The notes under the pieces were generated by a model, which was given only the letters and a program-made list of their open reading frames with translations, did no database searches and was not told the DNA's origin. From Opitutaceae bacterium EW11 (GTDB taxonomy: Bacteria; Verrucomicrobiota; Verrucomicrobiia; Opitutales; Opitutaceae), in NCBI GenBank assembly GCA_003054665.1, contig QAYY01000003.1:434001-498000 (forward strand): DNA of 64,000 nucleotides, written 5' to 3'. The position numbers and the translations under genes are program-made. This document shows positions 1-64,000 of the stretch, piece by piece. How positions within the stretch are numbered: position 1 is the first letter of the stretch; every line of letters begins with the position of its first letter.

Positions 1-720
1 GAGGACCGCTTCGCAATCGCGCTTTTCCGCCAGCGCCCGCCGCACGATCTCCAGCCCCGGCTGCTCGACGTCGTTCCCCTGGAGAAACCGGCAGTTGCGG
101 CCGAGAAACTCCTCGGGGGCATACCCGCTGATCGTTTCGACGGCACTATTCGCAAAGATGACCGGCAGGTCGCTCAGGCGGGCGTCGGCGATGATGATGC
201 CGCTGTGCGCGGTGTTGATCGCCTGTTCGAGCAACCGGAGCCTCTCCTCGTGCGCGAGGCTTTCCGGAACCTCCGTCATCAGGCCCTGGCAACAGAGCCG
301 GCCCCGTTCGTCCCGCGCCGTGCGCACGAGAAACCGCACCAGGGGCCGCGCCGTCCCGGCAGTCCGCATCCGGTATTCAAGCCTGCGATACCCGGAAACC
401 AGTTCGCTCTCCGGGCACTGGTCCGTCATGGCGTTGCGCTCGTCGACGAGGAGATCGCTGAGCGAGACCGCGCCGCTGGCAAAATCCTCGGCCGTGTAGC
501 CGAAGAGCCGGATGTTTTCGGAGACGTATTCGACCGGCCAGCCGGGCTCCAGTCTCCAGCGGATCGCTACAACGGGACTTTCCTGGAGAATGGCCGCCAG
601 CTCCTGCATGGTCGTGGTGGCGTCGCGCCGGGACGTGTCAGACGGATCGACCGCGGAGGGCGAGGCCTTCGGCGGGGAAGGGGTGTTCCGCGAGATGTCG
701 GGGGCGGTGGGCGGCGACAT
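1..720 (-). CDS. LOV/PAS sensor protein, N-terminal part (cut by window edge)
   Basis: The frame is open from an ATG at 720 to the left edge, giving 240 residues with no stop. Residues about 45-150 form a PAS-like domain (motif RWRLEPGWPVEYVSEN). Residues about 160-240 begin a second PAS domain containing GRNCRFLQG with Cys210. In LOV photoreceptors this cysteine forms the light-driven adduct with flavin. Its Asn and Gln flavin contacts and the output domain lie outside the window. The N-terminal layout and sequence closely match the complete sensor kinase at 5916-8978, so the two are paralogues. The protein is probably a blue-light or redox sensor with an unknown output. It is transcribed leftward from a 490-base region shared with the chemotaxis genes. 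Confidence 0.85.
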   Translation of the reverse strand, partial: MSPPTAPDISRNTPSPPKASPSAVDPSDTSRRDATTTMQELAAILQESPVVAIRWRLEPGWPVEYVSENIRLFGYTAEDFASGAVSLSDLLVDERNAMTDQCPESELVSGYRRLEYRMRTAGTARPLVRFLVRTARDERGRLCCQGLMTEVPESLAHEERLRLLEQAINTAHSGIIIADARLSDLPVIFANSAVETISGYAPEEFLGRNCRFLQGNDVEQPGLEIVRRALAEKRDCEAVL

Positions 721-1210
721 TGTCTGGAGTGAAGCAGCCGCCCTCACGCCTACGGCAGCGGGGCGGAGGAGTCGAGTCCGCGGGCGCGCTTCGCGGAGCA
801 ATCAGAAACGGCATGCTTCACCATCGGATTTCGACCGGCCCTCTTAACCGAAAAACTGCGTAGCGAGCGGCAAAAACCCCTCTGAAAACTACGTAGTGGA
901 TCCGTAGCGACGCACGGACTTGGATCTACTTTCTGTGGCCGGCCTGGAGATCGCGAACGAGCGGCGCCGCAAGCAATGCCGGGTCCAGGCGAACCCGGCG
1001 ACGGAGACGGAGACCTCGATGTCCCCCGGCCGACGCAAACGCCCTGGGTGCGCCGTTCTTTCGTCCGTTTCCGGTGTGCCCGTGGCACGCTTCGGCTCGC
1101 GAGGGTGGGTGGGGCGCCTCCGTGAAAAGTCGCAAAACGTGACAGAACCGTGACCCGGCGTGGGCAAGGATCTGCGAGACTCAGCGAACGAAATCGGCGC
1201 CGCCGTCGTC
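721..1210. other. Divergent intergenic region, no gene recognised
   Basis: This stretch separates the leftward LOV/PAS gene from the rightward chemotaxis genes, so it should hold promoters for both. A perfect 10-base palindrome, actacgtagt, lies at 888-897, with related cgtag words about 30 bases to the left and 15 to the right, which could be a binding site. Reading frames here have erratic codon use and no recognisable protein. No consensus promoter was convincing. Confidence 0.4.
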
Positions 1211-1432
1211 ATGCCCATGCCCACCATCAAGCCAGAATCCCGCCCTCAGCCGCTCGGTCGCTCGTTCCGGGTATCGATCGAATACTCGTGCTTGGAGGAA
1301 CCCGCCAAGCGTGTCCGCGAGGTGATCCAGCTCGATGTCACCGACGGCTCCGTCACGAGCGTCACGGCGGCGCGTACCGACGGATCCGAGCCCAAGGCCG
1401 AGCCTGCCACCCCTGCTCACTCCAGCCGCTGA
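1211..1432 (+). CDS. Small hypothetical protein upstream of the chemotaxis receptor
   Basis: This is a 73-residue frame starting at ATG 1211 and ending 23 bases before the chemotaxis receptor. Third codon positions are mostly G or C like neighbouring genes, and the middle ([18 protein letters not shown]) reads like a real small soluble domain with alternating beta-strand character. The tail is rich in Pro, Ala and Ser. A GTG at 1160 could extend it by 17 residues. No family is recognised. It may be the first gene of the chemotaxis transcript. Confidence 0.5.
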
Positions 1433-1455
1433 ACTCTCCATCTATCTCTCCCATC

Positions 1456-3162
1456 ATGAACTCCGCATCCAGCAACAAATCACAACGCCCGTCATCGCTT
1501 TCCGAGGGGCCTGCCCGTCAGCTCGGTCGCGCAGGTCCCCGCGGTTGGTTTGCCCAGTGGAGCCTTGGCCGTCGGATTGCAGCGGGCTTTGGAATCATCC
1601 TCCTCCTGGTGGTCCTGCAGGCTGCGTTTTCGGCGCGGGCGCTTTTCGAGGCGGACGCCAAGGTCTCGAATATCAGCAAGACTTCGATTCCTGCGCTCAC
1701 GTTGCTCGACAAAGTGAACCGTCAGGTCTCCGAGATTCATCTCCTGGTTGTGCGTTGTCTGCTCACGAGCGACACGTCGGTCGTTCGCGAGACGGAAAAG
1801 CAGGTTGCCGCGCTTCGCGACGAGGTGCTGTCGCTCTGCGAACAATACCGCGCGATTGGCGTAAGCACGCCGAAGGAGAAGGAGGCCTTCAGGCACATGA
1901 CCGAGCTCCGAGACCAATACGTGGCCAGCCGTTCGAAGCTGTTTGGAATGCTGGAGGCCGGCGATCGCGAAGGCGCCCAGGCCTTCAACGCTTCCATCTT
2001 TCGCGCTCAATACGACGCCTACCAGAAGTCGGTGCTCGATATTGTGGATTCGGAAACGAACGACGCCCATGCCGCCGCCGCGAGCACGCGCTCGACGATG
2101 AAGCTCGCCCGCAACATCTCCCTCATGAGCGCCGGAGGCGTCATCCTGCTGGGAGTGGTGTTCTCCGTGTTCCTGGTGACCGGCATATCCAGGACCCTTT
2201 TCCGAATCGCCTCCGCTCTCGGCGAAGGCGCCGAACAGGTGGCAGCGGCCTCGGCCCAGGTCGCCGGGTCCAGCCACACCCTGGCGGAAGGCGCGAGCGA
2301 GCAGGCAGCGTCCCTGGAGGAAACCGGTTCCTCGCTCGAGGAAATGTCCAGCATGACGACGCGAAATTCCGAGAGCGCCCAGAAGGCCAGCGTGCTGGCA
2401 CGCTCTTCCCGCGAATCGGCGGAAGTCGGTGCCAAGGGCATGGAGTCGATGCAGGATGCGATGGCTGCGATCAAGGAGTCGAGCGACGACATCGCCAAGA
2501 TCGTCAAGACCATCGACGAGATCGCTTTTCAGACCAACATCCTCGCGCTGAATGCGGCGGTCGAGGCGGCCCGGGCCGGCTCCGCTGGAGCGGGCTTTGC
2601 GGTTGTTGCCGACGAGGTTCGCGCCCTGGCCCAGCGCAGCGCCGAATCGGCGAAGCAAACCGCGGCCAAGATCGAGGGGGCGATCACGAAATCCCGCCAA
2701 GGTGTCGAGATCAGCGAGAAGGTCGGCGCCAGCCTCGGCTCGATCGTGGAGAAGATCCGCCAGGTCGACAGTCTCATCGCCGAGGTGAGCACGGCCAGCA
2801 CCGAACAGAGTCAGGGAGTTGCCCAGATCAATCTTGCGGTTGGAGAGATGGACCGGGTTGTCCAGAGCAACGCCGCCAACGCGGAAGAGGCCGCCTCCGC
2901 CGCGGAGGAGCTGAACGGACAAGCCGCGACCATGCGCGAATCCGTCACCGAGCTGCTTCGCCTCGTGCAGGGCGGACGCGCCGGTTCGCCCGAAACGACC
3001 CCCAAGCCCGCCGCCGAACCGGCGCCCGCCGCGGGCAAAAGCCTCCGCGCTGCCTTCCTTCGCGGGAATCCGCGCCCGGCCAAGGCCTCGGAGCGTCGCG
3101 TGAGCAGGCCCGCCGGTTCCGGGGAAGTTCTGCCCGCGGAGATGGCTTTCCGAGATATTTGA
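1456..3162 (+). CDS. Methyl-accepting chemotaxis protein
   Basis: This 568-residue transmembrane receptor has TM1 at about 40-60, a helical periplasmic sensor at about 62-215 resembling a four-helix-bundle MCP domain, and TM2 at about 222-244. It ends in a long cytoplasmic signalling domain whose hairpin tip carries [20 protein letters not shown], the diagnostic CheA/CheW contact region. TM2 runs almost directly into signalling heptads ([13 protein letters not shown]), so no full HAMP domain is apparent. The C-terminal tail is Pro/Ala/Arg-rich and lacks a CheR/CheB-tethering pentapeptide. The start is the ATG at 1456; upstream in-frame sequence to 1150 is unlike protein. CheW follows 18 bases downstream, so the two are probably cotranscribed. 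No CheA lies in the window. Confidence 0.93.
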
Positions 3163-3180
3163 CGCCCGTCGATCCAACCT

Positions 3181-3657
3181 ATGAATACAACAAAACCGCT
3201 CGAGGGAAAATACCTGTCCGTGCTCCTGCAGGGGGAGTCCTATGCCCTGTCCGTCCTTAAGGTCCGGGAGATCGTGCGCATCCCGAAGATCAACCCGCTT
3301 CCGCACCTGCCAAGCTACGTGAGAGGCGTGATGAACCTGCGCGGGCAGGTCATCCCGGTCATCGACCTGAGATCCCGGTTCGGCCTGCAGTCGGAGCTCG
3401 GCGAACGCACTTGTGTGGTCGTCGCGAACGTCGCCACGTCGCGCGGGCTCGAGCGCCCGATGGGCATGATCGTCGACGGCGTGGAGGACGTCGCCTTCAT
3501 CTCCGGGGCCGACATCGAACCTCCTCCGTTCCTCCGGGCCGGCGCGACCAGCTGCCTGCTCGGCATGGCCAAGAGCAAAGGACAGGTCAAACTCCTGCTC
3601 GACGTGGATCGTATCGACGATCCGGATGCGCTGACGGCCGGCGCACGCGCAGCCTGA
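3181..3657 (+). CDS. cheW: Chemotaxis coupling protein CheW
   Basis: This 158-residue protein spans a complete CheW fold. YLSVLLQGESYALSVLKVRE opens subdomain 1, and VRGVMNLRGQVIPVIDLR is the classic CheW signature at about residues 46-63. CheW physically couples chemoreceptors to the kinase CheA. It sits 18 bases after the receptor gene and 18 bases before a small unknown frame, implying one operon. With no CheA or CheY-only gene here, it must either work with a kinase encoded elsewhere or act as a scaffold for this receptor. Confidence 0.95.
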   Translation: MNTTKPLEGKYLSVLLQGESYALSVLKVREIVRIPKINPLPHLPSYVRGVMNLRGQVIPVIDLRSRFGLQSELGERTCVVVANVATSRGLERPMGMIVDGVEDVAFISGADIEPPPFLRAGATSCLLGMAKSKGQVKLLLDVDRIDDPDALTAGARAA

Positions 3658-3675
3658 ACGAACGACTCAACGACC

Positions 3676-3873
3676 ATGGACTCCGATTCTTCCGTTCGCC
3701 CGACGCCCACGACCGGCCGAATGGCCCAGGTCCTGCAGTTTTATTCGGCGAGTTCACGTCCCGCGGGGAAACCCGCCGGCCCCGAAGCGCCGTCGGACGG
3801 TTCCGACACCGCTCCGAAAGGCGCGGCGGCGGCTCCTGTGCCGACGCGGAAGCAGGCTTCTCGTCAGGCGTGA
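3676..3873 (+). CDS. Small hypothetical protein after cheW
   Basis: This is a 65-residue frame beginning 18 bases after cheW, with coding-like third-position GC. The first 28 residues (including RMAQVLQFYSAS) could form a short helix; the rest is Ala/Pro/Gly/Ser-rich and probably disordered. No family is recognised. Its position as a possible last gene of the receptor-cheW operon is the main reason to keep it. It ends 36 bases before the convergent hybrid kinase gene. Confidence 0.45.
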   Translation: MDSDSSVRPTPTTGRMAQVLQFYSASSRPAGKPAGPEAPSDGSDTAPKGAAAAPVPTRKQASRQA

Positions 3874-3909
3874 GGTGAGACCGTCGCGCCGGCAGCCGGG
3901 CGGGCCGGG

Positions 3910-5919
3910 TCATTGGGCGGCGCCTGGATGCAGCATCCGGTGGACTTCAGCGAGAAGCTGCGTCCGGGTGAAGGGCTTCTCCAGGAGTGCCGCGTTCAGT
4001 TCGGCGATCTGCTCCCGGGGCATTCGCGAGGAATCGCGGCCGCTGAGGAGGAGCAGTGGCAGGAGCGGTGACACGCGCCGCAGCCCGCGGGCGCAGCCGA
4101 GGCCGTCGAGGAGCGGCATGGCATAATCGGAAATGACGCCAGAGACCGCTCCGGGCTCGGCGGCAAAACGCGCGATCGCGTCCACGCCGTCGGTGGCGAC
4201 CACGACGCGGTAGCCGTGCGCCTCGAGCACCTCGCGGACGATCTCCCGCACGGATTGCTCGTCGTCGACGACGAGCAGTCGCTCTCCAGCGCCTCGCGGC
4301 GGCTCCACGATGGGCGCCGGAGGCTCGGTCTGCGCCTGTTCGCAGGCCGGAAGGAAGACCTGAAAGCGGGTGCCTCTTCCCGGCGCGGAGTCCATATCGA
4401 GGAAACCGCGATGATCCCGGACGATCGTCTGCACGATGGAAAGCCCGAGGCCGGTGCCCTTGCCGCTGGCCTTTGTCGTGAAGAATGGCTCGAAGATCCG
4501 TGCCCTGATCTCGGGCGTGATGCCCGCGCCTGTATCCGAAACGCTGATGCAAACGTAGTCGCCGGGCGCGGCTTTCCCGTGCAGCGCCGCGAACGCCGGA
4601 TCGACGGTCTTGTTGGAGAGCTGGAGGCCGAGTTCGCCGCCGTCCGGCATCGCATCCCTCGCGTTCACCATCAGGTTCATCATGAGCTGGTGGAGCATGG
4701 TCGGGTCGGCCAGGACCGACCAGAGACCGGGCTGGTACTGGAGCCGGATGCGGAGATTGGACGGGAAGGTTTCCTGCGCGAGGCGGTGAACGTCCTTTGC
4801 CAGATGTTCGGCCCGGATGGGCGCAAGATCGGAGGAGCCGCCGCGGACGAACGTGAGAATCTGGCGGACCATGCCCGCGCCGCGGTGGGAGACGCCGTGG
4901 ATAAGCTTTCCGATGCTCCGGGCCTCCTCGGCGGTGGCCACCTCCTCGAGCGATTGCGAGGCGACGAGAAGGGGAGTGAAGACATTGTTCAGATCATGGG
5001 CGATCCCGCTCGCCACCGCGCCGATGCCCTCCAGCCGCTGGGTCCGGAGATACTCGGCTTGGAGCCGGCGCTTCTCCGTCACGTCTGTATTCACGATCAG
5101 GATTGATTTCGGCTGGCCCGCTTCGTCGCGCACCAGCGTCCACCGCGATTCCACCAGGAGTTCTGACCCGTTGGGACGGGTGTGGACGAGTTCTCCGACC
5201 CACTCGCCGCGGCCCAGCACGGCTTCGCGGGGGTCGTCGGGCGCGGAGGCGGGACGCTCGTTGAGCAGCTCGTCCGCCGACTTTCCCCGGGCTTGCGCCG
5301 CGTCGATCCCGTACAGTTGTTCCGCGCTTCGATTCCAGTACAGGATCCGGCCGTGGAGATCGCGGACGAGGATGGAGTCGCGGGCCTTGTCGAGCAGCGT
5401 GGCCTGTTCCCGGGCAACCGCTTCGGCGTGCCGCCGTTCGGCGATCTCCGCCTTCAGCGCCTCGTTGGCGGCGGCGAGCTCGCGCGTGCGTTCCTCGACT
5501 TTCCGTTCGAGGTTGGCGTGCGATTCGAGGACGGCACGCTGCAGCCGGTGGTTCTCCAGGGCCATCTCGATGCAGATATGAAGCTCACGTTCGCGAAACG
5601 GCTTCAGCAGATAGCTCGCCGGGCCCGTCGCCTTTGCGCGCTTCAGCGTGGTCTCGTCGGAGTTGGCCGTGAGGTAGACGACGGGGAGGCCATATTGCTC
5701 TCGGATCACGCCGGCCGCCTCGATGCCGTCGATCGAGCCAGGGAGGCAGATATCCATCAGGACCAGGTCGGGCCGGGAGCGCGCCGCCTCCGCGACGGCC
5801 TCGGCTCCCTCGCTGACCACGGCCTCGACTTCGAAGCCGAGTTTTTCGAGGCGGCGCTTCAGGTCCATCGCGACCAGCGGTTCGTCCTCCGTGACGAGAA
5901 TGCGGGTGGGAGTGCTCAC
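3910..5919 (-). CDS. Hybrid sensor kinase, REC-PAS-HisKA-HATPase-REC
   Basis: This 669-residue cytoplasmic hybrid kinase starts with a receiver (about 6-120, acidic pocket TEDE, phospho-acceptor Asp56, Lys106). A coiled coil (125-175), a PAS domain (about 175-285), HisKA with His308 in GIAHDLNN, an intact HATPase (N box NLMVNARDAM, DTGAGI, GKGTGLGLSI) and a C-terminal receiver (VISDYAMP) follow. The start is GTG at 5919: its GTGA overlaps the stop codon of the upstream LOV kinase, indicating translational coupling. The frame continues open far upstream, but that part is antisense-like. The N-terminal receiver may take phosphate from the coupled LOV kinase. No transmembrane segment or DNA-binding domain is seen. 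Confidence 0.92.
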   Translation of the reverse strand: MSTPTRILVTEDEPLVAMDLKRRLEKLGFEVEAVVSEGAEAVAEAARSRPDLVLMDICLPGSIDGIEAAGVIREQYGLPVVYLTANSDETTLKRAKATGPASYLLKPFRERELHICIEMALENHRLQRAVLESHANLERKVEERTRELAAANEALKAEIAERRHAEAVAREQATLLDKARDSILVRDLHGRILYWNRSAEQLYGIDAAQARGKSADELLNERPASAPDDPREAVLGRGEWVGELVHTRPNGSELLVESRWTLVRDEAGQPKSILIVNTDVTEKRRLQAEYLRTQRLEGIGAVASGIAHDLNNVFTPLLVASQSLEEVATAEEARSIGKLIHGVSHRGAGMVRQILTFVRGGSSDLAPIRAEHLAKDVHRLAQETFPSNLRIRLQYQPGLWSVLADPTMLHQLMMNLMVNARDAMPDGGELGLQLSNKTVDPAFAALHGKAAPGDYVCISVSDTGAGITPEIRARIFEPFFTTKASGKGTGLGLSIVQTIVRDHRGFLDMDSAPGRGTRFQVFLPACEQAQTEPPAPIVEPPRGAGERLLVVDDEQSVREIVREVLEAHGYRVVVATDGVDAIARFAAEPGAVSGVISDYAMPLLDGLGCARGLRRVSPLLPLLLLSGRDSSRMPREQIAELNAALLEKPFTRTQLLAEVHRMLHPGAAQ

Positions 5920-8900
5920 GAGATGAACCGCTTCTGGGGGACCTCCTGCAGGTCGAGGACGAAGCGGGTGCCCCCGGTGCGATCGATCTCCAGCGAGCCT
6001 CGAAGCTGGTGGACGAGGGTGGCGACGAGTTGCATGCCCAGCGAGCGGCTCCTGCGGAGATCGAAATCCTCCGGCAGGCCGCAGCCGGTGTCGGCGACCT
6101 CGAACCGGAGGCGTCCGGGGGCCGGGCGTTGCAGCCGGAGGGTGATCCTGCCGGGGCCGCTTCGCGGAAAGGCGTGCTTGTAGGCGTTTGAGATGAGTTC
6201 GTTGAGCAGAAGGCCGCACGGGATGGCGGTGTCGATGCCGAGATGGAACTCGTCGGCATCGACGCGGAATTCGATCCCGGAGGCGCGGGTCCCCTGGCTT
6301 CCGACGACGCTCTCGGTGAGATCCTCGATGTAGTCCCGAAAGTTGATCTCCGCCAGATTGGCCGACTGGTACAGCTTCTCGTGCACCAGCGCCATGGACG
6401 CGATGCGGTTTTGCGAGTCGATGAAGAGCGCGCGGGTCGCTTCGTCCCGGATGTGTTCGAGCTGCAGGTTCAGCAGACTGGAGACGATCTGCATGTTGTT
6501 TTTCACCCGGTGGTGAATCTCCTTCAGCATGACATCCTTCTCGAGGAGCGACTTCTGGATCCGCGACTCGCCCAGGCGGCGCTCGGTGATGTCGCGGCAG
6601 ACGCACACCAGCCCGTCGCTCCCGACCATGGTGAGGGAGAGTTCCTCGTCGAAGAACGTGCCGTCGCGCCGGCGTGCGCGCATGGTGCCGCGCCACGTCC
6701 CTTCTCGTTTCAGCTGCGGAAAAACGCGCTGTTCGATCTCCGCGATTTCCTCGGGCGCGTAGAGTTCCCGCCACGTTTTTCCCACGAGTTCCTCGCCGGA
6801 GGCGTACCCGAAAAGCGAAAGGTGGGTGGAGTTGAGATATGAATACACGCCCTCGTGGTTCAGGATGGCGATGCCGTCCACCGCCGTCTCGATCGCGGTG
6901 CTCTGGCGCCGCATCAGGTCCTCCGCCTCGCGCCGGGCGGTGATGTCGGTCAGCGTTCCCGAGGTGCCGACGATGGCGCCGCCGGCATCGAGCGTCAGCC
7001 GGGCGAAGACCTCGATCCAGCGGTAGCCGCCCTTCTTGGCCAGATACCGGACCTCATGGCGGCAGTAGTCCTTTTCGCGCCGGATGAGCGGCAGGAAGAG
7101 CTGGTTGTTGCGCTCCCGGTCGTCGGGATGGACGTAGTCGAGGAACAACTTGCCGAGGCTCTCCGCGACCGTGAAGCCGGTGATCTCCTGCCAAGCCTGA
7201 TTGAGGAAGGACCAGTTCCCCGAGGCGTCGGTCTGGAACACGACCTCCTTGAGATTGGTGACCAGCGAGCGGTACTGCGCCTCGCTCTTCCGGAGAGCGT
7301 CGTTGGCCGCCTGATACTCCGTGAAGTCGTCGATGGTGCCGACGTAGCCTGTGACCTCTCCCTTGGGGCCGTGCATGGGCGTGGCGGAGCTCTTCACCCA
7401 CCTCACGCCTCCCTGCGGTTGCCGGATCATGAATTCCGCGCGGAAGGGCCGGCCGGCGCGGACGGTCCGCTCCCATTCGGCGACCACCGTCTGCAGGCTC
7501 TGATCCTCAAGGCGCTTGCGCCACTCCCCGTTGGCGAAGGCGTCGGCGAGGACGCCGAAGACCTCCTGCAGCCGGGCATTGGTGTAGAGAACCTTGCCCG
7601 AGGCGTCCGCCTCGAAGATCCCCACCGGCGAGACGGCGCTGAGAGTTCGGAAGCGCTGTTCGCTCGCGCGCAGCGCCTGGTCGATCTGGCTGCTGTGGAT
7701 GATCGCGCCGAGCACGCGGGTGACGGACTGCAGGGCTTCGATCTCCGAAACGGCCCAGATCACGGACGGCGACACGCTGCCGAGGGAAAGGATGCCCCAC
7801 AGATGCTGCGGCCCGTCGAAAATCGGGATGCCGAGAAACGATTGAACGCCCATTCCGACCACCAAAGCGCGCTCCTCCGGGGAGGCGTGGTCGAGGGAGC
7901 CCTGAACCCACTTGCCCTGCTGGAGCGGAGGGGCTGAGGGCCAGGACTCCGGATTTCCCCAGGGGATGCCCTGCCAGTCGTCCACCGAGTAGGGCTCGAG
8001 CCGCGGGCCGTTCCAGGCGTGCTGGAGGTTGAGGGTGCAGTCGATTCCGGCCCCGGCAACGCGCCAGATGCAGAGGTGGTCGGCGCCGGTGACCTCGCCG
8101 ATCTGGCGCATGGCCGCGGGCAGCCTCTCCATGTAGTCGTCGCTACGGAGCAGCATCTCGGTGGCGTAGCTCATCGCCTCGAGGATGGCGTCGCGCCGCG
8201 AGAGGGTGTCCTCCGCGTTCTTGCGCGCGGTAATATCAGACTGGATACCGATGAAATGCGTCACCTCCCCGCAGGGGCTGAGCACCGGCGAGAGCTTCAC
8301 CTCGTTCCAGAAGAGGGAGCCGTCCTTGCGGTAGTTTCGCAGCCTCACCTCGCACGGCCGCCGATCCTGCAGCGATTTCCGGATCGCGACCAGCCCGGGC
8401 TGGTCCCGGTCCTCGCCCTGCAAGAAGCGGCAGTTTCTTCCGAGAATCTCCGAGACGGCGTAGCCGGTGTTTCTCTCCACCGCCGGGTTCGCGTAGATCA
8501 CCGGCATGTCGGGCCGCCGGGCATCCGAGATGATGATGCCATTCTGGGCCATCTCGATCGCGTGTTCCAGGAGCTGAAGCCACTGCTGGTGCTGCATCGA
8601 TTCGACGACCTCCTTCATCGAGCCCTGGCAATAGATCCGTCCGGGCGCCTCGTGCACCGTCCGGACCTGAAAGCGCACCAGCTTCGTCCCGCTCGGCCGG
8701 ATCTTGAGCCGGTATTCGAGCCGGCGGTATCCGGGGTGCGTCATGCTTGGAGCCGTATCCGCGCCCGCGTACGGGTCCTCGTCGATCAGCTCGCCGAGGG
8801 ACACGGCGCCGGAGAGCAGCTCCTGGGCGGCGTAGCCGAACTGGGAGATGTTCTCCGAGACGTATTCGACCGGGAGCCCGGGCTCGAGTCTCCAGCGGAT

Positions 8901-8978
8901 GAATACGACGGGGCTGTCCCTTACCAGTTCGGAAAGAAGGAGCCTTTGTTCGGGCGTTTCGGGGGGGAGGTCGGGCAT
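5916..8978 (-). CDS. LOV-PAS-GAF multi-sensor histidine kinase (HisKA_2 type)
   Basis: This 1020-residue soluble kinase has an N-terminal PAS (about 15-125) and a canonical LOV domain (about 135-250). The LOV domain has Cys183 in GRNCRFLQG, the flavin-contacting Asn residues in RNYRKDG and FWNE, and Gln246 in GIQSDIT. A GAF domain (about 265-430) and three more PAS domains (about 435-810) precede a HisKA_2 transmitter (KEIHHRVKNNMQIVSSLL) and its HATPase (NELISNAYKHAF, DTGCGLP). HisKA_2 kinases commonly follow LOV domains, so this is a probable blue-light receptor kinase. The chosen ATG at 8978 precedes MPDLPPETPEQ; alternatives at 9050 and 9152 add Cys/Arg-rich sequence. Its stop overlaps the next gene's GTG. 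It is a paralogue of the truncated protein at 1-720. Confidence 0.93.
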   Translation of the reverse strand: MPDLPPETPEQRLLLSELVRDSPVVFIRWRLEPGLPVEYVSENISQFGYAAQELLSGAVSLGELIDEDPYAGADTAPSMTHPGYRRLEYRLKIRPSGTKLVRFQVRTVHEAPGRIYCQGSMKEVVESMQHQQWLQLLEHAIEMAQNGIIISDARRPDMPVIYANPAVERNTGYAVSEILGRNCRFLQGEDRDQPGLVAIRKSLQDRRPCEVRLRNYRKDGSLFWNEVKLSPVLSPCGEVTHFIGIQSDITARKNAEDTLSRRDAILEAMSYATEMLLRSDDYMERLPAAMRQIGEVTGADHLCIWRVAGAGIDCTLNLQHAWNGPRLEPYSVDDWQGIPWGNPESWPSAPPLQQGKWVQGSLDHASPEERALVVGMGVQSFLGIPIFDGPQHLWGILSLGSVSPSVIWAVSEIEALQSVTRVLGAIIHSSQIDQALRASEQRFRTLSAVSPVGIFEADASGKVLYTNARLQEVFGVLADAFANGEWRKRLEDQSLQTVVAEWERTVRAGRPFRAEFMIRQPQGGVRWVKSSATPMHGPKGEVTGYVGTIDDFTEYQAANDALRKSEAQYRSLVTNLKEVVFQTDASGNWSFLNQAWQEITGFTVAESLGKLFLDYVHPDDRERNNQLFLPLIRREKDYCRHEVRYLAKKGGYRWIEVFARLTLDAGGAIVGTSGTLTDITARREAEDLMRRQSTAIETAVDGIAILNHEGVYSYLNSTHLSLFGYASGEELVGKTWRELYAPEEIAEIEQRVFPQLKREGTWRGTMRARRRDGTFFDEELSLTMVGSDGLVCVCRDITERRLGESRIQKSLLEKDVMLKEIHHRVKNNMQIVSSLLNLQLEHIRDEATRALFIDSQNRIASMALVHEKLYQSANLAEINFRDYIEDLTESVVGSQGTRASGIEFRVDADEFHLGIDTAIPCGLLLNELISNAYKHAFPRSGPGRITLRLQRPAPGRLRFEVADTGCGLPEDFDLRRSRSLGMQLVATLVHQLRGSLEIDRTGGTRFVLDLQEVPQKRFIS

Positions 8979-9118
8979 CGGTCGCGGAACGACCCGAGGC
9001 GGGCGGCAGCATGCCCCGCCGCACCCCGGACGGACTGCATGCGTATTCATCGGCCGGATCGCGGTCCGGTTCACGCAAATCGGCTGGGAACCGCCGCTCA
9101 CCGGCCGTCCGTGACGGT

Positions 9119-10414
9119 TCAATGCGGCGTGGTCGGCAGCCAGAGGGAGCAATGGAGGGTTGTGCCGCCGGGGGCCTGCCCGTCCAACCAGAGGATACCC
9201 TGCAGCTTCGGCACGAGCAGGGCGGGAACGGTCAGGGTGAAGTCCGCGTGCTCCAGATCCCGGACGCTCGCTTCGGGCGAGTCGAACATGCGTTGCACGC
9301 GTTGCTGAACGTCCGGAGCGAGCGAAAGACCGCGCGACCGCAACGCGAAGTGCACGTGGGCGCGGTGGGCCGTCTCGGAAATGAGGTCGACCAGCAGCTC
9401 GACCGAGCCGGAGTCCGTCTCCTCCACGAAGAATTCCAGCAAGTGTCTCAGCAGCTGGGTCAGCCGGGGCCCGTCGGCGTAGGCGACCCGGGGTACCTCC
9501 GGGGCGATGTCGCAGGTGAGCTCGATGCCCCGCTCTTTCGCCCGGAGTTCGGCGGGGATCAGCACCCGCACGATATGATCGCGGAGGTGGATTTCGTTTT
9601 TCGAGAGCTCGATGTGGCCGGACTCGAGATTCGCGATCGCGATCACGCCGTCGACCATTCGCAGGAGCGACGAGGCGCAGTCTTTCACGACGTCCAGGCA
9701 GTCGCGCTGCTCGGCGGAGAGAGGGGTCTGCTCGAGCACGTCGGCCATGCCGACGATGCCGTTCATCGGAGTCCTGATCTGGTGGCTGATGTTGGCGAAA
9801 AAACGCGTGCGGCTGCGGGCGGCCGCTTCGGAGATGGCGCGGGCTTCCCGAAGATGGGTCTCCATTTTCACATGTTCCGCCACCTGCCGGACCAGCTGCC
9901 GGTTCGCCTCAGCCAGCTCGCGGGTGCGCTCCTGAACCCGCGCCTCCAATTCGTCCCGGGCCTGCTGCAATTCCCGCTGCAGACGGCTGTGATGCAGGGC
10001 GGCCTCAAGGCTGATCTTGAGTTCCCGCTCGCGGACGGGCTTCAGGATCGTGTTGAAGGGATGGGTGGCGGTGATGCGCGCGAGGGTCGCCGAATCGGAG
10101 TTGCCCGTGACAAAAATCACCGCGCAGCCCAGGTCGTCGGCCAAGTGCTCCGCCACCTGCACGCCGTCCATTTCGCCGACGAGGTTCACGTCCACCAAGA
10201 TCAGGCTCGGCCGCGCAAGATGGGCGAGAATCAACGCTTCGTCACCCGAGGCGGCGATCCCGGCCACCTCGTAGCCGAAGTGCTCGATGCGGCGCTTCAG
10301 ATCCAGCGCGAACACCTGTTCGTCTTCGACCAGAAGGATCTTCGGTTTCTTTTCGCCGGCGCCATCCGGCTTGGAAGGGGAGTTGTCTCCGCGCGAATTC
10401 ACGGCTGGGTCCAT
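9119..10414 (-). CDS. Receiver-HisKA protein with degenerate ATPase domain
   Basis: This 431-residue protein has a receiver at about 24-140 (VEDE pocket, Asp75 in LILVDVNL), a coiled coil (145-195) and a HisKA dimerisation helix pair with His211 in FFANISHQIRTPMNG. The region expected to be the HATPase (about 300-428) keeps the length and some strands (GGTTLHCSLWL) but lacks recognisable N, G1 and G2 boxes. Where the N box should be it reads LLRHLLEFFVEE. It may therefore act as a phosphotransfer or dimerisation scaffold, not as an active kinase. It lies 140 bases upstream of the LOV kinase on the same strand and is divergent from the OmpR-type regulator, suggesting one phosphorelay. Confidence 0.85.
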   Translation of the reverse strand: MDPAVNSRGDNSPSKPDGAGEKKPKILLVEDEQVFALDLKRRIEHFGYEVAGIAASGDEALILAHLARPSLILVDVNLVGEMDGVQVAEHLADDLGCAVIFVTGNSDSATLARITATHPFNTILKPVRERELKISLEAALHHSRLQRELQQARDELEARVQERTRELAEANRQLVRQVAEHVKMETHLREARAISEAAARSRTRFFANISHQIRTPMNGIVGMADVLEQTPLSAEQRDCLDVVKDCASSLLRMVDGVIAIANLESGHIELSKNEIHLRDHIVRVLIPAELRAKERGIELTCDIAPEVPRVAYADGPRLTQLLRHLLEFFVEETDSGSVELLVDLISETAHRAHVHFALRSRGLSLAPDVQQRVQRMFDSPEASVRDLEHADFTLTVPALLVPKLQGILWLDGQAPGGTTLHCSLWLPTTPH

Positions 10415-10526
10415 GCGTTCATTCTTCCAGAAGTGCGCCGACGGGGTGTCACGGATGAGTCACAAGTCTGGATACCTTTCTTCCCACGCTTCCACCGCAG
10501 GGATTTACATTCTTCGGAGATGTCCG

Positions 10527-11267
10527 ATGCTCGGGGGCATGCCCTCGAACGCACGGATCCTGGTGGTGGACGATGATGCCGCCATGAGAGCCACCGTTCG
10601 ACTCTGCCTCGAGTCGGCTGGATATCGCATCCTGGAATGCACGGACGGCGCCAAGGCGTTGGAGACCGTGCAGTCCGAGCAGCCCGCGTTGATCGTGCTG
10701 GACGTGATGATGCCAAACCTGGACGGACTCTCCACGGCGCAGGAGTTGCGCCGCGTGGGCGTAACGACCCCCGTCCTCATGCTCACGACGCGCAGCGAGA
10801 TTCCGCAGAAGGTCGCGGGCCTGGAGGCGGGCGCGGACGACTATCTCGCCAAGCCGTTTGATCGCCGTGAGCTGCTGGCCCGGGTGCAGGCCCTGTTGCG
10901 CCGGGAGGAACGCCAGAACCGTACCCGCCGCGTGCTCCGGTTTGGCGAGATCGAGGTCAATCTCGAGTCCAGGTCCGCCACGAAATCCGGCGTGCCGCTT
11001 TCGCTCACCCGCACCGAGTTTTCGCTCCTTGAGCTGCTGGCGAAAAACCTGGGGGCTCCCGTCACGCGTAACCAAATGATGGATTCAGTCTGGGGGTACA
11101 CCTACTTTCCGGAGAGCCGCACTGTCGACACCCACATCTGGCGTTTGCGAAAGAAACTCGGCGACGATGGCGACGCGCCCCGCTGGATCCGCAATGTCCA
11201 GGGCCAGGGCTACGTGCTGCTTCAGCCGGAGGAGGAAGAGGGCGGCGGTGGAAAGGCGAAAGCCTGA
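10527..11267 (+). CDS. OmpR/PhoB-family response regulator
   Basis: This 246-residue regulator has a receiver at about 9-125 (VVDDD, phospho-acceptor Asp59 in LIVLDVMMPNLDG, conserved Lys in YLAKPF) and a winged-helix DNA-binding domain at about 145-235 (LTRTEFSLLELLAKN, SRTVDTHIWRLRKKLG, IRNVQGQGYVL). It is a phosphorylation-controlled transcription factor. Start ATG 10527 has ggaga about 8 bases upstream; the ATG at 10539 is the alternative. It is divergent from the REC-HisKA gene across about 110 bases and is the only clear DNA-binding output for the left signalling block. Confidence 0.95.
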   Translation: MLGGMPSNARILVVDDDAAMRATVRLCLESAGYRILECTDGAKALETVQSEQPALIVLDVMMPNLDGLSTAQELRRVGVTTPVLMLTTRSEIPQKVAGLEAGADDYLAKPFDRRELLARVQALLRREERQNRTRRVLRFGEIEVNLESRSATKSGVPLSLTRTEFSLLELLAKNLGAPVTRNQMMDSVWGYTYFPESRTVDTHIWRLRKKLGDDGDAPRWIRNVQGQGYVLLQPEEEEGGGGKAKA

Positions 11268-11427
11268 TTCGGCTGCCGGACCGGCCCGTCGTTCAAGACG
11301 GCGGAACGGATACGAAGCGGTCCTTCTGCTGTTCATCGCCGCGGCACAATCCCCTTGTCTTCCAGGGTGAAACAGAAGTTGTTTGAGGGTGCCGCCTTCC
11401 GGAATACCGGGCACCCCATCGCGACGC

Positions 11428-13323
11428 ATGACCGACACCGACCCCAATTCGTCTGCCCGAACGGCCGAGTGGATGATCGCTGGGTTGCTGGGGGCGAATG
11501 CGGTCTGGACCACGCTCTGTCTTGGCGGCTATCGCCCGGAGACGCTGGTCTGGACCTGGCTGCTCACTGGCTGCGCGCTCGCGGTGCATTTCCTCTCCTG
11601 GGCGTTCTCGACCGAGCGAACACATCCCGCCGGCTGGCTGGTGGTGCCGTTTCTCGCCTACGCCGCCGTCAACGTCGCTTTGGTCTCGCCGGTGCCGTGG
11701 CTCGGCTGGCGCGACTGGATGTCCTGGCTCCAGATGGCCGCGGTGTTTTGGCTCGTCCTCAACGGCGTGCGACGGGCCGGGCCGCGAAAGCTGCTCCTCG
11801 GCGTGGTGCTGGCGCTGGCGGTCGTCTCCGTGGTGCTGGCCGCATATCAGCGTTTCCTCTGGCCCGACTGGCTGATGCTCGGGCGCAAGCAGGTGCCGCA
11901 ATTCCTCGGCCGCGCGAGCGGTCCGTTCGGCATCCCCAATAGCCTCGCGGCATTTCTCATCCTGCTCGTGCCCGCGTGCCTCGCGTTGACCTTCGAGCGA
12001 GGGGCAACCGCGTTCCAGCGGATACTTTTCGGCTACGCATCGCTCGTGCTCCTGCTCGGCGTGGGACTGACCATCAGCCGCGGGGCGTGGCTTTCGCTCC
12101 TCGTCGCGCTCATGCTCTGGCCGCTTTGCGTTCGAGAGCGCAGCTGGGAGTGGCGTCTTTCGGTCGCGCTGGCGGCGTTTGCCGCCGCGAGCCTCGGCGG
12201 AATCGTCGTCTACGCCTCGTCGCCGCGCGTGAAGCACCGGTTCGACATGCTGGTGCGCGACGCGGGCGAGTTGAGCCGTCCGATCCTCTGGCGCGGCGCC
12301 TTCCAGCTTTTCGAGGAGGCGCCGCTCACCGGAACCGGCGCGGCGAGCTTCAATGTCCTTTTCGAGCGGCATCGTCCGCCGCGCTTCAACGACAATCCGC
12401 AGTGGGCCCATAACGATTATCTGAATACGCTGAGCGACTACGGCCTCGTCGGCGGCGGATTGCTTTTCGGGGCGATGGCGGTGGTGGCCGTGCGCACCTA
12501 CCGCTCGATGGCGGCGAGGCGCGGCACGCAGGGGCTGCTTTTCGGTTTCAACTCGATGGGGCTCACGCGCGGCTTGAGCGTCGGCGTGCTCGCATTCTGC
12601 CTGTCGGTCCTCGTCGACTTTCATTTCAAGATCCCGGCGCTTGCCATGGTTTTCGCGATCGTCGCGGCCGAGTGCGTGCTGCGCGGTTGGCCGCCGCCGC
12701 CGGAGCGCGACGGCCCCTCGGGTGCCGTTCAACTCGCCTCGATTTGCGCGTTTCTCGCGTCGGCGCTCTTTATCCTCGCCGTTGCGCTGCCTGCCTATCG
12801 CTCCGAAGCCGCTCGTTACGCGGCCCGTGAAAGCATCGATCGACTCGCATTGCTGGAACGGCCGTCCCTCAACTATCAACAGACGGTTCTGAGCGAGGCG
12901 CAGCGCGGGCTGATCGAGTCCTGTGTCCTTCATCCGGGCAACGCGCAGGCGTGGAGCGACCGGGCTTATGTATCCGCGCTTTGGTCACGTCTGGCGCCGG
13001 CACGCGCGGTCGAAATGGGAAAGGAGGCGGAAACGGCTGCCCGCGAAGCGTTGAGCGCTTCCACGGTCGTTCCCGAATTCTGGATCCGCTTGGGAGTAGC
13101 CTTGGACCTACAGGGCCGGTGGGCCGAAGCCGGGCCGGCTTTCGGCCGGGCGATCGAGACGGCGCCGTCGAATGTAATCGCCTGGTATTATGATGCTTAC
13201 CACCTGAGCCTGCTTCCGGCGGCGCGGCCCTTGGCACTCTCGGCGGCAGAAACGGCTTTGCTCCTTGACCCTGGCTATAGTCCTGCAATAAGGTTGCATA
13301 AAGACTTAAGTACTCCCCATTAA
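11428..13323 (+). CDS. O-antigen ligase-like membrane protein with TPR tail
   Basis: This 631-residue polytopic protein has about ten to twelve hydrophobic segments up to residue 450 and matches the O-antigen ligase/polymerase (Wzy_C) plan. The large periplasmic loop carries RPILWRGAFQLFEEAPLTG, GAASFNVLF and QWAHNDYLNTLSDYGLVGG, with the conserved HNDYL motif. These enzymes transfer or polymerise undecaprenyl-linked glycans at the outer face of the inner membrane. Residues about 480-631 are helical repeats resembling TPRs (PEFWIRLGVALDLQGRWAEA). The start MTDTDPNSS was chosen over an in-frame ATG 45 bases upstream. The two glycosyltransferases 9 kb downstream could act in the same pathway, but they are not linked in an operon. 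Confidence 0.85.
   Translation: MTDTDPNSSARTAEWMIAGLLGANAVWTTLCLGGYRPETLVWTWLLTGCALAVHFLSWAFSTERTHPAGWLVVPFLAYAAVNVALVSPVPWLGWRDWMSWLQMAAVFWLVLNGVRRAGPRKLLLGVVLALAVVSVVLAAYQRFLWPDWLMLGRKQVPQFLGRASGPFGIPNSLAAFLILLVPACLALTFERGATAFQRILFGYASLVLLLGVGLTISRGAWLSLLVALMLWPLCVRERSWEWRLSVALAAFAAASLGGIVVYASSPRVKHRFDMLVRDAGELSRPILWRGAFQLFEEAPLTGTGAASFNVLFERHRPPRFNDNPQWAHNDYLNTLSDYGLVGGGLLFGAMAVVAVRTYRSMAARRGTQGLLFGFNSMGLTRGLSVGVLAFCLSVLVDFHFKIPALAMVFAIVAAECVLRGWPPPPERDGPSGAVQLASICAFLASALFILAVALPAYRSEAARYAARESIDRLALLERPSLNYQQTVLSEAQRGLIESCVLHPGNAQAWSDRAYVSALWSRLAPARAVEMGKEAETAAREALSASTVVPEFWIRLGVALDLQGRWAEAGPAFGRAIETAPSNVIAWYYDAYHLSLLPAARPLALSAAETALLLDPGYSPAIRLHKDLSTPH
13265..13294 (+). promoter_or_regulatory. 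Possible sigma-70 promoter for the FecR gene
   Basis: TTGACC at 13265 and TAAGGT at 13289 are separated by 18 bases, inside the 3' end of the ligase gene and about 50 bases before the FecR-domain start. The fit is moderate, in a lineage whose promoters are little known, so this is tentative. Confidence 0.25.
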
Positions 13324-13343
13324 CGCCGATTAGATAACTGCCG

Positions 13344-14312
13344 ATGTTCCGCGCCCCTCCATTCTGGATCGCTTGGTTCCTGATGCTTTGCGGGCTTTGT
13401 GCGTGGGCGAGTGCCCAGGCTCCGGCGCCCGGCGTGCCGCCGTCGCGCGGCGTGGTGAAAATCGCACGGGTGGTCGGCGAGGCGTACGTGACGGATTCGG
13501 CCACGTCGCTGAAGACGCGTCTGACCGCGAGCACTCTGGTGGTCGACGGACAGGTGGTGGAGACCGGCCCGAAATCGAGCTTGGTCCTGGTCTTTTCAAA
13601 CGGAGCGGTGGTGAACGTGCGCGCGGATTCCCGGCTCGAAGTGGCCGAGTTTCGCCAGAGCGCTTTTTCCAAAACGCTCAACGTCGGACAGTCCACGCAA
13701 GAGCCGAGCACGTCGGCGACGAAGCTTCTCCTGCGCAAGGGCGAGATCATTTCCCAGGTTAAGAAGCTGAATCGCGACGCGGGCTCCTCTTTCACGGTGG
13801 AGACTCCGGTCGGCGCCGCAGGCATCCGCGGCACCGCGTTCGGCCTGCTTTTTGAAGGCCGCGGCCAAGTCGCGAAATACGCTCTGACGATGGCCGAAGG
13901 TCTCATTCGTTTCACGCCGCTCAGCGGTCGTCCCGTGGACGTCGGGGCGGGCAAGGAGCTGAGTTTCGACGCGCAGATCGATCCCTCGAACGGCCGTGTG
14001 GTGGCCGTCCCGGAGACTCCGGCGCCGACCGATGTTCCTGCGGCGGATGCTGCACGCCTCCAATCCGCGCTGACGGAGGTCATCGCGGCGGCGTCCTCGG
14101 TCCAATTTGTTCCTGCTACCGGCGCGAACGGTCAGTTCACCGTCAGCGCCGCGGATGCGTCCACGACTCCTTCGGCCGACGCCGCCGGCACCGGATCCGT
14201 GGATACGGCGACAGCGAGTCCGTCCGACACGAGCAGCACGTCGACGGGCGCGTTGGCATCGCCGGCTCCGACCCCTGCCGCCCAACGCACCACGCCCGGT
14301 GACGGCATGTAG
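13344..14312 (+). CDS. Secreted FecR-domain protein
   Basis: This 322-residue protein has an N-terminal signal peptide (hydrophobic core IAWFLMLCGLCAWASAQA). A FecR-like beta-rich domain at about 40-190 carries TGPKSSLVLVFSNGAVVNVRAD and VETPVGAAGIRGTAF, the typical FecR core. The C-terminal 110 residues are Ala/Thr/Ser/Pro-rich and probably disordered. In many proteobacterial and verrucomicrobial genomes stand-alone FecR-domain proteins sit beside CHASE2-adenylate cyclases, as here, and are not iron-dicitrate anti-sigma factors. It may bind an extracellular polymer and modulate the cyclase's CHASE2 domain. No sigma factor or TonB receptor gene is adjacent. Confidence 0.85.
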   Translation: MFRAPPFWIAWFLMLCGLCAWASAQAPAPGVPPSRGVVKIARVVGEAYVTDSATSLKTRLTASTLVVDGQVVETGPKSSLVLVFSNGAVVNVRADSRLEVAEFRQSAFSKTLNVGQSTQEPSTSATKLLLRKGEIISQVKKLNRDAGSSFTVETPVGAAGIRGTAFGLLFEGRGQVAKYALTMAEGLIRFTPLSGRPVDVGAGKELSFDAQIDPSNGRVVAVPETPAPTDVPAADAARLQSALTEVIAAASSVQFVPATGANGQFTVSAADASTTPSADAAGTGSVDTATASPSDTSSTSTGALASPAPTPAAQRTTPGDGM

Positions 14313-14478
14313 TGCCGCGACGGTGTAGCCTCCCGATCCGAGTTCGGCGGCGGAGGCAAGGGGGCGATGATTGAGCGAACGCGCGCTCGCCGCGCTGGAA
14401 GCTTTCTGGCTCGCCCCGGAATGTTCATCGTCTGACTTCCGGCTTCCCGTGTCTTGGGCGCACGGCTACGTTTGCTTC

Positions 14479-16722
14479 GTGGCCACGCCCAAGCCGCTCA
14501 CCCTCATTCGCTGGCTCGTCTTGCTTCCGATCCCGCTGCTCTGGTGTTTGGCGAGCTATTGGGGCGGCCTCGGATTTCTGGAAAACAAGCTGGTCGATTT
14601 CCGCTTTCGAGCCCGCGGCGAGATCCCCGCGCCGATCAAAGTCGTTTACGTCGACATCGACTCCGAGTCGGTCACCGACCTCGGCAACATGCCCTGGGAC
14701 CGAAGCTATTTCGCCGAGGTTTCGGAGGCGCTTCTTCGGGAGGGCGGCGCGAAGGCGATCGGGTTGGACGTGGTTTTCTCCGAAAAGGGCAAATTCGAAC
14801 TCGTCGACGAGCGGCGTTTCGCGGAGGGCAACGAGCGGCTGCGGAATTTCCTGTTTGCCGATCCGCCGCCTCCGCTCGTCGTCGCGGCCGGCTACGCGTC
14901 GGCGGAGGACCGCGATATCAACGGCCAGACCCTGGTGAGGCGCCTGCCGCGCGTGCGCCACCCGGCGGGCGAGGCGACACCGCCGGAGTTGCCCGAGTTT
15001 CGCGCCGGCGGGCACGGCGAGCTGCTGGCGAATCCGCCGCATATCGGACTCATCGATACGATTGACGGCGGGACGAGGTGGGTGCCGCTTTTTGCGCAGG
15101 CGGGCGGAATCCGCTATTCCCACATGTCGCTGGAGCTGGCCCGCCTGTATTGGGGCGTGCCTCCCGACGGCGTATCCGTTTTCCCGGATCGGATCGAAAT
15201 GCGCCTGGGCGACGGGTCGCTGAAGGCGAGCATTCCCATGACCGACGGGCAGGACGTGGAGGTGAACTGGTTTTCGCACTGGAGCTCGCCGCGCCACAAC
15301 CCACGGGCGAGTTTCGTGGACGCGTTGGTCTACGCCCGGGCGCTTCACTCGGCTTCGGCGGATGAGCGGAAGGTGGCCCGCGAGTTTTTCGCCGGCTTCA
15401 AGGACGCGGTCGTGCTGATCGGTCCGGCCGACCCGCTGCTCCAGGACATCGCTCCGACCCCGCTCGACAGCAGGCCCGTGCCGCGCGTCGGCATCCACGG
15501 AAACCTGCTGAAGACGATCGTTTCCGGCGAGTACCTGCGCCGCCCGTCGTTCGGCTGGGAGATGGTGATTGTGCTGACGCTCACCGTGGTCGTGCTGGCG
15601 CTCGCGGTCGGCGCCGGCCGGGGCCGCGCCTGGACCCGCGGGGCGGCGGTGCTCGTGGCGGGCGGATACGTTGCGCTCGCGTTTGTGGTGTTCGTCCGCG
15701 GCCACTGGGTCGTCCCTATCGCCGCCCCGCTGGGCGCCGCGCTGAGCACGAGTTTTGTCGCGGTCGGCTGGCAGCTGGTCCGTGAGGAGCGGCAGAAAGG
15801 GCGAATCAAATCGATGTTCGGCACCTACGTGTCGCCCGAACTCGTGGACCGCATGGTGGATTCCGGCGAGGATCCGAAGCTCGGCGGAGCGGAGGTCCAG
15901 ATCACCGCCTATTTCAGCGACATTCAGGAGTTCTCCACCTTTTCCGAGCAGCTGACTCCGCCTCAGATCGTGGAGTTGATGAATGAATACCTGACCGCCT
16001 GCACCAACCTGATCACGGCGGAGGGCGGGACCCTCGACAAGTACATCGGGGACGCGGTCGTGGCGATGTTCGGCGCCCCCGTCGACCTGCCGGATCACGC
16101 GCATCGCGCCTGTTTGGTGGCTTTGCGCATCCAGACGCGACTGGCGGAACTCCGCCGCGCCTGGGCGGCGAGCGGACGGTGGCCGGAGTCAGTCGGACGG
16201 ATGCGGACCCGGATCGGCCTGAACACGGGCGAGGCGGTGGTCGGCAACATGGGTTCGAATACACGGTTTAACTACACGATGATGGGCGACTCCGTGAACC
16301 TTGCCGCGCGCCTCGAATCGGCGGCGAAGCTTTACGGCGCAACCACGCTGGTGACCGAAGCGACGAAACAGGCGTGCGAACTGCGCGGCAACGAATGCGT
16401 TTTCCGGTTTCTTGACCGCATCGTGGTGAAAGGACGCTCCCAGCCGGTCGGCATCTACGAACTGGTGGGCTTGAGAACCGAGCTTCCCCGGCAAACGCGC
16501 GAGTGCGTGGAGGCGTTCGAGACGGGGATCGCGGCTTATCTCAGGCAGGATTGGGCGGCCGCGTCGGCGAGCTTTCGCGCCGCGGCGGAACGTGAACCGG
16601 CTGCAGTCCTTTATCCGGGAGCGACCACGCCCGCGCAGGTGTATTTGGAACGCTGTGACGTGATGAAGGCGAATCCGCCTGCGCCGGATTGGAACGGCGT
16701 CTGGGTGATGCGGACGAAATAG
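14479..16722 (+). CDS. CHASE2-domain class III adenylate cyclase
   Basis: This 747-residue membrane protein has TM1 near residues 7-28 and a periplasmic CHASE2 sensor at about 40-330 (VVYVDIDSESVTDLGNMPWD). Three hydrophobic segments (about 350-430) lead to a class III cyclase domain at about 470-650. AYFSDIQEFSTFSEQL and DKYIGDAVVAMFGAP supply the two metal-binding Asp residues, and the Lys in DKYIGD is typical of ATP rather than GTP specificity. A TPR-like tail follows. It should make cAMP in response to an extracytoplasmic signal. The frame is open from a TTG at 14371; the GTG at 14479 was preferred because it directly precedes TM1. It lies downstream of the FecR gene in the same orientation. 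Confidence 0.9.
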   Translation: MATPKPLTLIRWLVLLPIPLLWCLASYWGGLGFLENKLVDFRFRARGEIPAPIKVVYVDIDSESVTDLGNMPWDRSYFAEVSEALLREGGAKAIGLDVVFSEKGKFELVDERRFAEGNERLRNFLFADPPPPLVVAAGYASAEDRDINGQTLVRRLPRVRHPAGEATPPELPEFRAGGHGELLANPPHIGLIDTIDGGTRWVPLFAQAGGIRYSHMSLELARLYWGVPPDGVSVFPDRIEMRLGDGSLKASIPMTDGQDVEVNWFSHWSSPRHNPRASFVDALVYARALHSASADERKVAREFFAGFKDAVVLIGPADPLLQDIAPTPLDSRPVPRVGIHGNLLKTIVSGEYLRRPSFGWEMVIVLTLTVVVLALAVGAGRGRAWTRGAAVLVAGGYVALAFVVFVRGHWVVPIAAPLGAALSTSFVAVGWQLVREERQKGRIKSMFGTYVSPELVDRMVDSGEDPKLGGAEVQITAYFSDIQEFSTFSEQLTPPQIVELMNEYLTACTNLITAEGGTLDKYIGDAVVAMFGAPVDLPDHAHRACLVALRIQTRLAELRRAWAASGRWPESVGRMRTRIGLNTGEAVVGNMGSNTRFNYTMMGDSVNLAARLESAAKLYGATTLVTEATKQACELRGNECVFRFLDRIVVKGRSQPVGIYELVGLRTELPRQTRECVEAFETGIAAYLRQDWAAASASFRAAAEREPAAVLYPGATTPAQVYLERCDVMKANPPAPDWNGVWVMRTK

Positions 16723-16819
16723 CGGATTCGCGCCTGGCCGCGGGCCGCGCAGCAGGAAAACCGCAGAACCGGCCGGAAACGCGCGGGCGCGGGTCGGAAC
16801 AAAGTCTACCGGGCACAAA

Positions 16820-16848
16820 AAAACCGCGCCCGAGCCGGGCGCGGTTTT
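16820..16848. terminator. Bidirectional rho-independent terminator
   Basis: A perfect 12-base stem (aaaaccgcgccc paired with gggcgcggtttt) has a 5-base loop. It lies between the convergent cyclase and PEP-CTERM genes. Read on the minus strand it is followed by a run of seven T, making it a strong terminator for the PEP-CTERM gene. Confidence 0.88.
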
Positions 16849-16871
16849 GAGAAGTGGAGCTTCGGATCGAC

Positions 16872-17696
16872 TCAGGCCTTCGTCGCGCGACGACGACGGA
16901 TGAGGGCGATCGCGCCGAGGACGCCAGCGCCGAGGAGGCCGTAGGTGGACGGTTCCGGGACGGGCGTCTGCTGGATCGGGAGTTCAGCCGTGATGGTGAA
17001 TTCCGACAGCGACGTGTGGCGTTCGGCGAAGAAGAAATCGAGGTTGTAGTTGTTGCCGTTCATCAGACCCAGCTCGGCGGCGCGGGCATTCAGGTCGATC
17101 GTGCCGGTGGCGGCCTGGTGGACGCCACCGAGGTCGAGGGCCAGCTTGCCGTTGATGAAGACAAAGACGTCGTCATCGCCGGTGAACGCGAAGGTGTTGT
17201 TCCGCGAGGAGTCGTAGCCGAACGAGGTGTGGAGCTCGAGGGTGAAGCCGTAATTGTGGGCCTGCCCCTCATTGCCGAAGCCCGTGCCGTCGATCGGGAA
17301 GAACGACGTGCTCGAGTACGTGAACTTCCCGTCGTTCGCGAGGAGATCGCCGTTGGTGCCGTTGTCGTACAGCGTCACGTCGTAGTTCGACGCGATGTTC
17401 ACGCCGCCGACCGTGTTGTACCACTGGTCGAAAGAGGACTGGCTGCTCACGCTGTGATAGCTCGAGCCGCCGTGGGCGTAGACGGGCTTGCCGTCGGGAC
17501 CGAGATTCGAGTCGACGATGCCCGTGACAACGGCGCCATCGATCAGGTGCTCGAAGTCCGGATTCGTCTTGGTTGGGAGGATGCTGAAGTCACGAATCGT
17601 ACTCGAGAGCGTGACCATTTGGGCTTGTGTAATTGCTGCCCCGGAAAGTCCGAGTGCGGCAACGGCAAGGAAGCGCGTGAGCGCGAGTGCTTTCAT
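16872..17696 (-). CDS. Fibro-slime domain PEP-CTERM protein
   Basis: This 274-residue exported protein has a signal peptide in the first 25 residues (LAVAALGLSGAAITQAQ). A fibro-slime/PA14-like domain carries FAFTGDDDVFVFINGKLALD and LGGVHQA, which match the conserved fibro-slime core. It ends in a C-terminal sorting signal, VPEPSTYGLLGAGVLGAIAL, followed by RRRR. PEP-CTERM signals direct processing by exosortase and link to exopolysaccharide export. Fibro-slime domains are known from cell-surface adhesion and slime proteins of Dictyostelium and from bacterial surface proteins. Start MKALALTRF was chosen because an upstream in-frame extension precedes the signal peptide. No exosortase gene lies in the window. 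Confidence 0.9.
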   Translation of the reverse strand: MKALALTRFLAVAALGLSGAAITQAQMVTLSSTIRDFSILPTKTNPDFEHLIDGAVVTGIVDSNLGPDGKPVYAHGGSSYHSVSSQSSFDQWYNTVGGVNIASNYDVTLYDNGTNGDLLANDGKFTYSSTSFFPIDGTGFGNEGQAHNYGFTLELHTSFGYDSSRNNTFAFTGDDDVFVFINGKLALDLGGVHQAATGTIDLNARAAELGLMNGNNYNLDFFFAERHTSLSEFTITAELPIQQTPVPEPSTYGLLGAGVLGAIALIRRRRATKA

Positions 17697-18003
17697 ATTG
17701 CAGGTGTGGGGTTGCAGATGAGTCCCCGTGGACAGGAGTCCCAGAGTAGCTGCACGACTGCCTGCTATCAATCAGGCTGCCACTATGGGGTGCGTAGGGG
17801 AAACCATCAAGCGGCCGCAGAAGTTCATGGTCTCACGCCGGATGAGAAACAGTGTGCATGCACCAACTACATTGTTTGTGCACTCCTCGACGAAATCGCC
17901 ACAGTCCTGGCACGGCGATTTCTTGCCCAGCAAACGACGACCGCCGTTCTCGGGTGGCGGTAACCGCGAAGAAATGGCCGGCATCAAGCCGGCCGGGCCC
18001 GGC
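17697..18003. other. Intergenic region upstream of the PEP-CTERM gene
   Basis: About 300 bases lie between the stop of the acetolactate synthase gene and the PEP-CTERM start, both on the minus strand. A short minus-strand frame at 17772-17987 has no coding character. A TGGCAC word followed by TTGCC near 17909 resembles sigma-54 elements but is mis-spaced. A terminator-like hairpin occupies its right end. Confidence 0.4.
17976..17994 (-). terminator. Hairpin after the acetolactate synthase gene
   Basis: The inverted repeat ggccggc/gccggcc with a 5-base loop begins 10 bases past the synthase stop on the minus strand and is followed by only a short attt run. It is a weak intrinsic-terminator candidate. 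Confidence 0.4.
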
Positions 18004-19779
18004 TTATTTCAGGATCATGTCCTTCACGGTGCGGCCAGCCGGAATCATCGGCATGACGTGCTCCGTGTAGGGGACCACGACGTCCAGGACGAACGGTCCG
18101 GGATGATCGAGCATTTCCTGGATCGCTTCGCGGAGTTCGCTCCGCTTGATCACGCGGCGGCCCTTGATGCCGAAGCCTTCCGCGATCTTCACAAAATCCG
18201 GATACAGAGCCGAGGGGTTGTCGGGGCCGCCGACATTGTTCTCGTCGCCGAGAATGGTATTGCCACGGACACTACCGTAGAAGCGGTCTTCCCATTGCAC
18301 GACCATGCCGAGGTGCTGGTTGTTCAGGATCATCGCCTTGGCCGCGATGCCCTCGATCTTCGCGGTGGCCAGCTCCTGGATGTTCATCATGAACGAGCCG
18401 TCGCCGTCGATATCGATGACCTGCTTGTCCGGACAAGCGACCTTGGCGCCCAGCGCCGCGGGATAGCCGAAGCCCATCGCGCCCAAGCCGAGCGAGCTGA
18501 TGTAGCGGCGCGGTTTCGCGAAGTCGTAGAATTGCGCCGTCCACATCTGGTGCTGGCCCACGCCCGTCGCGATGATGGCGTCGCCCTTGGTCAGCTCGTA
18601 GAGCGCCTGGACCGCCTCCTGGGGAACGATGTGTTTGCTCTCGTCGAAGCTGAACGGGTGCTCCTTCTTCCATTTCGCGATCTGGTCATGCCAGGCTTGC
18701 GTGTCCGGAGCGGCGAACTTGCTGGCCGCCATCAGCTCGTTCATGCGGCTGAGCGCCTGCTTGATGTCGGCATTGATCGGATACGCGACGCGCTTGTTCT
18801 TGTTGTGCTCCGACGTGTCGATGTCGATGTGCACGATCTTAGCGCCCGCGGCGAAGCGGCTGACGTCGCCGGTGATGCGGTCGTCGAAACGGGCGCCGAA
18901 ACAGAGCACGAGATCGGATTGGTCGACGGCCCAGTTTCCGTACGCCGTGCCGTGCATGCCGAACCACTTCATCGAGAGAGGGTGGGTTTCGGGAAAGGCG
19001 CCCACGCCCATCAGCGTGGTGGCGACGGGAATGTTGGTCCGCTCGGCGAAGGCCTTGAGGTCGTCGTGCGCCTCGGCCGAAATGATTCCGCCGCCGACAT
19101 ACAAGACAGGGCGTTTGGCTTCGGCGATCAACGCGAGCACCTGCTTCAATTGCTCGTCGGTTGCCGACGGCGTCTCGCTGACGACCGGGTTGCGGAACTC
19201 GACCGTGGCGGGAAAAACGGGGCTGAAGCGCGACTGCTGCACGTCCTTCGGAATGTCGATCACCACAGGACCCGGCCGGCCGCTCCGCGCGAGATGGAAC
19301 GCCTCCTTGAAGATCCGCGGGAGGTCGTGGACGTTCATCACCAAGTACGAGTGCTTCACGACCGGCAGCGTCATGCCGAAGAAATCCGTTTCCTGGAATG
19401 CGCTCTTCCCGATGTACTTCGAGTACACCTGGCCGGTGATCGCGACCAGCGGGATGGAATCCATGTACGCGTCGGCAATCGCGGATACGAGGTTGGTCGC
19501 GCCCGGTCCGCTGGTGGCCATGCACACGCCGACTTTACCCGTGGCTCGCGCATAACCCTCGGCCGCAAACGAGCCGCCCTGCTCGTGGCGGGGGAGGATG
19601 ACGCGGATCTTGTCCGTGCGGGCCAACGCTTGGTGCAGCTCCTGGGAAGCGCCGCCGGGATAGGCGAAGATCACATCCACGCCTTCGCGAACCAGACACT
19701 CGACGACACATTCGGCGCCTTTCATTTCTTTGCCGATTTCAGGTTTCGGAAAAGAGCTGGGCGAAGTGGAGGATTTCAT
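18004..19779 (-). CDS. ilvB: Acetolactate synthase large subunit
   Basis: This 591-residue thiamine-diphosphate enzyme condenses two pyruvates, or pyruvate with 2-oxobutyrate, in valine, leucine and isoleucine synthesis. The N-terminal catalytic glutamate is Glu66 in [18 protein letters not shown]. The FAD-binding middle domain includes [17 protein letters not shown], and the C-terminal ThDP/Mg motif is [17 protein letters not shown] followed by the conserved [16 protein letters not shown] segment. Length fits biosynthetic IlvB. Start MKSSTSPSS is preferred over MKGAECVVE 18 residues inside. The usual partners ilvN (regulatory subunit) and ilvC do not follow, so the regulatory subunit must be encoded elsewhere. 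Confidence 0.95.
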
Positions 19780-20196
19780 AGGCGGCAACTTATGGGAAAA
19801 AGAAGCCCAGAAAATGCGTCCGCAGAGGGAAGAGGCAAGCGTGGAAACCGGCGACGAGTTGGGCTGGAAGCCTCTCCTCCGAGCGGTTGTTCGCGGAAGG
19901 TTCGGGGCCTGTGCAGGGGCCGATCTCGGGCGGCCCGACGAGAGCCAAGACAAGCCGGGCGCCGAGGGTGCCGCTCCATCGATCTGCGTGGTTTTCCCGC
20001 GAGAGTGCGGAGATCGAACCTAACCGTTCTCGGGGTGTGCCGGCGCGCTGGAGTTAGGCTGGAATCTCGTATCTTCGGGGATAGTGTGAACGCGCCCGAG
20101 CGCGGAATTGCCCTGCGGCGAGTTACCAAATGCGCCCGGGCTGAAACTAGCCGATGCGGAAGACGCCGCGGGACGAATAACGGAAAGGAGTTGGTG
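19780..20196. other. Divergent intergenic region
   Basis: About 420 bases separate the leftward acetolactate synthase gene from the rightward TPR gene. No reading frame with coding character, tRNA or clear leader-peptide attenuator was found. It should contain the promoters of both genes and any branched-chain amino acid control. Confidence 0.4.
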
Positions 20197-20601
20197 ATGG
20201 CTACAACCCTCGAAGCCTGTCTCAAAATCCTCGCAGCCGACCCGAGGAGCACCGAAGCGATCAACGGTCTTGGGCGTTTTTTCGCGGAGAGAAATCTCAC
20301 GCAGGAGGCGGGAACCTGCTTTCGCCACGTCCTCGAAATCGATCCCCGCAATACCGAAGCGATGAATAGTCTGGGCGCGTTGGTCTGGCAGGAGTTCGAT
20401 CTTTGGTACCAGACGGGAGCGGGCCGCGTGTCCTACTACGCGACGAGAGAGTCGTGTATCGCCGAAGCGATGGATTGGTGTGAAAAGGTGCTCGCGGTGG
20501 ATCCCAACAATCCGGAGGCGATCAAGAACCTGGGGGAGTACTCGGAGGCTAGATTCAATCTGAACCGAGCCATTTTCGCTCAGGAGCACGAGGTGACCTG
20601 A
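20197..20601 (+). CDS. Small TPR-repeat protein
   Basis: This 134-residue helical protein contains three TPR-like units (TEAINGLGRFFAERNLTQEA, TEAMNSLGALVWQEFD, PEAIKNLGEYSEARFNLN). Each has the TPR spacing of small and large hydrophobic residues. It probably acts as a protein-protein adaptor. It has one of the few strong ribosome sites in the window, gaaaggag, six bases before the ATG at 20197, implying good expression. There is no signal peptide. Its specific partner cannot be told from context. Confidence 0.82.
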   Translation: MATTLEACLKILAADPRSTEAINGLGRFFAERNLTQEAGTCFRHVLEIDPRNTEAMNSLGALVWQEFDLWYQTGAGRVSYYATRESCIAEAMDWCEKVLAVDPNNPEAIKNLGEYSEARFNLNRAIFAQEHEVT

Positions 20602-20752
20602 GATCGCTTGAATAGAAGATTCTCGGGCGGGACGTGGGCAATTCGCGCCGCCTTGTGCCGTCTCCTCGCTCGCGAGCTGGGGGCGAACGCTGCCGCAGGA
20701 ACTCGGCGGATATTCCTATTGCCCTCGGCGTTCGACGGCGGACTCTGCTGGC

Positions 20753-21541
20753 ATGCTGAAATTCCTCTTTATCGGGGACATCGTGGGCCGGCCCGGCCGC
20801 GAGATCGTGATTGAGCGTCTTCCCCGACTTCGCTCCGAGCTGAACGTGGACTTTGTCATCGCCAATGGGGAGAACGCCGCGGGCGGATCGGGAATCAACG
20901 GCTCGATTGCGAAAGCGCTCCTGGCCTCGGGCGTGGACGCCATCACGCTGGGCGATCACGTCTGGGACCAGAAAGGCTGGGAATCGGAGATCGCCGGTTT
21001 CGAGAAGGTCTGCCGGCCGGCGAACCTGCCGTCGATCTGCCCGGGCCGCGATCGACTGATCCTCGAGGCTCGCGGTTTCCGGCTCGCGGTATTCACGGTC
21101 TTGGGACGCCAGTACATGGGTTTGAAGGCCGACTGCCCGTATGCGTGCGCCGACCGGCTGCTGCAGGAACTGGAGGGAAAGGCGGACGGCGTGTTTGTGG
21201 AGATGCACGGCGAAGTCACGTCCGAGAAGCAGGCCATGGGCTGGTACCTTGACGGACGGGCCCTGGCCGTGCTCGGCACGCACACCCATGTGGCCACTGC
21301 CGACGCTGCCGTGCTGCCGAAGGGTACGGGATTCATGTGCGACGTCGGCATGACCGGCCCTTACGCCTCGGTGCTCGGACGCGAAGTGGGACCGGTGATC
21401 GGCCGCTTCCTCGACGGCATGCCGCGGAAGTTCGACGTGGCCGAGGGGGATGTGCGGCTCTCCGGAGCGCTGGTGGAGTTCGATCCGGAGACGCGCAAGG
21501 CGGTGAGTTGTCAGCTCACTGTCGTGCGGCGAAACCGTTGA
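20753..21541 (+). CDS. YmdB-family metallophosphoesterase
   Basis: This 262-residue cytoplasmic protein matches the TIGR00282/YmdB family of calcineurin-like phosphoesterases, which hydrolyse 2',3'- and 3',5'-cyclic nucleotides. Metal ligands are visible in order: [10 protein letters not shown] (Asp9), [22 protein letters not shown] (Asp/His), [11 protein letters not shown] and [11 protein letters not shown]. Length is normal. In Bacillus the homologue governs biofilm and late-growth decisions. Start ATG 20753 directly precedes [10 protein letters not shown] short hairpin follows the stop, before a convergent glycosyltransferase gene. Confidence 0.93.
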
Positions 21542-21542
21542 A

Positions 21543-21557
21543 CCGCGATTGTCGCGG
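21543..21557 (+). terminator. Short hairpin after the YmdB-type gene
   Basis: A 6-base stem, ccgcga/tcgcgg, with a 3-base loop starts one base after the stop codon. There is no T run, so it is a weak candidate terminator or mRNA end structure. Confidence 0.25.
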
Positions 21558-21742
21558 ATTCAGCGCGTCGGCGCAGCATCGGGAACGATCTGCGCTTCGC
21601 CGGCTTTCGTTTTCGCCATGCGGAAGTCGGAGGCCTTCACGAATACCGGTTCGCCTGGATTTCGTCGAAACTCACCGAGGTTTCCCGGCCGGATTCCCGC
21701 AGGCGATCGTCGCGCGCTGAGCGTTTTCGGGAACGCCGCCGT

Positions 21743-22726
21743 TCACCGCGCTCGAAACCACGACTGCGGGAGAATCGGCAGGGGCGGAAGGACGAAGCGG
21801 TGGGTGACGCGGATTGCGTGCCGCCAGATCAGGGCTGCGTTGCGCCAGGCCGCGGGCCGCAACTCCCGCGAAAGGGCTGGACGGAAAAGCGCCATCGCCC
21901 AGTCGACCTGGCCGGTGTTCACGAGCTGATGGGCCTTGCAGTATGCCATGTCGGACGCCCATTCGATCGCCTGCCGCCGGAGCATCCGGCGCTTCGAACG
22001 AGGCAGGTATCGGGAAAAGGAATCGATCGCCCGGAAGCAGTCGCGCACCGTTTCGCCGGAACGCGTCAGGGACGATGTCTCTGAGCCGGGATGGACGCGG
22101 TACGAGGCGAGAACCTTGGGCTGATAGAGGACCGGGAACTGGTGCGCGATGCGCACCCACATTTCCCAATCCACCGCGAACAGAAAACGCCGGTCGAACT
22201 TTCCCACCGCCTCGTACGTGGACCGCGCGACGACTGCGGCGGGACACTGCACGCGATTCGCGACGGATAGTCGCGAGACAGCGTCATCGAGAATGCCCTC
22301 TTCGGGCTGAAGCACGCGATCCTCGTCGGGCAGGGGATTGCCCTGGAGATCGATGCAGTCGTTGGCGCAAAAAGCCGCTCCCGCCTCGGGATGCTGGGCG
22401 ATGGTCCGTTCGAGCGTCTGGTAGAAGTCCGGGTAGACGCGGTCGTCGTGGTGGAGAAGGTGAACCCACTTGCCCCGGGCCAGCTCGATGCAGCGGTTCC
22501 AGTTGGCCGCCAGGCCGAGGTTCCGCTCGTTCGTGGTGAACTCGACACGATCTCCGCCCAGGGCGCGGACGCGTTTCTCCACATCTCGGTCGGTCGGGCA
22601 GTCGTTGACGATCGTGATCTGCATCCGATCCGGGCCGGGGGCCTGGGAAAGCACGCTTCCCAACGCCTCCTCGAAAAACGAGTCGGGCCGGTAGACCGGC
22701 AGCATCACGGACCAGTGAGGAGTCAT
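21743..22726 (-). CDS. Family 2 glycosyltransferase
   Basis: This 327-residue GT-A fold enzyme opens with WSVMLPVYRPDSFFEEALGS and IVNDCPTDRD, the nucleotide-sugar pocket. The metal-binding acidic motif appears in LLHHDDRVYPDF, and VDWEMWVRIAHQF is the acceptor-side ED/W-like motif. It probably adds a sugar to a cell-surface glycan at the inner membrane; donor and acceptor cannot be told. It starts 22 bases after the stop of a second family 2 glycosyltransferase, so the pair is cotranscribed. The C-terminal 80 residues are basic and helical, without clear membrane spans. Confidence 0.9.
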   Translation of the reverse strand: MTPHWSVMLPVYRPDSFFEEALGSVLSQAPGPDRMQITIVNDCPTDRDVEKRVRALGGDRVEFTTNERNLGLAANWNRCIELARGKWVHLLHHDDRVYPDFYQTLERTIAQHPEAGAAFCANDCIDLQGNPLPDEDRVLQPEEGILDDAVSRLSVANRVQCPAAVVARSTYEAVGKFDRRFLFAVDWEMWVRIAHQFPVLYQPKVLASYRVHPGSETSSLTRSGETVRDCFRAIDSFSRYLPRSKRRMLRRQAIEWASDMAYCKAHQLVNTGQVDWAMALFRPALSRELRPAAWRNAALIWRHAIRVTHRFVLPPLPILPQSWFRAR

Positions 22727-22748
22727 TCCAACGAGGCGGGATCGGGGT

Positions 22749-23549
22749 TCAGTTGCGGGCGCGCAATCCGGCCGGAATCAGTCGATCGCGCATGCGCTGC
22801 CGGACGAGACGAAGCAGGTGCTGGGTCGTGCGGGAGACCGACTGGCGCTCCATCCAAATCGCTCGATAGAGGCGGCCGTGATGATCGGCGATGAACTCCT
22901 CGGTTGCCTGCGCTTGAGCCCGCGCCCGGTGGATCATCGAACCGGGCATCACGCGGTATTCGAAGAGCACCTCGGGGATGTATTCGAACTGCCATCCGTT
23001 CGCATAGGTCTTCAGCCAGAAATCCCAGTCCTCCAAACCCATGACCGGCATGCCGCCACGGTACCCGCCGTTTTTCTCCCAGACCTCGCGCCGGATCACG
23101 GCGCAGGCGTCGATATAGTTCCACTCGAGGAGGCGCTCCCGGTCGAAAGGTCCGACCTTCCACGGCCCGGTGCGTGCGCCGAAGTATTCAGCATCCCCGT
23201 ACACGACGCCGATCTTCGGCTTGGCGTCGAGCACCGCGATGCCGTGTTCCAGATACGCCGGCCGGATGCGATTGTCGGCGTCGAGCGGGAGGAGGTAGTC
23301 CGCCGCCGCCGCCGAGATGGCGTTGTTCCGAGCGGCGGCAAGGCCCTGGTTCTTCTGTTGGATGAGCGTGAGCCTCGGGTCGCGCGAGAGCGTCCGCATT
23401 TCCTGGATGGTCCGGGGATCCGTCGATCCGTCGTCGACGACGATCACCTCGATGTCGTTACGACCGGCCGCGAAGACACTCTCGAGTGCCTCCTGCACGA
23501 ATTGTCCATGGTTGTAGCACGGAATGACGACCGAGAGCTTGGGATTCAT
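22749..23549 (-). CDS. Family 2 glycosyltransferase
   Basis: This 266-residue enzyme has the GT2 start KLSVVIPCYNHGQFVQEALE, VIVVDDGSTDPRT for UDP-sugar binding, LLPLDADNRIRP as the DxD-equivalent metal site and GLEDWDFWLKTY as the acceptor/catalytic ED motif. The start MNPKLSVV at 23549 was chosen over a long upstream extension lacking coding character. It is the first gene of a two-gene glycosyltransferase unit. The target may be exopolysaccharide or lipopolysaccharide. Confidence 0.92.
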   Translation of the reverse strand: MNPKLSVVIPCYNHGQFVQEALESVFAAGRNDIEVIVVDDGSTDPRTIQEMRTLSRDPRLTLIQQKNQGLAAARNNAISAAAADYLLPLDADNRIRPAYLEHGIAVLDAKPKIGVVYGDAEYFGARTGPWKVGPFDRERLLEWNYIDACAVIRREVWEKNGGYRGGMPVMGLEDWDFWLKTYANGWQFEYIPEVLFEYRVMPGSMIHRARAQAQATEEFIADHHGRLYRAIWMERQSVSRTTQHLLRLVRQRMRDRLIPAGLRARN

Positions 23550-24147
23550 GAAGGTGGCGTCCGACACGGACGACCGTTGTTTGCGATTTTTCCTCCAGGC
23601 GAGACGGGTTTGCCGGGAGAGAGTAGATCGACCGCTGCGACGAGGTGGGGATCGCCGTGGCGTTGTGCAATGCGTGGGTTCGACGGACGAAGGAAGAGGA
23701 AGCGCGCCGACAAGAGGCCTGTGGTTCAGTTCCGATGCGCGAACGCATCCCAGCACTACGTTCCCGTGCGAATCGGCTGCGTTTTTGCCGTCGGCGATCT
23801 CCAGACGTTCATGAGCCCGGGCGTGCCGTGTCCTTTTCCCTGCGCGGACTTGGTTGCGAACAGCAGCTGGTTGGCGACGCCGGATACGCGATTGATCCCA
23901 ATCTGCCCGACAGGCCGCTGCCGGTGTGATTCCTCGGAGGCAAACGCCCGCGCCTCGGCGCTTGTGCCCTCGCCGGCGGCTTCTCCGTGATCGGCCGATC
24001 GATTGCCCGCGCTTCGCACATTGCGGCGAATCGTTTTTGGGGACGTCTGTGTCTCTGTAACCGAAGAAGCACTACAGAAAAAGCGATGGCGAAAACTTCC
24101 CGGAATTTTCTGGCAACCTCCGATGGGAATGTGCGTCACACCGGGGC
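23550..24147. other. Intergenic stretch without a supported gene
   Basis: Almost 600 bases lie between the start of the leftward glycosyltransferase gene and a small rightward frame. Several frames are open on both strands, but none has consistent codon use. The longest plausible one, minus-strand 23756-24139, has lower third-position GC than neighbours and no recognisable domain. No RNA gene was identified. Confidence 0.4.
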
Positions 24148-24396
24148 ATGGAGTCCGTCATTTCACACCTCAGCCGCGAAGTCCTCGACGAGGACCTGCA
24201 GATCGTGCGCGTCACGTTGGCCACACTGTCTCCCGAGATCTGCCGGTTTTCGAAGGAATCGGCCGAAGCGGTGCGAGTCGCGGTGGAAAAAATCGACGAA
24301 GCCCGCGAGGCCTTTGCCCACTCCCGCTCAGCCCGGCGGCCGGGACGCTCGAAGTGCACGGAACCTCTGTATGAGCCAGTGGGCGACCGGCTCTAG
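24148..24396 (+). CDS. Small hypothetical helical protein
   Basis: This is an 82-residue frame whose first 55 residues look like a real helical domain (VISHLSREVLDEDLQIVRV, ESAEAVRVAVEKIDEAREAF) with coding-like GC at third positions. The C-terminal 25 residues are basic. No ribosome site stands out before the ATG at 24148 and no family is recognised. It may be independent of the secreted protein gene 270 bases downstream. Confidence 0.45.
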   Translation: MESVISHLSREVLDEDLQIVRVTLATLSPEICRFSKESAEAVRVAVEKIDEAREAFAHSRSARRPGRSKCTEPLYEPVGDRL

Positions 24397-24665
24397 CTGG
24401 CGGCCAGGCGCGGGCTGGAGTCGGGCTTCGAGTCAGGAGGTTTCTATCCAGGCGGACGGTGGATGCCGCGGAGTGCTGGCGAGCACCGTCCGGAGAGCCG
24501 CCAGCTGTGGGGCTTCGTCCCTGTGCTGGCCGGGGGGAGTGTGGCCGGCGGTGAACACGGCTTGCTCCTCAGGGGGCTGCCACTATCGTTGTGGGCGGTT
24601 CCGGGAGTAAACCCCAGGTTTCCGGCCCGGACAGGTCCTGTTCATCCAACCGAAGGTATCAGTGC

Positions 24666-25571
24666 ATGCACCCGATCCGGTTCGCGGCAGCGGCAATCGG
24701 TCTGTTCGCCGGGCTTTTTTGCGGGGCTCGTGCTGAGGATTCGGTCGCCGTGTTGAGTTCGGCGTCGCCGGAGTATGTCGCTTCGCGGCAGACGGCGGAC
24801 GGCCGGCTCGTATCGCAGTCGTATGTAGTCATGAAGGGCCACTACCGGGAACCGCAGAGCCCCGATGCGTCGGTCGAAAAGATGCCCTTTGAGAGGATCC
24901 TGGAGATCCTGAAGCCCGGGCTGGAAAAGCAGGCCTTCTATCCTGCCAGGGACTTCAAGCATGCCGACCTGCTGCTGGTGGTCCATTGGGGAGTCGTGGC
25001 ACCGCCGCCGCGGCACAATGAGTTGGATGTATTGCGCGATCAGAGGTGGCAGGATCTGATGCGGGAGCTGAATCCGGCGGCTCACAAGGAGGGGTTCAGT
25101 GAAAACCCCGACTTCAGTGTCCTCAAACCGAGCTACGCCTTGGCCTCGGAGACGATCCAGCAAGTGCGATTCATGGCATTGGAGGATGTACATGAGGAGT
25201 GGCGAACGGAATTGGGCCGGGGCGACATGGCTCGTTCGCTGGGGCTTCTCGGGGAGCTGCGGCGTCTCAATCGGCAGTTCTGGGATACCGACGAGGCACG
25301 GGATGTGCGCGCCCTGCTCGACGAAGATCGCTATTTCATCAACATCAGCGCCTATGACGCCCGGGCGATGGTAGAGTCAAAAAAACTGAACCGGCTCTGG
25401 ATCGCCCGCCTGAGTGTGCGTTCGTCCGGAATGAATTTCCGGATGGCGGGGGAGCGGATCAGCGCGGTGGGCGGCTACGTTTTTGGTACCGACCTCTCTG
25501 GGGTGAAGATCACGCCCGTACGCGTCCGGTCGGGCAAGGTCGAGATCAAGGATCTCCAAGTCCTGAAATAG
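24666..25571 (+). CDS. Exported protein of unknown function
   Basis: This 301-residue protein starts with a typical signal peptide (FAAAAIGLFAGLFCGARA, cleavage likely after ARA near residue 23). The mature part alternates strands and helices. It contains FKHADLLLVVHWGVVAPPP, a pattern reminiscent of proteins that report an outer-membrane or periplasmic value, and RYFINISAYDARAM. It is probably periplasmic or outer-membrane associated. No enzyme motif or known family is recognised. It is convergent with the double-thioredoxin gene, and a GC-rich hairpin without a T run (25596-25614) lies between them. Confidence 0.75.
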   Translation: MHPIRFAAAAIGLFAGLFCGARAEDSVAVLSSASPEYVASRQTADGRLVSQSYVVMKGHYREPQSPDASVEKMPFERILEILKPGLEKQAFYPARDFKHADLLLVVHWGVVAPPPRHNELDVLRDQRWQDLMRELNPAAHKEGFSENPDFSVLKPSYALASETIQQVRFMALEDVHEEWRTELGRGDMARSLGLLGELRRLNRQFWDTDEARDVRALLDEDRYFINISAYDARAMVESKKLNRLWIARLSVRSSGMNFRMAGERISAVGGYVFGTDLSGVKITPVRVRSGKVEIKDLQVLK

Positions 25572-25595
25572 CGAGTCCGACCGGGCGGGAGGCTG

Positions 25596-25614
25596 GCGGG
25601 TCCGCGGGACCCGC
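25596..25614. terminator. GC-rich hairpin between convergent genes
   Basis: An 8-base perfect stem (gcgggtcc/ggacccgc) with a 3-base loop follows the exported-protein gene by about 24 bases. No T run is present, so termination activity is uncertain. Confidence 0.3.
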
Positions 25615-25657
25615 GGGCGGGGCGGCCGGGCGCCCGTATCCAGGCGCGCCCGACGCC

Positions 25658-26782
25658 TCAGTTGCCCCAGGGAGTGATCGCGTTCAGCGCCGGGACGATC
25701 GCGCGGCGAAGGGCGAGGATGTCCACCGCGCCGGTCTGCCGGAAAAGCACTTTCCCGTCCGGGCCGATCACCAACGTGTGCGGGAGCGCTCCGTTCCATT
25801 CGGGATCGATCGCCTCCATCAGCGCGTATTTGTCGGTCGAACCGAAGATCAGGTTCTTCGTCGAGGCGTGGTGTGCCGAGAGAAACTTCTGCACCTTCGG
25901 AGCCTCGTCGGGATACTGCGCCGCCAGCGTCACCATCTCAAAATCGCGATTCCGGTACCGGAGGTTCACCTTCACCAGATCGTCGAACTCGGCCACGCAG
26001 GGCCCGCACCAAGTCGCCCAGATATTGATTACGCGGACCTTGCCGGTGCCGGAATTCGCGCGCAGGGCCCGGAGCGCCGCCGCGTCGGCGGGAGCAAGGG
26101 AAACGGCTTCCGCACGGACTTTCCCGAGCCACCGGCGGTTGTCCTCGGCCTTGTCGTTCCACTTGGTCGAACAGCCGAAGACTTTGGTCGTGGCGGGAGA
26201 CGGATCCTTGCCTGCGAGCAGCGCGTCGATGGCCGCTTCGGCGGTGTGTTCTTTCACCAGCGATTCGCGCTCGGCGTCGTCGACGCGGCCCTCGTACCGG
26301 AGCCGGCGATCGCGATCGAAGATAAAGACGTGCGGCGTCGCGGCCGGGCCGAGTTTGCGTGAAAACTCCTCGGTGGGGCCGTCGTCCAGGTAGGGGAACG
26401 GAAACCCTTTCTGGCGGGCGCGCTCCTTCATGCTCTCGAAGGTGTCGTCGAGGTCCGAATACCCCTCTTCGTCGAGGCGCAGAGCCTCGGAGCTGTTGGG
26501 ATTGACCGCCACGAGCGCGACGTCCTTCCGGTCGTATTTCTTCGCAAGCCGGATCAGACGATCCTCGTACGCCTGCGCCGTCGGACAGTGGTTGCAGGTG
26601 AAGACGATCGCGAGCAGGCGCGAATCCTTGTAGTCGGCGGGCGTGTGGCGGCGTCCGTCGACGCCGGGCAAATCGAACTCGGGCAGGGGTGTGCCGAGGG
26701 GCAGCACTGGATGCTCGGCGGCGGCCAGGCGCGAGACAAGGGCCAGTGCGGCGCAGGCAGCCAAGAGTCGGAGCGTTTTCAT
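25658..26782 (-). CDS. Exported protein with two thioredoxin-fold domains
   Basis: This 374-residue protein has a signal peptide (LLAACAALALVSRLAAA) and two redoxin domains in tandem. The first, at about 25-200, is AhpC/TSA-like with CNHCP (Cys63/Cys66) and the long loop LVAVNPNSSEA. The second, at about 215-370, is TlpA/ResA-like with the classic ATWCGPCVAEF active site near residue 260. It probably carries out thiol-disulfide exchange in the periplasm, perhaps in cytochrome c maturation or protein repair. The double arrangement may let one domain recharge the other. A ThuA-like gene lies about 100 bases upstream on the same strand. Confidence 0.88.
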   Translation of the reverse strand: MKTLRLLAACAALALVSRLAAAEHPVLPLGTPLPEFDLPGVDGRRHTPADYKDSRLLAIVFTCNHCPTAQAYEDRLIRLAKKYDRKDVALVAVNPNSSEALRLDEEGYSDLDDTFESMKERARQKGFPFPYLDDGPTEEFSRKLGPAATPHVFIFDRDRRLRYEGRVDDAERESLVKEHTAEAAIDALLAGKDPSPATTKVFGCSTKWNDKAEDNRRWLGKVRAEAVSLAPADAAALRALRANSGTGKVRVINIWATWCGPCVAEFDDLVKVNLRYRNRDFEMVTLAAQYPDEAPKVQKFLSAHHASTKNLIFGSTDKYALMEAIDPEWNGALPHTLVIGPDGKVLFRQTGAVDILALRRAIVPALNAITPWGN

Positions 26783-26885
26783 GGGGTGGTGGGGCTGTCC
26801 CTGTTAATCACTCGTGCCCTCGTGGAGGCACGCCTGCCGACGGTCGTCCATTAGGGCAGAAGACGCAGGTGCGCCGACCGGTCCG

Positions 26886-27656
26886 TCACTCGGCGGAGAA
26901 ACCGTTGCCGGTAGCGGCCCAATAAATACCGCCGAAGAGGTGATGACGAAAATTGGGATCGCTGTAGGTGGCCGGCAGGTGCCCGAGCGCGGTGTAGAAC
27001 GCGCGTCCGCCGTCGTACGGCTGGTACCAGCTCACGGGGTGAAACGCTCCCATGCCGTGGCCTTCCTTCGTATCCCATTTTGCCTCCGGGTGGTAGGTCT
27101 TCTCGTCGACCGAAAGCAGGTAGTGGAGCTTGTCCACCCGCGGCTCGTCGAACTGGTACCACTCCTCGGTGAACAGGAAGCGCTTCGCGAAACGATCCAT
27201 GCCTGGGAAGTTGTAGTCCTCGACTTTCATCGTGGCGGTTTGGATCGCGGGGTGAATGTGGAACATCCGGCCGACCATTTTGGTGTACCAGGGCCAATTG
27301 TATTCGGTGTCCGAGGCGCTGTGGATGCCGACGAAGCCGCCGCCAGCGCGGATGAACCGCTCGAACGCCGCCTTCTGTTCGGGGTTGAGAACGTCGCCGG
27401 TGGTCGAGAGGAAAATCACGACCTTGTATTTCGCGAGTTCCTTGTCGTTGAAGACGCGGTTGGCGTCTTCGGTCCAGAAGACCCCGAAATCGTGCAGCTT
27501 CCCGAGATCCTGGATCGCGGCGACGCCGGCGGGAATGGAGTCGTGATGCCAGCCGGCTGTCTTCGAGAAGACCAGGGCGCTGAATTGTTCGGCGGGGGCA
27601 GGGTTCGAACCGACGAGGGCAGCCATGATGAGGAACGCAAAGACTCTCAGTTTCAT
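26886..27656 (-). CDS. Exported ThuA-like domain protein
   Basis: This 256-residue protein has a signal peptide (FAFLIMAALVGSNPAPA) followed by a single ThuA-like, glutamine-amidotransferase-fold domain. Diagnostic stretches are SALVFSKTAGWHHDSIPAG, KYKVVIFLSTTGDVLN, GGGFVGIHSASDTEYNWPW and the late FYTALGHLPATYSDP. ThuA-like proteins are frequent in Planctomycetes and Verrucomicrobia and are linked to sugar utilisation; their reaction is unresolved. The start MKLRVFAF was chosen because 69 upstream in-frame residues precede the signal peptide. It is on the same strand as the SUMF1 fusion (220 bases upstream) and the redoxin gene downstream. Confidence 0.9.
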   Translation of the reverse strand: MKLRVFAFLIMAALVGSNPAPAEQFSALVFSKTAGWHHDSIPAGVAAIQDLGKLHDFGVFWTEDANRVFNDKELAKYKVVIFLSTTGDVLNPEQKAAFERFIRAGGGFVGIHSASDTEYNWPWYTKMVGRMFHIHPAIQTATMKVEDYNFPGMDRFAKRFLFTEEWYQFDEPRVDKLHYLLSVDEKTYHPEAKWDTKEGHGMGAFHPVSWYQPYDGGRAFYTALGHLPATYSDPNFRHHLFGGIYWAATGNGFSAE

Positions 27657-27879
27657 AGGGCGGGGTGAAGGGATGCCGGTGGGCCGCGCTTTCGAATCGA
27701 AAGGCTGCGTGCCTTCGATGCCGCGGCGGCGACCGTCCGGCCCGAAGGTGGCCCCACGGCTGCATGCGCGCAAGTTCGGGGCTCGCTCGAGCTCGGCGAG
27801 GGCTCGAGACTCCGTCGCGCCCAAGGCGGCCAGGCTGGCGCATCCTCCGGCGGCCGACGCCATAGAGTCGGTGCTTGGC

Positions 27880-30675
27880 CTATCGGAGCGCAGGCACCCG
27901 ACCGGTTTCTCTCACGAGCGCGACACGGAATCCGTGGCCATACCGGCAGTCCGGAAGATCGCGGCTCCGGACGCACGGGTCGGCTGCCCGGATTCCCGCT
28001 TCAACTCCCCAGGCACCGCCCCCGCGGACGACTTTGCACCGTCCCGCAGCCGGCCCGAGCGGGTCGAGCAACGGGCCCGCCGGAAGGCTTTCGTCATACC
28101 AGTCGCGGCACCACTCGGCCACGTTGCCAAGCATATCGCAGAATCCCCAGGCGTTGGGTTTCTTCAAGCCGACTGCCCGAAGTTCCGGCACAAACGTGTC
28201 GCCGTGATAACAGGATCTCGTCCAGTGCTGCGCGACCACCTGCGGCATCCAGCCTTGCTGTTCGCGCTCGGCGAGCGTCGGCAATGTCTCCTGGCCGGAG
28301 CGGCAGGCGTATTCCCATTGGGCCTCGGTCGGCAGGTCGTACCGGAAACCTGCGGGAAGTCGCCCGGCCGCGCGTTCGCGCTCGGTGAGAACGTCACAAA
28401 ACCGCTTCGCTTCGTGCCAAGAGACGTAGTCCATCGGCAATTGCGGTCCCTCCCCGTGGACGGGCAGCCGGAAACTTTTGTCGGGGATGGGCAGCGCGTC
28501 TTTGGCCGGCGTGCCAGCGATCTTCTCGACCAGAAAAACCGTTTCGCGGTCTCGCTGCTCGAAGACGGAAGTCTGCATCAGCGCTGCCCATTGGGCTTGG
28601 GTGACTTCGAATTTGCCCAACCAGAATCCGCCCGTGAACGTTACCTGCGGGCCAGGGGAGTCCGGAGCATCCGGACCTTCCGTCGGTATGCGTGGCCGGC
28701 CCATGGTGAACGTCCCTGCCGGTACCCAGAGTAATTCCAGCTTCAGATCCGGAATGACGATGGGGGGCTTCGACAGGGGGGCGTGATCGTCGGCGTTCGT
28801 GCCGGCGTCGCCTGCGGGAATTGCCGCGACCGGAGATGAAGCCGGTTTCGTGCGCTCGATCAGCCTCGTCGGAGAAAACTCGTCGAGAGCGCGGCGCTCC
28901 AGTGCGGCTTGGAGCCGATCGACTTCGACCAGCCGTATGCGATCGAGCGTGGCCACTCGCGCCCGGCCGAGCCACCGCCGCGCGTCGTCCCAGCGTCTGG
29001 CTCGCGCCGAGATTCCGGCGATTCGCAGCAGCAGATCGTAATCGTATCGGTCGAAGGGTGCAGCCGCTTCGAAGTCGGCCGCGAACGATTCGTACGGAAG
29101 ATCGGATACAGCTTCGGCCAGCGAGCAGAGCAAGAGCTGGACTGACCTGTTGCCCGGGGCTCGTCCGCGAGCACGTTCCAGGTTCTCGACGATCTCGCGG
29201 GTCTGGTCGGCAGCAATGGCTCGCCCCGAAGCGGCGGACCGGACCTGGATCCAAGCGATGCGAGCCAGGCCCAGGTGGACTGCGGAACGGTCGGATCCGT
29301 TTTTTACCGCGATCCGATAGCAGCGCGCCGCGTTCGCGAGGTCGCCTCGCTGTTCAAGGAGAGCGCCGGCCGAAATGAGCAAATCCGGATCCTCGGGCAC
29401 TTCGCGCCGAAACCGCGGCGCCAGCGCTCTCAACGCAGACTCCTGATCGCCGAGCGCATTGAAGATGTCGGCCCGGATCCGCGCGACCTGAACAGACGTC
29501 GCGGGATGGAGTTCGAGCCGGGAGGGCACCGCTGGGTCGTGGAAGGGATGCTCCTCCCAGAACGGCATCGCCGGTTCGGGTTCCTTTGGCCGCCATCTGG
29601 TGTAGTCGCCGCGCAGGTACGTCACGACCTGCCTGTGCGCCTCGGCGAGGCTCATGCCGAAGAGCTGCGTGAATTCGTCGTCCGAAAGAGGATCGTCTCC
29701 TGCTCGGAGGAGAAAGTCTCTCAGTGCGCGGCCGCGGTGGTCCGGATCGGCGATCAGACACCAGTGTACAAAGGCGTCGCGCTGAAGCCGGTGAATCGGC
29801 TCGGCCCAGGCCGGCGAGACCGACTCGACGGAAAACAGATGTCCGAGCGGCGGCAGGTGCCGGGGAATCCGGTTTCTGAGGAACGCGGTGGACCGGTCGC
29901 CGCCCTCCGGCTGGACATCGAAATAGGTGGGCCAGCGGTGTTGGGCGTCGTGATATGTCACGGTGTCGTCGAGGGCGTTGGCCATGATGCTTGTGATGCG
30001 GACGACGCTTTGCTTGAGCGCCGCCTGATGCGGGCCGAAGAACGGCCGCGAACCGCCCACCGCTTCGTAGAAGCAGAATTCCGTCTGCAGCATTCCGGAG
30101 TAAACCAGCGGCGACCCGAAAGCCTGCGGATCCGAAACGTAGGCGCATTGGGCTCCCGTGATCGCGACGCGGTGATCGGGGCGACCGACGGAGCGGGCTT
30201 CTGCGAAACGCACGACCAGGGTGGCGCGGTCGTCCGAGCGCAGGAGCATCGCCCATGGCCTCGCAGGTCGTCCCAACGGCGACGGTCGTTCGGGGATCAA
30301 TTCGGAGTAGGGGCTGGCCGATGCCAGTACGACCGTGAATCGCGAATCCTCCGGAAGAAGAAGTTCGGGACAATACCGTCTGAGAAAAGAAAGATACTGC
30401 GCGAACTGCACCGCGAAGCGGCGCGTGTCCCGCGCCGAGACATCGCTGAGGAGTTCGAATCCATGCGCCTGGGCGATTCTCCAGTCGACGCCGGAATGCC
30501 CGAGGCGACTCTCGTCGATCTGCAATCTGGGTAGAACCACCGTTTCTTCGGCGATGGCTCCGGCCTGCGCCTCGGCTGCGCGTGCCGGAGCGGTAATCCC
30601 GAGGCAAAAGAGGAACGCGAAGGCGGGTCCCGAGATCACCGCGTTCAAACGTCTCCCGACGGAGTTGGTTCGCAT
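27880..30675 (-). CDS. Large exported protein: unknown domain, TPRs, SUMF1-type domain
   Basis: This 931-residue protein has a signal peptide (FAFLFCLGITAPARA). A roughly 370-residue N-terminal region resembles peptidase-like DUF1570-type proteins but has no clear HExxH. A TPR region follows (about 400-600), and the C-terminal 280 residues form a SUMF1/formylglycine-generating-enzyme fold (LELLWVPAGTFTMG, GGFWLGKFEVTQAQWAALM, YDLPTEAQWEYACRSG, NAWGFCDMLGNVAEWCRDWY, GHGFRVALV). The Cys pair expected of true sulfatase-modifying enzymes is not in its usual place, so it is more likely a binding or modifying domain of unknown target. ATG 30675 follows aggtgg by about 6 bases; GTG 30684 is the alternative. 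Confidence 0.82.
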   Translation of the reverse strand: MRTNSVGRRLNAVISGPAFAFLFCLGITAPARAAEAQAGAIAEETVVLPRLQIDESRLGHSGVDWRIAQAHGFELLSDVSARDTRRFAVQFAQYLSFLRRYCPELLLPEDSRFTVVLASASPYSELIPERPSPLGRPARPWAMLLRSDDRATLVVRFAEARSVGRPDHRVAITGAQCAYVSDPQAFGSPLVYSGMLQTEFCFYEAVGGSRPFFGPHQAALKQSVVRITSIMANALDDTVTYHDAQHRWPTYFDVQPEGGDRSTAFLRNRIPRHLPPLGHLFSVESVSPAWAEPIHRLQRDAFVHWCLIADPDHRGRALRDFLLRAGDDPLSDDEFTQLFGMSLAEAHRQVVTYLRGDYTRWRPKEPEPAMPFWEEHPFHDPAVPSRLELHPATSVQVARIRADIFNALGDQESALRALAPRFRREVPEDPDLLISAGALLEQRGDLANAARCYRIAVKNGSDRSAVHLGLARIAWIQVRSAASGRAIAADQTREIVENLERARGRAPGNRSVQLLLCSLAEAVSDLPYESFAADFEAAAPFDRYDYDLLLRIAGISARARRWDDARRWLGRARVATLDRIRLVEVDRLQAALERRALDEFSPTRLIERTKPASSPVAAIPAGDAGTNADDHAPLSKPPIVIPDLKLELLWVPAGTFTMGRPRIPTEGPDAPDSPGPQVTFTGGFWLGKFEVTQAQWAALMQTSVFEQRDRETVFLVEKIAGTPAKDALPIPDKSFRLPVHGEGPQLPMDYVSWHEAKRFCDVLTERERAAGRLPAGFRYDLPTEAQWEYACRSGQETLPTLAEREQQGWMPQVVAQHWTRSCYHGDTFVPELRAVGLKKPNAWGFCDMLGNVAEWCRDWYDESLPAGPLLDPLGPAAGRCKVVRGGGAWGVEAGIRAADPCVRSRDLPDCRYGHGFRVALVRETGRVPALR

Positions 30676-30756
30676 GCCAGCCACCTATCACAACGGGATC
30701 CGGAGAAGAATCACCGAGCGTGTCGGACAGTCATCAGCCGTTGAGCAACACCCCGT

Positions 30757-31740
30757 TCAAACTGACCGCGGCGCGGTTTTCCGCGAGCGCCACCGCCGGC
30801 ATAGGTCGTCGGCCGCGGCGGCCCACGTGGGGAACGCGAACTCAAATCCGGCCCGGGAGAGCACCCCCGGAATCACTCGTCGGCTTTTCAGGACGAGTTC
30901 CGTTTCCGTGCGCATCAGTCGCGCCCCCAGGGCAAGAAGCGCGCGAGGCGCGGGCAGACCGATGGGGCTTCCCCAGGCTCGGCGAAGCCCGGCCATGAAT
31001 TCGCGGTTGGGAAGCGGATTGGGCGCCGGGTTCACCGGACCGCGTGTTTCGCCGTGCTCGATCAGCCAGAAAACGGAGGCGACAAAATCATCCTCGTGGA
31101 TCCAGGAGACGAACTGCCGGCCGTCTCCCGCGGTTCCCCCGAGGCCGAACCGCACCAGGCGCAAGAGAACGTCGAATACTCCGCCCGGATCCGGACTCAT
31201 CGTCATGGCGGAGCGGAGCAGCACGAGGCGGGTTGCGGGGCTCTCGAAGGCCCCGGCTGTGCGTTCCCAACGTTGCGCGACCTCGATGCTGAAGCGCCAG
31301 CTCGGCGGCGCATCGGGCTCGTTGCCTCCGATGACCCCGGTGAACTCGTCGTTGGCGGCGCCATAGGTGTGTGCGTAGATCGTGGCCGTGCTTGCTTGGA
31401 GCCAGACCCTCGGAGGGTTCGACCGGCGCCGTATCGCCTGGCCGAGTACGCGGGTCGACTGAACGCGCGACTCCAAAATGGTCCGACGATTCTCGGGCGT
31501 GTAGCGGCAGTTCACGTTTTGGCCGGCCAGGTTGATCACGACATCGGCACCCTCGAGCGACTGCTCCCACGGTCCGAAGGATACGGCGTCCCAGGCGATG
31601 CTACGCCAGGGGTATTTCGAATCCGCGTGCCGGCTCAGAACCGTCACGTCCCATCCCCGGGCGTGGAATGCGCGCGCGAGCAATGTCCCGACTTGTCCGG
31701 ATCCACCCGGCAATACGACGCGAGGTTTCGAGGAGACCAT
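30757..31740 (-). CDS. SDR39U1-type NAD-dependent epimerase (TIGR01777)
   Basis: This 327-residue atypical short-chain dehydrogenase has the nucleotide-binding start VVLPGGSGQVGTLLARAF. VVINLAGQNVNCRYTPENRR is the hallmark of the YfcH/SDR39U1 group, followed by QASTATIYAHTYGAANDEF and the C-terminal DUF1731-like part (GLPAPRALLALGARLMRTE). The substrate is unknown for most members. Start MVSSKPRVV at 31740 is preferred over a 97-residue upstream extension without coding character. It lies between the GH74 and SUMF1-fusion genes on the same strand, with gaps of about 150 and 80 bases. Confidence 0.9.
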   Translation of the reverse strand: MVSSKPRVVLPGGSGQVGTLLARAFHARGWDVTVLSRHADSKYPWRSIAWDAVSFGPWEQSLEGADVVINLAGQNVNCRYTPENRRTILESRVQSTRVLGQAIRRRSNPPRVWLQASTATIYAHTYGAANDEFTGVIGGNEPDAPPSWRFSIEVAQRWERTAGAFESPATRLVLLRSAMTMSPDPGGVFDVLLRLVRFGLGGTAGDGRQFVSWIHEDDFVASVFWLIEHGETRGPVNPAPNPLPNREFMAGLRRAWGSPIGLPAPRALLALGARLMRTETELVLKSRRVIPGVLSRAGFEFAFPTWAAAADDLCRRWRSRKTAPRSV

Positions 31741-31894
31741 GGTGGCGGCGGGATGGGGCAGGCGGAATGAACCGATCGGCCGCTGATTCGCAACCGACCC
31801 AAGTCTTCCAATCACCGCAGCCGGACCCGGCCCGCACCGTTTCGCATTGGACTGCCGAAGCGTCCGCGATCCGGCGCCGGGCCGCGTCGCGAGT

Positions 31895-34800
31895 TTAGGG
31901 ATACTCGTAGACTTCGACGAGGGCGACGCCGCTCGCGGAGCCTTTGCCTTTGACCTGCGCAGTGTAGGCGCCGGGTTCCAGCGTAAGGATGAGTGCGGCG
32001 TCCTTGCTCGTGCTGGTCCAGGAAAACGCATGAGTCGCCGCGAAGGCGGATACCAACTCGCTGGTGCCTCCCCAATCGTCGTTGGACGTCATGGGATTCG
32101 AGTGGGCGTCGAAGACGGTGAGCGTCGGATCTTCGAGCACGTTGGCCACGCCGTAAGCAGTGAGCGAGGGACCGTTGGCCCGGATGAGGACGCGTTTCGG
32201 CGTGCTGCCGCCGATGACAAAACCACCGATGAGAATCTCGCTGCCGGACTTCACGTAGGCGCGGGTGGAAATGTTGATCAGCTTCGAGGTTGTCGCGTTT
32301 TCGTCCGACTCGAACACCTCGACCAACGCCACGCCTTCGCCGCCGTTTTTCCCCGCCACCTGGGCGGTGTAGGCCCCGGGCGGCAGTGTCATGACCAGCG
32401 CTGCGTCCTTGCTTCCGCGTGTCCAGGCCCAGGCCCCGGATCGCGTCACGGCGGCCTCGATGGTCTCCGGTGAGCTGCCCGACCAGTCGTCGTTCGTTGC
32501 GAGTACGTTCCTGCCCGAGTCGAGCACCGTCAGGACGGGATCGCCGAGATAGTTGGGGACGGAGAACGAATTGAGGGCAGGGCCCCAGGCGCGGATGAGC
32601 ACTTGTTTGCTCTGCGTGCCGCCGATGATGAAGCCCGCGATCTGGATGTTCTCTCCCGTGCTGACGAAGGACCGGCTGGAGAGATTCACGAGCTTCTGGG
32701 TGTCCACGGAGACGAGTGTGAGCACCGCGGCGTTGCTCGTCGTGGAGCCTTTCGCGTTTGTCACCACCACGGTGTACGAGCCCGCGTCGGCGTCCTGGAC
32801 ATTGCTCAACGTGAGGGTGCCGGCGGTCGCTCCGGCAATCGCGACGCCGTCCTTGTACCACTGATAGCTCGTGGCCGAGTCGGCACTCACCGTCAGCCGC
32901 ACCGTGGATCCGTACGCCGCCGCCTGAGTTTTGGGTTGGGTGGTGATGGTGGGCGCGGTCTCCTCCGCGTCGCCGTAGACGATGCCGCGGCCTCCGGTCG
33001 CGAGGTAAACGCGGCCAAACGTCCGGGGATCGCCGGTCAGAGTGTTGATTCCTCCGAACTGATGTTGCGGGTCGTTGATGCGTATCCAAGTGGCGCCGAC
33101 GTCATCGGAGCGGAAGATGCCTTCCACGTCGCCGACCTTGCCGACCATAAACACCGCGGGATGCGTCTGGCCCGCGGCCGGTTTCCCGAAGCCAATGCAG
33201 TACGACTGCTGCACGTTGCCGAGTCTCGTGAAGCTCGTGCCTGAGTCGGTCGAGCGATAGAGCCCTCGATCGCGGATGGAGAGCCAGAGGTTGCCCTCCA
33301 GGCCGGGGACGGCGCGCAGCTCCGTCGCCCAGGAGCCGGCGACCTGCGCGGCCGCGGAGAAGGAAGCACCTCCGTCGGTGCTGCGGTAGAGCCGGCCTGC
33401 GACGGAGTCGTAGATGTAGAATTTGAGCGCGTTGGCCCGGTCGGAAACCGGGATGAACGACGCCGACGAGCTGCTCGGGCTGCCGGTCGCGGGCGACCAG
33501 CTTGCACCGTTCGTCGTCGAAACGTAAGCGCGGGAATTGTCGGGCACCCAGACGAACCGTGCGCCGTCGGCGGATACGGCCCCTGCTCCGGCCCCGTTGG
33601 GCATGCTGGGCGCCGCGGCAAAGGCGTGCCACGTGACCGCTCCGTCCGTCGAGTACTGGGCTGCCGTGGCGCCCGTGCGGACCATGACCCCGGGATTGTT
33701 TTCCGCAAAATCGATGGAGCGACTCGTTCCGATCAGCGGCGCGTGCCGGCCGGTCGCCGGGGAGACCGTCAGGTCCACGTGGCGAAAACCGTCGACGTCG
33801 CCCACGACGCTGACGAGCGGCGCGTTGCCGGTCGGCGGGCTGACGAGCCCGAGCGGGACGGTTTCCTCCAGCCCCCGATTGCGGAAGATCCACGACACGG
33901 CGCCGCCCGAGTCCACCGCGGTTAGCGTATCGGTGCCTATGATACCGTAGCCGGTGACGAACCAGGCCCGTCCGGAGTCGAAGGGATCGATCTCCACGTC
34001 GCTGACCCAGTGCGGAGAAGAGGCGGCCGCCCAGGGGGCCGAGCTGTAGTCCGGCGTGTGCCCGGTGAGCGTGCCTTTCCAGGTCGAGCCGCCGTCGGTA
34101 CTGCGGTAGATTTCGTCGCCCGGAGCCCAGCGATCGAGCGTGCTGACGATCACGGTGCCCGGCTTCTGCGGGTCCGTGGAAATCCCGCCGAAGCCTCCCT
34201 GGCCGGCGGGCGGGGTGATGTTGGTCCACGTGCCGGCGTCGATGGCGTATTTCCAGACGGCCCCGGAATTCACTCCATTCGGGCCGAGTCCGTCGGTGAA
34301 CGTCAGATAGAGCGTCCCACCTTGCTCGTACGCGTACTGATAAGCCATGAGACCGCTTGGCTGGCCGGCGACCGCGGCCCAAGTCGCACCGCCGTCGGTG
34401 CTGCGGTAGAGAGAAGAAACGGTCGTCGTGCTCGTCGCGACGAAGAGCGTGGAAGCGCCGTTGGCGGCGTCGCCCGAACGGGGGTCGAAGGCGACGAAGT
34501 TGACCGCCGACTGGGGAAACGAGGTCACCTTTGCCCAGGTTTGCCCGGAATCCGTGCTGCGCCAGAGGCCATCCTGCGAGGTGCCCAAGTACAGGATACT
34601 TCCTTTGCGCGGATCCACCTGCAGCCGCTCGCCCGTGCCGCGTCCGTCGGAGTTTCCGCCGAGCTTCAGGTTCAATTCGGTGCGCGACCAAGTTGCGCCG
34701 CGGTCGACGGAGCGAAGGATCGCGCCGGTGCGCGCCCAGGAGGGGAGGTATTGTCCGCAGGCGAGGTAGAGCCGGTTGGGATCGTTGGGATCCAGCGCGA

Positions 34801-35074
34801 GGCTCAGGACGCCGGTGAGTTGGGAGTCGGTCGGCCCGAGATCGTCGTTGAGCGGAATCCAACCCGACGCGGACGGATCCCAGCGGTAAACGCCTCCGAC
34901 GTCGGTGCGCGCATACACCAGGTCGCGCGTCGTGGGGTGGGAGACAATGCCCGTGACAAAGCCACCTCCCTCGATCGCGACGTTTCTCCAGGTGTACGAA
35001 GCCCCCGCGAGGCTGGCGATCGGCTCCAGGAGCCAGAGTAGAAGGAGGATCGGGAATGAATGACGGACGGACAT
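31895..35074 (-). CDS. Secreted GH74-family glycosidase with Ig-like and repeat domains
   Basis: This 1059-residue exported protein has a signal peptide (FPILLLLWLLEPIASLAG). A tandem beta-propeller region at about 25-690, rich in BNR/Asp-box units (YRSTDGGATW), matches GH74 xyloglucanases. The probable catalytic residues are Asp58 in YARTDVGGVYRWD and the Asp in GDVDGFRHVDL (about residue 425). An Ig-like domain follows (about 705-785), then two copies of a roughly 130-residue repeat (GGFVIGGSTPKRVLIRANGP, NDDWGG). The likely substrate is xyloglucan or a related beta-glucan in the medium. The C-terminal repeats probably serve surface retention or binding. No PEP-CTERM signal is present. It is divergent from nudC across about 300 bases. 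Confidence 0.88.
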   Translation of the reverse strand: MSVRHSFPILLLLWLLEPIASLAGASYTWRNVAIEGGGFVTGIVSHPTTRDLVYARTDVGGVYRWDPSASGWIPLNDDLGPTDSQLTGVLSLALDPNDPNRLYLACGQYLPSWARTGAILRSVDRGATWSRTELNLKLGGNSDGRGTGERLQVDPRKGSILYLGTSQDGLWRSTDSGQTWAKVTSFPQSAVNFVAFDPRSGDAANGASTLFVATSTTTVSSLYRSTDGGATWAAVAGQPSGLMAYQYAYEQGGTLYLTFTDGLGPNGVNSGAVWKYAIDAGTWTNITPPAGQGGFGGISTDPQKPGTVIVSTLDRWAPGDEIYRSTDGGSTWKGTLTGHTPDYSSAPWAAASSPHWVSDVEIDPFDSGRAWFVTGYGIIGTDTLTAVDSGGAVSWIFRNRGLEETVPLGLVSPPTGNAPLVSVVGDVDGFRHVDLTVSPATGRHAPLIGTSRSIDFAENNPGVMVRTGATAAQYSTDGAVTWHAFAAAPSMPNGAGAGAVSADGARFVWVPDNSRAYVSTTNGASWSPATGSPSSSSASFIPVSDRANALKFYIYDSVAGRLYRSTDGGASFSAAAQVAGSWATELRAVPGLEGNLWLSIRDRGLYRSTDSGTSFTRLGNVQQSYCIGFGKPAAGQTHPAVFMVGKVGDVEGIFRSDDVGATWIRINDPQHQFGGINTLTGDPRTFGRVYLATGGRGIVYGDAEETAPTITTQPKTQAAAYGSTVRLTVSADSATSYQWYKDGVAIAGATAGTLTLSNVQDADAGSYTVVVTNAKGSTTSNAAVLTLVSVDTQKLVNLSSRSFVSTGENIQIAGFIIGGTQSKQVLIRAWGPALNSFSVPNYLGDPVLTVLDSGRNVLATNDDWSGSSPETIEAAVTRSGAWAWTRGSKDAALVMTLPPGAYTAQVAGKNGGEGVALVEVFESDENATTSKLINISTRAYVKSGSEILIGGFVIGGSTPKRVLIRANGPSLTAYGVANVLEDPTLTVFDAHSNPMTSNDDWGGTSELVSAFAATHAFSWTSTSKDAALILTLEPGAYTAQVKGKGSASGVALVEVYEYP

Positions 35075-35372
35075 GGAATCGAGTGTTGCGCGGACTTCGC
35101 GTCTGCGGAGGGGACTTCGCGTCCGAGACGTGCCGGAGAGGCAGCATCGGAGGAAGCGGGGGTTTGAGCCTGGGGTGGGCGGCGACCTGGGGAAGCGAGG
35201 TCAGCCGGGGATTTAGCGATAAATTCGTCTGGCCGCCCGGTGTCAAGCCCCGCGGGCCGACGCAAAAGCCCGGCGCAGCGGTCCGCCTGGATCGATTGTT
35301 CATCCTGCGGTCTGTACCGGCGCGGCCGAGGTCTGGCGTGCATCGCGCCGCCAATCGTGTTTCTTCCGCAGC

Positions 35373-36191
35373 ATGTCTTTCGTTCATCACCACGCTCCCC
35401 ACGCGAAACCCGGGCCGGGCGACGTGTGCCTGGCCATCCATGCGGATCGGCTTCTGGCCCGCCCCGACGTCTCGCAGGCGGCCCAGCTGCCGTGTTGCGG
35501 GGACATCTCCGGCCTGGCCGAGGACCATGCGCCGCCGCTTCTGCACGTGGGAGCGCTCGACGGGAGGGCGTGCTGGCTTCGCGCTGTGGGGGGCTCGGAG
35601 GCGCCGGCGCTCGCGGGCTGGGAGTGGCACGATACCCGTGCGTTGCTCGGGGTTTTCACACCGGCTCAGTCGCACGCCGTGAGTTGTGCGCGCCAGCTTC
35701 TCTGGTGGGACCGACGCCATCGTTTCTGCGGCGTCTGCGGCACCGCGACGGTGGAGGTCGTCGAGGAACGCGCGCGGCGCTGTCCGCAATGCGGCGCGCT
35801 CTACTTCCCCGCGGTTTCTCCGGCGGTGATCGTGGCGGTCACCCGAGGCGACGAGCTGCTGCTCGCGCACAACCGGAATTTTCGCCCGGGCATGTTCAGC
35901 CTGCTGGCGGGTTTCGTGGATCCGGGCGAGACGCTCGAACAAGCCGTCGTCCGCGAGGTGTCCGAGGAGGTTTCGATCCGGGTGAACAATCTCCGCTACA
36001 TTTCGAGCCAGCCGTGGCCGTTTCCAAATTCGCTCATGCTTGGATTCCGGGCGACGCATGCCGACGGCGAGATCGAGGTCGACGGCAAGGAGATCGAGCA
36101 GGCCGGCTGGTTCAAGCGCACCGCGTTGCCCGACATCCCGCGTCCGGGCACCGTGGCCCGCCAGCTGATCGACGCCTGGCTGCGCGAGTAG
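35373..36191 (+). CDS. nudC: NAD(+) diphosphatase / RNA deNADding Nudix enzyme NudC
   Basis: This 272-residue enzyme hydrolyses NADH to NMNH and AMP and removes NAD caps from RNA. A zinc ribbon is formed by Cys119, Cys122, Cys137 and Cys140 (FCGVCG and CPQCG). The Nudix box lies at about 180-202 (GFVDPGETLEQAVVREVSEE). SQPWPFPNSLM at 212-222 is the NudC-specific signature that recognises the nicotinamide side. Length and order match E. coli NudC. Start ATG 35373 gives MSFVHHHAPH. It is convergent with the alpha-2-macroglobulin gene. Confidence 0.95.
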   Translation: MSFVHHHAPHAKPGPGDVCLAIHADRLLARPDVSQAAQLPCCGDISGLAEDHAPPLLHVGALDGRACWLRAVGGSEAPALAGWEWHDTRALLGVFTPAQSHAVSCARQLLWWDRRHRFCGVCGTATVEVVEERARRCPQCGALYFPAVSPAVIVAVTRGDELLLAHNRNFRPGMFSLLAGFVDPGETLEQAVVREVSEEVSIRVNNLRYISSQPWPFPNSLMLGFRATHADGEIEVDGKEIEQAGWFKRTALPDIPRPGTVARQLIDAWLRE

Positions 36192-36235
36192 CGGGGAGCG
36201 GGACGGGCGGTCGCGGCGCTGCAGGCGTGGACCAC

Positions 36236-36259
36236 CGGACCCGGAGATCTCCGAGTCCG
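36236..36259. terminator. Near-perfect palindrome between convergent genes
   Basis: A 24-base palindrome centred on ggagatctcc, with one mismatched pair, lies between the stops of nudC and the alpha-2-macroglobulin gene. It could form a hairpin in either transcript, but there is no T run. A protein-binding site is the alternative. Confidence 0.3.
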
Positions 36260-36273
36260 ACGGCGCACGGCGC

Positions 36274-39200
36274 CTATTTCACCTCCAACCGCGTGCTGGC
36301 GGAGTGGCTGTTGAATTCTGGAGCGTACATGCACTGGATCTCCGCGATGCCGGATTGGTAGACTCCGCGGAGCTGAACGCGTGTCGAGTATTCGAATACG
36401 TACGTGCCCTTCGGGAGGTAATCGATGAAGAAGTGCGTGGCCGTGTCTCGCGTCGTTTCGTAGTAGCCGAGGCCGTCCTGATACCGATACCGGCTCAGCA
36501 CGTTCACGGGCTCCGTTCCGCTGCCGCGCTGGTCCTTCAGGTGAACGTATTCCATGTCGCGGTCGGTCCGGAGTTCGATCCGGACGACCAGCTCGTCGCC
36601 CACGGAAATCGCGCCGTTGACCGGCTTCAGCACCGGCCCCTTCTTGGTCGTTTCTTTGACGAACAGCGTCTTCTTAAGCATGAGGGGCGTCCCCTCGTGA
36701 GGGGGCACTTTGGCGATGTCCTCCAGATACTGCCAGTGGAGGCTGCCCCAGCTGACGCCCTCGTCGGCCTTCTTCACCGTCACGTGACCCATCTCCGGCG
36801 TGACCTGGCTGCCGGGAAAACGCTGCTCGTAGAATCCCGTGCCGGCCTCGACCTTCTCGGGCCTGATCGGCCGCCCGCCGAGATCGACTTCCACGACGGA
36901 GTCTCGCGAGAGCAGATCATCGCCTCGGAGGAGAAGTCCATAGATCGCGTCGGCGGTGGCTTTGGTCGTTTTCCAGTCCTGTGTCTGCTTTTGTTTCAGG
37001 AGCCACACTTTGCAGTCCTCGACCGCTTTTGCGTCGTTCGCGATCTCGGCAAACGCCTCGATCATCAGCGCCTGGGTTTCGATCGGCGCGTGGTACCACC
37101 ACCAGCTCAGTTCCTGGTCGCGCCAGAACATGCCGAGTTCCTCGCTGGTGACGCTGCGTTCCTTCAGCGAACGAACGATGGCCTGGGCTGCAGGCGCATC
37201 GCCGAACCGCTGCAGGGCGAGCGCGAGGTGCGCCTGGGATTGCCGTGAGGTCTTGAGCCAATGCTTGCGCGCCTGGCCGAGAAAATAATCCACGGCGGCG
37301 CGTTTGTCCGGAGCCACGGCCTCGTCCTTCAGATAGAAGCTTCGACCGTACAGGTAGAGCGCCTCGATCGGGCTGGGGACATAGTCCTCGCTGTTTCCGT
37401 GCTTCAGGATGTCCCGGTGCCGTTGCTCGATCCATGCGTCCAGCGCCGCGAGGGATTTCAGGGCGGAGGTCTGATCGATCTCGACGCCCAACTGCCGCAG
37501 ACGCCCGAAGCCGGTCATGATGTAGAGACTGATGTATTCGCTCGGCCGCCCGCCAGGGAACCACGACCAGAGGCCGTCGCTCAGCTGGCGTTCGGAGAGC
37601 TTTGCGAGCGTTCTCGAGGTTTCTTCGTCGAGACGGTTGCCGTCGAAAAGGAGCCCGACGTTTCGCCGAGCCTGACTCTCGGCCTGCGCCTGACGAAGCC
37701 AGGGCGTTTCTTCGACCAGAACCGATTTCAGGTCCTGGTTTTTCTCCAGCGGACTGTCGAGGGCCGGTGTATTCTTCCAAAGGTCGAAAATGCGCCGGAT
37801 TTTCGGATCCGAGTTTGCGATCCGGCGGGCGAGCGCGTTGGCGTACAGCCGGTTGAACACCTGTTCGCTGCACTCGTACGGGTACTCCATCAGATAAGGG
37901 AGCGCCATTACGGCGTACCAGGCGGGCTGTGACACCATCTGAACCGTCAGCGACTGATGCCTGAGGGTGTCGGAACCGCCGGAGGCGATCAGCTTTTCGA
38001 ACTCGAAGTTCTTGGTCCCCGGACCGCGGATCGGGAGCGGCAACGATTCCGTCACGGGTATCCGACGACTAAGTACCGGCAGGAATCCCTCCTCGCCGTC
38101 GCTGAGGTTTCCGGTCGATGCGACCGCCTTGTAGGTGAGGAAACCAAGCCCGTCGGGCACGGCTATGCGCCAGCTGTAGGAGCGCGACTGGCCGGCGGGA
38201 ACGACGAACGGCTGTTCCGTCGCCCTGTTGCCGAGATCGGCGTCGGCCGGTTTCAACGTGGCTGCGTCCGCGAAGGTGAGGCGGACCGTGCCCGACTTGG
38301 CCTTGTCGCTCTGGTTGGTGACTTTGACGGCGAACTCGACCGTGTCGCCCTCCCGCAGAAAACGCGGGGGATTGGGCTCGACCATCAGCTCCTTGCTCGT
38401 GACCGCCGTCCCCGTGAGCAGGCCGTTGCGGAGATCCTGGTCATGGGCGAACCCGAGGAATTTCCACTGCGTCAACGCCTCGGGCATCGTGAATTCGATC
38501 CGGACGACGCCGGCGGGACTCTCCCTGAGCTGCGGGAAGAAAAACGCGGTTTCGTTCAGGTTCTTGCGCGCGACCACGGCGTCGAGGTTGGGCTTCGGCG
38601 CGGCGGCGGGTTCTTCGGAAACCGGTGCGGCGCTGCTAGACGATACGATGGTGGACTCCCCCGGCGCAGGCGCGGCTGGCATCGCGATTTCGACGACCGA
38701 TGCCGAATCCGCCACTTGAGCCCGCATCCGACTGCCTGCGAGCGTGTTTTTTGCCATGTACCCGCCGGAGCCGCCGCGAACCGAGAAGGGAGACAGTGTG
38801 ATTTGGTCGCTTTCGCCGTAGTCCAGAATCGCGTCGGGGAAACTTCGATACATCCAGCTCACGCTCTTGAACTGTCGGTATTCCCACTGGTTCTCCGTCT
38901 GGAACAGGCGACTCTCGTTCTGCAAGGCGGTGGTCAGCCTGGGTTGTTCCGTCCGGAAGACGTTGAGCTCGTTCCACGCATGCGGCTGGAACTGGTCGAG
39001 TGAGGCGTCGTAGAGCGCCGCGACCATCTCGGCGCCACTCTTGCGGGCGTCGCGTCCGGTGATCTCGGCGATCCACGTCTCCTTCTGGCCCGGCGCGAGT
39101 TTCGAGCGGAACGACTCCCATTTGATCGTGAGCTCCTTGTTCGACCACGGGACATTGACGACCCGTTGTGTGAGGTACGCTCGGTTCTCCTGGATGTGGG

Positions 39201-42200
39201 TGATCCGCACGGTGAAACCACCGCGCAGCTCTTCCGTCACGGCCTGCTCGATGAGGGTTTGAGTGCGGTCCGGCGAGGTCCAGTAGCTGCGCAGCGCTTG
39301 GCCACGGCACTCGATCTCGACGAAGGCGCGGCCCGCCGGGTACCCGGTTCCCCACAGTCCGGTGAAGGTGGTGCCGGGTTCGACCGACCAATCTCGAGCC
39401 GCTACGAAGTCCGGGACCTTGGTCTCCAGACGCGAGGCGCGGGGATCCGTCACTTGCAGGACGGACTGGGCGGTCACCTTTTTGCCGAAGCGATCCGTGG
39501 TCTCGAGTGTGGCGCGATAGATGCCGGCTCCCAGTTTGGCGGAAATATGCGCTTTGCCGTCGGCGTCGGTCCTGAATTTCTCTCGCGCGGCGGTGTCTCC
39601 GTTTTCCCACGACTCGGGCCGGGCTGGATCGAGTTTCGGCTCCTGGCTGTCCTCGCTCCGCCAGGTGTGCTCGGACGCCGGCGACTTCCGTTGAACGGCG
39701 GCGGGCTGCTTCAGCGCGTGGATCGTGACGATCCCGTCGGCGGATTGCGGTGTGGCGTCGAGCGACTGCGTCGCGATGTCGAGGCCGACGGGCTGATCGG
39801 TCGTAAGCCACTCTCCGGCCGTGAGCGATGCCTGCAGCGCCGTATAGCCGGCTCGCACGAGCTGGTCGTCCGAGCGTGTTTCGCCGGTCGTGTCGGTGAC
39901 GTCGGCGTGAGCGTTGAAAACGAACACGGGCTCCGTCTTCTCCGGCACGGAACGATCTGGCTTGGCGGTAAACGCGACGGTAAAGGTGCCGTCCGCCTCG
40001 GTCGTGGCGACGCCGTGGGCGATGGCCTGCTTCGCGGGCGGGCGCCACCACCAGCACCAGTAGGGCAGGCGCACGCTGCGCTCGACGCGCCATTTCACTT
40101 TGGCCCCTCCGATCGCCGCGCCGGTGTAGGCGGTGGCCTTGCCGGTGAGCGTGACGGGCTCGCTGAGCTTTGCGGCCTGGACCGGCGCGTGAAGCTCCAC
40201 CTGGAATTTCGGACGCTTGTACTCCTCGACGTTGAAAGAGGTGAATCCGCGCGGACCGTGCTCCACGCGGATCGACATCTGTCCCAGGAGCCGGTCGCGC
40301 GGCGCGGTGAATGCCCCGCTGAAGGAGCCGTAGTCGTTGGTTTGGTGATTCGAACGCGCGATCTCTTTCCCGTTCGGATCCGTGAACACGACCGTGATCC
40401 TTATCCCGCCGAGAACCTTGTAATCCGCGGCTTCAGGGTCTGCACGGAGGCAGAGTCCTTTGAAACTGATCGTCTGCCCCGGTCGATAAAGCGAGCGGTC
40501 GGTGAAAAACACCGTTTGGACGCGCGAGTCGTCGTTTTCATGCGGATACCTCTTGCCGACGTTGAACTCACGGACGGACGCGACGGAGTTCCCTGCGTGC
40601 TCGGCGACCAGAACGAAAGGCTGCTCGGATGGTTGGAGATGAAACTGGCCATCCTTGTCGGTCGTGAGCGATGAAGACGGCCGGTACCAGCCTTCGCGGT
40701 TTCGCTGCCAGCACCGAATCGTGGCGCCGACGATCGGCTCGCCGGTGACCGCGTTCAGGACAAAACCGCCGGAGTTCTTTCCACCGTACTGCGTGCGCAA
40801 CACCAGTGCGAGATCGCTGACCCAGGCCAAGGTGGTGTTGATCTGGTTGTCGTGACTGCTGAAGCCACGGTCAAAACTCGCGACAATCGCGTAGAAGCCC
40901 GGCCGGAGCGAAGTCGGCGCCGGGATTTTCTCCGTCCGGGATTTGAAATCTGCCGTCGGCGGCAGAGCGGCGTCCCAGGCGAGAATGGGTGTTTTGGTCC
41001 GCAGCGCGTTGAAATACTCCGAATTCGGGACGCCGAAACTCCAGCGCGCCTGGCCGATGTAGTCGGCGAAATCCACAGGGATCGCGCGGAAATACACGTG
41101 GGTGACGTTGCGGTAGGTGACGTTGAGCGTGGGCCAGGGTGCATTCCAGACGGCCTCCGTTTCGAGTTGAGCGGAGCGCGCTTCGATTTCCCGAAGGAGA
41201 TTGAAGCACTGGGCTCCGCCGGCGGTATTTGGGAACGCTTTCCATCCGCGATGTGCGAGTTCGTGCGCCTTGGTGGGGTCTCGCTCCTCGTTCAGCTGCG
41301 TAGCGAGCAGAAAGAGGGCGCGCGCCGAGATCTCGTGCCCTTCAGATTTCACGATGAACCGTTCCAGCGCCGCTTTGTAGCGCTCGGTTTTTTCCGCTCC
41401 GACTGCGCTGTTGTGGCCGAAGCTCAAGCGAGCGAGGTCGACGTCCAGAAATGCCGAGCGGTCCGAATCGGTCTGGTGAAACTTCAGCAATTCCTGAAAC
41501 AGCTCGACCGCTCTCCGTTTGGGTGACGCGGTGTCTCCGGTGCCGGGCTGCCATTGGATGAAATCGTCCGCGTTGGAGAAGATCGGGCCGTCGGCTTCCA
41601 ACTCGAAAGCGTCCTCCGCCGCGATGGCGCCGGTTTCGGCGGACTGGTAGAAAACCAGCGCCTCGTTCGCGAGGAAGTCGAAAAGCGTCGGACGGTAACG
41701 GTCGGGTACGTCGCCGCGCGTGATCAGAGCATCGTATTCCCGGACGGGAGTTGCCTTGAGCGCCGCGCTGTCGGCCAGAGCCGCGGCGAAGTGGCGGTCG
41801 ATCTCTGTCAGGATGCGCGCGAGGTCCCACGTCTGCAGATCCTCTCCGGCCCCTGCCGCCGTCTGGGTGCGCTGTATGAAGCGCCACCGGTTGGCTTGGA
41901 AGTATTGCCAGTACCAATGCGCCAGGATCGCTTCCATCGCAGGCTTCATTGGAGGCGGCGTCTTCTCTATTTCGGACTGCAGCCGGACGATCTTCTCCTC
42001 GGGTTTGCTGCCCTGGATATTCCCTTCGAGTGCGATCTTTCGCGTCAGCGCCTTGACCGCTTCCGGATATGCCTTGTTGGCCAGCGCCGCCGCGAGGATT
42101 GGCTCCAGCCGTTCAATCGCGGTTTTCGGCAGGCCTTGGTTCACGGCCTCGTCCACGCCCCTCCAGTCCGCGTCGCGAGGACCGGCGACGAGAGACGTCA

Positions 42201-42246
42201 GCGTTGCGGCAAGCAGGAGAACGAGGCGAAACGGATACGTTTTCAT
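36274..42246 (-). CDS. Giant bacterial alpha-2-macroglobulin with thioester motif
   Basis: This 1990-residue exported protein has a signal peptide without a lipobox (LVLLLAATLTSLVAG), a helical N-terminal region (about 30-480), then MG domains (FFTDRSLYRPGQTISFKGLC, FNVEEYKRPKFQVE). MG7-10 includes the family hallmark EFTMPEALTQWKFLGFAHD. The thioester motif is CSEQ (Cys1459-Gln1462, in YPYECSEQ), followed by an alpha-alpha toroid domain and a receptor-binding-like end. It is probably a periplasmic or secreted protease trap. Unusually, residues about 1147-1180 read like the plug-proximal segment of Opitutaceae TonB-dependent receptors (LSPFSVRGGSGGY, NTLAGSRMRA). Start MKTYPFRL is preferred over 122 upstream residues. 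The usual neighbour PBP1C is absent. Confidence 0.92.
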   Translation of the reverse strand: MKTYPFRLVLLLAATLTSLVAGPRDADWRGVDEAVNQGLPKTAIERLEPILAAALANKAYPEAVKALTRKIALEGNIQGSKPEEKIVRLQSEIEKTPPPMKPAMEAILAHWYWQYFQANRWRFIQRTQTAAGAGEDLQTWDLARILTEIDRHFAAALADSAALKATPVREYDALITRGDVPDRYRPTLFDFLANEALVFYQSAETGAIAAEDAFELEADGPIFSNADDFIQWQPGTGDTASPKRRAVELFQELLKFHQTDSDRSAFLDVDLARLSFGHNSAVGAEKTERYKAALERFIVKSEGHEISARALFLLATQLNEERDPTKAHELAHRGWKAFPNTAGGAQCFNLLREIEARSAQLETEAVWNAPWPTLNVTYRNVTHVYFRAIPVDFADYIGQARWSFGVPNSEYFNALRTKTPILAWDAALPPTADFKSRTEKIPAPTSLRPGFYAIVASFDRGFSSHDNQINTTLAWVSDLALVLRTQYGGKNSGGFVLNAVTGEPIVGATIRCWQRNREGWYRPSSSLTTDKDGQFHLQPSEQPFVLVAEHAGNSVASVREFNVGKRYPHENDDSRVQTVFFTDRSLYRPGQTISFKGLCLRADPEAADYKVLGGIRITVVFTDPNGKEIARSNHQTNDYGSFSGAFTAPRDRLLGQMSIRVEHGPRGFTSFNVEEYKRPKFQVELHAPVQAAKLSEPVTLTGKATAYTGAAIGGAKVKWRVERSVRLPYWCWWWRPPAKQAIAHGVATTEADGTFTVAFTAKPDRSVPEKTEPVFVFNAHADVTDTTGETRSDDQLVRAGYTALQASLTAGEWLTTDQPVGLDIATQSLDATPQSADGIVTIHALKQPAAVQRKSPASEHTWRSEDSQEPKLDPARPESWENGDTAAREKFRTDADGKAHISAKLGAGIYRATLETTDRFGKKVTAQSVLQVTDPRASRLETKVPDFVAARDWSVEPGTTFTGLWGTGYPAGRAFVEIECRGQALRSYWTSPDRTQTLIEQAVTEELRGGFTVRITHIQENRAYLTQRVVNVPWSNKELTIKWESFRSKLAPGQKETWIAEITGRDARKSGAEMVAALYDASLDQFQPHAWNELNVFRTEQPRLTTALQNESRLFQTENQWEYRQFKSVSWMYRSFPDAILDYGESDQITLSPFSVRGGSGGYMAKNTLAGSRMRAQVADSASVVEIAMPAAPAPGESTIVSSSSAAPVSEEPAAAPKPNLDAVVARKNLNETAFFFPQLRESPAGVVRIEFTMPEALTQWKFLGFAHDQDLRNGLLTGTAVTSKELMVEPNPPRFLREGDTVEFAVKVTNQSDKAKSGTVRLTFADAATLKPADADLGNRATEQPFVVPAGQSRSYSWRIAVPDGLGFLTYKAVASTGNLSDGEEGFLPVLSRRIPVTESLPLPIRGPGTKNFEFEKLIASGGSDTLRHQSLTVQMVSQPAWYAVMALPYLMEYPYECSEQVFNRLYANALARRIANSDPKIRRIFDLWKNTPALDSPLEKNQDLKSVLVEETPWLRQAQAESQARRNVGLLFDGNRLDEETSRTLAKLSERQLSDGLWSWFPGGRPSEYISLYIMTGFGRLRQLGVEIDQTSALKSLAALDAWIEQRHRDILKHGNSEDYVPSPIEALYLYGRSFYLKDEAVAPDKRAAVDYFLGQARKHWLKTSRQSQAHLALALQRFGDAPAAQAIVRSLKERSVTSEELGMFWRDQELSWWWYHAPIETQALMIEAFAEIANDAKAVEDCKVWLLKQKQTQDWKTTKATADAIYGLLLRGDDLLSRDSVVEVDLGGRPIRPEKVEAGTGFYEQRFPGSQVTPEMGHVTVKKADEGVSWGSLHWQYLEDIAKVPPHEGTPLMLKKTLFVKETTKKGPVLKPVNGAISVGDELVVRIELRTDRDMEYVHLKDQRGSGTEPVNVLSRYRYQDGLGYYETTRDTATHFFIDYLPKGTYVFEYSTRVQLRGVYQSGIAEIQCMYAPEFNSHSASTRLEVK

Positions 42247-42590
42247 CGAAGAAATGGAGAGCGGAAGGCCGGGGATGGGAGCTGGAGGAGGTGAGTGACC
42301 ACGGCGGAGATCGCGACGCGACCTCTGCGAAAAAACGAGAAGTGGGTCCTTGGATTTGGCGGCGAGTGGGGGACTTCCGGCCACCTCGACACCGGCGGAA
42401 GTCATGACGGCGCACGCTACCCGGAGGACCGACCGGAATGCAACGGCGCGCTTCCGCCGGGTCGGCTCGATCCGCGCGGGTGCCCGCGGCCGGACGTGGT
42501 TCGAAATCTTGGCCCGGCGCGCCGCGGGTGGGCGGAAGCTGACGGCGCTCCGGGAGTTGACAGCACGCGACACCCGGCCCTTGTTAGGCC
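42247..42590. other. Divergent intergenic region
   Basis: About 340 bases separate the alpha-2-macroglobulin start from the TetR gene. Frames running through it lack coding character. It should contain both promoters and probably the TetR operator, but no inverted repeat strong enough to name was seen. Confidence 0.35.
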
Positions 42591-43286
42591 ATGCGACCGA
42601 AAAACAGGCCAAGCGGCCGAAACGCTCCGACTTTCATCGAGAATGCCCGACGGGCACAGATCATCGATGCCGCGATCGAGGTGGTGGCCGAGTTCGGCTA
42701 CACTGGCGCTTCGTTCGTCGAGATCGCCCGCCACGCGAGGATCACGAAGAGCATCATCTCCTACCACTTTGAGGACAAAAACGACCTCCTCGATCAACTG
42801 GTACGGCGGATCTACGACGAGATCTGGGCCTTCGTGGAACCTCGGCTGACGGAGCAGACCACCGCGGCAGGGCGGATCCGAACGTACATCGAGTCGGAGT
42901 TCGCTTACATCGAGGGCCATCGATCGCAGCTGCTCGCTCTGGGAAACGTGCTGCTGAACCATCGCGACGCGAAAGGCCGCTTGCGTCTCAAGGAAGAGGC
43001 ACAGACCACGGTCGTCGGCCTGCTTTCGGGGATCTTCGAAGCCGGCCAGAAGGCGGGGGAGTTCCGAGCGTTTTCCCCGACCGTCATGGCGGTCGCCGTT
43101 CATCATGCGATCAACGGCGCGCTCGACCGGTGGGCGCAGGATGCCTCCATCCCCCTCGCGGATTACGCCCGCGAGTTGAGCGCGATTTTTGACCTGGCGA
43201 CGCGCCGGGATTCCGTTTCGGCGGCCCCGAAGTCCGCTCTCCAACGCAAAGCTCCGGCTGCCGCTCGCGGCGGCGTATCCCCATGA
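42591..43286 (+). CDS. TetR-family transcriptional regulator
   Basis: This 231-residue repressor-type protein has an N-terminal helix-turn-helix at about 22-68 (RAQIIDAAIEVVAEFGYTGA, SFVEIARHARITKSIISYHF), the canonical TetR signature. The helical C-terminal ligand/dimer domain (about 75-210) has no recognisable subfamily. The tail is basic and Ala-rich. Its TGA overlaps the ATG of the next gene (ATGA at 43283-43286), so the membrane protein is translationally coupled and is the most likely target. The divergent alpha-2-macroglobulin gene could also be controlled. Confidence 0.93.
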   Translation: MRPKNRPSGRNAPTFIENARRAQIIDAAIEVVAEFGYTGASFVEIARHARITKSIISYHFEDKNDLLDQLVRRIYDEIWAFVEPRLTEQTTAAGRIRTYIESEFAYIEGHRSQLLALGNVLLNHRDAKGRLRLKEEAQTTVVGLLSGIFEAGQKAGEFRAFSPTVMAVAVHHAINGALDRWAQDASIPLADYARELSAIFDLATRRDSVSAAPKSALQRKAPAAARGGVSP

Positions 43287-44293
43287 CTTATACCCCGACT
43301 GCCTCCGCCCCGGTGAACAACTCCGGCGGCATCCGCGCGGCGCTGCGCCGCGTCGCCCCTGCGTTCCTGCTTTTTTTCCTGTCGCCGCTTGTCGCGGAGT
43401 TCCTCCTCGGGAACATGTCGATCGATGCCCTGGGGCTCCTTCTGCCCCTGGCTCCGCTGTACGGAGGCGGCGCGTTGTTGATTCGTGAGGTGACCCGCCG
43501 GACGGGCCGCGGATGGCCTACACTTCTCCTGCTCGCCTTGGCCTACGGCCTCGTCGAGGAGGGGCTGGCGATCCAGACGCTCTTCAATCCGTCGTACCTT
43601 GGGTTTCACCTCCTTCAGGAGGCTGCGCTGCCAGTATTGGGGATGGGGGCATGGTGGACGCTCTTTGTCCTGACGCTGCACGTCGTCTGGAGCGTCTCCG
43701 TGCCGATCGCGATGGTGGAGGCGCTGACGCCGACGCGGGAGACGCGGCCATGGCTGGGACGGTTCGGCCTCGCGGTGGCCGCCGTCCTGTATGCCTTCGG
43801 CGCGTTCATGGTCCACACGTTCACCCACCGCCAGGATCCGTTCACGGCCTCATCCGCGCAGCTGATCGGAACGGCGATCGCAGTGCTCCTGACGCTTGTC
43901 GCGGCGTTTGTCCTGAAACCCCGCTCCGACGTTTCTCAAGTATCCGGAGCTCCGCGACCGATCGCGGCGGGTGCGGCCTGTTTCCTTCTGGGCGCCGCCT
44001 TCATGGCCGCGCATTATTTTGTGAAAGGCTGGCCGGTCGTCGCCGTATACGTTGCGCTCTATGCCGTCGCCGGGGTGACCTTGCGCTTGTGGTCGCGCAA
44101 GTCCGACTGGACTCCCCGGCACCGTCTGGCCGTCGCCTCCGGGCTGCTGATGACCTATGCGGCCAACTCTTTCGTGCAGAGCCCGGTCGTAGGGAGCAAA
44201 GGCACCGTCGCCTTGATCGGGAACGCTGTTTTCACCCTGGGCGCAATTGCCCTGATCCTCTCCGCCGCCCGCGCCCAACGCCGAGCGGCGTAG
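43283..44293 (+). CDS. Multi-pass membrane protein coupled to the TetR regulator
   Basis: This 336-residue protein has about nine to ten hydrophobic helices (for example AFLLFFLSPLVAEFLLG, LLLALAYGLVEEGLAIQTLF, FGLAVAAVLYAFGAFMVHTF). The GLVEEGL stretch followed later by WSVSVPIAMVEAL is reminiscent of CPBP-type membrane-embedded proteases, where EExxxR is catalytic, but the Arg is absent, so this is only a hint. It overlaps the TetR gene by four bases and ends 27 bases before a convergent gene. The function is unknown; transport or membrane stress are both possible. Confidence 0.82.
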   Translation: MTYTPTASAPVNNSGGIRAALRRVAPAFLLFFLSPLVAEFLLGNMSIDALGLLLPLAPLYGGGALLIREVTRRTGRGWPTLLLLALAYGLVEEGLAIQTLFNPSYLGFHLLQEAALPVLGMGAWWTLFVLTLHVVWSVSVPIAMVEALTPTRETRPWLGRFGLAVAAVLYAFGAFMVHTFTHRQDPFTASSAQLIGTAIAVLLTLVAAFVLKPRSDVSQVSGAPRPIAAGAACFLLGAAFMAAHYFVKGWPVVAVYVALYAVAGVTLRLWSRKSDWTPRHRLAVASGLLMTYAANSFVQSPVVGSKGTVALIGNAVFTLGAIALILSAARAQRRAA

Positions 44294-44320
44294 CGCACCA
44301 GCTGGTTCTGACCGCTCAGC

Positions 44321-45985
44321 CTATTGCCGAACGGGTGCCTCGATGAGTCTGGCCCACTCGGCGTCCCCCAGCGGGAAAGATTCCGGCCGGTACTCCTGCC
44401 AGTCGACAGGTACAGAGGCGTTTCCTGCTTCGCCGCGTCGAACCAGCACGAATCTGGCGGATCGGCCCCAGCCAAAGGGATAGATCTCCGAACGAATCTG
44501 CGTGAACCCACTCCGGGCCAGTTCCGTTTCCGTGGGATTCACGAGCAATGAGACCTGCTTGGGCGCCAAATACATGCCGAAACCGTCGAGTGCGGGCGAC
44601 CGGCGTCCTTCGTGTCCGATGTAGTAGGGGTACCAATACCAGGCGATGAATCCGAAGGGCGCGTCTGCAAGTTCCGTCGTTTTTGCCTCTCCGGCGCGCA
44701 GTGAACGTTCGAAGAGGTCGCAGGCGGCGGCACGAAAGTCGACGAACTCCTTCAGCCGCACGGAGGCTCCGATTTGCACGGCGAGCATGATTCCCGTGAA
44801 AGCTGCAGCGACGATCCAGCTACGGATTGCTTGCGGTGCGGCATCGGGGCCCATTTCCGAAATGTCGGCGGTACACCGGGAGAATAGGCCGAGAATCACG
44901 GCATCGATGAGGTAGTAGTCATAGATGGCATCACGGACACTGAAGAGGCAGACACTGGCGACCGCGGCGGCCAGATAACCGGCCCGGAATTTGCCGCGAA
45001 ACACTGCGAGCCCGAGGGCCGAAATCAGGACAAGCATGCGCAAACCCGGGCCAGCCAACGCGCCGTCGTAGCCCGAGTGCTCCACTTCAACTGACAGGAG
45101 TCGCGGCCATATTGCCGCGAGCGCAACGGCGGCGACGAACCCCCAGCGCAGCGATCCGAACCATCGGCTCGTTGGGGGCAGGGAGGGACGTGGTGAGAAG
45201 AAAGTCGATACCGTGCATCCGAGCCCGATTGCCACCAACAGATAGACGAGCCCCACGGAGGCGTGCCTCAGCGAGCCGATGCCGATGTGGCTGCCGAGCT
45301 GGGAGGTGATGACCTGCTGCGCATGCGTTCGATTGCTGAGGAGCAGCAAGGCTGCAAACCAGACGAGGCATCCTCCCAACATCGCTGCGAGCAACCACGA
45401 CTGTCCCTTCTGGCGCCGCTTCAGCGACGCGATCAATTCGGCTCCGGGAATGGCAAGCCACACAATCGCGCTTTGCCTCGATGCCACCGCGACCGCCCAG
45501 AAGAGTCCGGCCGGAAGCCATTTCCTTCGCTCTGCCGAAAGCAGCATTCCGAGCAGGCATGGAATGTAGAGGGCGAGGGCGCTGTATTCCACCGACTTCC
45601 AGAGTACGGTTGGGAAGGCGGTCAGAAAGATGGCCAACAGAACTGAAAATGCGGAGGGAATCCGCCGTTCAGTCCAGAGCCGGGATACGAGCAACGTGGA
45701 GATTCCCCCGAGCACCGCGAGCAGTCCCGACGTGCTCAGGTAGAAGCTGCCCGAAACCCGAAACAAGAACGCCGAGACGGCTGACATCGAATACGCCCAC
45801 GGTTCGAGCCAGTCATCGGTCCACGGCCTTCCGCGTTGCAGCGTTGCCACGACGGAACGCAGGTAGCCGAAATCGTCGTTCATCGCGACGACTAGCGACG
45901 GCATGAAGCGGAAGAGAAACAGGGAAATCAGGGCCCCACCGATCCACGGTGTGAAAAAACGCAAAAGCCTCCCCTCCGTTACCAT
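44321..45985 (-). CDS. Large polytopic membrane protein of unknown function
   Basis: This 554-residue protein has about eleven to twelve predicted spans and a soluble C-terminal part of about 130 residues. Early charged motifs (VAMNDDFGYLRSVVATLQRG followed by WTDDWLEPWAYSMSA) sit in the first periplasmic loop, as in GT-C glycosyltransferases that use an Asp-Asp or Asp-Glu pair. The C-terminal domain (FGFIAWYWYPYYIGHE) is soluble. A lipid-linked sugar transferase is therefore plausible but not shown. Start ATG 45985 has gggagga immediately before it, unusually close; a TTG at 46021 would add 12 residues. An inverted repeat lies about 45-65 bases upstream. Confidence 0.75.
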   Translation of the reverse strand: MVTEGRLLRFFTPWIGGALISLFLFRFMPSLVVAMNDDFGYLRSVVATLQRGRPWTDDWLEPWAYSMSAVSAFLFRVSGSFYLSTSGLLAVLGGISTLLVSRLWTERRIPSAFSVLLAIFLTAFPTVLWKSVEYSALALYIPCLLGMLLSAERRKWLPAGLFWAVAVASRQSAIVWLAIPGAELIASLKRRQKGQSWLLAAMLGGCLVWFAALLLLSNRTHAQQVITSQLGSHIGIGSLRHASVGLVYLLVAIGLGCTVSTFFSPRPSLPPTSRWFGSLRWGFVAAVALAAIWPRLLSVEVEHSGYDGALAGPGLRMLVLISALGLAVFRGKFRAGYLAAAVASVCLFSVRDAIYDYYLIDAVILGLFSRCTADISEMGPDAAPQAIRSWIVAAAFTGIMLAVQIGASVRLKEFVDFRAAACDLFERSLRAGEAKTTELADAPFGFIAWYWYPYYIGHEGRRSPALDGFGMYLAPKQVSLLVNPTETELARSGFTQIRSEIYPFGWGRSARFVLVRRGEAGNASVPVDWQEYRPESFPLGDAEWARLIEAPVRQ

Positions 45986-46026
45986 TCCTCCCAATACGGG
46001 AAGATTCGGGCGGCTTTGCAATCACC

Positions 46027-46051
46027 CGTGTACTATAAAAACGAGTACACG
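46027..46051. promoter_or_regulatory. Inverted repeat, probable operator
   Basis: The repeat cgtgtact / agtacacg is perfect over 8 bases with a 9-base A-rich spacer. It lies upstream of the polytopic membrane protein gene and downstream of the hybrid kinase gene on the same strand. Its minus-strand spacer contains TATAGT, a good -10 element, so a regulator bound here would cover the promoter. A weak transcription stop is the alternative. Confidence 0.45.
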
Positions 46052-46215
46052 ATGGGGAGGTTGGCTAATTATCTTGGGCGAACGGTCGCGCCGCGCATGG
46101 AAGCCTGCCTGGTGACAGAAACAAATCCGCCAATCGGGAATGGCATCGCCGGGTATCGGACCGCCGGACGAAACGTGTTCTCGCCGGAGGCTGTCCTGCG
46201 GGTTTCTGGCCCGGC

Positions 46216-47967
46216 TTAGCTGGCCAGGATCGCGACCTTCTGGCGGAGGGTGTCGATCGTGAACGGCTTTTGGAGGAAGCCGTGCAGACCGAGGCCGTCG
46301 AAACGCTGGGTGGCTTCGGATTGGTCGTAGCCGCTCATCAGTACGGCCTTCAGGTCCGGCCGAAGCGCACGGAGGGCCTTGAGCGTGGAAACGCCATCCA
46401 ATTCCGGCATGGTCAGGTCGAGAAGGACGCCGCCGATCCGGGTTTGGGTATCGCGGACGAGTGCGACCGCCTGCGCTCCGTCCGGGGCCGATAGCGTGCG
46501 GAAGCCCTGGCGTCGCAGCGCGAGTTCCGCCACGTCGCGCACCGTCGGTTCGTCGTCGACCACGAGAATGGTGACGTCGGGTCGCGCGGGCAGTGCGGGG
46601 GCCGGCGGCGGAAACACAGGAGCGGGGCGGATCTCGGCCGTCCCCGTCGGAAAACAGACGAAAAAGCGCGAGCCGCGGCCGATTTCGGAAGTCACGTCGA
46701 GCGCTCCGCCTCTGGCCCGGATGATTCCCTGCACCGCGCACAGACCCAAGCCGCGCCCGGTGAACTTGGTCGTGAAGAAAGGATCGAAGATCCGCCTCAG
46801 CGTCTCCCGCGACATGCCGCAGCCGGTATCCGACACCTGGATGCTGACGAATTCCCCGGGGACGGCGTCGCCCGGGTGGGACATCGCGGCGAGATCGGAT
46901 TGGGTCAGCTTCGTCCTGCGCGTGAGGAGCGTCACCTGGCGCGGGTGGCCCGTGAGCGCCTCGGCGGCGTTGATGACGAGGTTCATCACCACCTGCCGGA
47001 TACGGGCGGGGTCCGCCATCGTGGGCGGGAGACCGGCCTCGAGATCGATCGAAAGGTTCGCGTCGCGCGGCACGGACGCGTGCAACAGCTCCAGCGTGTC
47101 CTTCACCAGCGCGTTCACGTCGACCGCCTTGACCGCAATCCGCCCCTTTCCGGCGTAGGCGAGCATCTGCTCGCACAACTCGGCTGCGCGGCAGGCGCTC
47201 TTTTCGATCCGGTCGAGATGCTGGTCGATGAGCGAACCGGGGGTCGTCTCGAGCTTGGCGAGCGAGGCGCTGCCCAACACGCCGGTAAGGATATTGTTGA
47301 AATCGTGGGCGATGCCTCCGGCGAGGACGCCGAGGCTTTCGAGGCGCTGAGTTTCCTCGACCTTGCGCTGCAGCGAACGCTGCTCGTGTTCGGCGCGGGC
47401 GCGTTCCGCCGCTTCGCGCTTCAGCTTGTCGAGCGCGTCGACCAGTTCCTGCGTGCGCCGCGCGACGCGGGATTCGAGGTCGGCCATCTGCGCTCGGGCC
47501 TGCTGGGTGAGCGCCCATTTTTCGGTCAGCGCCTGGGCCAGCTGGAGGAGTTCGATCCGGTCGAACGGCTTGTGCAGGATCACCCATTGGTCGGTGCGCC
47601 CCAGCTTCGTCGACATCTCGCTCCACGTGAGGTCCGAGTACGCCGTGCAGATCACCACCTGGATGTCCGGGTCGACCTGCCAAAGCTTGGTCGCTGTCTC
47701 CACACCGTCGATACCGGGCGGCATCCGAAGATCGACGAAGGCGACGGCGAACGGTGTGCCGCGTTCGCGCGCCTCGCCGACCCGCTGCACCGCCTCCGTT
47801 CCCTGGAACGCCGAGTAAACCTGAAAATCCGGCTTCGGCGTGGCAGGTTCGTGGAAGAGCTCCGGCTCAGGCGCCGGCTTATGCGGGCTCGCCAGAGTCC
47901 GGCAGATCCCGTCGTGCACCGAGCGGTTGTCGTCGACGACGAGGACGCGGTGATTCCGAAAGGGCAT
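46216..47967 (-). CDS. Hybrid histidine kinase, REC-HisKA-HATPase-REC
   Basis: This 583-residue soluble kinase has an enlarged N-terminal receiver (about 5-150) with a 25-30 residue insert after helix 1, phospho-acceptor Asp79 in [12 protein letters not shown] and the unusual ICTAYSDLTW stretch. A coiled coil follows (155-205), then HisKA with His221 in LAGGIAHDFNN, an intact HATPase (NLVINAAEAL, DTGCGM, GRGLGLCAV) and a C-terminal receiver (LLDLTMPELDG). The HisKA-HATPase-REC part is NtrB-like. The N-terminal receiver is homologous to that of the kinase at 49207-51387. No membrane span or DNA-binding output is present. It lies about 240 bases downstream of the LHN-type kinase on the same strand. 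Confidence 0.93.
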   Translation of the reverse strand: MPFRNHRVLVVDDNRSVHDGICRTLASPHKPAPEPELFHEPATPKPDFQVYSAFQGTEAVQRVGEARERGTPFAVAFVDLRMPPGIDGVETATKLWQVDPDIQVVICTAYSDLTWSEMSTKLGRTDQWVILHKPFDRIELLQLAQALTEKWALTQQARAQMADLESRVARRTQELVDALDKLKREAAERARAEHEQRSLQRKVEETQRLESLGVLAGGIAHDFNNILTGVLGSASLAKLETTPGSLIDQHLDRIEKSACRAAELCEQMLAYAGKGRIAVKAVDVNALVKDTLELLHASVPRDANLSIDLEAGLPPTMADPARIRQVVMNLVINAAEALTGHPRQVTLLTRRTKLTQSDLAAMSHPGDAVPGEFVSIQVSDTGCGMSRETLRRIFDPFFTTKFTGRGLGLCAVQGIIRARGGALDVTSEIGRGSRFFVCFPTGTAEIRPAPVFPPPAPALPARPDVTILVVDDEPTVRDVAELALRRQGFRTLSAPDGAQAVALVRDTQTRIGGVLLDLTMPELDGVSTLKALRALRPDLKAVLMSGYDQSEATQRFDGLGLHGFLQKPFTIDTLRQKVAILAS

Positions 47968-48208
47968 GACGGACTACGGACGCGCCGCACGGTCTTTAGC
48001 CGTGTGCGCGAACTCACTCTGGTTGGCCGAATCCCGCGTCCCTGCTGGAAAAGAGAATCGAGGCTTCATTCCTGCACGCGCCGCCCTCCGCGCGTCCACG
48101 TCATGGGCGTCGACAAAGAGAAAGAAACACGTGTCTTCGCTCAAGCCCATAAGTGACTCGCCCATCGCGTATTGTCCAACGGATACGGCCGGCCGATTCG
48201 TTCGGCTC

Positions 48209-49210
48209 CTAGCTCGGGGATGAACCGTCGAGCGGCGCGTCCTTCCATCCGGGCAGGGCCAGGGTGAACGTCGCGCCTTGTCCAGGACCGGCGCTCTGGG
48301 CGGTGAGGGAGCCGCCCATTTGTGTCGCTGCCAGCGCGCTGGAGTGCAGCCCGAAACCGTGGCCGTCTTTTCGGGTGGTGAAGCCGTGGGAGAAGATGCG
48401 GGTGAGGTTCGCCTCGGGGATGCCGATGCCGTTGTCGACGACCTGGATCGTCACCGTGTCGTCGGGGCCGTTGCCGGTGCGGATGACGAGCTTGCGCTGG
48501 GAAGGCTCTTTGCAGTCCATTGCCTTTTTGGCGTTGCTGATCAGGTTGACGAGGATCTGCAGCACTTTGTGGCGTTCGGCGCGCGCCGTCTGGGTCTCGG
48601 TGAATTCCCGCACGACCTGGACGTTGTGCCGCTGCAGGGCGTTCGTGCTGAGCTTGAGGGCGTCCTCGATGATTTCGGGCGGATGGATCGGCTCCACCAA
48701 GCCGGAGACCGAGGCGTAGCTCTGCTGCATCCAGATGATGTCCTTCACGTGGCTCACGCTCTTCAGCAGCGTGGCCAGTTCGTTCAGGCCTTCCTGGCGG
48801 TCCTTCTCGAGCGTGACGGAGAGGTTTTCGAGATAGCTCGTGAGTTTCGCCGCGCGCGGATCCTTGGCGAAAAAGCCGGGCAGGTCCGCCGAATTTTCCT
48901 TCAGCAGCGCGCAGACCTTCGTGAGGCTCGTGACCTTCGAGTCGCGGAGACGGTCGCAGAGCAGGTTCGCGGTGACGTTGATGCTCGTGAGCACGTTGCC
49001 CACGTTGTGAAGGACGCCCGTCGCCACTTCGGCCATGCCCGCGTCGCGGGTGGCCTCGAGGAGCTGCTGATTCGCGAGCTCCAGCGCCTGCCGCAGGCGG
49101 GCGACTTCATCGTGGCCGTTGGGAGGTGTGCGCCCGTTGACGCGAGACGCGTTGTCGACCGACAAAGCGTCGCCTGCGGGGGACCGTTCCGGGGTTCCTG
49201 AGGACGTCAT
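48209..49210 (-). CDS. Histidine kinase with atypical LHN phospho-acceptor motif
   Basis: This 333-residue soluble kinase has a disordered start (1-35), a coiled coil (36-58) and a dimerisation helix where His68 sits in [12 protein letters not shown] in place of the usual GxxAHE. A normal HATPase follows (about 195-320; [36 protein letters not shown]). No sensory domain is present, so input must come from a partner. Its ATG overlaps the stop of the upstream hybrid kinase gene (ATGA at 49207-49210), implying translational coupling and a physical partnership with that kinase. Confidence 0.92.
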
Positions 49211-51387
49211 GAAGAGGACGTTTTCGACTGTCGCTGCAACGAGATCGTCTCGAGATTCCGGAGGAGGACCTCCTTGATCGCAGCGATGGTGACGGGCTTG
49301 GACAGGTAGTCGTCCATGCCCGAGCGCAAGAGCCGCTCGCGTTCGGACGGGAGCGCGTTGGCGGTGAGGGCGATGATGCGGAGGTGCGCGGGAAAATGGG
49401 GATCGCTTGCGGCCTGGCTCCGGCGGATCTGCCGCGTCGCCTCGACCCCGTCGAGGACCGGCATCTGTTCGTCCATGAACACAAGGTCGTAGCTCTGGCG
49501 CTGGAAGGCGTCGATCGCCTCCTGGCCGTTGTTGGCGAAGTCGGCCCGGTAGCCGAGGCGCTGTAGTTGGTGACCGGTGACAGATTGGTTGATCGCGTTG
49601 TCGTCCACGACGAGGATCCGGACCGGATTCGCCGCGGCCGGCTGGACGGGCGCGGGATGTCCGCTCTCGGGCTGGACGGCTCGCGTGTTCATCGCGAGTC
49701 CGATGGCGTGGAAGAGCGTGCCGGGCTTGATCGGCTTCAGGATGCAGCCGGAAAGCTGGTGCTGCTTGAGCTGCTCGGGCGTGAGTTTGTCGCCGAGCGA
49801 GGTCACCAGGATCATCTTCGGCTGCGGCAGATCGGTGTGGGCCCGGATCGCCTTGGCGAGCGCAAGTCCGTCGACTTCCGGCATGTGGTAGTCGAGCAGG
49901 ACGAGATCGTAGGGGGCGCCCTCGAGGCAGGCGTGCCGCATCGCGGCCATGGCGGCGGCGGCGCTGGCGACCGACTCGTTGGGGATGTTCCGGTAGTTCA
50001 GCTGGTGCCGCATGACCTTCCGGTTGGTCTCGTTGTCGTCGACGACCAGCGCGCGGCGGACCGAAACGGTGAAGGGCGCGGCGCTGTTCGGCGCGCCGGT
50101 CGGACGCGAAAACTGGGCCTTGAACCAGAACGTGCTGCCCTTGCCGGATTCGCTGCGCACGCCGATCTCGCCGTCCATCATGTTGACGAGGCGCTTGCAG
50201 ATCGCGAGGCCGAGGCCGGTGCCGCCGTACTTCCGGCTCGTCGAGCTGTCGCCCTGGGTGAACGGCTGGAAGAGCGCCTGCTGAATGGAGGGAGGGATGC
50301 CGATGCCCGTATCGCTGACTTCAAAGCGCAGCATGCAGTCCTCGCCGCTGAGGCGGTCGAGCGAGACGTGCAGGAAAACCTCGCCGTTCTCCGTGAACTT
50401 CACCGCGTTGCCGAGCAGGTTGAAAAGGATCTGGCGGAGGCGCGTCGGATCGCCGTGGAGACGCGTCGGCACGTCGCCCTCGACGAGGAACGCGAGTTCG
50501 AGGTGTTTGCTCGCCGCCGGCTGGGCCTGAAGATCGAGCGCGGCGTGCACCACTTCGGTGAGCGAGAAGTCGGTTTTTTCCAGCGTGACCTTGCCCGCCT
50601 CGATCTTGGAGAAGTCGAGAATCTCGTTCACCACCGTGAGGAGGGCCTCGCCGCTGTTGGAAAGCGTCTGGACGAAATCCTTCTGCAGGTGCGTGAGGTC
50701 GGTCTGCATCAGCAGGTCGGCCATGCCGATGATGCCGTTGAGAGGAGTGCGCACCTCGTGGCTCATGTTCGCGAGGAACATGCTCTTGGCGTGGTTCGCG
50801 GCCTCCGCCGCGTCCTTGGCCTTCAGAAGTTCGGCGGTGCGGGCGGCGACGGTGCCTTCGAGATCGCGAACCCGCAGCCGGTTCTGCTGAAGCAGGTGCC
50901 ACTTCTCGGTCAGGGTGGCGGCGAGTTGGCGAACCTCGATGTTGTCGAAAGGCTTCTTCAGGATGAGGAGGCGATCGTTGGCTCCGAGACGCCCCATCAT
51001 CTCTTCCCAGGAATAGTCGGAATAAGCGGTGCAGATCACCGCCTGGAGATCCGGATCGATCTTCCAGAGCTGCTCCAAGGTCTCGATGCCGTCGATGCCC
51101 GGGGGCATGCGCACGTCGACGAAAGCGAGGGCGTAGGGCCGGCGCGAGGCCACCGCCTGCTTCACCTTCTCGATCCCGTCCAGGCCCTGGAACGCGGAAT
51201 CGAGTTCGTAGTTTTCAGGCAAATACCGCGGGGGCGATTTGTCCCCGAAAAGCTCGGATTCCAGCTGATCCAGCCCCTGCTGGGCGCCGTCCTTCGCCCG
51301 GAGGATCTTGGCGAAGTCCTCGTGAATGGCGTGGTTGTCGTCGATGATCAGGATTCGACGATTCTTTTCGCTATCCGGCGCGGACAT
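49207..51387 (-). CDS. Hybrid histidine kinase, REC-HisKA-HATPase-REC-REC
   Basis: This 726-residue soluble kinase has an enlarged N-terminal receiver (about 10-165, Asp91 in [22 protein letters not shown]) like that of the kinase at 46216-47967. It continues with a HisKA (His210 in [15 protein letters not shown]), a full HATPase ([26 protein letters not shown]) and two C-terminal receivers ([11 protein letters not shown] and [11 protein letters not shown]). This is the BarA/EvgS-like catalytic core. Start MSAPDSEKN at 51387 was chosen; 35 upstream in-frame residues have no coding character. It is the first gene of a likely operon with the LHN-type kinase. No Hpt or DNA-binding output follows. 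Confidence 0.94.
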
Positions 51388-51590
51388 GGGAATGGGGCTT
51401 GGACACGCAAATCCTCTCGCAATGGCGCTCTGCCGCGACAAACGGGCAAGAGAAAACCGACACTGGTGAGAGCTGCGAAAACATCGACCCAATTACCCGT
51501 ATCTTGAGGCGCTTACGACCGTTTTGGACCGCTCCCTCCGCAAGCGGCCGTTGCTTAGCGCGTTAAGTTGCAAAAATCTGGCAATAAAAA

Positions 51591-51615
51591 GGCGCGCTTC
51601 TGGGCGAAGCGCGCC
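51591..51615 (-). terminator. Rho-independent terminator of the malate/lactate dehydrogenase gene
   Basis: The stem ggcgcgctt/aagcgcgcc (9 bases, 7-base loop) begins 30 bases past the dehydrogenase stop on the minus strand and is followed there by tttttatt. This is a typical intrinsic terminator. Confidence 0.85.
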
Positions 51616-51644
51616 GGAAAAGGGCCCCTGAACGGGTGGGCTGA

Positions 51645-52739
51645 CTACACCTGAACGGTCTTGAACGAGGCGAGATTCCAAGCGGGGTGTTTCGCCTCAG
51701 CTCCCATTTCGTTGAAGGCCTCGATCTCGGCCTTCGTGAAGAGCAGGCCGCCGGCCGTTTTGGAGCGCTGCGCCCACTCGGCTTCGATTTGGCCGGGCAG
51801 CATCGACTTGGTGTTTCCGTGTCCGAGCACGTCCTCGATCACCGCCTTCACGTTCTGCGATTGATTGCGGCCCTTCGCGAAGGCGCCGGCGCTGATCGCC
51901 TCGGGGTGGATCACCTGGAAGAAAAACGCGCAGGTGTGTTTGTCGCCATCTTCGGCCCAGCGGCTGCGGAGCGTCGGGAGCGAGCCGCCGACGAACCCCG
52001 CGACGAGTTCGTTGATGAGCGAAAGCCCGTAACCCTTGTGAGCGCCGAACGGCAGGAGCGAAACCGCGAGATTGGGATCGGTGGTGGGATTGCCGTCCTT
52101 GTCGACCGCAGCCATCGGCGGAAGCGGTTTGCCCTCGCGTTTCAGCTGCTGGACGCGGCCCATCGCGACGACGGAGGTCGCCCAGTCCACGACGATCGGA
52201 TAGCCGATCGCGTCCGTGGTCGGGAAACCCCAGCTGTGCGGATTGGTGCCGAGGGTGGGAAACTTGCCGCCGAACGGCACGACCTCGGCCAGCGCCGCGG
52301 TGCAGTTCGTGTACGCGATGTAGCCGCGGCGCGCGGCGTCCATGACATAGCCGCCGCCCCAGAGGTAGTGGAAGGCGTTGTCGACCGCGACGGTGCCGAC
52401 GCCGTACTGGTCCGCCAGCTTCATCGCCGTATCCATCGCGCGGTATGCGGTGGCCTGGCCGAGCTTCTTGTTGGCGTTCCACACGCGCGTCGCCGCGAAA
52501 CGGCTGGGCTTCTCCTCGATTTGGGCGCCGGGGACGCAGCCCTGGGAGCCGCTGCCGAAGAGGTGATCGAGGTGGAGCGCCTTGATCGCGTTGTGGGTGC
52601 GGATCCCGTGGCGGGACGCCTCGGCGCAGAATCGTGCGCCTTCGGCAGCCTCGTCGGCTAGGTATCCACGATGCTTATACGCGGCCTCGACGAGGGCGTT
52701 ATGCTGCGACTCTGGTACGACGTAGTAGGTGTCGGGCAT
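51645..52739 (-). CDS. Type-2 malate/L-lactate dehydrogenase family oxidoreductase
   Basis: This 364-residue NAD(P)-dependent enzyme belongs to the Ldh_2/MDH2 family (malate, lactate, ureidoglycolate or sulfolactate dehydrogenases), unrelated to classical Rossmann LDH. Characteristic stretches are DNAFHYLWGGGYVMDAA, GYIAYTNCTAALAEVVPFGG, LGTNPHSWGFPT, LLPFGAHKGYGLSLINELVA and LGHGNTKSMLPGQIEAE. The substrate is an (S)-2-hydroxy acid; which one cannot be told. Start MPDTYYVV at 52739 was chosen. It lies about 125 bases downstream of a D-2-hydroxyacid dehydrogenase gene on the same strand, with an inverted repeat between them, and has a clear terminator. Confidence 0.92.
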   Translation of the reverse strand: MPDTYYVVPESQHNALVEAAYKHRGYLADEAAEGARFCAEASRHGIRTHNAIKALHLDHLFGSGSQGCVPGAQIEEKPSRFAATRVWNANKKLGQATAYRAMDTAMKLADQYGVGTVAVDNAFHYLWGGGYVMDAARRGYIAYTNCTAALAEVVPFGGKFPTLGTNPHSWGFPTTDAIGYPIVVDWATSVVAMGRVQQLKREGKPLPPMAAVDKDGNPTTDPNLAVSLLPFGAHKGYGLSLINELVAGFVGGSLPTLRSRWAEDGDKHTCAFFFQVIHPEAISAGAFAKGRNQSQNVKAVIEDVLGHGNTKSMLPGQIEAEWAQRSKTAGGLLFTKAEIEAFNEMGAEAKHPAWNLASFKTVQV

Positions 52740-52756
52740 GGGAGAGATCCAATGAA

Positions 52757-52860
52757 GAATGCGGTAGGCGGAAGGCAGAAGGGGAAGGGAAGAGGGTGCG
52801 GCTGGGAGCGACTGGAGTTCGCGTGCTGCACCGGCATTCAGCCGTCCGCCTTCTGCATGG
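52757..52860. repeat. Imperfect inverted repeat of purine-rich short words
   Basis: Between the two dehydrogenase genes, a left arm near 52759-52775 (atgcggtaggcggaagg) can pair with a right arm near 52841-52859, matching at about 14 of 17 positions across a loop of roughly 65 bases. The arms are built of aaggc/gaagg-like words. This resembles the inverted repeat at 56070-56275. It may be an mRNA structure between genes or a small repetitive element. Confidence 0.5.
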
Positions 52861-52864
52861 AGGC

Positions 52865-53824
52865 TCAGACTTGGTTCGCCTGGGCGTGCGGTTTTTTGCC
52901 GGCGAGGTAGAGGGTGAGGTTCTCGACCGCGCAGCTGGCCTGGCGGACGACGCTCTCGAACGTGCGGGAACCGACATGCGGGGTGACGATGCAGTTCGGC
53001 TGTTTGAGGAGCGGGTGGTCGGCCGGAGGCGGTTCCTGGTCGAGCACGTCGGTTCCGTAGCCCGCGACCTGGCCGGATTTGAGGGCCTCGACCATGTCGC
53101 TCGTGTGCACGATCTCGCCCCGGGCGCAGTTGAGCACGATCACGCCTTTTTTCATCTTCGCGATGGTCTTCGCGTTGATCATGTCGCGCGTCTCCGGCGT
53201 CAGGTTCGTGTGGAGCGTGATGTAGTCGGAGGAGGCGAAGATCTCGTCCATCGTGTTGGCGCGCCGCACCTGGTACTGCTTCGCGAAAGCCTCGTCCCAA
53301 TAGATGTCGAAACCGATCGGCTCCATGCCGAAGGCGCGGGCGCGGATGGCGACTTCCTTGCCGATGCGGCCGAGACCGATGATGCCGATCGATTTGCCGA
53401 GCAGCTCGTGGCCGGTCTTGCGTTTCCACTGGCCCTGGCGCGTCGCGTCGACCGCGAAGATCAGGTTTTTCTCGAGCGCAAGAAGGAGGGTGAAAGCGTG
53501 TTCGGCGACGGTGGTGTGGTTGACGCCGGGGGTGAAGAGGACGGGGATCTTGAACTCGGTCGCCGACTTGACGTCGATCTTGTCGAGCCCGATGCCGTAT
53601 TTGCTGATCACCTTCAGCCGCGGCAGGGATTTCTCGATGACAGCGCGCGTGATCGCATCGTCGCCACAGATGAACGCGTCGAAGCTGCCGGCGAGTTCGA
53701 GCATGCGCGACTCGGGAAGCGGCCCGCGCTCCCGAACGATTTCGAAGCCCGCTTTTTCCAGCAGCTGTTGATGCGCTCCGGGGGTATCCTGGAACGAAGT
53801 GGTGGTTAAAAGGACACGTGTCAT
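52865..53824 (-). CDS. D-2-hydroxyacid dehydrogenase (phosphoglycerate dehydrogenase-like)
   Basis: This 319-residue NAD-dependent enzyme has the Rossmann motif GLGRIGKEV. The catalytic triad is Arg in NCARGEIV, Glu in DVLDQEPPP and His in TPHVGSRT. The length fits glyoxylate/hydroxypyruvate/phosphoglycerate dehydrogenases without the ACT domain of regulated SerA. It interconverts a D-2-hydroxy acid and its keto acid. It lies about 80 bases downstream of methylglyoxal synthase and upstream of the Ldh_2-type enzyme, so a role in hydroxy-acid turnover (lactate, glycerate or 2-hydroxy-3-oxopropionate) is more likely than serine synthesis, but SerA cannot be excluded. Confidence 0.92.
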   Translation of the reverse strand: MTRVLLTTTSFQDTPGAHQQLLEKAGFEIVRERGPLPESRMLELAGSFDAFICGDDAITRAVIEKSLPRLKVISKYGIGLDKIDVKSATEFKIPVLFTPGVNHTTVAEHAFTLLLALEKNLIFAVDATRQGQWKRKTGHELLGKSIGIIGLGRIGKEVAIRARAFGMEPIGFDIYWDEAFAKQYQVRRANTMDEIFASSDYITLHTNLTPETRDMINAKTIAKMKKGVIVLNCARGEIVHTSDMVEALKSGQVAGYGTDVLDQEPPPADHPLLKQPNCIVTPHVGSRTFESVVRQASCAVENLTLYLAGKKPHAQANQV

Positions 53825-53875
53825 AATTTGGGGATTCAGGTCTAAAACGGGCCGCCGACCCTTGGAAAGGGAAAT

Positions 53876-53893
53876 CCCGCCCGAGCGGGCGGG
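53876..53893 (-). terminator. Hairpin after methylglyoxal synthase
   Basis: The stem cccgccc/gggcggg with a 4-base loop begins 13 bases past the methylglyoxal synthase stop on the minus strand and is followed by atttcccttt. A moderate intrinsic terminator or attenuator is plausible, partly separating this gene from the dehydrogenases. Confidence 0.45.
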
Positions 53894-53905
53894 GGCAGGG
53901 CCGCC

Positions 53906-54469
53906 TCAGGAGCGTTTGGTCGTCGCCGCGCCCGGTGTCGCAACGACGGTTGCGCCTGTGGACGGCACCGGTGCGGTCACGCCAGGCACCGGCAGGGGCG
54001 GAGTCTCCACGCCGGGCACCCGGCGGTGCAGGTAGGCGTCGTAGTCCGGCACGAGCCGTTCGTACGTCTTGTCCATCAGGGGCGAGGAGATGATGAAGTC
54101 GGCGGAGGACCGATCGCACGCGATCGGAATGTTCCAGACGACAGCCATGCGGAGCAGGGCTTTCACGTCGGGATCATGCGGCTGCGGTTCGAGCGGATCC
54201 CAGAAGAAGATGAGGAAATCGATTTCGTTCTCCACGATCTTGGCGCCGATCTGCTGGTCGCCTCCCAGCGGTCCGCTCTGCAGTTTCGCGATCGGAAAAC
54301 GAAGCTCGCGCTCGAGCAGCACGCCGGTGGTCCCGGTGGCGTAGACTTTGTGGTGCGCGAGGAGATCGCGGTTGAATTTCGCCCATTCCACGAGGTCGCG
54401 CTTCTTGTTGTCGTGCGCGACGAGGGCGATCTTCTTGTTCAGACCCATCGAGATGATCTTGTTGGCCAT
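53906..54469 (-). CDS. mgsA: Methylglyoxal synthase with C-terminal extension
   Basis: This 187-residue enzyme converts dihydroxyacetone phosphate to methylglyoxal plus phosphate. His19, Asp71, Asp91, His98 and Asp101 fall at the same positions as in E. coli MgsA ([26 protein letters not shown]), and GTTG of the phosphate loop is present. About 35 residues beyond the usual end are rich in Pro, Thr, Val and Ala and probably disordered. Start [10 protein letters not shown] was chosen; 17 upstream in-frame residues are doubtful. It is the first of three minus-strand genes for hydroxy- and keto-acid metabolism and is divergent from an FAD-linked dehydrogenase. Confidence 0.96.
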
Positions 54470-54615
54470 GAGAGCGCGTGAAGCGGGGAGGAGCGTGGAC
54501 AGGGCTGGCCGGTTTGTCACTCACGGGCTGGGCCGACCTTTTCGGGCGCTGTGCTGCCTCGCCGTTTCTTCCGGTTGATTGACCGGGGCGTATTCGTGTT
54601 AGCGTACAGGCACCG

Positions 54616-56046
54616 ATGAAATTCTCCGCCGCCACCGCCCGGCTTCGACGCAAGCTGGGGAAAAAGGTTCTGGTCTCCGACGACGCCCGCTTCCGCGCTT
54701 CGTTCGACGGGAGCAAGCTCTCGTTTCTGCCGGAGGCGGTGGTGAAACCGACGAAGAACGAAGACATCGGCGACGTCCTGGTGCTGGCGAACGCCGCGCG
54801 CGTGCCGGTGACGGTTCGTGGCGGAGGCACTTCCCTGACCGGCTCCGGTTCCCCCGTGAAGGGCGGCTGGGTGCTTGATCTTTCGGACTGGAACAAGATC
54901 GAGGTCGACGCCGACGCGGGCATGGCCCGGGTGCAGTGTGGCGCCAAGGTCGCGGCGGTGCATGCCGCGGTCGAGGCCAGGGGCTGGTTCTATCCCCCCG
55001 ATCCCGCCTCGAAACAATACTCCACGATCGGCGGCAACATTGCCTGCAACGCCGGCGGCATGCACGGCGGCAAATACGGGGTGACGCGCGATTTTGTCCT
55101 CGCCCTGAAAGGCTTTCTCCCGACTGGCGAATACGTGGAGTGGGGAACTCCGACGAAGAAATTCTCCGCCGGCTTCAATCTTCGCGATCTCTGGATCGGC
55201 AGCGAAGGCATGCTCGGCGTCGTCACGGAGGCGGTGTTGAAACTCGTGCCTCTGCCCGCGGCCCGCTGGACGCTGCTCACGGCTTTCCCCGATGAGGTGG
55301 CGGCGTTTCGCGCCGCAAAGACGCTCTTCGGCGAGCACATTCAGCCCGCCATTTTTGAGTTTCTCGACCGCTACAGCGTTCAGTGCGCCGAAGCGAAGAC
55401 CGGCAAGGTTGTCTTCGAGGGTCAGGCGGGTCGGCCCGTGATGCTGCTCGAACTCGCCGGCACGCCCCGCGAGGTGGCCGATCAGAAAGAAATCGTGCTG
55501 GCGTGGGCGAAACAGCATGCGCTGGCGTTTCGCGAAGCGCGCGATCGCACCGAGGCGGAGGAACTCTGGTCCGTCCGCCGCAAGTGCTCGGGAGCGATGT
55601 TCGCGCTCGGCGATTCGAAGCTCAACGAGGACATTGTCGTCCCGCTCCGCAGCTACGAAAAATTCGCGCGCTTCCTCGAGCGCCTGCGCCGGTCGTCGAA
55701 GTTGCCGATCCCGACCTTCGGGCACCTCGGGGACGGAAATCTCCACGTGAACATCATGTACCACCGCGAGAATCGCGCCGAATACCTTCGCGCGGAGAAG
55801 GCGGTCGGCGAACTCATGAAGGGCGTCGTCCAACTGGGCGGGGCGATCTCGGGTGAGCACGGCATCGGGCTCGCCAAGACGCCCTTCCTGCGCCTCCAGC
55901 ATTCGCCCGCCCAGGTGAAAGCGATGCGCGCCGTAAAGCAGGCTCTGGATCCGAAGGGCATCCTGAATCCCGGGAAGATGTTCGACGTATTCAAAGTCTG
56001 GGAACATCCACGGCTGAAGATCGAGCTTCCCTGGGATCATAAGTAG
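54616..56046 (+). CDS. FAD-linked D-lactate/glycolate dehydrogenase-type oxidase
   Basis: This 476-residue flavoprotein belongs to the GlcD/Dld2 family. The FAD-binding type 4 domain is at about 35-215 (VTVRGGGTSLTGSGSPVKGG, YSTIGGNIACNAGGMHGGKY) and the FAD-oxidase C domain at about 220-460. GHLGDGNLHVNIMYH and ISGEHGIGLAKTPFL supply the metal/substrate His residues, and the end LDPKGILNPGKMF is typical. It should oxidise D-lactate or glycolate to the keto acid and pass electrons to the quinone pool or a partner. No GlcE/GlcF partner follows, so a stand-alone D-lactate dehydrogenase is more likely. It is divergent from methylglyoxal synthase across 145 bases. Confidence 0.93.
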   Translation: MKFSAATARLRRKLGKKVLVSDDARFRASFDGSKLSFLPEAVVKPTKNEDIGDVLVLANAARVPVTVRGGGTSLTGSGSPVKGGWVLDLSDWNKIEVDADAGMARVQCGAKVAAVHAAVEARGWFYPPDPASKQYSTIGGNIACNAGGMHGGKYGVTRDFVLALKGFLPTGEYVEWGTPTKKFSAGFNLRDLWIGSEGMLGVVTEAVLKLVPLPAARWTLLTAFPDEVAAFRAAKTLFGEHIQPAIFEFLDRYSVQCAEAKTGKVVFEGQAGRPVMLLELAGTPREVADQKEIVLAWAKQHALAFREARDRTEAEELWSVRRKCSGAMFALGDSKLNEDIVVPLRSYEKFARFLERLRRSSKLPIPTFGHLGDGNLHVNIMYHRENRAEYLRAEKAVGELMKGVVQLGGAISGEHGIGLAKTPFLRLQHSPAQVKAMRAVKQALDPKGILNPGKMFDVFKVWEHPRLKIELPWDHK

Positions 56047-56071
56047 CCGCCGGCCCGATTCGGGCCGGCGG
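56047..56071 (+). terminator. GC-rich hairpin after the FAD dehydrogenase gene
   Basis: A perfect 11-base stem (ccgccggcccg/cgggccggcgg) with a 3-base loop begins right after the stop codon. It is followed by a purine-rich repeat, not T, so it is either a weak terminator or an mRNA-stabilising structure. Confidence 0.5.
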
Positions 56072-56275
56072 GGAAGTTGGTAATTGGTAGTTGGGAAGTT
56101 GGAATTTGGAAGTTGGGAAGTTGGTATTTCGGGCTCGGAGTTCGCGGTTGTCACGCTTGCGGCTCGATCGGCGCGTCCCAGCGACGACACAAAGCGCCGC
56201 CCGTTTGCTCACCCACCAACTACCCGCTTCGAGCTCCCAACTTCGAACTTCCAACTTCCAATTCCCAACTTCCCC
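56070..56275. repeat. GAAGTTGG short-period repeats arranged as a long inverted repeat
   Basis: From 56070 to about 56130 the words gaagttgg, aattggtagttgg and gaatttgg recur with a 7-8 base rhythm. From about 56231 to 56275 the reverse complement occurs (ccaacttc, gaacttccaacttcc). The outer arms match at about 36 of 42 positions, enclosing about 105 bases, so transcript or single-strand DNA could fold into a long stem. It occupies nearly the whole gap between the FAD dehydrogenase and Old Yellow Enzyme genes. No protein is supported here. Confidence 0.8.
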
Positions 56276-56335
56276 GCGGCGCCCGGCGCCGCGGCCATTT
56301 GCCTTCCTCGTTCGGTCTGCCCATCCTGCGTGGCC

Positions 56336-57400
56336 ATGCACCTTTTCGACCCGTTTTCCCTGAAGTCTCTCACGCTCCGTAATCGCGTCGGCGTTTCGCC
56401 GATGTGCATGTATTCGGCGGTCGATGGCGTGGCGAACGACTGGCACTTGGTGCACCTTGGAGCGCGTGCCGTTGGCGGCGCAGGCCTGATCATCACGGAA
56501 GCTACGGCGGTTGCTCCGAAGGGGCGCATCACCCCGAGCGATCTGGGACTCTGGTCGGATGCGCAGGTCGAGCCGCTCGCGCGGGCCACGAGGTTCATGC
56601 GGGAACACGGCGCCGTTCCAGGCATTCAGCTCGCGCACGCCGGCCGCAAGGCGAGTGCGGAGTCGCCCTGGGCGGGAAGTCGGCATATCGCCGACAGCGC
56701 CGGTGGCTGGCCGGTTGTCGGGCCGAGCGAGATCGCCTTCGGCGGAGACCTGACCAAGGTGCCCCGCGCTCTCTCGATCCCGGAGTTGCAGGCCTTCCAG
56801 GCGAACTTCGTCGCGGCCGCGAAGCGCGCGTTGGCGGCGGGGTATGAGTGGCTGGAGATCCACTCGGCCCACGGTTACCTGCTGCATCAGTTTCTCTCGC
56901 CGATCTCGAATCACCGCACCGACGAGTACGGCGGTTCTTTCGACAATCGCATCCGACTCGTCCGCGAAACGACGCGCGCCGTCCGCGCCGTCTGGCCCGA
57001 GCGGCTTCCCCTCACGATCCGGCTTTCCTGCACCGATTGGGTCGAGGGCGGTTGGACGGTCGAGGAAACGGTCGAGCTTTGCCGGCGGCTGAAGGAAGAC
57101 GGCATCGATCTGGTCGACTGTAGTTCCGGCGGCATGACGCCTAACGCGAAAGTCCCGACCGGCCCGGGTTATCAAGTGCTGTTCGCGGAGCGCATTCGTC
57201 GCGAGGTTGGACTGCCCACCGCTGCGGTCGGGCTGATCAGCGAGCCCGAACAGGCCGAGGAGATCGTTCACCGCGAAAAGGCGGACCTCGTGCTGATCGC
57301 CCGGGCCAGCTTGCGCGATCCGCACTGGCCGCTGCACGCGGCGAAGGCCCTCGGCCAGGCGGCGAAACTGCCTCCGCCGAAGCAGTACCTCCGCGGTTGA
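56336..57400 (+). CDS. Old Yellow Enzyme family NADH:flavin oxidoreductase (YqjM-like)
   Basis: This 354-residue FMN TIM-barrel enzyme reduces activated C=C bonds with NAD(P)H. The YqjM-type active site is visible as SPMCMYSA (Cys24, Tyr26, redox-tuning cysteine), IQLAHAGRKAS, IHSAHGYLLHQFLSPISNHR (paired His for substrate oxygen) and DEYGGSFDNRIRLVRE. The phosphate-binding end is VGLISEPEQAE and VLIARASLRDPHW. Start MHLFDPFSL at 56336 was chosen since the upstream frame runs through the repeat. It may detoxify electrophiles such as enals, fitting the methylglyoxal genes nearby, but that link is inferred. Confidence 0.94.
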   Translation: MHLFDPFSLKSLTLRNRVGVSPMCMYSAVDGVANDWHLVHLGARAVGGAGLIITEATAVAPKGRITPSDLGLWSDAQVEPLARATRFMREHGAVPGIQLAHAGRKASAESPWAGSRHIADSAGGWPVVGPSEIAFGGDLTKVPRALSIPELQAFQANFVAAAKRALAAGYEWLEIHSAHGYLLHQFLSPISNHRTDEYGGSFDNRIRLVRETTRAVRAVWPERLPLTIRLSCTDWVEGGWTVEETVELCRRLKEDGIDLVDCSSGGMTPNAKVPTGPGYQVLFAERIRREVGLPTAAVGLISEPEQAEEIVHREKADLVLIARASLRDPHWPLHAAKALGQAAKLPPPKQYLRG

Positions 57401-57463
57401 GGAGCTCGGAACAGGAGATTTCGCTCGACCGCGCGACGCGCTCCCGCGTGGATTCGCCGTCTC

Positions 57464-58249
57464 ATGGCAATTCGTGCCGTTGGCTTCGATTTCGGTGAGA
57501 CCCTGGCCACGTATCGCGACGCCCCGTTGAACTGGGCATCGCTTTACCGCCCGGCGCTGGAGCGCGTGGCGGCGGCGCTCGGAGCCCACCCGACAGAAGC
57601 CGAGTACCACGATGCGGACTCGGTTTTGCGGCGTTACAACACCCGCCTGAATCCCAGGACGACCGAAGTCACGGCCGACGAAATCTTCCGCACGATCCTG
57701 ACCGGGTGGAGCGATGCCGGCCTCGGCGACGTCCAAACGGCGGTATCTGCGTTCTTCGTTTTTTTCCAGCAGAGCCTAGCGGTCTACCCGGACACGCTCG
57801 CTACGTTAGCGGCTTTGCGCGAGCGAGGTTTCCGCATCGGTGTGCTCACGGATGTGCCTTACGGTATGCCGCGAAGTTTTGTGGACAACGATCTGCGGGA
57901 GACCGGAATTCTGTCCTTTGTGGACGTGATGCTCACCTCCGTGGACGTGGGGTGGAGGAAGCCGTCCCCGGAGGGGTTTCGACATCTCGCCGCAGCTTTG
58001 GACGTGAGGGTGGACGAGATGATTTACCTCGGAAACGAGCTGAAGGATATCGCTGGGGCTAACGCTGCCCCAATGGTTTCCGTACTTGTGGATCGAGGAG
58101 GCGCGCGGACCGAACAGACAGCCGGACAGCTACCGAAACCCCACGCCGTCGTCGCTCAAACGTCAGAGCTTTTGCGCCTCCCGATCCTCCCGGATCGTGC
58201 TCATTCTCCCTCTCAAAAGCCCGTGGGAATAACTCGTGAACAAGTGTGA
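57464..58249 (+). CDS. HAD-superfamily hydrolase-like protein
   Basis: This 261-residue protein has the HAD layout: motif I FDFGETLATY (nucleophile Asp9), motif II GVLTDVPYG, motif III Lys in VGWRKPSPEGF and motif IV YLGNELKDIAGANAA. The helical cap lies at about 20-110. In motif I the usual second Asp of DxD is Gly, as in other DFG-type HADs, so phosphatase activity is uncertain. The C-terminal 35 residues are a probable disordered tail. It lies 60 bases after the Old Yellow Enzyme gene and 50 bases before smc. Confidence 0.9.
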   Translation: MAIRAVGFDFGETLATYRDAPLNWASLYRPALERVAAALGAHPTEAEYHDADSVLRRYNTRLNPRTTEVTADEIFRTILTGWSDAGLGDVQTAVSAFFVFFQQSLAVYPDTLATLAALRERGFRIGVLTDVPYGMPRSFVDNDLRETGILSFVDVMLTSVDVGWRKPSPEGFRHLAAALDVRVDEMIYLGNELKDIAGANAAPMVSVLVDRGGARTEQTAGQLPKPHAVVAQTSELLRLPILPDRAHSPSQKPVGITREQV

Positions 58250-58300
58250 ATTTTTTCCGTTTGCGGTTGTAAAACACCGGCTCTCAACTCCCCGGCTTTC

Positions 58301-61300
58301 ATGTATCTCAAGGCGCTCAAGCTCCACGGATTTAAATCGTTTGCTGACCCCACCACGCTCCGTTTCGAGCCAGGCGTAACCGCGGTCGTAGGCCCTAATG
58401 GCTGCGGCAAGTCCAACATTGCCGATTCGATCCGCTGGGTGCTCGGCGAGCAGAGCGCAAAAGCCCTCCGTGGCGGCAAGATGCAGGACGTCATCTTCGA
58501 AGGCGCCGACACCCGCAAACCGGCGCAGATGTGCGAAGTCTCGCTTTTGCTGACGGACTGCGAAAAGCAGCTGGGCAGCGAGTTTCACGAGATCGAGATC
58601 ATGCGGCGCGTGCACCGCGACGGCGCCGGCGAGTATTTCTTCAACGGCCAGCCCTGCCGCCTGAAGGACATCCAGAAACTCTTCATGGACACCGGCATCG
58701 GCCGGACGTCCTACTCGATCATGGCGCAGGGCCAGATCGACCAGATCCTTTCGTCCAAACCGGAAGAACGCCGGGCCGTATTTGAAGAGGCGGCGGGCAT
58801 CACGAAATACAAGAGCCAGCGCCGGGAAGCTCTGCAGAAACTCGCGTTGACCGACACGAATCTCGCCCGCGTCGCCGACGTCATCGGCGAGGTTGGCCGG
58901 CAGATCGGCAGCCTTAAGCGGCAAGCCTCGAAGGCCCTCCGCTTCAAGAAACTCAGCTTCCGGCTGCGCCACCTGAGCCTTGCGTACAGCAGCTACCACT
59001 ACGCCCAGATCAGCGCCACGCTGGCGGGCCTCGACGAGCAGGTGATCAAACTGCGGGCGGCGGCCGAAACGCGCCGGACGTACCTGCAGCAGCAGCAATC
59101 GGAACTCGAGTCCAAGAAAGCCGAACGCAGCCGCTTGAACCAGCGCGTGCAGGATGCGCAGCAGGCGGTTTTCGACCTGCGCTCCGAAAAGGAGCAGGCG
59201 GAGAACCAGGCGAACCTTTCCCAAATCAAGCGCACCGGGCTGCAGGACCGCCTGAGTTCTTCCCGCGAGAACCTCGGCGAACTCGAGATGCAGCTGCGCG
59301 AACTCGCGGCGCAGGTCGACAGCGGCGCGCACGACAAGCAGGAGCAGCTCTCCCTGCTCGGCAGCTCCGATGCGGTTTTCCAGAATCGCAACCGAGAGGT
59401 GGCGGTGGTCGAAGGCGAACTCACCAAGTTCGAACAGGAGCTGCAGCAGTCGAAGTTCCAACTCCTGACGCTGGAGAGCACGGTCGCGCGCCTGCGCACC
59501 GACTGTTCCAGCTACGAAGTCGACCAGAAGACCAGCGTGCACCGCCACGATTCGCTGCTCCAGGAATTGGAGGGCGTGCGGCAGCAGCAGTCGTCGGCCG
59601 CAATGGTCGTATCCGAATTTGAATCACGCGTGGAGGAGGCGATGACCGCCAAGGCCCGCGCCCACCAGGAGTCCTCGGAGGCCCAGCAGGCCATCACAGA
59701 TCTGACCCGCGAGTTTCGCGAGGCTCAGAAAAAGCTGCAGGAGATCGACCGTCAGCTGGCCCAGCGCACCGCGCGCCTGAAGCTTCTCCAGCAGCTGCAC
59801 GAAAAGTGGGAGGGTTTCGGCGAAGGCGCCAAGGCGATCCTGCAGGGCCGCCTCGACGGCGTGCTCAACGGCGTCAAACCCGCTCCGATCACGCAGGGCC
59901 TCGAGATCCGGCAGGAGTTCGGCAAGGCCGTGGAAGCGCTGCTCGGCTCCGCCGTCGAAGCGATCTCCGTCGTCGATCTGCCCGTCGCCCAGAAGATTCT
60001 CGCCGAACTCGAAGCGGGTCAGATCGGAAGCGTCTGCCTTCAGATCGGCGAAGTTGCGGCCGCTAATTCGCAGCTGCCGGGTTCCGCCGGGCTCCCGCCG
60101 GGCCTCGTCCCCGCGCATCACGCCCTCAACGGCATCGAGCCTTCGCATCCGGCGGCGAGCCTGCTCGCCTCCTGTTACGTTGCGGACGACCTCAACGCGT
60201 TTCTTGAATTCTGGAAGGCCAACCCTGCCTTCGGATTTCTCGCGGTTTCGACCCGCAAGGGCGAGGTGGTCGACCGCCGCGGGCTTGTTTTCGGCGGTCA
60301 CGCCAAGAAATCGAACAACAGCATCGTTCAGCGCGAAATCGACCTGCGCGAAACCGGCAAGGCGCTGATCGAAGACCAGCGTATCCACGATGAGCAGAAG
60401 GCTCAGATCGACGCCATCAATGCCCGTCTTGCCGAGGCCGAGCGCACGCTGGAGCTGAAGCGCGAGGAAGTGCTGACCGCGACCCAGCAGGTCGCCGCGG
60501 TGCAGGCCGAACAGCGCAACGCCCAGAAATCGCTGGAGGACGTGTCGCAGCGCCTGCGGCGGCTGGAGTCCGACGTCGGCGCCGTCGAGGCCGCCCGCAA
60601 CGAGGCTCAGACCCGCTGGGAAAAGGCCCAGGCGCAGCTCGCCGAGGCCGATTCGGCGGCCGCGGCCGGCCGGGCTCGTATTCAGGAGCTTGAGACACGT
60701 ATCGGCGAGGTCCGCACCGATCGCGACGTGAAGCGCGAGACGCTGGCCCAGGCCCGCCTCGAGCTGGCGGAGCGCCGTCAGCGCGTGGAGGTGCTCGACC
60801 GGGGCATCGCCGACATGGAACGCCGCCGTTCACAGCTGAGCGAACTGCTCGTGCAGCGGCAGCAGGAGATAGAGACTTGGACCGAGCAGATCACGGAACT
60901 GGAGCGCGAGACGGATTCGAAACGCGCCCGCAGCGCCCAGATCGCCGAGACCCTGGTTGTCGCCCAGCAGCAGGTGGAGCAGATCCGCATCGAACTGGTG
61001 GAAGTCGAGCGGCAGATCGGCGGCGTGGAGTCCACGCAGTTCTCCCTCCGCGACGAGGCGGAAAACGCCCAGGAGGAATTCAGCCGCTGCGAAGTGAAGC
61101 TGGCCGAGAGCCGCGCCCGCGCGCAGTTCCTCGCCGAGGAAGTCACCCGCGAGTTTCAAACCGACATCACGACGCTCGACTGGAAGCTGCTGCTCTGGCG
61201 TTCCGACGATGAGCCCGAGGGCCTGAAGCCGCTCGACCTCGACGAAGATGAGGACGAGGCGCCGGACAGCCGAGGTCAGGTGTCGGAGGTCAAGAGCCAG

Positions 61301-62329
61301 ACGGCAGACGCCGGAGCGCCGGCATCCGCGTCGGTGACGCAAGCGGTCGAAGCCGGCGGGCCGCCGGTCGAGGTTTCCGGCGAGGCTACTCCGACGGATG
61401 CCGCGGCTCTCGCGCCCAAGCGGCGCAAGACAAAGCCGAAGCAGAAGGGCGAGCCGACCGAGGACGATCTCAAGGCGCTCGAGCAAACCAACTGGGAGCA
61501 GCTCCGCGTGGAAATCGAGGCCCTGCGCCAGCGGCTCGCGAGCATGGGCGCGGTCAATCTCGTCGCGATCGAGGAGTACGCCGAACTGAAGCAGCGCTAC
61601 GACTTCCTCAAGGCGCAGAACGACGATCTCACGACTTCGAAGGCCGAGTTGCTGAAGGCGATCGACGACATCAACCAGACGTCGCAGCAGCAGTTCGCGA
61701 TCACCTTCGAGCAGATCAAAAAGAACTTCGAATACACGTTCACGACGCTGTTCGGCGGCGGTCACGCCGCGCTGGAACTCGTGCAGGCCGACGATCCGCT
61801 CGAAAGCGGCATCGAGATCACCGCGCAGCCTCCGGGCACGAAGCTGAAGAGCATCACGCTGCTCTCCGGCGGACAAAAGACCCTCACGGCTGTGGCGCTC
61901 CTGTTCGCGCTCTATCTCGTGAAGCCGTCGCCGTTCTGCTTGCTCGACGAGTTGGACGCGCCCCTCGACGAATCGAACATCGGACGCTTCACCGAGCTGT
62001 TGAAGAAGTTCGTTCACGAGAGCCAGTTCATCATCATCACGCACAATAAACGCACGGTCGCTGCGGCGAGCGCGATCTACGGCGTGACGATGGAGGAGCG
62101 CGGCGTTTCGAAAACCGTCTCGATGCGCTTCAATCACGAGCGCGGAGAAGCGGAAGCGGCGACGGTCAACATCGCCGACGCGGTCCGCGGAGCCAAAGCG
62201 AAGGCGACCGGCGGCATGGCTGCCGCCGCCGCGGCCAATACCTCCGTTGCGACGGCTCCCGTGGTCCAACCCGCGTCTTCGGCCTCCGAAGCTCCGCCGC
62301 CGGCCGAGCCTGCACCGGCTGGCGCCTGA
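58301..62329 (+). CDS. smc: Chromosome segregation ATPase SMC
   Basis: This 1342-residue condensin subunit is longer than typical bacterial SMC (about 1150-1200). The N-terminal head has Walker A GPNGCGKSNIADSI and Q-loop FVLGEQSA-like WVLGEQSAKALRGG. Two long coiled coils flank a hinge at about 510-650. The C-terminal head has the signature LLSGGQKTLTAVALL (near residue 1188) and Walker B FCLLDELDAPLDESN. An Asp/Ala/Pro/Lys-rich insert occupies about 967-1058, between the second coiled coil and the C-terminal head, and a 45-residue Ala/Pro-rich tail ends the protein. SMC compacts and segregates the chromosome with ScpA and ScpB, which are not in the window. Confidence 0.97.
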   Translation: MYLKALKLHGFKSFADPTTLRFEPGVTAVVGPNGCGKSNIADSIRWVLGEQSAKALRGGKMQDVIFEGADTRKPAQMCEVSLLLTDCEKQLGSEFHEIEIMRRVHRDGAGEYFFNGQPCRLKDIQKLFMDTGIGRTSYSIMAQGQIDQILSSKPEERRAVFEEAAGITKYKSQRREALQKLALTDTNLARVADVIGEVGRQIGSLKRQASKALRFKKLSFRLRHLSLAYSSYHYAQISATLAGLDEQVIKLRAAAETRRTYLQQQQSELESKKAERSRLNQRVQDAQQAVFDLRSEKEQAENQANLSQIKRTGLQDRLSSSRENLGELEMQLRELAAQVDSGAHDKQEQLSLLGSSDAVFQNRNREVAVVEGELTKFEQELQQSKFQLLTLESTVARLRTDCSSYEVDQKTSVHRHDSLLQELEGVRQQQSSAAMVVSEFESRVEEAMTAKARAHQESSEAQQAITDLTREFREAQKKLQEIDRQLAQRTARLKLLQQLHEKWEGFGEGAKAILQGRLDGVLNGVKPAPITQGLEIRQEFGKAVEALLGSAVEAISVVDLPVAQKILAELEAGQIGSVCLQIGEVAAANSQLPGSAGLPPGLVPAHHALNGIEPSHPAASLLASCYVADDLNAFLEFWKANPAFGFLAVSTRKGEVVDRRGLVFGGHAKKSNNSIVQREIDLRETGKALIEDQRIHDEQKAQIDAINARLAEAERTLELKREEVLTATQQVAAVQAEQRNAQKSLEDVSQRLRRLESDVGAVEAARNEAQTRWEKAQAQLAEADSAAAAGRARIQELETRIGEVRTDRDVKRETLAQARLELAERRQRVEVLDRGIADMERRRSQLSELLVQRQQEIETWTEQITELERETDSKRARSAQIAETLVVAQQQVEQIRIELVEVERQIGGVESTQFSLRDEAENAQEEFSRCEVKLAESRARAQFLAEEVTREFQTDITTLDWKLLLWRSDDEPEGLKPLDLDEDEDEAPDSRGQVSEVKSQTADAGAPASASVTQAVEAGGPPVEVSGEATPTDAAALAPKRRKTKPKQKGEPTEDDLKALEQTNWEQLRVEIEALRQRLASMGAVNLVAIEEYAELKQRYDFLKAQNDDLTTSKAELLKAIDDINQTSQQQFAITFEQIKKNFEYTFTTLFGGGHAALELVQADDPLESGIEITAQPPGTKLKSITLLSGGQKTLTAVALLFALYLVKPSPFCLLDELDAPLDESNIGRFTELLKKFVHESQFIIITHNKRTVAAASAIYGVTMEERGVSKTVSMRFNHERGEAEAATVNIADAVRGAKAKATGGMAAAAAANTSVATAPVVQPASSASEAPPPAEPAPAGA

Positions 62330-62440
62330 GCGCTGCGGCCGATTCGTCTATCGGCTCCCGAATCGTGAATTTGGCGCGCCCCGTTCCGCGTTTTCTGCGG
62401 ACTGGAGTCGGGCATGCCGCTGCCGCGAATTCAGGCAAAA

Positions 62441-62472
62441 GAAAAACCGCCGGAACGCTCCGGCGGTTTTTC
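62441..62472. terminator. Bidirectional terminator between smc and the protease gene
   Basis: A perfect 14-base stem (gaaaaaccgccgga/tccggcggtttttc) with a 4-base loop lies between the convergent smc and Prc genes. A run of A on one side and T on the other makes it a strong intrinsic terminator in both directions. Confidence 0.92.
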
Positions 62473-62493
62473 TTCTGAAGCAGCAAGCTTCGG

Positions 62494-64000
62494 TCAGCTT
62501 CCGCTGCCCGTGTTTGCGGCGGTGAGCGGTGCGTGATCCGCCGCCCAGAGATCGTGCTTCTGGCCCATCGCCAGAGCGTCGTTGATCACGCGCAGGCTTT
62601 CGCGCAGCGGGATGTCGAGCTTGGAGAAGTTCTCGTTCTCGTCGGGATCGATATCCACCGCGTCCTCCGGATTGTCGCTATCGGCTTTTTTCGGCGCCTT
62701 CACCTTGGGCGGTTTCGGGGTCCCGAGCGTGAATTCCTTGAACGTGAAATGGTTCTTTTCCAGCCGCGTCTTCTCGGCGTCCATGTCCTTGCGGAAGGCG
62801 GCGTCGGAGTCCTTCTGCTGCTGGCGTTCCGACAGGTTCAGCGAGAGGCTCTTCTGCTCCTGCTTCGTTTTGAACCAGTCGATGTTCTTCTTGAGATAGC
62901 TGAACTCCTCGAGCTGCGACTGGCGCAGCAGGCTGGCTTCGCGCAGCGGCGTGACCACCTTCGGGTCGAGCGCGTGGCCGTCGAAGTAGCTCGACGGGAT
63001 CTCGTCCCACACGAGGGCGTGCGGGAGGTCCTTTTCTCCGATCGGGAGGTAGTCGTCGATCGAGGGAAGAACGATGTCGGGGATCACTCCCTTGAGTTGC
63101 GTCGAGTGCCCGTTCGGCAGGTAGAACTTCTGGACGGTCAGCTTGGTGGCGCCCGTCTTTACCGGAGAACGGCCGAGGCTCGGGTTCAGGTTTTTCATCT
63201 CGATGATGGTCTGAACACTGCCCTTGCCGTGGGTGGAACTGTCTCCGACGACGATGGCGCGCCCGTAATTCTGCAGCGCGCCAGCCACGATTTCCGAGGC
63301 GGAGGCGCTGAAGCGGGAAACCAGGACGGCCAGAGGTCCGGCGTATTCAATCTGTGGATCCTCGTCGCTGTCGACCTTCACCTCGCCGTAGTAGTTCTTC
63401 ACCTGCACGACCGGGCCCTGTTTGATGAAGAGACCCGCGAGGTCGATCGCTTCGGAAAGCAGGCCGCCGCCGTTGTGGCGAAGGTCGAGGACCAAGCCGT
63501 CGATGCCTTCCTTCTGCATGCGCTCGATCAGTTCGGCCACGTCCTTCGTCGCGCTGGTCTTGTCCGCGCCTTCGCTGTTGCTGTCGGGTCCGTAGAAAGC
63601 CGGTAGCGTGATGACGCCGATGGGCCGGGTCTTGCCCGTCGCATCGGGCACCTGGAAAATCGCTCCCTTGGCCCGGGCGGAGTCGAGATTCACGACGTCG
63701 CGTGTGATCTCGATCTCACGGCGCACCGAAGGATCGGTCGCGTCGGCCGGCTGGATCGTGAGTTTTACCGTCGAGCCTTTTTGTCCGCGGATGAGATCGA
63801 CGATGCGGCGAAGCTTCATGCCGATGACCTCGACCGGCTCGCCGGTGGACTGGGCAACGGCGATGATTTTGTCGTTTGGATGGAGCTGCTTGCTCAGGTC
63901 GGCGGGGCCGCCGGTGATGATCTCCTTGATGACGCAATAATCGTCCTCGATTCCGAGGAGCGCACCGATGCCGACCAGCTGCAGGCGCATCTGGATGCCG
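62494..64000 (-). CDS. prc: Tail-specific (C-terminal processing) protease, C-terminal part
   Basis: About 500 C-terminal residues of a Tsp/Prc-type S41 protease run in from the right edge with no start in the window. A PDZ domain comes first (GIGALLGIEDDYCVIKEII, GGPADLSKQLHPNDKIIAV), then the S41 catalytic core: GLVLDLRHNGGGLLSEAI, the catalytic Ser in SRFSASASEIVAGAL and the Lys in THGKGSVQ. The Tsp-specific C-terminal helical region follows (NIDWFKTKQEQKSLSLNL). It degrades periplasmic proteins with suitable C-termini and trims penicillin-binding proteins. The tail includes an acidic stretch before the end. A strong terminator separates it from smc. Confidence 0.95.
   Translation of the reverse strand, partial: GIQMRLQLVGIGALLGIEDDYCVIKEIITGGPADLSKQLHPNDKIIAVAQSTGEPVEVIGMKLRRIVDLIRGQKGSTVKLTIQPADATDPSVRREIEITRDVVNLDSARAKGAIFQVPDATGKTRPIGVITLPAFYGPDSNSEGADKTSATKDVAELIERMQKEGIDGLVLDLRHNGGGLLSEAIDLAGLFIKQGPVVQVKNYYGEVKVDSDEDPQIEYAGPLAVLVSRFSASASEIVAGALQNYGRAIVVGDSSTHGKGSVQTIIEMKNLNPSLGRSPVKTGATKLTVQKFYLPNGHSTQLKGVIPDIVLPSIDDYLPIGEKDLPHALVWDEIPSSYFDGHALDPKVVTPLREASLLRQSQLEEFSYLKKNIDWFKTKQEQKSLSLNLSERQQQKDSDAAFRKDMDAEKTRLEKNHFTFKEFTLGTPKPPKVKAPKKADSDNPEDAVDIDPDENENFSKLDIPLRESLRVINDALAMGQKHDLWAADHAPLTAANTGSGS

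Follow-up and report, generated by a model that had tools for sequence, protein, structure and literature searches.

An alpha-2-macroglobulin of Opitutaceae carries a TonB box and the first plug residues of TonB-dependent receptors in its bait region

The gene of interest lies in a 64,000-nucleotide stretch of the genome of Opitutaceae bacterium EW11 (the window), where it occupies positions 36274..42246 of the minus strand; all features described below lie on the same strand. Its open reading frame, Pfam matches and full-length relatives mark it as an alpha-2-macroglobulin (A2M) gene encoding 1990 amino acids. The protein begins with a probable signal peptide, MKTYPFRLVLLLAATLTSLVAG (42181..42246), and since inspection by eye finds no lipobox cysteine in this peptide, the mature protein is probably periplasmic. 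Pfam identifies three domains, all present in the one protein: (i) MG2 (PF01835; residues 579–673, 40228..40512), (ii) A2M (PF00207; residues 1233–1323, 38278..38550), directly after the bait region, and (iii) bMG10 (PF17973; residues 1857–1977, 36316..36678). A CarboxypepD_reg match at residues 494–564 falls below the Pfam threshold. The thioester motif CSEQ was read from the translation at residues 1459–1462 (37861..37872), and its C, E and Q are invariant in an alignment of homologues (alignment A1). The window protein is to be classed with the thioester A2Ms and not as a TonB-dependent receptor (TBDR). The five neighbouring open reading frames encode a NUDIX protein, a TetR protein, a sortilin/BNR-Ig protein and two proteins with no Pfam match at 1e-5; this Pfam scan of the five neighbours gave no hint of function.

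Residues 1117–1213 (38608..38898) form the bait region, a disordered and hypervariable loop. In the AlphaFold model these residues have a pLDDT below 50 and are flanked by confident beta-sandwich domains. In an alignment of 59 rows, residues 1140–1220 show the lowest conservation and the most gaps, with a mean identity to the window protein of 0.05–0.15 per 20 columns, as against 0.47–0.87 in the blocks that follow. Within this loop lies a TBDR-derived segment (residues 1145–1187, 38686..38814) that includes the TonB-box-like decapeptide DQITLSPFSV (residues 1147–1156, 38779..38808), recognized by sequence pattern and by profile match. The segment stands shortly upstream of PF00207, and the bait is the last loop before that domain; in E. 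coli A2M, according to an excerpt of PMC4498604, cutting of a largely disordered bait region is the trigger. Position, low conservation, disorder and the E. coli mechanism together place the segment in the bait. The family A2M_BRD is matched by three of 141 homologous baits (46 from the host family, 95 from Bacteroidota).

A first-pass annotation of this DNA had noted the CSEQ motif and, about 300 residues upstream of it, words like those of TBDRs. Both are present: LSPFSVRGGSGGYMAKNTLAGSRMR occupies residues 1151–1175 (38722–38796), 308 residues upstream of CSEQ. The proposed likeness to the N-terminus of Opitutaceae-type receptors is borne out by the organism's own genome. Against a profile of 26 own-genome TBDR N-termini, from which A2Ms were excluded, residues 1145–1187 score 38.5 bits (E 4.3e-11 for 1000 sequences); of 1470 shuffled baits, none reaches 8 bits. 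From the TonB box, where it starts, the match runs on for about 30 residues. The profile cannot count as blind, because its receptors were retrieved by their similarity to the window segment; for a second profile, of 30 receptors chosen by Plug alone, the window bait is absent among the listed matches above 5 bits. The same genome holds 66 Plug matches, and a search of it with the 53-aa segment gives 28 matches: the segment itself, a second and only distantly related A2M (C21), and 26 others. All 26 overlap the start of a Plug match, and their frames read as receptor N-termini. The segment is a TonB box followed by the first plug residues, with no plug domain.

The first-pass annotation had also raised a plug-like fold between MG domains and an A2M exported through, or docked on, a TonB-dependent channel; a plug domain would let the protein enter, dock on or leave by a TBDR barrel. 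A plug domain in this place is ruled out: Pfam finds neither Plug (PF07715) nor any TonB-dependent beta-barrel family in the window protein up to E 1, and the loop is disordered in the AlphaFold model. That the segment is an ordinary loop, which would have spoken against the annotation, is partly true, the loop being that of the bait. No other bait has a plug match as long as that of L040: 86 of its residues align, at 55% identity (E 1.8e-25), with a receptor-like frame of 1123 aa in its own genome, and its Plug match exceeds the Pfam cut-off, yet covers only positions 3–68 of 107. Its loop (residues 344–478 of the model) is likewise predicted to be disordered, in a poor model (pLDDT 65.8, pTM 0.41). 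A TonB-dependent transporter has a part in protein secretion in the Oar/PopC case (excerpt of PMC6434023), but with a Plug that is at best partial and two loops predicted to be disordered, entry into, docking on or export through a barrel is very improbable.

To see how widely such baits occur, we turned to relatives. An A2M profile matched 140 of 288 genomes of the phylum and 37 of 250 genomes of the host family, and a scan of the genome collection yielded at least 80 A2M loci. The baits compared comprise 48 from the family, 96 from Bacteroidota and 73 others; they belong to related genes and are not independent draws (one duplicate, L002, was dropped, and L121 is counted with the family, being located in a family contig). 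At a threshold of 8 bits, the 26-receptor profile matches 25 of the 48 family baits, none of the 96 Bacteroidota baits, none of the 73 others and none of 2170 shuffled baits. The Plug-chosen profile behaves alike (24/48, 0/96, 0/73 and 0/2170 with baits of 146 aa; 18/48 family baits when the baits are 180 aa long). The best-scoring bait, L201, reaches 104.6 bits against the 26-receptor profile, and TBDR-like family baits occur in two deep A2M types.

A box of the Opitutaceae type is found in 31 of 49 family rows (one of them a duplicate) and in none of the 96 Bacteroidota or 73 other baits; a looser box pattern takes in 36 of 48 family baits. The Opitutaceae-type pattern, like the SusC-type, plug-word and xRG patterns below, was written after the baits had been read. 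By eye, a clear box is lacking in 11 of the 48 family baits (L036, L087, L176, L189, L191, L198, L202, L203, L204, L210 and L211), so the box is dispensable. The LSPF/NTLAG words that the first-pass annotation expected in homologues are present in most family members and absent from some. The extent of the segment varies as well, from a bare box (DVIELHAFSV in L033) to a receptor-derived stretch of some 70 residues (L201, L042, L193).

The family baits draw on two receptor classes. Besides the LSPF/NTLAG class, an Ereboglobus class (RVGG) has served as a source: it is the class of the receptor-like frame with which L040 aligns, and L058 and L059 carry a box together with VRVGGLDPKYAGFSMDG, plug words that receptors encoded in the respective genomes also have. 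A quickly computed tree of the MG7–thioester block (121 rows) places the family A2Ms in several positions; the family label requires eight changes on it, and branches with good support make at least three of these unavoidable. Puniceicoccales rows that have no box adjoin the Ereboglobus-type clade, which uses this other receptor class. Only the placing of family rows was taken from the tree; a count of box states on it (16 changes) is unreliable, the regular expression having missed L175, L181 and L188 and called L097. The TBDR-like baits of this single family have more than one origin: they are spread over two deep A2M types, and two TBDR classes have supplied them.

Baits of a second phylum were read from 30 loci and 60 further places of one Bacteroidota order, in which 101 of 198 surveyed genomes have an A2M match; the 96 baits termed Bacteroidota include six from other loci, and one of them, L253, is labelled 'uncultured bacterium'. 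Three patterns set these baits apart. Firstly, 12 of the 96 have a SusC-type box (0.84 expected from shuffles), as against none of 49 family and 73 other baits. Secondly, the plug word G[KR][VI]xGxxV occurs in nine of the 96 (0.01 expected), again with none of 49 and none of 73. Thirdly, an xRG pattern is raised to nine of 96 against 1.06 expected, and is hardly raised elsewhere (family, 2/49 against 0.94; others, 3/73 against 2.08). One example is L269, with FNEVVVVGYGATKRKDLIGDTARALQGRVAGIAVES in its bait. When 25 Bacteroidota receptors are combined in a profile, it reaches 8 bits in 6/96 Bacteroidota, 3/48 family and 0/73 other baits and in 0/2170 shuffles; the support is therefore real but confined to a minority, most Bacteroidota baits showing nothing. 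The wider family foreseen by the first-pass annotation is supported, some Bacteroidota A2Ms containing related pieces. The plug words RVGG..DG and GKVAGV recur in the baits, and in L250 and L288 they stand out of receptor order, as would suit a bait that mimics peptides and not a fold.

Several controls bear on how the segments arose. No TBDR match of 8 bits or more was found in the five non-sense frames of 216 baits; only the sense frame matches. Profile scores, shuffles, other frames and other baits together rule out a chance resemblance. An assembly artefact is unlikely, because the window contig measures 700 kb and L177, whose match is strong (75.7 bits), comes from a genome in two contigs (G437). 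The first-pass proposal that the segment derives from TBDR genes is supported.

One way in which receptor pieces could arrive is without selection: a bait that tolerates almost any sequence would capture fragments of the abundant TBDR genes, the usual donors in ectopic recombination, and these would then decay. The donors are indeed plentiful, with seven to at least 98 Plug matches in 15 family genomes as against 0–13 in 20 relatives (counts for G045 and G501 are lower bounds, 98 candidates having been scored in each). Most carriers are rich in TBDR genes, which is likewise what one would see from donor supply alone. Presence also varies within a single genus (g11), where L035 and L197 carry the segment and L036 and L176 do not. 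Yet TBDR number is not decisive, because a genome with seven Plug matches (G348) has a box-bearing A2M and one with 13 (G010) has none. Random capture also sits poorly with the empty non-sense frames and with the range of sequences found in baits. When 141 baits (46 family, 95 Bacteroidota) were scanned against Pfam and NCBIfam at a weak threshold of 0.5, matches in two or more baits were confined to Plug (three baits), A2M_BRD (three) and TonB receptors (up to four, best 8.9e-8). Every other family was matched by a single bait, at best by Glyco_hydro_85 (6.4e-5).

The coding sequences speak against decay, too. In the codons for the box, GY and TLAGSRL of five genes of genus g20, synonymous change is saturated (pS 0.67–1.16) while residues are conserved, with a pN/pS of 0.15–0.31 (0.03–0.22 in the adjoining MG7 block); the bait values are biased low, because the 20 motif codons were picked for their conserved residues. 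Repeated copying from TBDRs, themselves under constraint, may also account for part of the low ratio. For L201, the best non-self match is a TBDR of its own genome (75% identity), followed by one of another genome that is almost as close (73%), so an origin within the same genome is not established. Over 77 codons, L201 and its nearest own-genome receptor have 20 identical codons, 36 synonymous and 21 non-synonymous differences, and thus 56 of 77 residues in common, 36 of them through different codons. A recent DNA copy from the receptor is unsupported for L201, with only 20 of 77 codons identical. In g20 and L201 alike, conserved residues alongside synonymous change indicate that the peptide has been kept rather than the DNA. 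Selection to keep the bait peptide is supported but not proven, and we consider neutral capture unlikely.

The start of the match carries further information. All 27 family matches of 5 bits or more begin at model positions 2–8, that is, at the box, while their ends range from 19 to 77. This constancy is hard to square with unselected capture and would be expected if the box worked as a TonB box, the bait loop binding the periplasmic domain of TonB and so tethering or loading the trap near active receptors. In an excerpt of PMC6434023, TonB boxes bind the C-terminal domain of TonB. The A2M boxes follow the local TBDR dialect and resemble the receptor pattern L..F.V with an acid at −4 and V/I at −2, a weak argument as L, F and some of the other positions are already set by the pattern used in the search. 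Docking leaves unexplained, however, why the docking peptide should sit inside the bait, and in some Bacteroidota baits (L268, L274, L283, L333) GKVAGV is kept without a box pattern. Judged on these sequence features, TonB docking is possible but doubtful.

The explanation that we tentatively prefer, and hold to be quite possibly correct, is a trap for proteases in the periplasm, with a bait that mimics the tails of receptors of the same cell. TonB pulls on the receptor plug. An excerpt of PMC5413942 is consistent with such a pull. Receptor tails, and plugs while TonB pulls on them, would be flexible peptides on the periplasmic side. An A2M would act as a suicide trap that is sprung when a protease cuts its disordered bait loop, and here the bait appears to be made up of the N-terminal part (TonB box and plug start) of TBDRs that the cell itself has. 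A protease able to cut receptor tails would then cut the bait first; the cut would bring about a conformational change, and the protease would be held through the thioester. We infer this decoy action from sequence. A start exactly at the TonB box is not predicted by the decoy reading and is predicted by TonB docking, which explains the fixed start better. The sequence does not fully separate decoy, docking and neutral capture. A TonB-coupled trap, in which TonB grips the bait box and a pull driven by the proton-motive force positions or arms the A2M, seems to us quite unlikely; if it were true, bait cleavage would be a report on receptor integrity.

Similar copies of receptor tails are met again in relatives and in a second phylum. 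This suggests either that the trap mimics the thing it guards or that it attaches to the machinery used by the receptors. Because TonB receptors of the cell have repeatedly supplied the bait, the receptor tail becomes a candidate for what a bacterial A2M guards, and testable questions follow: which protease cuts TonB boxes, and whether TonB binds the bait. If true, the decoy reading would clearly exemplify a protease trap whose bait has evolved through self-mimicry. Among the matches listed in the open-licence literature searched, no paper concerns an A2M with a TonB or plug domain or a TBDR-like bait.

The new part is the bait; the protein itself belongs to the known thioester A2Ms. TBDRs of the same genomes (LSPF/NTLAG, and RVGG in Ereboglobus) and the SusC/RagA receptors of Bacteroidota have the TonB box and plug start in common with it. 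Unlike these receptors, the window A2M has no barrel or complete plug, and its segment is internal, in the bait of a protease trap. E. coli ECAM (YfhM) and Salmonella SaA2M show the same MG domains, disordered bait and thioester domain, but differ from the window A2M in that its bait carries a TBDR N-terminal segment. ECAM is a lipoprotein, whereas the window A2M, inspected by eye, has no lipobox. ECAM-like A2Ms have the gene of a penicillin-binding protein partner (PbpC) as a neighbour; Pfam finds no penicillin-binding protein gene among the five neighbours of the window A2M. In a Foldseek search, the window model matches the A2Ms of E. coli (5a42, E 9.6e-23) and Salmonella (4u48, E 4.3e-22), with low whole-chain TM-scores (0.33/0.18) because domain placement differs; its other PDB matches are complement C3, C5 and CD109.

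Segments of the Plug/TonB-box type, as found in TonB-dependent receptors (TBDRs), lie inside three very long open frames of about 2,800–3,850 aa: at loci L408 (G002:C8:130382-130636) and L409 (G045:C1:381655-381909), and at G366:C488:8501-8767. The C-terminal ends of L408 and L409—the two that were read—are TBDR-barrel-like, which suggests that these giant frames encode receptors extended far at the N-terminus. A further TBDR-like segment (L407, G348:C111:48544-48768) sits within a 1922-aa open frame, the C-terminus of which appears barrel-like by eye; the long N-terminal part ahead of it is not receptor-like.

Beyond Opitutaceae, the baits (disordered loops) of two alpha-2-macroglobulins (A2Ms), L068 and L138, contain words that by eye are TonB-box-like (EEAVTVSGKRSERQ and VIVEGNTITGSRVV, respectively), making these possible further lineages with such baits. 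The A2M bait of a WOR-3 genome (L155) resembles, again by eye, a CarboxypepD_reg-like domain of the kind that SusC/Oar receptors carry at their N-terminus.

At L059 (G050:C1:269204-275354), a CSEQ-type A2M gene reads as two frames (1648 and 656 aa), with the junction near the thioester region. Near the window's own A2M gene lies a sortilin/BNR-repeat protein with an Ig domain (window 31895-35074, minus strand).
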